In this document: one piece after another, positions 1-38,762 of the stretch
How the letters are laid out: every line of letters begins with the position of its first letter
Numbering within the stretch: the stretch's first letter is position 1
NCBI GenBank assembly: GCA_003209955.1
Contig: QCOD01000010.1
Location: 1-38,762 of the forward strand
Origin: OCS116 cluster bacterium AG-430-B22
GTDB lineage: Bacteria; Pseudomonadota; Alphaproteobacteria; MED-G09
DNA: 38,762 bases
Reading direction: 5' to 3'
Program-made: the position numbers and the translations under genes
The notes under the pieces: generated by a model
Told to the model about the DNA's origin: nothing
The model's input: only the letters and a program-made list of their open reading frames with translations
Database searches by the model: none

Positions 1-840
1 TTGTGCCCATGTTAAAACAGTTCTTGGACTCATAACCGTTGATATATCTCCATTAACAAAACTATTTCTTGTTAGTTCAGCAACTCTTATCATTTTTGAT
101 ATAATTTCTTTACCATCCTTATTATTAAAAGATTTTGCTTTAGTTGAAACTATTCCTAGTTCATCTTCGTGGGGTAAATAATTTAATGCACTTACAATTG
201 ACCATCGATCCATCTGGCCTTGGTTAATTTGTTGAGTACCGTGATATAGACCAGTTGTATCACCTAGACCAACTGTATTTGTAGTTGCAAAAAGTCTAAA
301 AAATGGATGTGGTTTAATTATTCTATTTTGATCTAATAATGTTAATTTACCGGAGATTTCTAAAATTCTTTGAATTACAAACATGACATCTGGTCTTCCA
401 GCATCATATTCATCAAAAACAAGAGCAACTGGGTTTTGTATGGCCCATGGTAATAAACCCTCACGAAATTCTGTTACTTGTTTTCCATCTTTTAAAACAA
501 TCATATCTTTACCTACTAAATCAATTCTACTTATGTGACTGTCTAAATTTATTCTTACACAAGGCCAATTTAGTTTTGCTGCAACTTGTTCAATATGTGT
601 TGATTTACCAGTTCCATGATATCCTTGTATCATGACACGTCGATCATGTTTAAATCCTGCTAAAATCGCTAAAGTTGTATCTTTATTAAAAAGATAATCT
701 TTATCAATTTCGGGAACATAATCATTTGTTTTTTTATATGCAGGTATAGTTAAATCCGAATCAATACCGAACATTTTTTTCACTGAAACTTCCGTATCAG
801 GACTGCCTATATCTATTTCTTTATTTGTATCAGTACTCAT
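1..840 (-). CDS. cobS: Cobaltochelatase subunit CobS, 3' end cut by window edge
   Basis: AAA+ ATPase subunit of the aerobic cobaltochelatase (CobNST), which drives ATP-dependent cobalt insertion into hydrogenobyrinic acid diamide in the cytoplasm. Read on the minus strand from ATG at 840, an open frame of 280 codons runs off the left edge. The N-terminus has the CobS signature [11 protein letters not shown] near residues 20-30. Walker A is GYHGTGKS at 73-80 and Walker B is VFDEYD near 135. The segment [20 protein letters not shown] matches the family sensor region. A J-domain gene lies just upstream on the same strand with bolA divergent, the usual alphaproteobacterial order; cobT would be expected beyond the left edge. 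Identification is firm; only the C-terminus is missing. Confidence 0.93.
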
Positions 841-894
841 TACTATTTCCTTTAAACTAAATTATATGATGTTTTATCAGAATTAAAAAAAAAG

Positions 895-1473
895 TTAACA
901 TAAACCTGAAGTTTTTAATTGATTATAAGCATTAATAACAACTTTAAGTTTTTCTTCGTTTTTCTTATTTTTCCCATTGATATCAGGATGAAGTGATTTA
1001 ACTATCTCTTTAAATTTATCTTGTATTTCTTTTTTTGATGGTTTTCCTTTTAGACCTAATTCCTTTAAAGCCAAGCTCATTCCAGTTTTTCCTTTACCAT
1101 ATGGTTTATTATTTTTATTTTTTTCTTCTTCAAAAAATCCAAAAGGATCATCAAAATTACTATCTGAATAAAATTCAAAAAAATCTTTTTTTGATGCATT
1201 ATGGTTTGAGCCCATCTTCCATGTTGGTCTATGTCCGGTAATTGATGATATTTGGAAATCAATAATTTCATCCTCAGTCATATCTGAAAAGAAATTATAA
1301 TTTTTATTATGGAGCCTAATATGTTCAATACAATAAAAGTTTGTTTTACCATTCTTATTTTTAGCTATGTATTCTCCAGGCTCATTACAGCCTAAATTAT
1401 CACAAGTTTTTGAATGATCCTTATTTTCTTGCCTTGACCTAATATTATCAAAATATTTTGAGTTTAATTTCAT
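895..1473 (-). CDS. J-domain (DnaJ-like) protein with N-terminal Cys-rich segment
   Basis: Small J-domain protein of the alphaproteobacterial family encoded beside cobS. The C-terminal ~60 residues form a J domain with the HPD tripeptide (SLHPDI) that stimulates Hsp70 ATPase. The N-terminal half has a CDNLGC pair and a YCIEH segment that could bind zinc, followed by TGHRPTWKMG, a hallmark of this family. Client and partner are unknown. The frame stays open to a TTG at 1485, but ATG at 1473 is preferred because a GGAAAA stretch precedes it, giving 192 residues. It ends 54 nt before the cobS start and may be co-transcribed with cobS. It is divergent from bolA over a 70-nt gap. Confidence 0.85.
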   Translation of the reverse strand: MKLNSKYFDNIRSRQENKDHSKTCDNLGCNEPGEYIAKNKNGKTNFYCIEHIRLHNKNYNFFSDMTEDEIIDFQISSITGHRPTWKMGSNHNASKKDFFEFYSDSNFDDPFGFFEEEKNKNNKPYGKGKTGMSLALKELGLKGKPSKKEIQDKFKEIVKSLHPDINGKNKKNEEKLKVVINAYNQLKTSGLC

Positions 1474-1543
1474 AAAATTTTCCAAAATTATAATTATAAT
1501 ATGTTAAAAATGTATTTTAATACAAATTTTAAACTAATATTTT

Positions 1544-1810
1544 ATGACCAAAGTAGAAAAAAATATCTTGAGTAAACTTAAAAAACATTTAGAGCCAAGC
1601 TTTATTGAAGTTATTGATGAGTCACACTTGCATGCGAATCACAATCCTGATGCAAAAAATGGTGGCACTCACTTCAAAGTAAAAATAATTTCAAAAACTT
1701 TTCAAGATAAGTCGAATATTGAGAAACATAGGATAGTTTATGAAATACTAGATTCTGAATTAAAAAATGGAGTTCATGCTTTGACTCTTAATTTAAGTGA
1801 TATAGAATAA
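1544..1810 (+). CDS. bolA: BolA family protein
   Basis: BolA/IbaG-fold protein of 88 residues, close to the usual family length. The conserved core DESHLHANHNPDAKNGGTHFKV (residues ~25-46) and the later HRIVYEIL segment are typical. Family members partner with monothiol glutaredoxins and act in iron-sulfur and iron homeostasis or stress morphology. The His residues in the core fit cluster coordination with a glutaredoxin. The gene diverges from the J-domain/cobS pair, as in many alphaproteobacteria. The start is the ATG after an AT-rich promoter region; no strong Shine-Dalgarno is visible. The specific subfamily (BolA or IbaG) is not resolved. Confidence 0.9.
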   Translation: MTKVEKNILSKLKKHLEPSFIEVIDESHLHANHNPDAKNGGTHFKVKIISKTFQDKSNIEKHRIVYEILDSELKNGVHALTLNLSDIE

Positions 1811-1857
1811 AAATAATTAAAAATAAAAATAAATTAATACTTTTCGGGGAGATTTGT

Positions 1858-4503
1858 ATGTCTAAATTCAATTACTTATTGTTGTTTCTTTTAATCATTT
1901 CTTTAAATAATGTTTTTGCTCAAGAAGTTGAGTCAGATAGCAGTATTGAAGAAATTGTTGTTACGGGTTCATATTTAAAAACGAGTCCAAGAGATGGCGC
2001 TTCACCTATTGATATAATTGATAGAGACGCGATAGAAAACTTTGGAGCAAATACTGTTGCTGACTTAGTCAGGAACTTAGCCTCAAATAGTGGTTCAGAA
2101 AATGTACCAGATTCATTTACATCCGGTTCAACGCAAGGAACCTCAAATATAAACTTACGCGGTTTAGGCCTATCTTCAACATTGGTATTAATTGATGGAA
2201 GAAGACAAACTGTTGCAGGAGCTACAGCTAATGATGGTAGTGTTTTTGTAAATACTTCAATTATTCCACTAATTGCTATTGAGAGAGTAGAAGTTTTAAA
2301 AGAGGGTGCAGCATCCGTATATGGTTCTGATGCTGTAGCTGGTGTTGTAAATTATATATTCAGAAGAGATTTTAGTGGTTTAGAAGTTAGCTACAATCAT
2401 CAATTTACAGATATTGGTAGTCAAGAAGATGATAGGGTAAGCGTTATTTTCGGTGAAAAATTTGGAAATACAAATTTAGTAATTGCTGCTGACTTTCTTG
2501 AGCGTTCTCCTTTGTCTAGTGCGCTGAGACCAGAGTCAACTCAATTAGGTATAAGTGGATTAGGAAATAGTTTTTTATTATTTGGTCCATCAACAGTTGA
2601 GTCAGGCCCATATGCAGGAAGTTATTCTCCATTTACTAATGTTCCAGATGCAAATTGTGTAGAGAATAATGGCTTTATTATACCTCAAGCAAGCGGTTCT
2701 AGATGTGGTTTCTTATATGGTCCAAGATTTAATATAGTAAATGATGAAGAACATCAGAATGTTTATGGTTCTATCAAAAGTGATTTAGCTAATGGAATGG
2801 AATTTAATGCTGATGTTTTATTTTCAAGTATTAAGGTTAATGATAATCCTCAGTCACCTTCCTATCCTGCTCTATCTTATTTAAGTCCATCTAACGCGAT
2901 ATTACCTGGACAAGGCGGAAATCCATTCGGTGTTCCAGTTCTATGGCTTGGAAGACCTCTTGGTTCTGCATTTCCATCACCAAACGCGCCAAGAGATATT
3001 GATAATTTGAGATTTTCTGTAGGGTTAACTGGTGATCTTGGAGGTTTCGATTGGGACCTAAGATATACTCACAGTGAGACAGATCATTATTTTTATCAAC
3101 CTGATACAAGTACAACAAGATTTAGTGCAGCTATTGCTGGACAGGGCGGTACAAGTGGAACAGAAAGTTGGAATTTATTCGATCCTTCTGCTAACTCGGC
3201 TTCATTAAGAGAATGGATTTCTACAGCTCAAGAAACATGGTCAGAAAATGAATTAGATGTAGTTGATCTTGTTTTTTCAGGAGAAATTGGATCTACTGCT
3301 GCAGGCAATATAGATATAGCTTTTGGTCTTCAGTATAGAGAGGAGGCTTTTGATCTTAAAAGAGATAAAGGCTCTATAGTAGAATTTGATTCTGAAGGAA
3401 ACTTAGTTAAACCTGCTGACTTACTTTTCTTAGGTGGTGGCTCGGAGTCAAGCGCAAGTAGAGATGCAATTGCTCTATTTGCTGAAGTATCTGTTCCTGT
3501 AACAGATAAACTACAAGTTAATGGTGCGGTAAGATATGAGGAACTTGAGGATGATAGTACATTTGATCCTAAAATTTCACTACGCTACGAAGTGTCTGAT
3601 AGTTTAATATTAAGGGCATCTGCAAGTACATCATTCAGAGAAGCATCCTTATCGCAACTTTATTCAAGTGGTGTTGGTTTACAAGGAATTCAGGATTTTA
3701 CTACAGATGGAACTCCAAAAGGAGGGACAACCTTTATTCGTATAGCTCAAGATGGAAATCCTAATTTATCTCCAGAAGAGTCCGATAACTTGAATATAGG
3801 TGCTATATGGAGACCACAGTCAGATCTAGAAATAAAATTAGATTATTGGTCAATCGATTATAGTGATGTTATTACAATTGAAAGTGCTCAAGGCATTGTT
3901 GCGGCCACTCCTCTTGCTCCAGCAGTAAAGAGGACTATTGATGGAACACTAATAGGTGTAACAACAGGATACTTTAACGCTTCTAATGTGAAAACTGACG
4001 GCATTGATTTTGAGGTTAACTACTCTTTTGATACTAGTTTTGGTGATGTAGAGCTTGGTCTTAGTGGTTCTCATATGAATAAATATGAAATACCTAATGC
4101 TAAAGGCGAAACACAGGATGTTGTTGGATTATTTAACCACGATAATTTTGCCAGATCTCTACCAGAGACAAAAATGACTTTATCGGCTGTTCTTAACAGT
4201 GGACCTCATAAGTTAGCTTTATATGGCAAGCACATATCAGATTATAAAACTACAAGAGCATTATCTGATACGGCCAAATCAAGAGGATACACACAGAAAA
4301 TTGATGAGTGGTTCAGTGTTGATCTTCAATACAATTATACTTTCGATATGGATGATAACCAAATTCGTTTAACTCTGGGTGGTATTAATATTCTTGATGA
4401 AGATGCTCCACTTGTATTTGATGCAGCTAACTTTAGTTATGATTCACGACAGCATGATATAAGAGGTAGAATAATGTATGTTGGGATTAAGCTAATTAGA
4501 TAA
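1858..4503 (+). CDS. TonB-dependent outer-membrane receptor
   Basis: Outer-membrane active transporter of 881 residues powered by TonB-ExbBD. A signal peptide (MSKFNYLLLFLLIISLNNVFA) is followed by a TonB-box-like EEIVVTGS. The plug spans ~45-160, with NLRGLGLSSTLVLIDGRR and VEVLKEGAASVYGSDAVAG, and the rest is a long beta-barrel. The C-terminus is GIKLIR, lacking the terminal aromatic residue common in outer-membrane beta-barrels and present in the second receptor in this window. A strong ribosome binding site (GGGGAG) precedes the ATG. The gene follows bolA by 47 nt and converges on the CorC gene with only 3 nt between stops. No substrate-specific neighbour is present, so the ligand is unknown. 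Confidence 0.92.
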   Translation: MSKFNYLLLFLLIISLNNVFAQEVESDSSIEEIVVTGSYLKTSPRDGASPIDIIDRDAIENFGANTVADLVRNLASNSGSENVPDSFTSGSTQGTSNINLRGLGLSSTLVLIDGRRQTVAGATANDGSVFVNTSIIPLIAIERVEVLKEGAASVYGSDAVAGVVNYIFRRDFSGLEVSYNHQFTDIGSQEDDRVSVIFGEKFGNTNLVIAADFLERSPLSSALRPESTQLGISGLGNSFLLFGPSTVESGPYAGSYSPFTNVPDANCVENNGFIIPQASGSRCGFLYGPRFNIVNDEEHQNVYGSIKSDLANGMEFNADVLFSSIKVNDNPQSPSYPALSYLSPSNAILPGQGGNPFGVPVLWLGRPLGSAFPSPNAPRDIDNLRFSVGLTGDLGGFDWDLRYTHSETDHYFYQPDTSTTRFSAAIAGQGGTSGTESWNLFDPSANSASLREWISTAQETWSENELDVVDLVFSGEIGSTAAGNIDIAFGLQYREEAFDLKRDKGSIVEFDSEGNLVKPADLLFLGGGSESSASRDAIALFAEVSVPVTDKLQVNGAVRYEELEDDSTFDPKISLRYEVSDSLILRASASTSFREASLSQLYSSGVGLQGIQDFTTDGTPKGGTTFIRIAQDGNPNLSPEESDNLNIGAIWRPQSDLEIKLDYWSIDYSDVITIESAQGIVAATPLAPAVKRTIDGTLIGVTTGYFNASNVKTDGIDFEVNYSFDTSFGDVELGLSGSHMNKYEIPNAKGETQDVVGLFNHDNFARSLPETKMTLSAVLNSGPHKLALYGKHISDYKTTRALSDTAKSRGYTQKIDEWFSVDLQYNYTFDMDDNQIRLTLGGINILDEDAPLVFDAANFSYDSRQHDIRGRIMYVGIKLIR

Positions 4504-4506
4504 CAA

Positions 4507-5748
4507 TTAGATTTCTTTCTGAATTCTAATAGATGTTATTTGATTTCTTTGTCTATCAAGAATCTTAAATCTAAAGCCGTGAAAGCTATATATATTTCCT
4601 TTTTTAGGTATTGATCTTGTTTCGTGGATAATAAGACCTGCAATTGTTGCTGCCTCATCATCTGGAAGTTTCCAACCGTATTCTCTATTTATATCGCGAA
4701 TACTTGAGTCTCCATCAACCTTTATCATATTTGCTTGTTCAGGAAGAATATCCTCATCTTCATCATCATGTTCATCAGTAATTTGACCAACAATTTCTTC
4801 TAAAATATCTTCAAGGGTAATTAATCCCATAAGAGCTCCATATTCATCAACTACAAGAGCCATGTGTGTCTTTTTTTCTAAAAAGGCAGATAATTGTTCT
4901 TTCAGACTTGTTGTTTCAGGAACGAACCAAGGTTCAACAAGGATACTACTTATTTCAAATTCTTCTTTTGATATAGATTTTTTTAGAAGATCTTTGATAT
5001 GTAAAATACCAATAAAGTTATCTTTATCTTTCTTCCAAATTGGGACTCTTGTATATGGATTTTCTAGCATTAAGGATAAGATTTTGTCATGATCAGTATC
5101 ACAGTCAATTGTTAGAATATTTTTTCTATGTGTCATGACATCTTCAACTGTAACATCTGGTAGATCAAGTATTCCACCTAACATATCCTTATCACCTTTT
5201 TTAACAATTCCATCCTCGTGGTGTATATTGATTTGTCCGCGTATTTCATCATGTGGGTCTACAAGAAGAGATATTTCTTCGTTATCTCTTAAAAATAAAT
5301 AAGATATTTTTGTGGCTATATTTGATATAGGCCCAAGAATTTTCATAGTTAATTCCATTGAGTAGGAAGATACAAGAACCCAATAGTCATTATATTTTAA
5401 AGCTAATAATTTTGGTAGAATCTCTCCGAAAATAACAACTAAAGTTGTCATAAGAATTGTTGAAACAATAATCCCAAAGTCACCAAAAATTGTTATGAAA
5501 AGACTTGTTGCTAGAGCAGAAGCTAAAATATTTATAAGATTACTCGCTAATAGCATTGTGCTAATTAAATCAGCTTTTTGATCTATTAATTTTTCAACTA
5601 TTTCTGCCCTTTTATCACCATTTTCTGATAGATGTTTCATCCTTGCTTCAGATACAGCTGTCATAGCGGTTTCAGAACCAGAAAAAAAAGCTGAAAGAAT
5701 TATTAAACCTATTATTGAGCCTATGAGAATACTTATCGATATAAGCAT
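4507..5748 (-). CDS. CorC/HlyC (CNNM) family transporter with CBS pair
   Basis: Integral membrane protein of 413 residues in the CNNM/CorB family, linked to Mg/Co ion homeostasis. The N-terminal DUF21 membrane domain (~1-185) carries the FFSGSETAM signature near residue 21 and hydrophobic helices near 60-85 and 90-112. A CBS pair follows at ~205-330 (VEDVMTHRKNILTID, TRVPIW, LVVDEYGALMGLITLEDILEEIVG). A C-terminal CorC_HlyC domain (~340-410) completes it. Its start overlaps the aroB stop by one base (TAATG), indicating translational coupling in an aroK-aroB-corC operon, an arrangement common in alphaproteobacteria. The transported ion is not shown by sequence alone. Confidence 0.9.
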   Translation of the reverse strand: MLISISILIGSIIGLIILSAFFSGSETAMTAVSEARMKHLSENGDKRAEIVEKLIDQKADLISTMLLASNLINILASALATSLFITIFGDFGIIVSTILMTTLVVIFGEILPKLLALKYNDYWVLVSSYSMELTMKILGPISNIATKISYLFLRDNEEISLLVDPHDEIRGQINIHHEDGIVKKGDKDMLGGILDLPDVTVEDVMTHRKNILTIDCDTDHDKILSLMLENPYTRVPIWKKDKDNFIGILHIKDLLKKSISKEEFEISSILVEPWFVPETTSLKEQLSAFLEKKTHMALVVDEYGALMGLITLEDILEEIVGQITDEHDDEDEDILPEQANMIKVDGDSSIRDINREYGWKLPDDEAATIAGLIIHETRSIPKKGNIYSFHGFRFKILDRQRNQITSIRIQKEI

Positions 5749-6860
5749 TATTGGATGTTCTCCGTATTAAAGAAATCTATTATTTCTTTATCTGAAATAT
5801 TATTATTGATAAAAGCTTCACCAATTCTATTCAATAAAATTAGTGTATTTTTTTGGTTTACTCTTTTTTTGTCAAACATCATTAAATTTAATATTTCTTC
5901 TTTAGTGATCTCACCTTTTATGTCATTTATAGATATAGGTAAACCTATATCGGATATAAGATTTATAATCTCTTCACATTCATTTTTTTTAAGGACACCA
6001 ATATTTGAAGAAAACTTTGAAGCATATGACATTCCTATAGCTACAGCCTCTCCATGCAAAAGTACCTCATTTTTTGTAAAGTGTTTTTCAAGAGCATGTC
6101 CAAATGTATGACCAAAATTTAGTAAGGCTCTATCACCTTCTTCTTTTTCATCTTTTTGAACTATATTTGCCTTCATTGAGCAAGATTTTTCAATTGCATA
6201 GATTAGACAATCCTGATCTAGTTTGGTTAGGTTGTCGACATTTTCTTTTAACCAATAAAAAAAATCTCTATCACCAATGACTCCATATTTAATAATTTCT
6301 GATAATCCACATTTGATTTCTCTTTCTGAAAGAGATGATAAAAAACTTATATCAATTATTACTGCTTTAGGTTGATAAAATGATCCAATTAAATTTTTAC
6401 CTTGTTTAACATTTATTGCTGTTTTACCTCCTACAGAAGAGTCAACTTGCGCTAATAGAGTTGTTGGTACTTGGATAAAATTTATACCTCTATAAATTAT
6501 CGAACTTATAAATCCTGTTAAATCACCAATTACTCCTCCACCTATAGCAATTACTGTGTCGTTTCTTTCAATTCCATTATCTAAAAGCTCTGATATTGTA
6601 AATTCCAAACTTTCAAAACTTTTACTTTTCTCACCGGATTGCACAAAAGATACAAATACTTCGAACCCCGCCTCGATAAAAGAATTTTTAATTTCTGGTA
6701 GTATTATTGATCCAAGACTTTCATCGGAAATTATGAAGATTTTATTCCTTTTCACAAAGGGTGAAATAATTTTAGGTATTTCATTAGCTAAATTTTCACC
6801 TATATGGATATCATATGAATTTTTATCTAAATTAATTGTTATGGTTTTTGTTTTTGTCAT
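5748..6860 (-). CDS. aroB: 3-dehydroquinate synthase
   Basis: Cytoplasmic NAD-dependent enzyme converting DAHP to 3-dehydroquinate, step two of the shikimate pathway. The 370-residue length is normal. Visible signatures are GGGVIGDLTGF, the YRGINFIQVPTTLLAQVDSS segment and VGGKTAIN, which form the nucleotide and substrate pocket. GHTFGHALE supplies metal-binding histidines, and LLHGEAVAIGM is also conserved. ATG at 6860 overlaps the aroK stop (ATGA, 4 nt), and the stop overlaps the corC start by 1 nt, so the three genes are almost certainly one transcript. Confidence 0.95.
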   Translation of the reverse strand: MTKTKTITINLDKNSYDIHIGENLANEIPKIISPFVKRNKIFIISDESLGSIILPEIKNSFIEAGFEVFVSFVQSGEKSKSFESLEFTISELLDNGIERNDTVIAIGGGVIGDLTGFISSIIYRGINFIQVPTTLLAQVDSSVGGKTAINVKQGKNLIGSFYQPKAVIIDISFLSSLSEREIKCGLSEIIKYGVIGDRDFFYWLKENVDNLTKLDQDCLIYAIEKSCSMKANIVQKDEKEEGDRALLNFGHTFGHALEKHFTKNEVLLHGEAVAIGMSYASKFSSNIGVLKKNECEEIINLISDIGLPISINDIKGEITKEEILNLMMFDKKRVNQKNTLILLNRIGEAFINNNISDKEIIDFFNTENIQ

Positions 6861-7381
6861 AATTTAATATTTTTTATTAAGGATATTATTTCTTCAACTA
6901 CAGCTTCAATATCATTTACATTATTCTCAATAATTATATCGCTTTCAGAATAGAGTTTTTCCCTATCTTTTAGAATACTACTAATTTTTTTCTTTAAATT
7001 TGATCCTTTCAATAAAGGTCTTGATTTATCGTTTTTTAGTCTTTCAAACAAGATATTTTCATTTGTTTTTAAATATATTAGTAGGGTATTTTTTTCGATA
7101 TGATCTTTAATTAATTTATTTGTTATTGCGCCACCTCCTAAGGCCAAAACAAATTCTTCCTTTTTAAGGATATCATTACATATTTTTTCTTCTTGTTCTC
7201 TAAACCAACTTTCACCATATGTTGAAAATATTTCTGAGATTTTTAAATCTATCTTATTTTCAATGCATTTATCAGAATCATAAAACGGTAAATTTAATTT
7301 TTTTGCCAATATTTTTCCAATACTGGTTTTTCCAGAAGCCATCATACCAGTAAGAGAAATTTTTGTTAATTTATTAATCAT
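6857..7381 (-). CDS. aroK: Shikimate kinase
   Basis: P-loop kinase that phosphorylates shikimate to shikimate 3-phosphate. The protein has 174 residues, the usual size. Walker A is GMMASGKTSIG at ~12-22, with SDKCIE near 36-41 binding the substrate. The FREQEE segment and LALGGGAI are conserved substrate-site motifs, and DKSRPLLKG lies in the LID region. First gene of the aroK-aroB-corC operon, coupled to aroB by an ATGA overlap. The start has no clear Shine-Dalgarno. It diverges from the small membrane ORF and xerD over a short AT-rich gap. Confidence 0.94.
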   Translation of the reverse strand: MINKLTKISLTGMMASGKTSIGKILAKKLNLPFYDSDKCIENKIDLKISEIFSTYGESWFREQEEKICNDILKKEEFVLALGGGAITNKLIKDHIEKNTLLIYLKTNENILFERLKNDKSRPLLKGSNLKKKISSILKDREKLYSESDIIIENNVNDIEAVVEEIISLIKNIKL

Positions 7382-7471
7382 TATAAATTTTTACTACATA
7401 AAAATACTAATTTACTATTTTTATACTAAATTTAGGCTTAAAATATATATAATTAAAACATTAGGTATATT

Positions 7472-7606
7472 ATGAGAAAATTTATTACCCTTTTTTTAAT
7501 TATACTAGGCCTTTATTTAGCAATATCTTTTACTAATAATAATGGAAATCCGGAGATTAAAGAAATAAAGAAAGTTATTACTGAAGAGGATTTATTTATT
7601 AATTAA
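7472..7606 (+). CDS. Small hypothetical membrane peptide, 44 aa
   Basis: A 44-codon frame from ATG at 7472 to TAA at 7604. The N-terminus is short and basic (MRKF), followed by a hydrophobic helix of about 15 residues (ITLFLIILGLYLAIS). A charged tail rich in Glu and Lys follows, ending EEDLFIN. This reads like a single-pass or signal-anchored microprotein. It lies upstream of xerD by 19 nt on the same strand and divergent from aroK. No family is recognised. The support is the coherent membrane topology and the otherwise empty space between aroK and xerD; it could still be a chance frame. Confidence 0.45.
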   Translation: MRKFITLFLIILGLYLAISFTNNNGNPEIKEIKKVITEEDLFIN

Positions 7607-7625
7607 AGGATTAATTAAAATTGTT

Positions 7626-8654
7626 ATGATAAATTCAGACTGGAAAAAATTCTGGAAAGACCAAAATAGAACTTTAGAAATTTTCTTTGATTTTTTAATT
7701 GTTGAAAAAGGATTAAGTCAAAATACTATTTTTTCCTATAAAAGGGACTTCAAACTTTTATGTATGTATATTTTTAATTCTACTTGGTTTGAAAAGAATG
7801 TATTACCAAAAAGGAAAAAAAATTTAAATTTATCAATTGACGATAAAACTAACAAAAAGAGATTAATTTCTTTAAGAAAATTAAATCATGATATTTTAAA
7901 GAATTTTTTTTACCAATTAGAAAAAAATGGTTTCAAAAGTACTTCAAGAGCAAGATTTCATTCTACTTTAAAACAGTTTTATGCTTTTGAGGTTAAACAA
8001 AAAAATATAAGCGAAAATCCTATCGAATTTATTGATAAACCAAATGTTAGAAGAAGCTTACCAAAAATATTAACCACAACTGATATAGAGTCATTGTTAA
8101 ATTATATCAGAAAAAATCCCTCAAAAAATGATAGCAAAGCTAAACTTAAAAAGAAGAAAAAAATAAAATGTCTTATTGAAATTCTTTATTCAACTGGTCT
8201 GAGAGTTAGTGAATTGATTAATTTAAAAATTGCAGATATTGATCTTAATAGGAGAACCTTAGTTATATTTGGAAAGGGTGGAAAAGAAAGAAATGCTTAT
8301 TTTACAGCTAAAGCTTCTAAAGCCATAAAGGAATGGATTGATATTATTCCTCAATCAGCCGAATTCTTATTTCCTTCTCACAGCGTATCAGGTCATATTA
8401 CAAGAGATTCTGTAAATAAGATATTGTCTGAAATATCTAATGAATTAGGATTTGATAGCAATCAATTAACGCCCCACAAGTTAAGGCATGCTTTTGCTAC
8501 TCATTTGCTTAATAAAGGTGCTGATTTAAGGGTTATTCAACAACTTCTTGGTCATTCAAATGTTTCGACTACAGAAATTTATACACACATTTTAGACTCA
8601 GAGACAGTTGAGACGGTTTTAAGAAACCATCCTTTAGGGAAATCTCTTAGTTGA
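7626..8654 (+). CDS. xerD: Tyrosine site-specific recombinase XerD-like
   Basis: Tyrosine recombinase, probably one half of the XerC/XerD pair that resolves chromosome dimers at dif. The catalytic set is visible at R193 (STGLRVSEL), K217 (GKGGKE), H284 and R287 (HKLRHAFATHLL), H310 (LLGHSNVST) and Y319 (EIYTH). The spacings equal those of E. coli XerD. The N-terminal SAM-like DNA-binding domain covers ~15-125. At 342 residues it is about 40 longer than typical, mainly from lysine-rich insertions near 61-85 and 164-180. The neighbourhood (accA downstream, aroK-aroB divergent) is the conserved chromosomal one, arguing against a phage integrase. XerC versus XerD assignment rests mainly on this context. 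Confidence 0.88.
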   Translation: MINSDWKKFWKDQNRTLEIFFDFLIVEKGLSQNTIFSYKRDFKLLCMYIFNSTWFEKNVLPKRKKNLNLSIDDKTNKKRLISLRKLNHDILKNFFYQLEKNGFKSTSRARFHSTLKQFYAFEVKQKNISENPIEFIDKPNVRRSLPKILTTTDIESLLNYIRKNPSKNDSKAKLKKKKKIKCLIEILYSTGLRVSELINLKIADIDLNRRTLVIFGKGGKERNAYFTAKASKAIKEWIDIIPQSAEFLFPSHSVSGHITRDSVNKILSEISNELGFDSNQLTPHKLRHAFATHLLNKGADLRVIQQLLGHSNVSTTEIYTHILDSETVETVLRNHPLGKSLS

Positions 8655-8702
8655 CTTATGGTGATTTCAGTTGCAATTTACCTTTTTGTTGTAGGTATAT
8701 AA

Positions 8703-9656
8703 ATGGTTAGTTATTTAGATTTTGAGAAATCTTTATCTGAAATTGAAGGAAAAATTCGTGAATTAAATGAAATCAGGCTGAGCTCAGATAATAATATTTC
8801 AATGGATGATATATCCAAGCTTGAAAAGAGATCCCAAGATTGGCTTGAAGAAAAATATTCTAATTTAACAACTTGGGAGAAGACACAAGTTGCTCGACAT
8901 CCAAATAGACCTCATTTTTCAAATTATGCAGAAGTCATGCTTGATAATTTTGTTATTCTTTCTGGAGATAGGCTATTTGGGGAAGATAAAGCTATAATTG
9001 GCGGTTTAGGAAAAATTGATAACTATTCTGTTATGCTTATTGGGCATGAAAAAGGAAATGATACCGAAACAAGGCTAAAGCATAATTTTGGAATGGCTCA
9101 TCCAGAAGGATATAGAAAATCAATTAGATTAATGCGGTTAGCTGAACAATTTAATATTCCTGTAATTACTTTTGTTGATACGCCCGGTGCTTACCCAGGT
9201 ATTGGTGCTGAAGAGAGAGGTCAATCAGAAGCTATTGCGCGTTCAACAGATTGTACACTTTCTTTAAAAGTCCCTGTAATATCAATTATTATTGGTGAAG
9301 GTGGGTCTGGTGGTGCTATCGCTTTAGCAGCTGCAAATAAAGTTTTTATGCTTGAACATTCTATATACACTGTTGCATCTCCTGAGGCCTCGGCATCAAT
9401 ATTATGGAGAAGCCCAGAAAGAGCAAAAGATGCAGCAGAGTCTATGAAAATTACTGCAAAAGATTTGTTGAAATTGGGTATTATTGATAAAATAATAGAT
9501 GAGCCTTTAGGTGGAGCACATCGTGAATCTATTCAAATGATATCTCAAGTTAAATCACATTTAAAAGATACGCTAGCCGAATTAAATCAACTAACTGAAG
9601 TAGAATTAATTCAAAGAAGAAGAGATAAATTTTTAAAAATTGGTCATAACTTATAA
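8703..9656 (+). CDS. accA: Acetyl-CoA carboxylase carboxyltransferase alpha subunit
   Basis: Carboxyltransferase alpha subunit that, with AccD, moves the carboxyl group from biotin-AccB to acetyl-CoA to make malonyl-CoA for fatty-acid synthesis. The 317 residues match the family length. Characteristic segments are the N-terminal coiled region, ARHPNRPHFSNY, GHEKGNDTETRLKHNFGMAHPE-type sequence, FVDTPGAYPGIGAEERGQSE, and GEGGSGGAIALA with SPEASASILWR. The ATG at 8703 has a modest AGGT upstream. It follows xerD by 48 nt. Its TAA abuts the convergent secA stop with no base between. Confidence 0.95.
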   Translation: MVSYLDFEKSLSEIEGKIRELNEIRLSSDNNISMDDISKLEKRSQDWLEEKYSNLTTWEKTQVARHPNRPHFSNYAEVMLDNFVILSGDRLFGEDKAIIGGLGKIDNYSVMLIGHEKGNDTETRLKHNFGMAHPEGYRKSIRLMRLAEQFNIPVITFVDTPGAYPGIGAEERGQSEAIARSTDCTLSLKVPVISIIIGEGGSGGAIALAAANKVFMLEHSIYTVASPEASASILWRSPERAKDAAESMKITAKDLLKLGIIDKIIDEPLGGAHRESIQMISQVKSHLKDTLAELNQLTEVELIQRRRDKFLKIGHNL

Positions 9657-12314
9657 CTACCTACCATGACAATGCTTGTATTTTTTTCCTGACCCACATG
9701 GGCAAAGATCATTCCTTCCAACTTTACCCCATGTAGAGGGATCATTTGGATCAATTGGTTGATTATTTTTTCTTATTGTCACAGTTTTGTTAACCTTTCT
9801 TTCATCAATATTCCCTGGTTTTTGCTCTTTTAAAGCTTTTTGATTAATAGTGTTTTCCTTATTTATTTTGTTAAGGCCTTCATTCGACGCCATTCTAATA
9901 TGAAATAATATTCTAGTAACATCTTCTCGAAAGTTATCTAATAGCTCTTCAAATAAAGAAAAAGATTCTGATTTATACTCACTCAAAGGGTCTCTTTGTC
10001 CATACCCCCTTAAACCAACAATTTGCCTAAGATTTTCAAGCTGTCCTAGATGGTCTTTCCAATTTTGATCAATAGATTGTAGTACGATAGTTTTTTCAAG
10101 ATTTTTGATTAAATCTTTTCCAAATTCACTAGATTTTTTATCATATTCATCTTCTATTTCTTGTGAGATTTTTTCCCTAATATACTCTGAATCAACACCA
10201 TCTTCTTCTATCCAATTTTTAATTGGTAATTTTACTGTGAAAATTCTGTTTATATCTTTTTCAAGTTTATCACCATCCCAATCGTCAACAAAAGTTTTTT
10301 CAGGTATTGAATAATTTAAGAGGTTAAAAAGTACTTCTTGACGCATATCTTTTACAGTTTCTGTAAGATCTTCCTGCTCTAAAATCTCCAACCTTTGATC
10401 AAAAATTACTTTTCTTTGATCATTCATAACATTATCAAATTTTAATAGATTTTTTCTGATATCAAAATTTCTTGATTCAACCTTTTTCTGTGCTCTTTCA
10501 AGTGCAGTATTTATCCATGGATGAACAATTGCTTCGCCATCATCTAAGCCTAGTCTTTGAAGTATATTATCAAGTCTATCTGATCCAAATATTCTCATTA
10601 AGTCATCCTCTAGACTTAGATAGAATTTAGATTCACCAGGATCACCTTGTCTTCCAGATCTTCCCCTTAATTGATTATCTATCCTTCTGCTCTCGTGTCT
10701 TTCTGTTCCAATAACAAAAAGACCTCCAGAATCAATGACTTGTTTTTTTAAATCTAATTGATCATTGGTAAGTTGAGTTGTATCTTCTATATTCCCTCCT
10801 AGTTGAATATCAGTACCTCTTCCTGCCATATTTGTAGCAATTGTTACAGCACCTGGTTTGCCTGCTTGTGCGATAATATCTGCTTCTTTTTCATGATATC
10901 GAGCATTCAAAACATTGTGGTTAATTTTTTTAGATTTTAATAGTTTTGATAAAATTTCGGATTTTTCAATGCTGACAGTACCTACTAGAACTGGTTGATT
11001 GCGACTATTGCATTCAATAACATTATTTATTATGGCTTCATATTTTTCTTCTGAAGTTCGATAAATTTCATCATCAGAGTCAACTCTTGTTATAGGCATA
11101 TTTGTTGGAACCGATATTACTCCCAAGCCATATATATCCATGAACTCCTCTGCTTCTGTTAAAGCAGTTCCAGTCATACCAGATAATTTATTATATAAAC
11201 GGAAGTAGTTCTGAAAGGTTATTGAAGCTAAAGTCTGATTCTCAGGTTGGATAGTTACTTTTTCTTTTGCTTCTAATGCTTGATGAAGACCATCAGAAAA
11301 TCTTCGTCCTTCCATCATACGGCCAGTGAATTCGTCTATTATTATTACTTGGTTATCTTTTACTAGATAGTCTGTATCTTTGTGAAAGAGCTTATGAGCC
11401 TTTAATGCTTGGTTGATATGATGAACAAGAGATACATTTTCAATATCATAAATAGATGCTTTTTCATTAATAAAGCCCTCTTTAATAAGAATTTTGTCTA
11501 AAGATTCATTTCCGCTTTCGGTCAAATTTATTGATTTAGATTTTTCATCAATATCAATATCTTTATCTTCAATTTTAGGGATTAATTTATCGATTTTAAC
11601 ATATAGATCAGATTTATCTTCAATCATTCCAGATATTATTAAAGGTGTTCTAGCTTCATCAATCAATATTGAGTCAACCTCATCTACGATTGCAAAATTT
11701 CGTTTTTTTTGAAACATTTGATCAGTAGAATGTTTCATATTATCTCTTAAATAATCAAAACCAAATTCATTATTTGTTCCATAAGTTATATCAGCACTAT
11801 ATGCTTCTTGTTTTTCCTCATCATTTTGACCTGAATAAATCACACCAACTTTAAGGCCAAGAAACTTGAAAATTTCTCCCATCCATTCAGAGTCTCTTTT
11901 AGCAAGATAATCATTTACCGTAACTATATGAACACCGTTACCTGTTAAAGAATTTAAATAAGCTGGTAGAGTTGAGACCAAAGTTTTACCTTCACCTGTT
12001 TTCATCTCAGTTATTTTTCCATCATTAAGTATTAACCCGCCAATTATCTGAACATCAAAATGTCTTTGTCCAAGCGTTCTTTTACTTGCTTCTCTTACTA
12101 CAGCAAAAGCATCATTCAGGATTTCATCTAAAGAAGTGTCATTTTTTAACTTTTCTTTAAAAAAATTAGTTTTATTTACTAACTCTTGATCAGTAAGTTT
12201 TTCATAAACAGTTTCAAGAGCATTGATTTCTTCTAAGCGTTTTTTAAATTTTCTTAAATTACGATCATTACTTGATCCAAATATTTTATTTAGAAATCTG
12301 TTCAAACTAGCCAT
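9657..12314 (-). CDS. secA: Preprotein translocase ATPase SecA
   Basis: Motor ATPase that pushes unfolded preproteins through SecYEG. The 885-residue length is normal. Walker A is MKTGEGKTL near residue 106. The helicase-like motifs [37 protein letters not shown] and [11 protein letters not shown] are all present. The C-terminus has the zinc and SecB-binding motif [13 protein letters not shown], and the scaffold and wing regions lie between. The gene diverges from argJ. The parvulin-type isomerase often found between secA and argJ in alphaproteobacteria is absent here. It converges on accA with zero spacing. Confidence 0.97.
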
Positions 12315-12400
12315 ATTCTTACATTACTCTCTTATAAAACTATTATTCATTTAGGAATTCAATTCATGATTGTCAACTAAACAAAAAAATCATGTTTATC

Positions 12401-12406
12401 TATAAT
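12401..12406 (+). promoter_or_regulatory. Candidate -10 box for argJ
   Basis: A consensus TATAAT lies about 50 nt before the argJ ATG in the 141-nt secA/argJ divergent gap. No good -35 is seen at 17 nt. A (TTTAG)2TTTA tandem follows directly, and GTTTAGTT there is the reverse complement of AACTAAAC about 30 nt upstream, so a hairpin or operator is possible. Tentative. Confidence 0.3.
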
Positions 12407-12455
12407 TTAGTTTAGTTTATTAAATCATTAATTAGTATTTATTATAAGGTTAAAA

Positions 12456-13697
12456 ATGAAATTAAAAAAATCACCATTGGCGCCTAAAAAGTTTCCAACT
12501 TTACCTTCTGTAAAAGGTATAAATATTGGTACTTCTGTATCGAATTCTAAATACAAAAGAAGACAGGACATTTTAACCATTACATTTGATAGTCCTGCAT
12601 CTGTTGCAGGTGTGTTTACATTATCACAAATGCCTGCTGCACCAGTTCAATTTTGTAAAAAAAATATAGTAAATGGATATGCAAATGGCCTAGTTGTAAA
12701 TGCAGGAATAGCAAATAGTTTTACAGGTAAAAAAGGAATAGAAAATAATAGATTGATTGCTAGTTACTTCTCTAAGTTAATAAACTCTAGACAAAAAGAT
12801 GTTTATATTTGCTCTACTGGAGTTATTGGAGAACAACTTCCAGTTGCCAAAATAAAAAAGGCTTTAAAGAATTCTTTTCTCGGAAGAAAGAAAGATTTTA
12901 AAAGTGCAGCAAAAGCTATTATGACAACTGATACATTTCCTAAAGCAAGTGGAAAAACTATTAAAATAGGTGATGAAGAAATCACTATTGTTGGAATATC
13001 AAAGGGATCAGGAATGATAGCACCAAATATGGCAACTATGCTTGCCTTTATTTTTACTGATGCACTTATAGAGCCAAAACTCTTTCAAGCGCTTTTAAAC
13101 TTGGGTGTAAGAGATAGTTTTAATTCAATTAGTGTTGATAGTGATACATCAACTAATGATACAGTTTTGGGTTTTGCTACTGGAAAAGCAATGGTTGGTA
13201 AGAATGTTAAACCTATGAATAATATTGGCGATAAACGACTTGCTAAATTTAGAGAAGCTCTAGAAGATGTTATGAAGGACCTCGCTATTCAGATTGTTAA
13301 AGATGGAGAGGGAGCCACAAAGTTAATTCAAATTAATGTTAATAATGCAAGTAGTATATCATCAGCTAAGAAAGTAGCTATCTCTATTGCGAATTCACCA
13401 CTTATTAAAACAGCTATTGCAGGCTCGGATCCAAATTGGGGAAGAATAATAATGGCTATTGGAAAAACTAAAGAAAATTTTTCCCATGAAAATTTACAAA
13501 TAAAAATTGGCAATAATATTGTTGTTAAAAATGGTGAATTAGCCAAAAGATATTCTGAGAGAAAAACAAAAAAATATATGAAAAATGAAAGAATATTAAT
13601 AGATGTTGATTTAGGAATAGGGACTGGCTCTTCTTCTTTTTGGACATGCGACCTTACTGAAGAATATGTGAGAATAAATACTGATTATAGGTCTTAA
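12456..13697 (+). CDS. argJ: Bifunctional ornithine acetyltransferase / N-acetylglutamate synthase
   Basis: Arginine-pathway enzyme that transfers acetyl from N-acetylornithine to glutamate, closing the acetyl cycle. Some members also use acetyl-CoA. The 413-residue precursor self-cleaves between A193 and T194 in KGSGMIAPNMATMLAF, exposing the nucleophilic threonine of the beta chain. STGVIG near 120 supplies the oxyanion region, and AGSDPNWGRI is conserved late in the sequence. Whether this one is mono- or bifunctional cannot be told from sequence. It diverges from secA, and its stop immediately precedes the mutT ATG, so the two are likely co-transcribed. Confidence 0.95.
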   Translation: MKLKKSPLAPKKFPTLPSVKGINIGTSVSNSKYKRRQDILTITFDSPASVAGVFTLSQMPAAPVQFCKKNIVNGYANGLVVNAGIANSFTGKKGIENNRLIASYFSKLINSRQKDVYICSTGVIGEQLPVAKIKKALKNSFLGRKKDFKSAAKAIMTTDTFPKASGKTIKIGDEEITIVGISKGSGMIAPNMATMLAFIFTDALIEPKLFQALLNLGVRDSFNSISVDSDTSTNDTVLGFATGKAMVGKNVKPMNNIGDKRLAKFREALEDVMKDLAIQIVKDGEGATKLIQINVNNASSISSAKKVAISIANSPLIKTAIAGSDPNWGRIIMAIGKTKENFSHENLQIKIGNNIVVKNGELAKRYSERKTKKYMKNERILIDVDLGIGTGSSSFWTCDLTEEYVRINTDYRS

Positions 13698-14111
13698 ATG
13701 TCAGAAAATGATTTAACAATTGTATCCGCTCTTGTTTTAGCAGACCAGGATGGAAGAGTTCTGATCTGTGAAAGGCCCAAAGGTAAGTTTATGGAAGGTT
13801 TTTGGGAATTTCCTGGAGGAAAGCTTGAGAAAAATGAAACACCTGAAAACTGTTTAATTAGAGAAATTAAGGAAGAAATTGGAGTTAATCTAGAGAATTT
13901 TTGTTTTTCTCCATTAACTTTTTCTCTCAACAAATATGAAAATTTCAATATTTTGCTGCTTTTATATATTTGCCAAGAGTATGTAGGTGTAGTCTCACCA
14001 AACGAAAATCAAAATATGAAATGGCTATATGTTAAGGATTTATATGATTGCAATCTTTTGCCAGCCGATCGTGAATTAATTCCTTATATAAGAGATTCAG
14101 TAAATAATTGA
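13698..14111 (+). CDS. mutT: MutT-type Nudix hydrolase
   Basis: Nudix hydrolase of 137 residues, likely 8-oxo-dGTP diphosphatase, which cleans oxidised nucleotides from the pool. The full Nudix box is present at about 38-60: GGKLEKNETPENCLIREIKE followed by EIGV, matching GX5EX7REUXEEXGU. The N-terminus VSALVLADQDGRVLICERPKGKFMEGFWEFPGG is typical of MutT. The ATG starts directly after the argJ stop, a pairing repeated across alphaproteobacteria. 8-oxo-dGTP specificity is inferred from similarity and context. Confidence 0.88.
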   Translation: MSENDLTIVSALVLADQDGRVLICERPKGKFMEGFWEFPGGKLEKNETPENCLIREIKEEIGVNLENFCFSPLTFSLNKYENFNILLLLYICQEYVGVVSPNENQNMKWLYVKDLYDCNLLPADRELIPYIRDSVNN

Positions 14112-14164
14112 TTAATATTATTATTTATTTCAATTTTTTTTATTATTTATTAGGATAGTCTTTG

Positions 14165-15214
14165 ATGTACAACTTATTTAAAGCTTTCTTATTTCTTTTT
14201 GATCCTGAGGTAATTCATAGATTAACAATTTTATTTTTAAAGTTTATTCCATTAAATAAAGCTTTTATTCCCAAAGAATTAAATACAAAAATCTTTGGTA
14301 TGAATTTTTCAAGCCCTATAGGCCTTGCTGCAGGATTTGATAAAAATGCTGAGGTTTATAGTAAAATGTTTAATCTTGGTTTTGGTTTTATTGAAGTTGG
14401 CACTGTTACACCTAAGCCTCAGGAGGGTAACCCAAGGCCCAGGATTCATAGAATTAAGAAAGAAAAAGCAATAATTAATAGCCTTGGCTTCAATAGTATT
14501 GGTTTTGAAAAGGTAAAAGTTAATCTATTGAATAAAAAAACTGAAGGTATTATTGGCGTTAATATAGGTGCGAATAAAGATAGTAAAATTTTTATAGATG
14601 ATTATATTTCTGGGATAAAATTTTTTTCAAATCATGTTTCATATATAACTATCAATATTTCTTCGCCAAATACACCTGGTTTAAGAGAATTACATATAGA
14701 AAAAAATTTGAAAGATTTGCTAGAAAAAATTAAAAATCTAAAAACAAATAACGAAGTAGCAGAAGTTCCTCTATTAATAAAAATATCACCAGATGTAAAT
14801 GATGATGATCTTAGTATTATGTGTGATATATTTTTAGAATTTAATGTCGATGGAATTATAATATCCAATACCACTATTGAAAGGCCTTTTAAGGGTTTTG
14901 GTACAAATTTGAATGGAGGTTTATCGGGAGAATTATTGTACCAAATCTCTACTAATCAATTAAAGAAAGTATATGAGTATACGAAAGGACAAATTCCTTT
15001 AATCGGGGTTGGCGGTATTAGCTCTGCTAAGGATGCTTATAATAAAATAAGAAATGGCGCTAGTTTAGTTCAGTTATACACTGGGATAGTTTATCATGGA
15101 CCAGGCCTCATTAAAAAAATGAATAGTGAAATAAGTACCCTTTTAAAAAATGACGGTTTTGATAGTATAAGTGATGCTGTAGGAGTAGATGCGGAGATAA
15201 AAAATGGGACTTAA
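14165..15214 (+). CDS. pyrD: Quinone-dependent dihydroorotate dehydrogenase
   Basis: Class 2 membrane-associated flavoenzyme oxidising dihydroorotate to orotate with quinone, step four of pyrimidine synthesis. The protein has 349 residues. An N-terminal amphipathic region (MYNLFKAFLFLFDPEVIHRL) would contact the membrane and quinone. FMN and substrate motifs are PIGLAAGFDKNAE, GFIEVGTVTPKPQ, NRxGFNS-type NSLGFNSIG, NISSPNTPGLR with the catalytic Ser, and GVGGISSAKDAY. An in-frame TTG sits one codon earlier; the ATG at 14165 with AGGA upstream is preferred. Its 3' end overlaps the next gene by 11 nt. Confidence 0.95.
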   Translation: MYNLFKAFLFLFDPEVIHRLTILFLKFIPLNKAFIPKELNTKIFGMNFSSPIGLAAGFDKNAEVYSKMFNLGFGFIEVGTVTPKPQEGNPRPRIHRIKKEKAIINSLGFNSIGFEKVKVNLLNKKTEGIIGVNIGANKDSKIFIDDYISGIKFFSNHVSYITINISSPNTPGLRELHIEKNLKDLLEKIKNLKTNNEVAEVPLLIKISPDVNDDDLSIMCDIFLEFNVDGIIISNTTIERPFKGFGTNLNGGLSGELLYQISTNQLKKVYEYTKGQIPLIGVGGISSAKDAYNKIRNGASLVQLYTGIVYHGPGLIKKMNSEISTLLKNDGFDSISDAVGVDAEIKNGT

Positions 15215-15554
15215 AATTCTTCACAATCCAAGATGTTCAAAATCAAGACAAACTCTAGCCATATTAAGTGAAAATGGAATTGATGTTGATATTATTGAAT
15301 ATCTTAAAGATGTACCAAGTAAGGAAACTCTGAAACAAATAATTAATATTTTAGGCATTAAACCAAGAGATCTTTTAAGAAAAGGGGAAGGTGTTTATAA
15401 AGAAAACAATCTAAGAAGAGAAGGTTTGACAGACGATGATCTCATTCAATTCATGATAGATAACCCAATTTTAATAGAAAGACCGATTGTATATGATGCC
15501 AATAGGGCAGTAATTGGCCGGCCTCCAGACAATGTATTAAAATTGATAAAATGA
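15204..15554 (+). CDS. ArsC/YfgD family thioredoxin-fold reductase
   Basis: Protein of 116 residues in the ArsC (glutaredoxin-coupled arsenate reductase) family. Cys11 lies in NPRCSKSRQT, and the conserved RPIVYDANRAVIGRPPDNVL segment near the C-terminus supplies the anion-binding arginines. The resemblance to the YfgD/Spx branch means arsenate reduction is possible but not certain; no arsenite pump or ArsR is nearby. The ATG lies inside pyrD's 3' end, and the stop overlaps the TetR gene by ATGA, indicating a coupled pyrD-arsC-tetR-qor transcript. Confidence 0.85.
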   Translation: MGLKILHNPRCSKSRQTLAILSENGIDVDIIEYLKDVPSKETLKQIINILGIKPRDLLRKGEGVYKENNLRREGLTDDDLIQFMIDNPILIERPIVYDANRAVIGRPPDNVLKLIK

Positions 15555-16162
15555 ATACAAAAGATAAAAAATTAAGTAAAAGAGAAAAAAATAAAGAAAA
15601 TAATAGATCAATTATTATCAAGGCGGGTATTCATACTTTTTTAAAAAAAGGAATCAGCCAAGCTACTGTTAGAGATATTATAAGAAATACAGACCTTGCT
15701 TCTGGTACCTTTTATAATTATTTCAAATCTAAGGAAGAAGTTTTAATTGCTGCTTTAGATGAATCAGCTATTGAAATTGGTCAAGAATTAAGATCTCGAA
15801 GAAAAAATGCAAAAAATCTAGAAGAATTTATTTATTCTCAGATCAATCCCTTTTTTGAATTTGCTAGGGACCATTCTGAACTCTTTATGATTATGAGTAG
15901 CAATTTAAATGATGTTAAAGCATTTTCCGTTGAAACACCGATGATGACATTAGAGTTAGAGTCTTTAAAAGAAGATATTATTATTGGAATAAATGAAGGA
16001 ATACTTCCTGATGTTGATCCAGATTATTTTTGCTCTGTTATACAATCTGTTTCCGAAGGTATAGCTTTTACCTTTGTTAAAGGAGGAATGTCAGACGAAG
16101 ATATTAGTGCTGCTGTTAAATTTTGTACCAATTTTATCGTAAATGGAATTAAGGCAGTATAA
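15551..16162 (+). CDS. TetR family transcriptional regulator
   Basis: One-component regulator of 203 residues. The N-terminal helix-turn-helix lies at ~20-65 (KAGIHTFLKKGISQATVRDI, then SGTFYNYFKSKEEVLIAAL). The C-terminal ~130 residues form the helical ligand and dimer domain. It overlaps the arsC-like gene by 4 nt (ATGA), and the quinone oxidoreductase starts one base after its stop. It probably controls this operon or a nearby gene in response to an electrophile or quinone-like ligand, but the ligand is inference. No obvious palindromic operator was found directly upstream because the gene sits inside the operon. Confidence 0.88.
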   Translation: MNTKDKKLSKREKNKENNRSIIIKAGIHTFLKKGISQATVRDIIRNTDLASGTFYNYFKSKEEVLIAALDESAIEIGQELRSRRKNAKNLEEFIYSQINPFFEFARDHSELFMIMSSNLNDVKAFSVETPMMTLELESLKEDIIIGINEGILPDVDPDYFCSVIQSVSEGIAFTFVKGGMSDEDISAAVKFCTNFIVNGIKAV

Positions 16163-16163
16163 A

Positions 16164-17138
16164 ATGTTTAAAGCTGCAATTGTAAACTCTCTAACTAATG
16201 ATTTATCTTCTATTGAAGTTGTTGAGCTCAAAAGAAAACCACTTAAACATAACGAAGTTCGTATCAAAATAAAGGCTGCGGCTGTTAATTTTCCTGATTT
16301 ATTAATGACTGAAGGTTTATACCAATATAAACCTGAACCACCATTCACTCTTGGCATGGAGTCCTCGGGTATAGTTATTGAGGTTGGAGATGATGTAAAA
16401 TCATTTTCAATTGATGATAATGTTATTGTCGGTGGAAAAACAGGTTCTTTCGCTGAAGAAATTGTTGTGACTGAGGATCTATTGAGATTTAAACCTAATA
16501 CCTTAAATTGGGAACAAGCAGCATCTTTCACTGTTGCTTATCTTACCGCTTATGTTGCTCTTGTTTGTAGAGGAAATATAGAAAGTGGGGAAAGTCTTTT
16601 AGTACATGGAGCTGCAGGTGGTGTTGGCTTAGCAGCTGTTGATCTTGGAATGCACTATGAGGCAAAAGTTATTGCTACATCTGCATCTTCCAGTAAACGT
16701 GAATTTTTATCTTCTTATGGAGCGCATCATGTCTTACCGGATAGTGGATTCAAGGATAAAGTTAAAGAGCTTACTCCTAATAACGGTGCAGATATTATTT
16801 ATGACCCTGTCGGAGGAGATGTATTTGATGAGTCTGTTCGATGCATTGCTTGGAATGGTCGTTTATTGGTCATTGGGTTTACTTCTGGACGAATTCCAAC
16901 CATTGGCGCGAACATGCCTCTCATAAAGGGTTTCTCTGTCGTTGGGGTAAGAGGCGGTGAATATGGAAGAAGAGATCCAGAAATGGGAAAGAAAAATCTA
17001 GAAGCAATCGATAACTTAGCTTCTGAAGGAAAGTTAAATCCTCATATACATAAAACATATTCTCTTGAAAACACGATTGATGCCTTAAATGAATTAAGGA
17101 ATAGAACGGTTATAGGGAAAGTTTGCATTAAACCCTAA
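16164..17138 (+). CDS. NADPH:quinone oxidoreductase, zinc-free MDR family
   Basis: Medium-chain dehydrogenase/reductase of 324 residues in the quinone oxidoreductase branch. The N-terminal GroES-like domain carries VNFPDLLMTEGLYQYKPEPP and TLGMESSGIV. The Rossmann domain has LLVHGAAGGVGLAAVDLG for NADPH. The catalytic and structural zinc cysteines of alcohol dehydrogenases are absent. ATG at 16164 is chosen over an upstream in-frame ATG at 16143 because the sequence MFKAAIV is the usual start and lies just after the TetR stop. Natural substrate unknown; the TetR neighbour suggests a regulated detoxification or catabolic reduction. Confidence 0.87.
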   Translation: MFKAAIVNSLTNDLSSIEVVELKRKPLKHNEVRIKIKAAAVNFPDLLMTEGLYQYKPEPPFTLGMESSGIVIEVGDDVKSFSIDDNVIVGGKTGSFAEEIVVTEDLLRFKPNTLNWEQAASFTVAYLTAYVALVCRGNIESGESLLVHGAAGGVGLAAVDLGMHYEAKVIATSASSSKREFLSSYGAHHVLPDSGFKDKVKELTPNNGADIIYDPVGGDVFDESVRCIAWNGRLLVIGFTSGRIPTIGANMPLIKGFSVVGVRGGEYGRRDPEMGKKNLEAIDNLASEGKLNPHIHKTYSLENTIDALNELRNRTVIGKVCIKP

Positions 17139-17173
17139 GCTTATTAGTTAGTATTTTTTTATTGAATAATTAT

Positions 17174-17195
17174 TTGAATAGTGTACATTATTCAA
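17174..17195. promoter_or_regulatory. 22-bp palindrome upstream of umuDC, candidate SOS operator
   Basis: The half TTGAATA is followed by eight bases GTGTACAT and then TATTCAA, the exact reverse complement of the first half. Including the centre, 10 of 11 position pairs are complementary. It lies about 31 nt before the preferred umuD start, overlapping the likely promoter. The direct-repeat GTTC-N7-GTTC box known for alphaproteobacterial LexA was not seen here. Assignment to LexA is inference from the gene it precedes. Confidence 0.5.
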
Positions 17196-17225
17196 AATAA
17201 TCTAATTATTTATAAAAGGAGAGAA

Positions 17226-17747
17226 GTGGCATTGCCAAGAGGAGGAGCAAGAACTGGAGCAGGTAGGCCTAAGGGACAAGGCAAATTTGGAGAAAAAACT
17301 AAACCAATACGTATTCCTATTAGCAAAATCGAAAGTGTTATGAATTTTATTAACAACAGCAATATATCTCTTCCGTTATATAGCAGTAAGGTTCCAGCAG
17401 GGTTTCCTTCTCCTGCTGATGATCATATGGAGGGTAAACTAGACTTAAATACACACCTTGTGAAACACCCTACAGCAACATTTTTTGTAAAAGCATCTGG
17501 CGATTCTATGTTGGGGGCAGGTATACATGATGGAGACATCCTTGTTGTTGATCGTAGTCTTGAGCCACGAAAAGGAAAGGTTGTGATTGCAGCTGTTGAT
17601 GGGCAATTAACAGTGAAACGTCTACAAAAAAAGGGATCAAAAACTTTTCTAGTTCCAGAAAATAAAAAATTTCGTTCGATAGAGTTAAACGAGAATAATG
17701 ATGTGAAGATTTGGGGTGTTGTGACTAATGTCATCCACAAAGTCTAA
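17226..17747 (+). CDS. umuD: UmuD-like self-cleaving polymerase V subunit
   Basis: S24-family autoprotease subunit of translesion polymerase V. Starting at GTG 17226, preceded by a strong AAGGAGAG, the protein has 173 residues. The frame also opens at a GTG at 17181, but that lies inside the operator palindrome. The cleavage site is A58-G59 (VPAGFPSPA). Catalytic S94 (ASGDSM) and K131 (LTVKRL) are present, with site-to-Ser 36 and Ser-to-Lys 37 residues, exactly the E. coli UmuD spacings. An extra basic N-terminal arm of about 30 residues (GGARTGAGRPKGQGKFGE) is absent from E. coli UmuD. The stop overlaps umuC by 20 nt. RecA-triggered cleavage is expected after DNA damage. Confidence 0.92.
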   Translation: MALPRGGARTGAGRPKGQGKFGEKTKPIRIPISKIESVMNFINNSNISLPLYSSKVPAGFPSPADDHMEGKLDLNTHLVKHPTATFFVKASGDSMLGAGIHDGDILVVDRSLEPRKGKVVIAAVDGQLTVKRLQKKGSKTFLVPENKKFRSIELNENNDVKIWGVVTNVIHKV

Positions 17748-19017
17748 CGATAAAAATATTTTTGCTTTGGTGGACTGTAATAATTTTTATGTTTCATGTG
17801 AGCGCGTTTTTAATCCATTTTTAGTAAATCAACCAATTGTTGTATTATCAAATAATGATGGGTGTATAATTGCTAGGTCAAATGAAGTAAAAGCTTTAGG
17901 AATTCCTATGGGTGCGCCGTTTCATCATTATCAACACACATTATTACAAAAAGGTGTTCAAATATTTTCTTCGAACTATCAACTATATGGCGACATGTCA
18001 GGAAGAGTAATGGACTCTCTAAAAATATTTAGTCCAGATGTTGAGGTCTATTCAATTGATGAAGCATTCGTAAAATTCAAATATTCTAATAGAAGAAATT
18101 ATTATGAATATCTGAAAACTATCAAAAATAGTATTTTTAAATGGACTGGTATCCCAGTCTCAGTCGGTTTAGGGCCAACAAAGACATTGGCTAAGATAGC
18201 TAATTCTTTAGCCAAAAAATCAAAAATTGAACATATTTACGATCTTAGTTCCCCATCAACCCAGATTGAGGTACTTGAAAATATTCAGGTGGAGAATATT
18301 TGGGGTATATCAAAGAGATGGGGGGCTAAGTTAAGACTTATAGGTATAGGTAATGCTTTGCAATTACGAAATGCCTCGCCTCAAAAGATTCGGAAATATT
18401 TAGGCGTAGTTTTGGAAAGGATTGTTTACGAATTAAGGGGTGTACCTTGTTTAGACCTTGAACAAATACAGTCACGCAAAAACATAATGGTTTCTAGAAG
18501 TTTTGGAAATCCCATTAACAATTTAACTGATCTAGAGCAGGCTATATCACTTTATGTGTCCAGGGCTTGTGAGAAAATGCGTTCACAAAATAGTAGAGCT
18601 CAAACAATTTATACTTTTTTAAGGACAAATAGCTTTTCTAAAAAAAATAAACAATATAGTGCCGGTATTATGTCGGGTTTTAGTAACCCTTGCAGTGATA
18701 CAGGGCATATTCTTAATCTGGTGAAGAAGAATTTATCGCAGATTTATAAAGAAGGGTACTTATATCATAAAGGAGGAGTAATGCTGGTTGATTTAGTTCC
18801 AAATAATATTCATCAAAGAAATTTATTTGAAAAATATGATTATCAAAGATCAGACTCCCGTATGATTGCGGTGGATAGGATAAATCAAAAATTTGGACCT
18901 GGAACGCTCTTTTACGCTGCAGCAGGTTTGAAAAAGGATGGTGATTGGCAATCAAGAACGCATTACTTGTCACCTAGATATACCACTAAGTGGGGCGAAT
19001 TGCCTCATGCATATTGA
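17728..19017 (+). CDS. umuC: Y-family DNA polymerase V catalytic subunit UmuC
   Basis: Error-prone translesion DNA polymerase of 429 residues. The palm motifs are VDCNNFYVSCERVF at ~15-28 and YSIDEAF with catalytic Asp/Glu near 108-114. The NNDGC segment and GLGPTKTLAKIAN are also conserved. HhH-like and little-finger regions follow. QRNLF near 370 resembles the beta-clamp binding motif. The C-terminal DUF4113-type block ends YTTKWGELPHAY. The ATG lies 20 nt inside umuD, so the subunits are translationally coupled. Expression is probably damage-induced through the palindrome upstream of umuD. Confidence 0.95.
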   Translation: MSSTKSNDKNIFALVDCNNFYVSCERVFNPFLVNQPIVVLSNNDGCIIARSNEVKALGIPMGAPFHHYQHTLLQKGVQIFSSNYQLYGDMSGRVMDSLKIFSPDVEVYSIDEAFVKFKYSNRRNYYEYLKTIKNSIFKWTGIPVSVGLGPTKTLAKIANSLAKKSKIEHIYDLSSPSTQIEVLENIQVENIWGISKRWGAKLRLIGIGNALQLRNASPQKIRKYLGVVLERIVYELRGVPCLDLEQIQSRKNIMVSRSFGNPINNLTDLEQAISLYVSRACEKMRSQNSRAQTIYTFLRTNSFSKKNKQYSAGIMSGFSNPCSDTGHILNLVKKNLSQIYKEGYLYHKGGVMLVDLVPNNIHQRNLFEKYDYQRSDSRMIAVDRINQKFGPGTLFYAAAGLKKDGDWQSRTHYLSPRYTTKWGELPHAY

Positions 19018-19116
19018 TAATTTGTTTTTTAGACCGATATCTAATAGGAATACCCAAATGCTAAAAAAGATTAACAATATAATAAGAAATAATCTAATAA
19101 GAAAAGGAATAAAATA

Positions 19117-19512
19117 ATGATTACTTTTAGTATAGCTACACTTTCTGTCATGATTTTTTACTCGGCAATAATAGCGGTTAATGTGCATAAAACTCTTGAT
19201 AAGGAAAATGCAGGTAAACTACTAAGAGTTTTATTTCCATCATACTTTTTAACAACAGCAATTCTTTCATTAATTGCATTAATCTTTTCACTAACTGAGA
19301 GAGAATTCATAGTTGCTGTATTTCTATTTCTAGTTTTTTTGGGTTCTATAATTTCGAGGCAATATCTTGTGCCAAGAATAAATTCAGAAAGAGATTTACA
19401 ATTATCTGGAGATGCAAATTCGAAAAAGAATTTTGCAAAATTACATAGTTTAAGTGTCTCAATAAATTTAGCTCAGATTTTAATATTAATAATTATAGTT
19501 ATAGCTAATTAA
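19117..19512 (+). CDS. DUF4149/TMEM205-like membrane protein
   Basis: Protein of 131 residues with four predicted membrane helices (about 4-22, 42-62, 66-84 and 112-130). The stretch FAKLHSLSVSINLAQIL near 104-120 matches the conserved F-x2-LH-x2-S-x3-N pattern of DUF4149/TMEM205 proteins, whose biochemical role is not settled. AAAGGA precedes the ATG. A possible 19-codon upstream frame (19058-19117) ends in TAATG at this start. It sits between umuC and the cupredoxin-like gene; no functional link to either is evident. Confidence 0.7.
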   Translation: MITFSIATLSVMIFYSAIIAVNVHKTLDKENAGKLLRVLFPSYFLTTAILSLIALIFSLTEREFIVAVFLFLVFLGSIISRQYLVPRINSERDLQLSGDANSKKNFAKLHSLSVSINLAQILILIIIVIAN

Positions 19513-19522
19513 AGATAAAAAA

Positions 19523-20773
19523 ATGACTACACAAAATTATTCAGAACAAGACGATATTATAGTACCAACAAATGATAAGTTTACTTATAGGGGTTTAGAT
19601 GGAAACGATACCTACATTTTAAGTTCAAAAAGCGATACATCAATCGATATAATTGATACAAGCGGATCAAATACAATTCAATTACCAGAATGGTCAAAAA
19701 TTAAATCTATAATTTTCACAAGTGATGCCGTGCGTATAACTTGCGATGACATGACAACATTCACTATTAATGGTGCAGATAAATTTACCTATGATATTGG
19801 AGGAAATGAGACAAATAATGAAATTGGAAAAATTTCAACATTTTCAGAATTTGCTGATTTATTTGGTGTCGAGATTCCATCAAGTGGCCAAGTAAAAGTT
19901 GAAGATGATAAAATTGTTTATAATGATAAGCTAGCAGAATTGTATTCTGTTGAGGTTAAGAAGGAAGTGAATGGTAATAAGTTTTATATCAATGGTGAGC
20001 TTTCTCCAGATTTAGAACTTTCATCGAATAAAACCTATGTCTTTGACCAAAATGACTCATCTACAAGCAATCATCCCTTGGCAATTTCAACAACTAAAAA
20101 CGGAACTCACGATGGCGGAGCAACTGTTAATAATATAAAGTTTTTTGTGAACGGTTATAACCAAACTGAAAATGAATACTCCAATATTTTTTCAAATGAC
20201 ACTATATTTGATAATGCATTTGTAGTTTTCTCGCCAACTTCAGATGATACACAACTCTATTATTACTGCCTCTTCCACTCAGGTATGGCTAGTGATGCTA
20301 AAATACTGATAGACGGTTTTAAAGAAGAGATTGTAACAGCAACTTTAAACATTACTAACAATGGTGCCTCAGATTATGTCATCTCTAATAAAAATGATCC
20401 CACATTGACATTAGAAAGAGGGAAAACTTATGAGTTTAATATAGATGCTTCCGGTCATCCTTTTTGGATAAAAACAATAAGTTCCGCAGGTACAGGAAAT
20501 AGTTATTCTGATGGTATAACTAATAATGGTACTTCGAATGGCATTATTGTATTTAAGGTACCAGACGATGCGCCTGATCAACTATATTATAATTGCCAGA
20601 TCCACTCTTCTATGAATGGTATCATCAAAATTGTCGACACTAATCCAAGTGGGGTAATAGTCGAAGACTCGACATCGACTTCAAACACTGGAGGTGGCGG
20701 TTATGGGTACAGCTTTGAATTAATAATAAATGATAGCTTCAATGACATACCTGTAATATCTTACGATATTTAA
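19523..20773 (+). CDS. RTX-like N-terminal module plus two cupredoxin-like domains
   Basis: Protein of 416 residues, not a named family I recognise. Residues 1-115 form a module with the RTX-like YRGLDGNDTYIL, then IIDTSGSNTIQL and TINGADKF. The same module begins the beta-lactamase-fold protein encoded at 33370. Two cupredoxin-like domains follow. The first (~140-265) has H184 and C249, H252, M255; the second (~272-372) has H312 and C358, H361, M364. Both sets match the His-Cys-His-Met type 1 copper pattern. The C-terminal tail has a GGGGYG stretch. There is no signal peptide, so export could be by a type I route or the protein may be cytoplasmic. The function (electron transfer, copper binding or surface role) is unknown. 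Confidence 0.75.
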   Translation: MTTQNYSEQDDIIVPTNDKFTYRGLDGNDTYILSSKSDTSIDIIDTSGSNTIQLPEWSKIKSIIFTSDAVRITCDDMTTFTINGADKFTYDIGGNETNNEIGKISTFSEFADLFGVEIPSSGQVKVEDDKIVYNDKLAELYSVEVKKEVNGNKFYINGELSPDLELSSNKTYVFDQNDSSTSNHPLAISTTKNGTHDGGATVNNIKFFVNGYNQTENEYSNIFSNDTIFDNAFVVFSPTSDDTQLYYYCLFHSGMASDAKILIDGFKEEIVTATLNITNNGASDYVISNKNDPTLTLERGKTYEFNIDASGHPFWIKTISSAGTGNSYSDGITNNGTSNGIIVFKVPDDAPDQLYYNCQIHSSMNGIIKIVDTNPSGVIVEDSTSTSNTGGGGYGYSFELIINDSFNDIPVISYDI

Positions 20774-21655
20774 TTAGACGCTTCTTTTTGCTTTATCGGC
20801 ATCATTTGAAGATCTTATCATATCTCTAATCCCATCCCAATCGTCATCACTAAGTCTGTCTAGGCTTTGATAAAAATTTCCTCCTGATGCAAGATGGATT
20901 GCACCATCGATAGCAATAGTTTGTCCAGTTAAATAATCACAACCATCAGCCATTAAAAATGTAGCCAAGTTTCTTAATTCTTGCATTTCTCCATTTCTAC
21001 CCATTGGGTTACCTGAACTGGTTGCGCTATCATCAGCATCTTGACCAGGACTTAATCTCTCCCAAGCTCCCTTTGTTGGAAATGGGCCAGGTGCAATTGC
21101 ATTTAATCTTATTCCATATTTTCCCCACTCAGCTGCAAGTGATTTTGTCATAATGTTTACTCCAGCTTTTGACATTGCTGAAGGTACAGTGAAAGGACCC
21201 CCATTCCAAATCCATGTTGTTAAAATTGATATAACTGAACCCTTGATATCTTCTTTGATCCAACGCGTTCCGCAAGCATGAGTTATATAAAAAGACCCTC
21301 TAAAAACAATATTAGAAATTGCCTCAAATCCCTTAGGAGTAAGATCTTTTGTAGGTGAAATAAAATTTCCTGCAGCGTTATTTACTAAACCAGTAAGTGC
21401 ACCACCATCAGCCCAAATCTCATCAATCATATCGTTTATAGCTTCTGAAACTCTAATATCACAGGCATGTGCCTTAGCTTTTCCCCCTGAATCAGTAATT
21501 TCCTTAACTGTGTCATCAAGAACGGATTTTCTTCTTCCACAAATGTATACTTCTGCACCAAGTTTAGCATATTCACTAGCCATTTCTTTTCCTAAACCAG
21601 AACCACCACCAGTTACTAAAATTCTTTTTCCTTCTAAAAGTGTGTCTTTGAACAT
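20774..21655 (-). CDS. SDR oxidoreductase, 2,4-dienoyl-CoA reductase-like
   Basis: Short-chain dehydrogenase/reductase of 293 residues. The N-terminal TGGGSGLG binds NAD(P). NNAAGNFISP and VPSAMSKAGVNIMTKSLAAEW resemble the 2,4-dienoyl-CoA reductase branch, which removes double bases at even positions in unsaturated fatty acyl-CoA oxidation. The canonical Tyr of YxxxK is replaced by Ser, as in that branch. The branch's own Tyr, 15 residues before the Lys, is Trp here (TTWIWNG). Activity is therefore less certain. The tail beyond ~255 is longer than in classical SDRs. Its stop abuts that of the cupredoxin-like gene. Confidence 0.82.
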   Translation of the reverse strand: MFKDTLLEGKRILVTGGGSGLGKEMASEYAKLGAEVYICGRRKSVLDDTVKEITDSGGKAKAHACDIRVSEAINDMIDEIWADGGALTGLVNNAAGNFISPTKDLTPKGFEAISNIVFRGSFYITHACGTRWIKEDIKGSVISILTTWIWNGGPFTVPSAMSKAGVNIMTKSLAAEWGKYGIRLNAIAPGPFPTKGAWERLSPGQDADDSATSSGNPMGRNGEMQELRNLATFLMADGCDYLTGQTIAIDGAIHLASGGNFYQSLDRLSDDDWDGIRDMIRSSNDADKAKRSV

Positions 21656-21664
21656 ATGTTTCTC

Positions 21665-22426
21665 CTAAGATATTTTAAGACGTCTAAAGATGGTTGAAAT
21701 TAACCACCCCAATGAACCTGATAAGATTACCGCAAGAATTCCATAAAGCAACGGAAAATTTATTGCTGTGAGCCATATTGCTCTACTAAAACCTGCTTGC
21801 TTTAAATCAATCTTATTTTCTGCATAAGATATAAATTCACCATTTTGGAAAATGAAATATCTTACAAAATATTTTCCTTGATAAGAATTTGAAGGTAACA
21901 AAAACTCTGCAGAAAAAATTCCTACTTTCCCTGGGCCTGATTTAACAGCGATTTTATTTTCACCAATTTTAAATTGACCTTTATCTAACATATATTTTTT
22001 TAAATTCTTATTAAAAATATTTTGGTTAGTTTTGGTATTCGAAATTTTTGCATTACCAAGTGGTAGGTTGATAACTCCTAGGCGTAACTTATCAAAAACA
22101 CTTTGATCAGCAATTTCACTAAGCTTTCTTGAGCTCATAATATTATAATAACTTGGTACTTGAAAATATTCTGCTCTACCCAAACCAAGCCAAAAACCAT
22201 AAACCCTTCTTTTTTCTTCTAAACTTATATTTCTTGCAGGACCAACAACCTCAATAATAATATCTTTTTTCCCTGATGGCATGGCTCCATACAATACGAC
22301 TTCTGTTCCAGCAATATTTGGTTTAATTCTGATATCTTTCTCATTTTCATCAATAATGATATTTGGAGGCATTTGACCCATTAAGATAAAAATACTGAAT
22401 AAAGGTATGAGTAATTTTTTAATCAC
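21665..22426 (-). CDS. TIGR02186 family transmembrane protein
   Basis: Protein of 253 residues matching the alphaproteobacterial TIGR02186/Alph_Pro_TM family in pattern. A signal peptide (KKLLIPLFSIFILMGQMPP) leads to a periplasmic domain with the early GTEVVLYGAM and EVVGPARNISLEEKRRVYGFWLG-type sequence. A C-terminal membrane helix (~220-245) anchors it. The start is GTG, sharing its G with the TAG stop of the TSUP gene, so the two are tightly coupled. Members are regularly found with TSUP exporters, suggesting an accessory role in anion export; the mechanism is unknown. Confidence 0.8.
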   Translation of the reverse strand: MIKKLLIPLFSIFILMGQMPPNIIIDENEKDIRIKPNIAGTEVVLYGAMPSGKKDIIIEVVGPARNISLEEKRRVYGFWLGLGRAEYFQVPSYYNIMSSRKLSEIADQSVFDKLRLGVINLPLGNAKISNTKTNQNIFNKNLKKYMLDKGQFKIGENKIAVKSGPGKVGIFSAEFLLPSNSYQGKYFVRYFIFQNGEFISYAENKIDLKQAGFSRAIWLTAINFPLLYGILAVILSGSLGWLISTIFRRLKIS

Positions 22427-23340
22427 TATAAATTACTCCCGGAAATAATTTTAATTACATTATCAGGTTTAATAATTAATTCAGAGGCCATAATCAATCC
22501 AACAGCTAAAACCAGTATTGAAAGGGCTATTCTAAGCCAAGCACCATTCAGTTTACCACTTAACCTAACGCCGATTTGTGCCCCAATAGCTCCGCCTAAT
22601 AGCAAGATTAATGCAAGAATTATATCAACGGATTTATTGGTTGAAGCATGCAAAATAGTAACAAAAGATGTTATAAATATTATTTGATAAAGTGATGTAC
22701 CAACAACAACATTAGTTGGCATTCTTAGTATATAAATCATTGCTGGAATTATAATAAAGCCTCCACCAACACCCATTATTGATGAGAAAATACCTACTAC
22801 AAAACCAATAATATATGGAGGTATAAGCGATATATATAAACCTGATCTTCTAAATCTTATTTTGAGAGGTAGACCCATTATCCATGAATGATGGTAATAT
22901 TTTGATCTTTTCTTATGCCCAAAGTAACCTAAACTATCTAAACTTTCATAAAGCATAAAAAATCCAATAGCCGTTAAAAATAAAAAGTAAGATGCAGTAA
23001 TAAGTAGGTCTACAAGTCCAACCTGTTTAAGAGAATTAAAAATATAAATTCCAAGAAATGATCCTAATATTCCTCCAGCAAGCAATACATTCCCCATTCT
23101 GATATCAACTGCTTTGCGCCTAAGATGTCCAATTGTTCCAGATAATGATGACCCAACAATATGATTTGCTTCTGATGCCACAGCAATTGCAGGGGGTATG
23201 CCTAAGAAAATTAGTAATGGCGTCATTAAGAAACCACCTCCAACTCCAAATGTTCCTGATAATGTACCAACAATTATTCCTAAAACAAGGAAGCCTATTG
23301 GATTGATAGACATTTCAGCAATTGGTAAATAAAATTCCAT
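22426..23340 (-). CDS. TauE/SafE (TSUP) sulfite exporter family permease
   Basis: Integral inner-membrane permease of 304 residues with about eight hydrophobic helices. Two glycine-rich repeats, GTFGVGGGFLMTPLLIFLGI near 31-50 and SSIMGVGGGFIIIPAMIYIL near 187-206, are the inverted-repeat signatures of the TSUP family, which exports sulfite, sulfoacetate and similar anions. It is the first gene of a two-gene unit with the TIGR02186 protein. It diverges from the thiolase gene across a 135-nt gap that contains a perfect 9-bp inverted repeat. The anion is not determined. Confidence 0.88.
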   Translation of the reverse strand: MEFYLPIAEMSINPIGFLVLGIIVGTLSGTFGVGGGFLMTPLLIFLGIPPAIAVASEANHIVGSSLSGTIGHLRRKAVDIRMGNVLLAGGILGSFLGIYIFNSLKQVGLVDLLITASYFLFLTAIGFFMLYESLDSLGYFGHKKRSKYYHHSWIMGLPLKIRFRRSGLYISLIPPYIIGFVVGIFSSIMGVGGGFIIIPAMIYILRMPTNVVVGTSLYQIIFITSFVTILHASTNKSVDIILALILLLGGAIGAQIGVRLSGKLNGAWLRIALSILVLAVGLIMASELIIKPDNVIKIISGSNL

Positions 23341-23399
23341 TAATTTCTTTCTTATAATTATTATTTAAAGCCTACAATATGAAGAAAATATGGCAAACT

Positions 23400-23422
23400 A
23401 ATTATTTATAGACTAAATAATT
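23400..23422. promoter_or_regulatory. Inverted repeat in TSUP/thiolase divergent promoter region
   Basis: AATTATTTA, a five-base spacer TAGAC, then TAAATAATT form a perfect 9-bp inverted repeat. It lies between divergent genes, 60 nt from the TSUP start and 54 nt from the thiolase start, a fitting place for an operator. All stem bases are A or T, so chance in AT-rich DNA is a real alternative. Confidence 0.35.
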
Positions 23423-23475
23423 GTTTTCTATATTGTATTGATGTTTTTTTAAATATTTGAAAAAAGGGGAGTAAT

Positions 23476-24711
23476 ATGACTGAAGCATGGATTATTGACG
23501 GATGTAGAACGCCAAGAGGAATAGGAAAACCAGGAAAGGGTGCTTTGTCTGGAATTCATCCTCAACACCTTGGTGCTACTGTTTTAAAAGCTCTTGCTGA
23601 AAGAAATGACCTTAATACTGCAGAAGTTGATGATATTATTTGGGGGACAAGCTCTCAAAGAGGTCAACAAGGTGGGGATTTAGGGAGAATGGCTGCTCTT
23701 GATGCAGGATATGACATTAAAGCTAGCGCAGTAACTTTAGATAGATTTTGTGGTTCGGGTATTACTAGTGTCAATATTGCTGCTAGTAGTGTTATGTCTG
23801 GTATGGAAGATCTTGTTATTGCTGGCGGCACTGAAATGATGTCTACATATGGTCAGGGAGGAAGTAATTCATCACCTTTTATGGATAGTGGAAATGAAAG
23901 ATTACGAAGCGTTCATCCTCAGCCTCATCAGGGAGTTTGTGCTGACGCTATAGCAACTTTAGAAAATATAAGTCGTGAAGATGTTGATAAGCTAGCGCTA
24001 GTTAGTCAAGCGAATGCTGCGAAAGCATTAGAAGGCGGACATTTTGATAAATCTCTTGTACCTGTTTACAAAGAAGATGGATCTTTAGCTTTAGATCATG
24101 AAGAATTTCCAAGACCAAATACAACTCTTGAAGGGTTATCAGAGTTGAAGGCTTCTTTCGAATCTCTTGCTGATTATCCTCTTGATGAAGATGGTACGAC
24201 TTTTAGAAAACTTGTTTTACAAAAATATCCTGATTTAGAAATTAATCATGTTCATCATGCAGGTAATAGTTCTGGTGTAGTAGATGGAGCAGCTGCTCTT
24301 CTTTTAACATCTCCTGATTATGCTAAAGCAAATGGTATGAAACCTCGTGCAAAAGTGAGAGCAATGGCTAATATGGGGGATTCACCAACTCTAATGTTAA
24401 ATGCACCTGTACCTGCTGCTAAGAAGGTTTTAGATAAAGCTGGCTTAACTCTAGAAGACATAGACCTTTTTGAAGTGAATGAAGCTTTTTCTGTTGTTAC
24501 TGAAAAATTCATTAGAGATTTGGATGTTGATAGAGAAAAGATTAATGTTAATGGTGGAGCAATGGCTCTTGGTCATCCTATTGGCGCTACAGGATCAATT
24601 CTGGTTAATACAATTGTTGATGAACTTGAGAGAAGAGATGCGCAGTTTGGTCTAGTTACAATGTGCGCTGCAGGCGGTATGGCACCAGCAATAATTATTG
24701 AAAGAATGTAA
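23476..24711 (+). CDS. Thiolase (acetyl-CoA acyltransferase)
   Basis: Thiolase-family enzyme of 411 residues that cleaves or condenses acyl-CoA thioesters. The nucleophile is C92 in LDRFCGSGITS. NEAFSVV, the active-site histidine in GGAMALGHPIGATGS and the C-terminal CAAGGMAPA motif complete the catalytic set. A strong GGGGAG ribosome binding site precedes the ATG. It leads a plus-strand run with an MFS transporter and a carboxymuconolactone-decarboxylase-fold protein. With the dienoyl-CoA-reductase-like SDR nearby, this suggests beta-oxidation-like breakdown of an unidentified compound. Confidence 0.93.
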   Translation: MTEAWIIDGCRTPRGIGKPGKGALSGIHPQHLGATVLKALAERNDLNTAEVDDIIWGTSSQRGQQGGDLGRMAALDAGYDIKASAVTLDRFCGSGITSVNIAASSVMSGMEDLVIAGGTEMMSTYGQGGSNSSPFMDSGNERLRSVHPQPHQGVCADAIATLENISREDVDKLALVSQANAAKALEGGHFDKSLVPVYKEDGSLALDHEEFPRPNTTLEGLSELKASFESLADYPLDEDGTTFRKLVLQKYPDLEINHVHHAGNSSGVVDGAAALLLTSPDYAKANGMKPRAKVRAMANMGDSPTLMLNAPVPAAKKVLDKAGLTLEDIDLFEVNEAFSVVTEKFIRDLDVDREKINVNGGAMALGHPIGATGSILVNTIVDELERRDAQFGLVTMCAAGGMAPAIIIERM

Positions 24712-24732
24712 TTACTTATAAATTAAATATTT

Positions 24733-25887
24733 ATGTCTGAAACCTTAGATCAAAAGCCTACAATTGGACCAAGGGATCAAATAGGCCTTATAGGTTTGTT
24801 ATTATCTGCATTTAGTGCACCCTTCACGATGGCTTTTCTTATTGGCGCTGTTGCAGATGAATTTGTTAACTCAACAAGGGGAGAAATTGGTACCATTGCA
24901 ACACTTGAGTTATTTTCTATTTCAATTGTTTCTATTATAATTTCTCGTAATACTCATCGAATAAATCGACGTTTAGTTTTTACTTTGGCTGCTATTATTG
25001 TTGCCATTGGTCATTCACTCACAATTTATGCGCCAGATTTAAATACAGTATTTATAGCAAGGATTATTTCTGGAATCGGTTCTGGAGCAATAGTTGCTAC
25101 CATTATGGCTACCATAGCTAAAGCTCAAAATGCTCAAATGACATTTGCTCTTCTGAATTCAGGTGTAGGAGCAGCTGGGGTATTATTGAGTTTGGTTATT
25201 CCAAGGATAATTTCTACCTATGGGATGGATGGAGCATATTTTATTCATTTGGCTTTTTCCTTACTTGCGTTTTTATTTATTTTATTAATTTCATTTGAAG
25301 AGGATTCAGCTGAAGAAAAGACTTCACTTAAGCCTTATAAAGGAAAACTTGGATGGATAGCTATGTTCGGAGTAGCCTTTGCATTTTTCGCTCATGGAGG
25401 ATTACTGACTTTTTCTGAAAGAATTGGTGCAGGTATAGATATATCAGTAATTACTATGGGCAATGTTTTCGCCTTAGGAGGCTTATTAACTATAATCGGC
25501 CCGCTGATAGCGGGTTTTATGGGTAGTAGGTTTGGGAGTATGAAACCTAGTATTTTCTTCCTTGTGTTAATGGTAATAGGGTCATTTTTTGTTGCTAACG
25601 CATGGAGTCCTCTTATTTTTTATATATTTGTACCAATATTTGGATTATTGCCAATTATGTGGACCCCATTTTTTCTTGGCGGAATGGCAAATTTGGATTC
25701 AACAGGAAGATTAGCTGCAGCGCATCCAGCTTTTGTCACAATGGGTGGAGCTATTGGTCCTATGGTAATGGGTTATATTTCAGATTTTGGAGGTTTCTCT
25801 CTCGTTGGATGGGTTGCGATGGTAATTATTATCATTAGTATACCAATGGTGATATCTGGAACAAAAGAAGCTGATCAAAAATTATAA
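24733..25887 (+). CDS. MFS transporter
   Basis: Major facilitator superfamily permease of 384 residues with about twelve hydrophobic helices and a central loop around 190-205 (EEDSAEEKTSLK). The ARIISGIGSGAIVATIMA stretch near 115-130 resembles the helix-4/5 region of MFS drug or metabolite carriers. It starts 21 nt after the thiolase stop without a strong ribosome binding site, so it is probably in the same transcript. The solute is unknown; uptake or efflux of the compound handled by the neighbouring enzymes is a reasonable guess. Confidence 0.87.
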   Translation: MSETLDQKPTIGPRDQIGLIGLLLSAFSAPFTMAFLIGAVADEFVNSTRGEIGTIATLELFSISIVSIIISRNTHRINRRLVFTLAAIIVAIGHSLTIYAPDLNTVFIARIISGIGSGAIVATIMATIAKAQNAQMTFALLNSGVGAAGVLLSLVIPRIISTYGMDGAYFIHLAFSLLAFLFILLISFEEDSAEEKTSLKPYKGKLGWIAMFGVAFAFFAHGGLLTFSERIGAGIDISVITMGNVFALGGLLTIIGPLIAGFMGSRFGSMKPSIFFLVLMVIGSFFVANAWSPLIFYIFVPIFGLLPIMWTPFFLGGMANLDSTGRLAAAHPAFVTMGGAIGPMVMGYISDFGGFSLVGWVAMVIIIISIPMVISGTKEADQKL

Positions 25888-25942
25888 ATTTTATAGATAA
25901 TTGTAAAAACTCGGATATGATAATCTTGTTAGGAGAAAACAA

Positions 25943-26536
25943 ATGCCAAGAATCAAAAAACTTGAATTAGATGAATGGGATAATGACCTTAGAGAAATGA
26001 CAGCTGCAGATAGTGGCACAGCATTAGAGCAAGGTATTATGAGAATGTTTGCACATACTCCAGAAATTTCAAAAGGTTTAGTTGCATTTGGTGGAGCCAT
26101 AAAATCTCATAGATCATTACCTGATAGATTGGTTGAGTTAGTTAGATTAAGAGTAGCTTTTCATAACCAATGCAGAAGTTGTATGGCTATCCGATATCAG
26201 GATGGTGTTGATGCTGGCATTGATGAAGATCTAGTGTGTTCATTAGAAAAGCCTCAGGAAGCTAATGATTTAAGTGATGCTGAGAAAGCGGCAATAGAAT
26301 ACGGAGAACTCTTTGCAACTAATCATTTAGCTATTGATGACTCTATTTACGATAATTTACGAAAGCATTTTTCTGAAGCAGAAATAGTAGAGTTATCAAT
26401 TACTGTAGCTTGGTTTGTTGGTTTTGGCAGGCTTGCGGCAACTTATCATATGGTTGAAGAATTACCTGAAGCTTTTCAAAATGAAAATTCTGAGAAATTA
26501 ACACCCTGGGATGAGGATTCAATTGTTGTCCGTTAA
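25943..26536 (+). CDS. Carboxymuconolactone decarboxylase / AhpD-fold protein
   Basis: Protein of 197 residues with the CMD/AhpD fold. The core HNQCRSCMAIRYQDGV near 73-88 has the CxxC pair followed by a residue pattern typical of AhpD-like alkylhydroperoxidases. Members act as peroxidase partners or as decarboxylases in aromatic catabolism, and sequence alone does not decide. AGGAGA precedes the ATG by about eight bases. It closes the plus-strand thiolase-MFS-CMD run. Its TAA overlaps the stop of the convergent small membrane gene within one TTAA. Confidence 0.87.
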   Translation: MPRIKKLELDEWDNDLREMTAADSGTALEQGIMRMFAHTPEISKGLVAFGGAIKSHRSLPDRLVELVRLRVAFHNQCRSCMAIRYQDGVDAGIDEDLVCSLEKPQEANDLSDAEKAAIEYGELFATNHLAIDDSIYDNLRKHFSEAEIVELSITVAWFVGFGRLAATYHMVEELPEAFQNENSEKLTPWDEDSIVVR

Positions 26537-26778
26537 AGGGTTTTGTAATTCTTATTTGACCATACCCCTCTTATAGACATTACTATCCAAAATAAACATG
26601 CCATACTCAATATGTGTAGACCTGCAGCATATTGAGCTATGAAAGCACATATATTTCCAATAATCATGATATTAAACCCTATGAATCTAAACTTCATTGA
26701 TGGCGATGATAATAATGGTGCTGGCAATAATGTTCCTGTTAATAGAGCCAAAATCTCTAAATAATTCGGTATATCCAT
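26533..26778 (-). CDS. Small hypothetical membrane protein, 81 aa
   Basis: Protein of 81 residues with hydrophobic helices around 5-22, 30-48 and 52-70 and a short basic tail (SNKNYKTL). An AGGGAAAAG lies 6-7 nt before the ATG, supporting translation. No family is recognised. It is divergent from the SnoaL-like gene over 75 nt and converges on the CMD gene with a 4-nt stop overlap. The frame fills an otherwise empty interval. Confidence 0.55.
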   Translation of the reverse strand: MDIPNYLEILALLTGTLLPAPLLSSPSMKFRFIGFNIMIIGNICAFIAQYAAGLHILSMACLFWIVMSIRGVWSNKNYKTL

Positions 26779-26853
26779 TTTCTTTTCCCTAATTAAATCT
26801 TGAGTACAAATAGTTAATAGTTTTTAATAAATAATAAACTTAATGAGGGGGAA

Positions 26854-27366
26854 ATGGCAAAAGTAAAAAGTGTAAATGATTTATTGGCTGAGCAAGCCGT
26901 TAGAAAAGCTGCAACATGTTATTCTAGGGGCGTTGATAGATCAGATTTGGAATTGTTAAAGTCGGCTTTCCATGATGATGCCGAAGTAAGATATGGAAGT
27001 TATGACGGTCACTACGAAGAATTCTGTAAAACTGTTGTAGATGGTCAAGCTGGTATGGATTATACAACTCATACAGTAGTTAATGAGTATTATGATATAG
27101 ACTCTAACAATAACAAAGGAAAAGGTGAAATCTATGTTCTTGCTTTTTTATCGATGGCAGGCTCAGAGTACTTAGTAGCAGGTCGTTACATTGATCATTA
27201 TGAATGTAGAGATGGTGATTGGCGAATAACTCTCAGACAATATATTTATGATTGGAGTAGAACTGGTGACTTTAGTGGTTCAGATCCAAATGGATTATTT
27301 GAAAGCCTAACCTATAGAGGTAAACATACTATGGACGATTTATCTTATGAGGTTTTAGAAGAGTAA
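26854..27366 (+). CDS. SnoaL/NTF2-like polyketide-cyclase-fold protein
   Basis: Protein of 170 residues with the SnoaL-like_4 pattern: AVRKAATCYSRGVDRSDLEL near 15-35, then FHDDAEVRYG and a late cone-fold strand region ending WRITLRQYIYDW. Such proteins are isomerases, dehydratases or ring-hydroxylating subunits, often in catabolic clusters for steroids, aromatics or lignin-derived compounds. A GAGGGGGA ribosome binding site precedes the ATG. It is transcribed alone, convergent with the SDR gene 8 nt away. The exact reaction cannot be assigned. Confidence 0.82.
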   Translation: MAKVKSVNDLLAEQAVRKAATCYSRGVDRSDLELLKSAFHDDAEVRYGSYDGHYEEFCKTVVDGQAGMDYTTHTVVNEYYDIDSNNNKGKGEIYVLAFLSMAGSEYLVAGRYIDHYECRDGDWRITLRQYIYDWSRTGDFSGSDPNGLFESLTYRGKHTMDDLSYEVLEE

Positions 27367-27374
27367 ATTTAGAA

Positions 27375-28139
27375 TTAACGAGTTGTCCAACCGCCATCGA
27401 CAACATACTCACTTCCTGTAACATATGATGATTCATCTGAGGCTAAATATAAAGCACAATTAGCGATATCTTCTGCAGTACCCATAGATTTTAGAGGAAT
27501 TGTTTCAATAATTGCTTCAAAATCTCTACCGCGTTCTTTAATTTTTTTTGGGTCATTCATATTTGTGGCCATAAAACCAGGATGAATAGAATTACATCTT
27601 ATTTTGTTGGGCCCATATTCAATCGCGATTGATTTGGTTAGTAACCTAACCCCTCCTTTACTCGCATTATAAGCTGCACACCCTTGAAGACCTACTAAAC
27701 CAGCTATTGATGAAAGATTGATTATTGAGCCCGAGTTATTTTTTTTCATCTCAGGTATAACAGCCTTGCAACCAAGAAAAACAGATTTCAAATTCACATT
27801 GATTTGTTGATCCCATTGATCTTCAGAAAATTCTTCGAAAGGCCCTATTAACGCTATTCCAGCATTATTGACCAGTATATCAATTTTACTAAATTCTGAT
27901 ATTGAAGCATCTACAACATTTTTCCAATCATCTGTTGAAACAACATCTTGTTTTATAAAAATGGCTTCACCACCTTTTTCTTTAACCTCAGAAACTGTTT
28001 TTTCACCACCTTCAACATCAATATCTGTCACAACAATTTTTGCACCTTCTTCTGCAAACTTATGAATTGTTGAGTGTCCAAGACCTGGGTTTGATGCACC
28101 ACCTGTGACGATAGCTACTTTATCTTTTAATCGATTCAT
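27375..28139 (-). CDS. Classical SDR oxidoreductase
   Basis: Short-chain dehydrogenase of 254 residues with a complete classical active site: NNAG, S in INLSSIAG, and YNASK (Tyr-x3-Lys). The nucleotide-binding turn is VTGGASNPGLG, two residues longer than the usual TGxxxGxG. TDID after beta-2 suggests NAD preference because an acidic residue occupies the ribose-binding site. The C-terminus SYVTGSEYVVDGGWTTR is standard. It follows the tyrosine-phosphatase gene by two bases on the same strand, so both are probably one transcript. Likely an alcohol/ketone dehydrogenase; the substrate is unknown. Confidence 0.9.
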   Translation of the reverse strand: MNRLKDKVAIVTGGASNPGLGHSTIHKFAEEGAKIVVTDIDVEGGEKTVSEVKEKGGEAIFIKQDVVSTDDWKNVVDASISEFSKIDILVNNAGIALIGPFEEFSEDQWDQQINVNLKSVFLGCKAVIPEMKKNNSGSIINLSSIAGLVGLQGCAAYNASKGGVRLLTKSIAIEYGPNKIRCNSIHPGFMATNMNDPKKIKERGRDFEAIIETIPLKSMGTAEDIANCALYLASDESSYVTGSEYVVDGGWTTR

Positions 28140-28141
28140 TT

Positions 28142-29032
28142 TTATTCTAAGTAATAATCTTTAATTTTATTGATATCCTCTTCAGTGAGATTTAGACCTT
28201 CAGAAATATATTGGTCCATTCCTCCCCAGTGGCTATCTATAGTATCGAATGCAGCTTGTATGTATCTTTCTTCTACTAGATTTATTTTTCTTAAATTATC
28301 ACTATCAGCTCTAAAAAAAGTTTTAAGTTCAGTTTCAAGCAATTTTCTATCAACATGATCACTAACATATGTATTCGTTAATAAATAATCTTCAATAATT
28401 TTTTCTCTAGGAACACCTAAAACTGTTAAAATCATAGCACTTCCAAAGCCAGCTCTGTCTTTTCCAGCAGTGCAATGTAAGACAAAAGGTTCTCCGCCAT
28501 TATCGACTATATGACGAAAAAATTCTCTATATTCTTCAGTAAATTCTTTAACCAATATAATATTAAAGTCTCGCAATAAATTTGAAGAATCGAGGTCTCC
28601 AAAAGTTAAATCCCTCATCAAAGTTTCTGTTACTCCTTCTGGCTCAAACTTTATTGGTAATAAAATTGGATTCATATCAGGAGTTAATCTATCAGGTTCC
28701 TCATCTCTTTCTTCATCAGAACGGAAATCAACTACAGACTTTAGATTTAACCTTTCCATATATAACAAATCTTCATCAGTAAGTGAATGGAGATTATCTG
28801 ATCGATAAACTTTTCCCCATTTCACAGTTTTTCCATCAGAGGTTTTATAACCACCCAGGTCTCTAAAATTATGAGCACCTGTAAAAGGAAGTTTTCTATT
28901 ATCTTCTCTTAAGTTTTCTGAAAGATTAGCAGGGATAGGCCTTTCTAAAGGGGCTATTTCTTTTCCACCTGATATGAAAAATATAACGCCAACTAGGACA
29001 ACAATCGCAATTAAGTATTTTGATATTTTCAT
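28142..29032 (-). CDS. Membrane-anchored tyrosine phosphatase family protein
   Basis: Protein of 296 residues in the Tyr_phosphatase3-type family. An N-terminal hydrophobic segment (ISKYLIAIVVLVGVIFFISG) is a signal anchor or uncleaved signal, putting the enzyme at the periplasmic side. NFRDLGGYKTSDGKTVKWGKVYRSDNL near 55-81 is the family's N-terminal signature. The catalytic loop is HCTAGKDRAG with C187 and R193, a Cx5R site. Members hydrolyse phosphotyrosine or phosphoinositides. It lies between the TonB receptor and the SDR; a hairpin terminator separates it from the upstream receptor gene. Confidence 0.88.
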   Translation of the reverse strand: MKISKYLIAIVVLVGVIFFISGGKEIAPLERPIPANLSENLREDNRKLPFTGAHNFRDLGGYKTSDGKTVKWGKVYRSDNLHSLTDEDLLYMERLNLKSVVDFRSDEERDEEPDRLTPDMNPILLPIKFEPEGVTETLMRDLTFGDLDSSNLLRDFNIILVKEFTEEYREFFRHIVDNGGEPFVLHCTAGKDRAGFGSAMILTVLGVPREKIIEDYLLTNTYVSDHVDRKLLETELKTFFRADSDNLRKINLVEERYIQAAFDTIDSHWGGMDQYISEGLNLTEEDINKIKDYYLE

Positions 29033-29058
29033 AATTACCTCGCTTAAAATTTGTAAAA

Positions 29059-29093
29059 TAAAACCCCTATAAAATCAACAAATAGGGGTTTTA
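29059..29093 (-). terminator. Rho-independent terminator after the TonB receptor gene
   Basis: A perfect 12-bp stem (TAAAACCCCTAT at 29059-29070 with its complement at 29082-29093) closes an 11-nt loop. On the minus strand it is followed by a T-rich run (TTTTATTTTA, partly in the stem). It lies 19 nt after the receptor stop and before the phosphatase gene, ending the receptor transcript. It is the clearest terminator in the window. Confidence 0.82.
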
Positions 29094-29111
29094 ATAAGAG
29101 TTTTGTAATAT

Positions 29112-31637
29112 TTAGAATGAGTAACGCAGTCCTGCAGTAAACGCTCTTCCAAAAGACTCCACTTGGTTAACATTCCAGGGAGCAGAGGTATAACGCATAT
29201 CTGATTCATCTGAGATATTATTAAAATCAACAAAGATAGATGCTTTTTGACCAGTCAATTCCTCTAAATCATATCTTATTGATGCATCAAGACGCATTTG
29301 AGGTGCCCAATAAACACCTCCATCAAGACCAAATACAGCCCCTGTTTCTGTTTCATCTAACCATTCACTTCTATAACGGTAAGTTATTCGAGCAGAGAAA
29401 CCCCTATCTTCATAGAATATTGAGGCGTTATAATTTGTATCAGATTGACCCGGCAGATTAAAGGTTAAGCCTTCAGGTGTTGTATATTCTGAATCAATTA
29501 TACCTATATTTAAGGACGCTCCAAATCCTGAGAAGAACCCGTCAATATAATTATCCAATCTTCCAACAAAAGAAACTTCTAGTCCTTGAAGCTGACCGTC
29601 TTTCCCATTCCCAAAAGCTGCTAGATCCCATAATTCACCAGGCTCAGCAGTATCGTCATAAAGGGTTCCTTCAACTTTTTCATTAGACTCAGATATCACA
29701 TTATCAATTTCGCGGTGAAATACTGTAATAGAGAATAGGCTTGCATCTGCGTAATACCATTCAAAAGAAGCATCTAATCCCCATGACTCTTCTTCTTTAA
29801 GGAATGGATTACCACCTGCAATTGATTGGCTTATTGAATTTATAGAAGCTGCAGCTCTTGATTCAATATATGATGGACGGCTAATACCAGTTGAATATGA
29901 TAGACGAAGTTTCTTATCCTCAGCTAAATCATAATTTAAGTGTACGCTAGGCAGATAATTTGTATATGTTCTTTTTACATTTAATTCTTCTTTAGCTCCT
30001 GCTGCAATATTTTCATAACCGATATCACCACTCACAGTCGCTAACCTAAAACCTACAGTTTGGTATTCTGTATCTTCAATACGGAGTCCTGCAATAATAC
30101 TGCCCCATTCCATATCAAAAGTTTGCATAATGTATGCTGCCATTAAAGTTTCCTCAATATTAATTTTCTCATCATCTGGAAAATCTGAACGAGGAGGGCG
30201 AACAGTATTTAAACATTCATTTAATGCAGGGTTATCAGTATAAAAAGCACCAACATCATTATTTCTAGGAGTAGCAAAATCACCAAGCCTGTAATCTTTA
30301 GGATTACATACATCGATTGGATATCCGCCTGAAACCGAAATTGTAGCTAGAGTTGCTCCACCACCTGTAGCCACTCTATCATCATACTGAAAACCAAATT
30401 TCAATTGACCTCTATTATTATCTCTACTTATGTCTATTTTAAATTGATCGGTTTCGGTATAAAGACCACCAATTGCATCAACAAGCAGCGGAACACCATA
30501 ATCAACATCACGATATGTTCCATCAAAATTAACAATAGGATTTTGTGGATCAGAAATATCATAAGAAAGATTGGTCAACTGGCCACCGCCAATAAAATAA
30601 CCGATTGGCATATAAGTATCAAAAGTAGTATCAATTTTACTTACTTGAGCTTCAACATCCCACTCACCAACTGGTGTTTCAATGCCTAATGTTAGCATTT
30701 CTGTTTTATTTATATATGTAGCGTCATTAAAAAGTCGTCTTGCACTACCTGTAAAACCTGAGCCAGTTGTTGGAGTACCATCTTTGACATATACGCGGAA
30801 ATCGTTTCTTTCTTCATTATCTGTAAACTCAGTGTTAAGAGATGTTAAAAATATTCTGCCGCCATTTTGAAGATATTTTTCAAATGTTCCACCAAAAGCT
30901 TCGCTCTCTCTTTCAACCTTATAACTCCTATAATCTATCCTATCCGGAGTTTGGGCGCCTTCCGTTCCGCCATAAGTAGGTTCACGATTATCAGTGATTT
31001 GATTAATATTACTGCTAGAGCCATAAACTACAAAACCAAAATCATCGTTAGAGTAGGAAGTTCTTAGATTTTCTTTACTAATATCACCACTACCCTGATC
31101 TTGTTCACCTCTTCCAATTTCAGCCGCAAAAGACCAGCCATCTATATCTGAAGGTTTGAATGTTTTAATATTAATAAATCCAGAAATTGATTCTCCAGGC
31201 ATATCAGAGGTAATAGCTTTATTAGCTACTACTTGAGAAGTAATCACAGTAGGGTAAGAGTCAAATCTAGGGATTCGACCATTTTCAACACCGGGAATAT
31301 TAATGCCATTAAAGGCAGTTGTAGTATATCTTTTTGGTGTTCCCCGAAAGCTGACATATCTAGCTTGTCCTTGATCTCTTTCAATTGATATTCCCGGTAG
31401 TCGACCAAGTGAGTCAGATAAATTTACATCTGGAAACCTTCCTATTGCATCAGCCGAAATAACTTCAGCTAAATTTGGAGCAGACCGTTTAGCTTCGATC
31501 GCAGCTTGTTGGCTTTCTTTAATTGCTTTTCCATAAACTATTACTTCTTCAATATCTTGGTCTTGCGACTGAACAGGATAAGAAAAAAATAATGGGATTA
31601 TTGGTATTATAACGATAAATAATTTTGAGAATTTCAT
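29112..31637 (-). CDS. TonB-dependent receptor, Xanthomonas/Caulobacter type
   Basis: Outer-membrane transporter of 841 residues. A signal peptide (KFSKLFIVIIPIIPLFFSYPVQS) is followed by IEEVIVYGKA, a TonB-box-like start. A plug with SADAIGRFPDVNLSDSLGRL and PGISIERDQGQARYVSFRG is typical of the TIGR01782-type subfamily often used for carbohydrate or complex organic uptake. The barrel ends in GLRYSF with the canonical terminal Phe. The ribosome binding site is a run of six G followed by AAG. The untranslated leader contains A8/U8/A8 tracts and six TAA repeats. It may feed the adjacent catabolic-looking genes; the ligand is unknown. Confidence 0.93.
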   Translation of the reverse strand: MKFSKLFIVIIPIIPLFFSYPVQSQDQDIEEVIVYGKAIKESQQAAIEAKRSAPNLAEVISADAIGRFPDVNLSDSLGRLPGISIERDQGQARYVSFRGTPKRYTTTAFNGINIPGVENGRIPRFDSYPTVITSQVVANKAITSDMPGESISGFINIKTFKPSDIDGWSFAAEIGRGEQDQGSGDISKENLRTSYSNDDFGFVVYGSSSNINQITDNREPTYGGTEGAQTPDRIDYRSYKVERESEAFGGTFEKYLQNGGRIFLTSLNTEFTDNEERNDFRVYVKDGTPTTGSGFTGSARRLFNDATYINKTEMLTLGIETPVGEWDVEAQVSKIDTTFDTYMPIGYFIGGGQLTNLSYDISDPQNPIVNFDGTYRDVDYGVPLLVDAIGGLYTETDQFKIDISRDNNRGQLKFGFQYDDRVATGGGATLATISVSGGYPIDVCNPKDYRLGDFATPRNNDVGAFYTDNPALNECLNTVRPPRSDFPDDEKINIEETLMAAYIMQTFDMEWGSIIAGLRIEDTEYQTVGFRLATVSGDIGYENIAAGAKEELNVKRTYTNYLPSVHLNYDLAEDKKLRLSYSTGISRPSYIESRAAASINSISQSIAGGNPFLKEEESWGLDASFEWYYADASLFSITVFHREIDNVISESNEKVEGTLYDDTAEPGELWDLAAFGNGKDGQLQGLEVSFVGRLDNYIDGFFSGFGASLNIGIIDSEYTTPEGLTFNLPGQSDTNYNASIFYEDRGFSARITYRYRSEWLDETETGAVFGLDGGVYWAPQMRLDASIRYDLEELTGQKASIFVDFNNISDESDMRYTSAPWNVNQVESFGRAFTAGLRYSF

Positions 31638-31643
31638 TAACTT

Positions 31644-31708
31644 CCCCCCTTTTTTTTAATAAAAAAAAGAGAGATCTTTATTTCTTTTTTTTATTATTAT
31701 TATTATTA
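31644..31708 (-). repeat. Homopolymer tracts and (TTA)6 repeat in receptor leader
   Basis: On the plus strand: C6 (31644-31649), T8 (31650-31657), A8GA (31661-31670), TCT8 (31683-31692), and six TTA units (31691-31708). In the receptor mRNA this gives an upstream A8, a middle U8 and a downstream A8 adjoining a G6 Shine-Dalgarno. Such tracts are prone to slippage and can form alternative A-U helices. Confidence 0.7.
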
Positions 31709-31740
31709 AAATGTTCTCCTTAAAAAAGTTTACTGATAAA

Positions 31741-31753
31741 GTGTAAGTTACAC
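31741..31753. promoter_or_regulatory. 13-bp palindrome between receptor and phnD-like genes
   Basis: GTGTAA, a central G, and TTACAC form a perfect inverted repeat 104 nt from the receptor start and 73 nt from the phnD-like start. A TATAAA-type -10 (31790-31795) lies downstream toward phnD. It could be an operator for either gene. No regulator gene is adjacent. Confidence 0.35.
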
Positions 31754-31826
31754 AAGAAATTTAGATTACATTTAAAATAATTTTTTCTATATAAAGTATT
31801 AAGACACTGTTTTCATTGGAGATAAG

Positions 31827-32756
31827 ATGCATTTTTGCAAAAATTTATTAATATCTTTTATTCTTGTTTTTCAGTTTTTTCTTGCACCACAGTCATTTTC
31901 TGACTGGAGAAGTGATATTAAAGAATTTAAAATTGGATTATCTGGAGGCGAAAATGAGGCTGATAGATTAAAAAATTATGAATGTTGGAGAGCGTATTTA
32001 GAAAATAAATTAAATATTCCAGTGAAATTTTATCCAGCATCAGATGTTGCAGGAATTATTCATGGCTTACTAGGAAAAACAATTGACTATGCTAGTGTTG
32101 GACCTTCAGCATATGCTGCAATGTTTATTGATGATCCTGATGCAATCGAGCCAGTAATAACAGTCAAAGAAAGCGATGGATCTGAAGGCTATAAGTCAGC
32201 TATTTATGTGAGATCAGATTCAGATATTTATTCGATAGAAGATTTAAAAGGAAAAGCCATGGCTTGGTCAGATCCAAACACAACTTCAGGTTATCTAGTT
32301 CCAACTTTTGAGTTGTATCAAATGGGAATTAATCCTTCAGAATTTTTCAGTCGTACAGGCTTTGCTGGTGGACATGAGCAAGCCGTTATTTCTGTTTTGA
32401 ATAATCAATATGATGCAGGGGCTACATGGGTTTCTGGTCAAGGTGATGTTAAAGAGGGCTATTCGCGAGGTATGTTGAGGAATATGATCAAAAAAGGCTT
32501 ACTTGACATGAGCGAGTTAAGAGTTATTTGGCTATCAAATCAAATTATGAATGGTCCGCATGTCATCAGAAAAGATTTACCAGAAGATCTCAAAGAAGAA
32601 GTAATTCGACATAACCTGAACCTTCAAAAAGAAGACCAAAAATGTTTTAAAGAAATAACTATGGGTGAAAGCCAAGGGTTTATAAGAGTAAGTCATGAAA
32701 ATTATATCAATGTTGTTGATATACGTAGATTTATAAAAAATCAGAGAAGAAGATGA
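31827..32756 (+). CDS. PhnD-like phosphonate/phosphite ABC substrate-binding protein
   Basis: Periplasmic binding protein of 309 residues. A signal peptide (residues ~1-26, ending APQSFS) is followed by IGLSGGENEADRL and the diagnostic ASVGPSAYAAM segment. The ligand-site stretch WSDPNTTSGYLVP (~148-160) matches PhnD-type proteins for phosphonate, phosphite or related anions. No phnC ATPase or phnE permease is in the window, so it is an orphan or works with a distant transporter. Its stop overlaps the PNPOx gene start (ATGA), making it the first gene of a six-gene run. Confidence 0.87.
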   Translation: MHFCKNLLISFILVFQFFLAPQSFSDWRSDIKEFKIGLSGGENEADRLKNYECWRAYLENKLNIPVKFYPASDVAGIIHGLLGKTIDYASVGPSAYAAMFIDDPDAIEPVITVKESDGSEGYKSAIYVRSDSDIYSIEDLKGKAMAWSDPNTTSGYLVPTFELYQMGINPSEFFSRTGFAGGHEQAVISVLNNQYDAGATWVSGQGDVKEGYSRGMLRNMIKKGLLDMSELRVIWLSNQIMNGPHVIRKDLPEDLKEEVIRHNLNLQKEDQKCFKEITMGESQGFIRVSHENYINVVDIRRFIKNQRRR

Positions 32757-33364
32757 TGAACAAAGAAATAATTGAAAAAATAAGAGAAAAAGATAGCCTT
32801 GAATTAGCGTTAGACACTGCCATGAACAAATTACAAAGGGCGGTTAAAAAAAGAAATGATGATCTTCATCTTTTAAATTTTGTTACTGTTGATGAGAAGA
32901 ATAGGCCAAATACACGAAATGTTGTTTTAAGAGATTTTTCCTTAAAAAATCTGACCATTCGTTTTCATACTGACAAAAGGTCATCAAAAATTAAAGATAT
33001 CAAAGCAAATAAAAATGTTTGTCTTATTGGATATGATAAAAGAGCTAAGTTACAGATAAGGATTTCTGCAGAAGCGTCTCCTATTAATGATGAAGAAATT
33101 CTGATGGATATATGGCAGAAAATGTATCCTATGAGTCGTGAGTGTTATCGTGTCACAAAATCCCCTGGTGATAAAATTAAGTCATTAAGTGAAATAAAAT
33201 TTGATGAAGGGGATGAAAGTAATTTAATTGGATATGATAATTTTGTAGCAATACAATGCGATATTAAGTCTTTAGAAATTTTATATTTAGGTCATGCAGG
33301 CCATATTCGTGCAAGATATATTAATAGCAATGGTAGTTTAAATGGTGAATGGATTGTTCCATAA
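32753..33364 (+). CDS. Pyridoxamine 5'-phosphate oxidase-fold flavoprotein
   Basis: Protein of 203 residues with the split-barrel FMN-binding fold. RNVVLRDFSLKNLTIRFHTD near 56-75 and DKRSSKIKDIKANKNVCLIGYD form the typical FMN-phosphate region. The Alr4036-like second half ends GEWIVP. Unlike true PdxH it lacks the usual C-terminal RLxPxR-type ending, so PLP synthesis is not certain; it may be a general FMN reductase or oxidase. The ATG at 32753 overlaps the phnD stop, with another ATG three bases later. The 3' end precedes the beta-lactamase-fold gene by 5 nt. Confidence 0.82.
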   Translation: MMNKEIIEKIREKDSLELALDTAMNKLQRAVKKRNDDLHLLNFVTVDEKNRPNTRNVVLRDFSLKNLTIRFHTDKRSSKIKDIKANKNVCLIGYDKRAKLQIRISAEASPINDEEILMDIWQKMYPMSRECYRVTKSPGDKIKSLSEIKFDEGDESNLIGYDNFVAIQCDIKSLEILYLGHAGHIRARYINSNGSLNGEWIVP

Positions 33365-33369
33365 ATATT

Positions 33370-34851
33370 ATGGCTCTTAACTACAGTAACGGAAATGATA
33401 TTATTGTAAACTCATCCACTGAAACCTATAGAGGTTTAGGCGGAGATGATACTTATATAATTTCAAAAGGTTTATATAAAAATTCTGATATCACAATAAT
33501 TGATACTAACGGTAAAAACACAATTCAACTTATTGATGATATTAATTTAACACAAACAAAAATTTCTAATGATGCTATCCAGTTTGTTCTCTCAAATAAT
33601 GCAATAATTACAATTAATGGCGCGGATAAATTTCAATACGAATTAAGCGGTAATTTAACAAGTGGAGAAAAGGGAAAAATTTATAATTTTGACAAATTAT
33701 CTTTTCTTCTTGGTAAAGACAGCAATTTTAATGAAGATATTTTTTCTACAAATGTAAATTTTGTTATAACTCAGGGTGGTCTTGAATTAAGAAATATTAA
33801 GTTTCAGTGGAACATAAAAGATCCAGAGGAAGTTGGTATTGACCCATCTGAAGTTGAAAAACTAATTGAGTTTATAACTGAGCCATCACTTAATACACAA
33901 GCGGCAATATTAATTCAGAACAATAATATAATCTCTGAATATTATGCAGATGGTTATAATAAAGATGATCTTGTAACAAGTTGGTCAGTAGCGAAAAGTT
34001 TTTCCTCAACAATTATTGGAATTGCAGTTGATGAAGGTTATATAAAATCAGTTAATGATTCTCTCGCTAATTATATACCTGAGTGGGTTGGTAAACCTCA
34101 AGAAAATATTAGCTTGAAATATCTTTTAGGAATGAGATCGGGAATGGATGATCATCTTGGTATAGGTGTCTATTTTCAATATGATATGGTTAGTTATTCT
34201 CTTGATAGAGAAATATCAAGGGAACCAGGAATTGTATTTAGCTACTCTAATGAAGACTCTATGTTATTAGGTAGAATTATAGAAAATGCTACCGGTATAG
34301 ATTTTCAAGAATATGCCGATACTAGACTTTTTAATAAACTTGGAATTAAAGAGACTTGGTGGACCGATAAAGAAGGCAATACATTGACATATGCTGGCCT
34401 AGATATGACGGCAAGAGATTTTGCTAAATTTGGTCTAATGATTGCACAGGAGGGTAGATGGCTTGATCAACAAATAGTCTCAGAGTCTTGGATTAATGAG
34501 GCAACTAAAGAATTTGATAATCTAGCCTCTTATGGCTATCAATGGTGGACATCAACAATTTCAGAGAGTGGTTTAGGAAATGTAAGAAAAGATGATTATC
34601 CTTTTTTTTCAGCCTTGGGTTTAGATGGACAATACATATATATATGGCCAGAAAAAGATCTTGTACTTGTAAGATTTACAAAATATCAACATCAAGGGAA
34701 TACTGACTCATCAATAGTTGATATTGTAAACGGTACTTATCATGGAACTGAGTCTGGAAATATGATAATTACTGAATTTGAAAATTTATTTTACGCTGTA
34801 GGAGATAATTTAGAAGATCAAATTATTCCTTCATATTCGGATTTTGGATAA
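33370..34851 (+). CDS. Serine beta-lactamase-fold hydrolase with RTX-like N-terminal module
   Basis: Protein of 493 residues from ATG 33370. An in-frame ATG at 33349 lies inside the previous gene, and homology to the start of the cupredoxin-like protein (NYSxxxDIIV) favours 33370. Residues 1-115 are the shared module (YRGLGGDDTYII, IIDTNGKNTIQL, TINGADKF). A linker leads to a class C/EstB-type catalytic domain from ~150: S206-V-A-K209 is the nucleophile motif, Y292-S-N294 the second motif, and LGLDGQYIYIWP likely the third-motif region. This fold includes esterases, peptidases and beta-lactamases; true drug hydrolysis is not implied. No signal peptide is seen, so the route out of the cell, if any, is unclear. 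Confidence 0.83.
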   Translation: MALNYSNGNDIIVNSSTETYRGLGGDDTYIISKGLYKNSDITIIDTNGKNTIQLIDDINLTQTKISNDAIQFVLSNNAIITINGADKFQYELSGNLTSGEKGKIYNFDKLSFLLGKDSNFNEDIFSTNVNFVITQGGLELRNIKFQWNIKDPEEVGIDPSEVEKLIEFITEPSLNTQAAILIQNNNIISEYYADGYNKDDLVTSWSVAKSFSSTIIGIAVDEGYIKSVNDSLANYIPEWVGKPQENISLKYLLGMRSGMDDHLGIGVYFQYDMVSYSLDREISREPGIVFSYSNEDSMLLGRIIENATGIDFQEYADTRLFNKLGIKETWWTDKEGNTLTYAGLDMTARDFAKFGLMIAQEGRWLDQQIVSESWINEATKEFDNLASYGYQWWTSTISESGLGNVRKDDYPFFSALGLDGQYIYIWPEKDLVLVRFTKYQHQGNTDSSIVDIVNGTYHGTESGNMIITEFENLFYAVGDNLEDQIIPSYSDFG

Positions 34852-34854
34852 ATA

Positions 34855-35289
34855 ATGTTTGATATTGAAGAGTATTCAGAGAAAATGAAAAACGCTGAAC
34901 TATTTCAGGGTATGGGTTTTAATAGGATCTTAGAATTCAAGGACGATATTGTTCGTTTTGAGTTCATTGTTGAGTCTAGGCATTGTCATTCGGGAAATAT
35001 TGCACAAGGTGGATATGTTACAGGTTGGATCGATACAACTATGGCACATTTAGCAATGGTTTCATCAGAGTTTTCAATCAACCCTCTGACGCTTGAGTTA
35101 AAAGTCAGCTTTTTTAAGCCTGCTAATCCTGGAATTGTTACAACCTCTGCAAAAATTATAAAAATGGGAAAATCGACCGCCTTCATTGAGGGAAGTTTGT
35201 TTGATAATGAAGGAAATATTTTGGCAAAAGGATCTTCTTCAAATAGATTAATTCCAAATGAAAAATTTCCTGAAAGGAATTATAAATAA
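34855..35289 (+). CDS. Hotdog-fold thioesterase, PaaI-like
   Basis: Protein of 144 residues in the PaaI/4HBT hotdog thioesterase family. The core RHCHSGNIAQGGYVTGWIDT near 41-60 is the family's catalytic loop and helix. LTLELKVSFFKPANPG and the later GSSSNRLIP are conserved strands. It hydrolyses an acyl-CoA of unknown chain. It starts 3 nt after the beta-lactamase-fold gene and ends one base before the preferred M3 peptidase start, so it is inside one transcript. Confidence 0.85.
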   Translation: MFDIEEYSEKMKNAELFQGMGFNRILEFKDDIVRFEFIVESRHCHSGNIAQGGYVTGWIDTTMAHLAMVSSEFSINPLTLELKVSFFKPANPGIVTTSAKIIKMGKSTAFIEGSLFDNEGNILAKGSSSNRLIPNEKFPERNYK

Positions 35290-35290
35290 A

Positions 35291-37408
35291 GTGCGAAACA
35301 TAACTTTAATTACTTTTTTATTTCTTTTTTTGTCACCTTTAGTTAATAGTGAAGTCATGAAAAATCCTTTTTTTACAGAATACGAAACAAATTTTAAGAT
35401 ACCTCCATTTTCACAAATTAATGAAGAACACTTTATGCCGGCATTCATTAAGGGTATGGAAGTGCATAATGAAGAAATTAATGATATTATAGAAAATAAA
35501 GAGGAACCATCATTTGAAAATATTATCGTTGCAATGGAACGATCAGGTTCGCTTTTAAGTAGAGTAAGTGCTGTATTTTTTAATTTATCTGGATCAACTA
35601 CTAATCCTAAAATACAAGAAATAGAAAAAGAAATTTCTCCAAAGCTTTCAAGTCATTACGACTCCATTAGTTTGAATCCTGAAATATTTAAAAAAGTTAA
35701 AATTTTATGGGAAAGTATAGATAACTATGATTTATCCTTAGAAGAAAGAAAAATTCTCGAGGAAACTTATAAAAGATTTGTAAGAAGTGGAGCTCTTTTA
35801 GAAGGTTCCGATAAAAAAAGATATGCGGAACTTAATCAGGATATCACAAAACTATCAGTTCAGTTTTCACAAAATCTTTTAGCTGAAACAAATGATTTTG
35901 AAATAATACTAGATCAAGCTGATCTAGCAGGTCTTCCTAGTGATATTGTTGATTTAGCTAAACTTGAAGCAGAGAATAAATTTAATAAAAATAAAGATGA
36001 TAAATATAAGGACAAATATGTTTTCACAGTACAAAGAAGTAGCATGTATCCTTTTCTTACATACTCAACACGCCGTGACTTAAGAGAAAAATTATACAAA
36101 GGTTATATCCAAAGAGGGGATAATAATAACGAGTATGATAATAAAAAAATTACATCAAAAATTGCCTCTCTCAGAGTTGAAAAAGCTAATATTTTAGGTT
36201 TTGAATCTCACGCACATTATGTGCTTGATAATACAATGGCAAAAACCCCTCAGGCAGTTTATGGGTTGCTCAATCAACTATGGGCACCTGCTCTTAAAAG
36301 AGCAAAAAATGAATTAAGGGAGATGCAAATCCTTGCAAATGAAGAGGGTAATAATTTTGAGATTGCTTCCTGGGATTGGTGGCATTATGCGGAAAAGGTT
36401 CGAAAAGATAAATACGACTTAGATGAAGAAGAAATTAAAGAATATTTTACTTTAGACAACACAATTGATGGAATCTTCAAAACATCAAATAAATTATTTG
36501 GACTAACCTTTGAAGAAAAGTTTGATCTTGATCTCTATCATCCAGATGCACGAGTTTGGGAAGTAAAAGATAAAGATGGTTCTCATATAGGACTTTACAT
36601 TGGCGATTATTATACGCGTTCGAGTAAAAGAGGTGGAGCTTGGATGAGTTCATTTAAAAGCCAATCAAATTTTGATGGAAAAGAAAGACCAATTATAGTT
36701 AATGTTTGTAATTTTCCACCGCCATCTAAAGACAAGCCATCCCTTTTAAGTTTTGAACATGTAACAACACTTTTTCATGAATTTGGTCATGGGCTACATG
36801 GTTTATTAACAAATACAAATTATAAAAGTTTGTCAGGAACAGCTGTATCGAGAGACTTTGTTGAGTTCCCTTCTCAGGTTCTTGAGCACTGGGCAAGCGA
36901 GCCAGAATTACTTAAGTCATACGCTAAGCACTATGAAACTGGTGAAGTTATCAGCGATGAACTAATTGAAAAAATGCAAAACGCAAGTAAGTTCAATCAA
37001 GGTTTTGCAAATACAGAATATCTTGCTGCTTCTTTTTTAGATATGGATTGGCATACTCTTACAACAACTGAATTACAGGACACAAATTCTTTTGAAGAAA
37101 AATCTTTAAAAAAGATTGGTTTAATCGACGAAATAGTATCTCGTTATAGAACAACATATTTCCAGCATATATTCACACATTCATATTCTGCAGGTTATTA
37201 CAGTTATATCTGGGCTGCTGTACTTGATTCTGACGCCTTTGCTGCTTTTAAAGACTCAGGAGATGTATTTAACGAAGACTTAGCTAATAAATATAGAGAG
37301 TTTATTTTAGAAAAAGGTGGCACAGAAGATCCTATGGAACTTTATAGATCATTTAAGGGAGACGATCCTGATATTTCTGCTCTTTTAGAAGATAGAGGTT
37401 TGGACTAA
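35291..37408 (+). CDS. M3 family zinc oligopeptidase (Dcp/PrlC-like)
   Basis: Zinc metallopeptidase of the thimet oligopeptidase family, 705 residues from GTG 35291. The active site is HEFGH (about residues 496-500) with the third ligand Glu in FVEFPSQ. Other family segments are NFPPPSKDKPSLLSFEHV and HIFTHSYSAGYYSYIWA near the C-terminus. The N-terminus RNITLITFLFLFLSPLVNS looks like a signal peptide, implying a periplasmic dipeptidyl carboxypeptidase or oligopeptidase. An in-frame ATG at 35258 would add 11 residues and overlap the thioesterase gene. GTG is preferred because AAAGGA precedes it and the signal begins there. Confidence 0.9.
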   Translation: MRNITLITFLFLFLSPLVNSEVMKNPFFTEYETNFKIPPFSQINEEHFMPAFIKGMEVHNEEINDIIENKEEPSFENIIVAMERSGSLLSRVSAVFFNLSGSTTNPKIQEIEKEISPKLSSHYDSISLNPEIFKKVKILWESIDNYDLSLEERKILEETYKRFVRSGALLEGSDKKRYAELNQDITKLSVQFSQNLLAETNDFEIILDQADLAGLPSDIVDLAKLEAENKFNKNKDDKYKDKYVFTVQRSSMYPFLTYSTRRDLREKLYKGYIQRGDNNNEYDNKKITSKIASLRVEKANILGFESHAHYVLDNTMAKTPQAVYGLLNQLWAPALKRAKNELREMQILANEEGNNFEIASWDWWHYAEKVRKDKYDLDEEEIKEYFTLDNTIDGIFKTSNKLFGLTFEEKFDLDLYHPDARVWEVKDKDGSHIGLYIGDYYTRSSKRGGAWMSSFKSQSNFDGKERPIIVNVCNFPPPSKDKPSLLSFEHVTTLFHEFGHGLHGLLTNTNYKSLSGTAVSRDFVEFPSQVLEHWASEPELLKSYAKHYETGEVISDELIEKMQNASKFNQGFANTEYLAASFLDMDWHTLTTTELQDTNSFEEKSLKKIGLIDEIVSRYRTTYFQHIFTHSYSAGYYSYIWAAVLDSDAFAAFKDSGDVFNEDLANKYREFILEKGGTEDPMELYRSFKGDDPDISALLEDRGLD

Positions 37409-37430
37409 TTTGTTTTAAAATGAGATTAGT

Positions 37431-37934
37431 ATGACTTATATAATAGAAACTTTAAAATCATGTTGGCTTTTACTTCTTTGTCTTATTGTAGCTCGTTTAA
37501 TAGGCTTTCCAGCTAATTTCACGCCAATACTAGCCTGTGCAGTATTTTTGCCCTTTATGACGGATAATAAATATATTCAGATGTTTTTACCTGTTAGTAT
37601 TTTGATAGTTACTGATCCATTTCTTGGATTATATTCTGCAATGCCAGTTGTATATTTGTGTATTGTATTTGCAAGTGTAATTTCATCTCTATTTAAGAAT
37701 TACAATTATAAAAATATGATCCTTTCAGGACTAATCAGTGTTGGTATATGGCATATTCTAGTTAATTTTGCTGTATGGATTTCTGGTATACAGGCATTGC
37801 CTTTAAGCGCGGTATATTTGGCAGCTATTCCTTTTGATTTTAGATTACTTGCTAGCACTATAATTTTTTCTAGCCTCTTTTTTGGGTTTCGATCTGTATT
37901 TTTAGGATGGTACAGCCGCCTAGATTCGAACTAG
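37431..37934 (+). CDS. DUF6580-like small integral membrane protein
   Basis: Protein of 167 residues with about five hydrophobic helices. LIGFPANFTPILACAVFLPF near 22-41 and the VTDPFLGLYS segment (~60-70) resemble DUF6580, a family possibly related to ECF-type vitamin or metal transport S components; this is unproven. It starts 22 nt after the M3 peptidase stop. The last nine codons and the TAG lie inside the antisense of the tRNA-His gene, so WYSRLDSN is encoded by the complement of the tRNA's 3' half. Confidence 0.68.
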   Translation: MTYIIETLKSCWLLLLCLIVARLIGFPANFTPILACAVFLPFMTDNKYIQMFLPVSILIVTDPFLGLYSAMPVVYLCIVFASVISSLFKNYNYKNMILSGLISVGIWHILVNFAVWISGIQALPLSAVYLAAIPFDFRLLASTIIFSSLFFGFRSVFLGWYSRLDSN

Positions 37935-37984
37935 GGACCTCCTGATCCACAATCAGGCGCTCTAACCGACTGAGCTACGGCTGC
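37908..37984 (-). tRNA. tRNA-His (anticodon GUG), CCA encoded
   Basis: A full cloverleaf reads on the minus strand from 37984 to 37908. The acceptor GCAGCCG pairs with CGGCTGT, with a G1:U72 wobble. The D arm starts GCTC. The anticodon stem CCTGA encloses TTGTGGA with anticodon GTG. The T stem CCTAG encloses TTCGAAT. Discriminator A73 and CCA are encoded. The base before G1 is U rather than the G-1 found in most tRNA-His, as reported for many alphaproteobacteria. The 3' part overlaps the convergent membrane-protein gene by 27 nt. Confidence 0.95.
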
Positions 37985-38090
37985 ACATAAAAATTTCATA
38001 TCATAATAACTAATAACTATGAAGTTTTCTTTTAATTTCAGTCTTAAACATATTATTTACTATTTAGGTTAAAAAATATAGATTTCGTCA

Positions 38091-38732
38091 ATGAACAAGA
38101 AGTACTTAGGGATACATTGTGAAGGATGGAAGTTTTTTATCATTTTTATCCTAATTTCTTTTTTTATTTTTTTTATAGCTAAAATTATATTCTTAATTCT
38201 TCTCTTTCTTTCAATATTTATTCTCTGGTTTTTTCGTGACCCTGAAAGATATTTTGACTCTCAGGATAATCAGGTATTAAGTGCCGCAGATGGTAAAATC
38301 TGTTTTATTGGAGAAGACACTGCACCAATAGAAACAGGTATTAATCAGAAAATGAATAAAGTAAGTATCTTTATGAATGTTTTCAATGTGCATGTAAATA
38401 GAAGTCCTGTTAGCGGAGAGATTGAGAAAATTATTTATAAAAATGGAAAATTCTTCAATGCAAGCCTTGATAAAGCAAGTGAACATAATGAAAGAAATTC
38501 AATAATTATTAAAAATAATGATGAAAAGATAATTGTTGTCCAAATCGCGGGTTTAATAGCTAGAAGAATATTAAGTTTTATTTCAGAAAATGATATTATG
38601 ACAAAGGGAGAGAGGATTGGGCTAATTCGCTTTGGTTCTAGAGTAGATATATATTTACCATTAAATTATCAAATCAAAGTACATCAAAATGATATTGTTA
38701 CTGCTGGTAAAACAATTATTGCTGAAAGATAG
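38091..38732 (+). CDS. psd: Phosphatidylserine decarboxylase
   Basis: Short-form phosphatidylserine decarboxylase proenzyme of 213 residues, making phosphatidylethanolamine at the inner membrane. Two hydrophobic helices occupy ~15-48, followed by FFRDPERYF, SAADGKI and SIFMNVFNVHVNRSPVSG. Self-cleavage at G182-S183 in LIRFGSRVDIYLP generates the pyruvoyl cofactor from Ser183. The length and the FGSR version fit the alphaproteobacterial short type. The probable pssA gene starts 3 nt downstream, the usual pair. Confidence 0.92.
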   Translation: MNKKYLGIHCEGWKFFIIFILISFFIFFIAKIIFLILLFLSIFILWFFRDPERYFDSQDNQVLSAADGKICFIGEDTAPIETGINQKMNKVSIFMNVFNVHVNRSPVSGEIEKIIYKNGKFFNASLDKASEHNERNSIIIKNNDEKIIVVQIAGLIARRILSFISENDIMTKGERIGLIRFGSRVDIYLPLNYQIKVHQNDIVTAGKTIIAER

Positions 38733-38735
38733 TTT

Positions 38736-38762
38736 ATGAGAAAAATAAAAAAAATAGACTTT
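38736..38762 (+). CDS. Start of probable pssA, cut by window edge
   Basis: Nine codons from ATG at 38736 (MRKIKKIDF) run off the right edge. The position three bases after psd, where alphaproteobacteria usually encode CDP-diacylglycerol-serine O-phosphatidyltransferase, is the only support. The basic N-terminus fits that enzyme's start but is far too short to prove it. Confidence 0.4.

Follow-up and report, generated by a model that had tools for sequence, protein, structure and literature searches.

Which protein controls the umuDC operon of the marine PS1/OCS116 alphaproteobacteria, a lineage that includes MAGs named 'Rhodobiaceae', and at which site on the DNA does it act? The question is raised by a palindrome located before umuDC in the window analysed here, a stretch of 38,762 nucleotides from OCS116 cluster bacterium AG-430-B22, which an earlier note had read as a non-standard SOS box. 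LexA is the usual controller of umuDC in related bacteria, and its boxes are GTTC-N7-GTTC in the Alphaproteobacteria, GAAC-N4-GTTC in Firmicutes and CTGT-N8-ACAG in E. coli. The sequence comparisons described below indicate that the palindrome is probably an operator through which an SOS mutagenesis operon regulates itself independently of LexA, and that a long form of UmuD would be the self-cleaving repressor.

The palindrome occupies positions 17174-17195 (TTGAATAGTGTACATTATTCAA) and has the form TTGAATA-N8-TATTCAA, with TGTACA within the N8 segment and 20 of its 22 bases symmetric. It can be extended to a near-perfect 24-bp palindrome at 17173-17196 (TTTGAATAGTGTACATTATTCAAA, no strand assigned), with TTGA arms, a GTAC centre and 22 of 24 symmetric bases. 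The site pointed out before umuDC was rightly recognised, and it is both longer than first described and conserved in relatives. The 3' end of the operator is separated by 35 bp from the TTG start codon of umuD at 17232. A promoter-like pair on the forward strand, TTGAAT-16-AATAAT at 17174..17201, overlaps the operator, as a mere consensus match (9 of 12 positions) for which other placements are possible; three promoter-like sites were observed in the region and 0.6 would be expected from shuffles. An extra TTGAATA half-site, recognised by eye on the forward strand at 17162..17168, lies 12 bp upstream of the operator; it is also found in the genus loci L015, L016 and L017 and is absent from the rest of the family. 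No other 24-mer of the window reaches 11 complementary pairs out of 12, yet 53 out of 200 dinucleotide-shuffled versions of it contained one or more 24-mers of equal symmetry. The symmetry of the palindrome is by itself, therefore, weak evidence, and it was dropped as proof of the site. Within the 1.24-Mb genome the exact TTGAATA-N8-TATTCAA has a single occurrence, the operator; two sites with one mismatch exist elsewhere, both devoid of the TGTACA centre, and scanning the genome with the motif disclosed no wider regulon.

Conservation provides firmer ground. A long umuD of high identity is present in 15 of 18 family genomes, and the motif TTGAATANTGTACANTATTCAA, with up to three mismatches allowed, occurs once per genome in precisely those 15. 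Neither the motif nor the long umuD was found in the other three, whose absence is soft because these genomes are only 61-83% complete. The palindrome stands upstream of umuD in all 15 family loci, while the adjacent promoter bases and the upstream gene vary, and in one genome (G004) it is a perfect 22-bp palindrome (TTGAATAGTGTACACTATTCAA). GTTC-N7-GTTC was found around the operator in none of the 15. On this comparative evidence it is conservation, unlike symmetry, that proves the palindrome to be a genuine conserved control site.

The gene following the operator, umuD, extends over 17232..17747 on the forward strand and encodes a long form of UmuD of 171 amino acids with an S24 peptidase domain at residues 48-164, which scores 167.2 bits against the UmuD subfamily model NF007621, above its curated cut-off of 110. 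An alternative GTG start exists at 17226, and the relative L015 has ATG at the codon corresponding to 17232. The partner gene umuC (17728..19017, forward strand), which codes for a Y-family polymerase with IMS, IMS_C and DUF4113 domains, overlaps the end of umuD, and UmuD is the sole S24, LexA-like, protein encoded by the operon. Self-cleavage is predicted at the Ala56-Gly57 bond (17397..17402, forward strand), where a cut would remove the N-terminal part; both residues and the expected dyad Ser92 and Lys129 are invariant in 41 of 41 aligned sequences. The part ahead of the cleavage site is PRGGARTGAGRPKGQGKFGEKTKPIRIP and contains the motif GRPKG; its residues 1-29, MPRGGARTGAGRPKGQGKFGEKTKPIRIP (17232..17318, forward strand), are the proposed DNA-binding part. 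Residues 9-29, upstream of Ala56-Gly57, are the best conserved stretch of UmuD, with a mean top-residue frequency of 0.84 versus 0.71 for residues 61-171 across the 41 sequences, a conservation that would be hard to attribute to polymerase work alone. The N-terminus has no Pfam match and no recognised DNA-binding fold. In the AlphaFold2 model its only helix comprises residues 30-43, residues 1-29 being mostly of low confidence and lacking regular structure, and the PDB entries matched by the model are UmuD' and LexA, those with low rmsd spanning the S24 domain.

A scan of GTDB contigs with an alignment of the N-terminal part gave 156 confirmed relatives, and the analysis proceeded with the best 80 of them. 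These 80 span Alphaproteobacteria, Chloroflexi (SAR202, Dehalococcoidia), Candidatus Actinomarina, a Marinimicrobia MAG, Gammaproteobacteria, Legionella and Planctomycetes, host groups that follow MAG names, which may be wrong. A scoring matrix was made from the three distinct sites of the family only and applied to the 69 loci outside it: 46 of them score at least 12 within 150 bp of umuD, and 42 outscore all 500 shuffles. Both the threshold of 12 and the widening of the upstream limit from 150 to 320 bp, with which 46 of 69 becomes 49 of 69 (60 of 80 overall, among the best 80 of 156), were chosen after seeing the data. The 80 loci are unevenly sampled and form 39 clusters at 85% identity, 28 of which have the motif. 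As a control, the matrix was run on 382,784 bases of the same loci with the 150-bp upstream stretches excluded; there were three matches, all of them 224-309 bp before umuD (L110, L124 and L130). Among 15 representative loci (105 pairs) mean identity is 82% in the operator versus 31-34% in its flanks, and the GTAC centre is identical in all 15.

The motif is missing at threshold 12 from 20 of the 80 loci, including all seven planctomycete loci and the Legionella loci L098 and L102. The last two and the Holosporaceae locus L119 have related sites centred on GTnAC that the matrix missed. The planctomycete loci (L111, L112, L114, L116, L121, L122 and L127) conserve the GRPKG part in the absence of the operator, and may use another site; upstream of umuD in L111 lies an imperfect palindrome of another kind. 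At L029 and L030, two more long-UmuD loci of alphaproteobacteria, the scores are as low as 2.9 and 3.8 and there is no LexA box either; a third such locus outside the family, L028, has no GTTC-N7-GTTC in 246 bp. A Legionella adelaidensis plasmid with long UmuD carries the palindrome ATAATTAGTGTACACTAATTAT, with a score of 16.7. Locus L088, on a contig labelled Alphaproteobacteria, has an operator and umuD of the Actinomarina type, possibly through mis-binning or recent transfer. Run on 398 genomes drawn from the phylum, the N-terminal profile matches two, which indicates that the long form is rare overall: one is the genome under study, and in the other, G522 (locus L205), the motif lies 34 bp upstream of umuD with a score of 23.6.

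The form of UmuD and the type of upstream site go together. At the 80 long-umuD loci GTTC-N7-GTTC, GAAC-N4-GTTC and CTGT-N8-ACAG are all missing within 300 bp of umuD. At 23 loci with short UmuD the motif was never found (best score 7.6) and GTTC-N7-GTTC was present in 21. Nine of the 23 are alphaproteobacterial, seven of these having GTTC-N7-GTTC, and 14 come from viral contigs, where an earlier scan with full UmuD as query had yielded no loci; the viral ones were called short from a match beginning at query residue 31 or later, together with the translations of L206, L211 and L213. This double dissociation, long UmuD with the motif and short UmuD with the LexA box, implies that the operator tracks the form of UmuD and not the host.

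The location of umuC was analysed by tblastn on both strands at the same 80 loci. It lies downstream of umuD in 35, is divergent in 19, is elsewhere in one and was not found in 25. At the 19 divergent loci the motif lies between umuD and umuC, the start of the latter being approximate, as it was extrapolated from the alignment. In the Rickettsiales MAG G160 the two genes are 4 kb apart and have one motif copy each, that of umuC lying 104 bp before its ATG. A related Rickettsiales MAG without a umuC match, G153, has a second exact operator (L176, 1133-1154) at the start of a gene for a DCC1-like thiol-disulfide oxidoreductase, which is a possible extra regulon member. Two Legionella genomes have an unlinked umuC with TTGAATTGTGCTCATAATTCAA-like sites, related in the arms and different in the centre. 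That the operator follows umuC is not general: in gammaproteobacteria with an orphan long umuD the motif is found in seven of eight genomes (one site in six, two in one), but no copy precedes umuC where umuC was found, which counts against generality, and by inspection that umuC is preceded by its own short umuD. In the gammaproteobacterial loci L118, L120, L123, L125 and L132 a lone long umuD, preceded by the variant operator TTGATAAAAGTACATTATTCTA, is followed by rdgC (a Pfam RdgC match for L118, a similar sequence start for the other four), and umuC lies elsewhere in these genomes or was not found. Locus L203 has a photolyase-related gene (Pfam DPRP, 2234-3751) two genes away from long umuD in the same MAG.

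A motif common to hosts of several phyla argues for a binder that travels with the genes, and UmuD is the obvious candidate. From these comparisons we infer that UmuD binds the operator, represses the operon and is released by cleavage. Uncleaved long UmuD dimers would bind the palindrome through the GRPKG-containing N-terminal part and would block the umuDC promoter. Once DNA is damaged, self-cleavage at Ala56-Gly57, triggered by the RecA filament, would strip the N-terminal part, freeing the promoter and yielding UmuD' for UmuC. Since the cleavage would remove the N-terminal part, a single cut could both derepress the operon and make UmuD'. The earlier suggestion of another repressor, possibly UmuD itself, is thus consistent with the results, UmuD being the best-supported candidate binder. 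Covariation with the operator was analysed by a partial Mantel test, in which the N-terminus gave a partial r of 0.22 (36 of 2000 permutations) and the rest of UmuD 0.31 (16 of 2000); the test does not single out the N-terminus over the rest of the protein.

Other binders have to be weighed. The palindrome could be bound by a separate host-encoded regulator, neither UmuD nor LexA, as the N-terminus of UmuD fits no known DNA-binding family and motif and gene could be co-inherited while the regulator is encoded elsewhere. Such a regulator, however, would have to be common to alphaproteobacteria, SAR202/Dehalococcoidia, Ca. Actinomarina and gammaproteobacteria, and the single site in each of the 15 positive family genomes leaves no second one for its own promoter, so that we regard it as unlikely. 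It is likewise improbable, though conceivable, that UmuD binds only with a co-repressor, in the manner of UmuDAb, the self-cleaving UmuD homologue of Acinetobacter, which DdrR assists as co-repressor according to the available part of its description (PMC11332147). The N-terminus of UmuD, predicted to be largely without regular structure, would agree with such help; against it, no conserved small neighbour was seen among the genes listed around 12 loci, bar rdgC in related gammaproteobacteria, the neighbour check across all 80 loci having covered umuC only.

The first idea of the earlier note, a diverged LexA box, has in its favour that umuDC, whose promoter holds the site, is a classical SOS operon, and the statement that GTTC-N7-GTTC is not seen there was borne out by a search of the DNA upstream of umuD. 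Nevertheless, the genome has a single LexA by profile search, whose N-terminus looks, on inspection, like that of an ordinary alphaproteobacterial LexA, and the canonical box GTTCTACTTAAGTTC lies 24 bp before lexA. GTTC-N7-GTTC occurs at six places in the 1.24 Mb, one of them directly before lexA, and recA has a version with one mismatch; the palindrome is absent at lexA and upstream of recA. The DNA before lexA was read in 16 of the 18 family genomes (all but G002 and G016), and every one of the 16 has an exact GTTC-N7-GTTC there. The lineage shows no diverged LexA, and the palindrome is unlike the boxes of Firmicutes (GAAC-N4-GTTC) and E. coli (CTGT-N8-ACAG), neither of which is present in the 300 bp before any of the 80 long umuD genes. 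A non-standard LexA as binder is contradicted by the canonical boxes at lexA and by a LexA of ordinary type, and we consider it highly improbable. Further copies of the motif had been looked for at other SOS genes and before orthologous umuDC operons: the former are lacking in this genome and the latter were found. A motif present at one operon only, yet conserved there, is the pattern expected of a one-operon autorepressor. Finally, a role of the palindrome as a hairpin in RNA or a secondary structure in DNA can be practically dismissed, for although the inverted repeat lies in an AT-rich leader, the bases themselves are kept beyond complementarity (GTAC in all 15 representatives), and the site also separates umuD from a divergent umuC at 19 loci and precedes an unlinked umuC.

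UmuD as proposed repressor shares with alphaproteobacterial LexA the logic of an S24 self-cleaving repressor, but LexA-controlled umuDC has the GTTC-N7-GTTC that is absent at 80 of 80 long umuD genes and 15 of 15 family loci. With E. coli UmuD, the LexA-controlled subunit of polymerase V, it has in common the NF007621 assignment, the Ser-Lys dyad and an overlapping umuC; the E. coli protein lacks the GRPKG part, the alignment with the solved structure beginning at residue 45. The nearest parallel is UmuDAb, as far as the available parts of its descriptions go (PMC11332147, PMC4807011): it is also an S24 UmuD with extra N-terminal residues and an Ala-Gly cleavage site, and its operator, with TTGA/TCAA arms and a GT-AC core, occurs at umuDC genes as well as at the gene for UmuDAb. 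In those parts the UmuDAb operator is a 21-bp TTGA-N13-TCAA with a GTnAC core (PMC11332147), whereas here it is a 22-bp TTGA-N14-TCAA with GTAC; the umuD of an Acinetobacter pittii plasmid, which differs in its N-terminus, has TTGAATACGTTACGTTTTCAA, consistent with the pattern given there. The 59-residue N-terminal addition of UmuDAb is, in the same texts, modelled as three helices, in contrast to a low-confidence GRPKG stretch and one helix here; Acinetobacter lacks LexA, which this genome has; and UmuDAb reportedly has no polymerase accessory function, while here UmuD shares an operon with UmuC. With another operator spacing and core and with LexA in the genome, the protein falls outside the definition of UmuDAb as tested here; the low-confidence model of its N-terminus gave no three-helix domain. 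It is classed as UmuD, with a probable new repressor variant. Bacteroidetes LexA-like repressors and HdiR are, in the accessible text of PMC8565304, likewise S24 peptidases that take over SOS control through other motifs; unlike the present case, the Bacteroidetes ones use CTAA-N5-TTAG or GGA-N5-TCC and are phage-repressor-like proteins and not UmuD, the UmuD homologues of that phylum being reported there as having no DNA-binding domain. The same partial sources report repressors of the UmuD type from one family only, the Moraxellaceae, in which LexA is lacking (PMC8565304, PMC11332147). Among titles and the openings of abstracts, subscription papers being mostly outside this scope, no earlier mention was found of this operator or of a UmuD repressor of the GRPKG type.

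On balance, we favour the wider reading that the operon is a portable, self-contained SOS mutagenesis cassette distributed across phyla, in which UmuD would repress itself through a short GRPKG part of an undescribed family at a TTGA-N5-GTAC-N5-TCAA operator, beside and independently of the host LexA; one cleavage would derepress the operon and activate polymerase V, and UmuDAb would be a local version of a wider tradition of UmuD repressors. The analysis supplies a specific operator sequence and a peptide that may bind DNA, both amenable to in vitro testing. If the reading is correct, the circuit brings its own regulator, which would help to explain its spread across phyla, and the error-prone polymerase V of abundant ocean bacteria would escape LexA control even where LexA exists.
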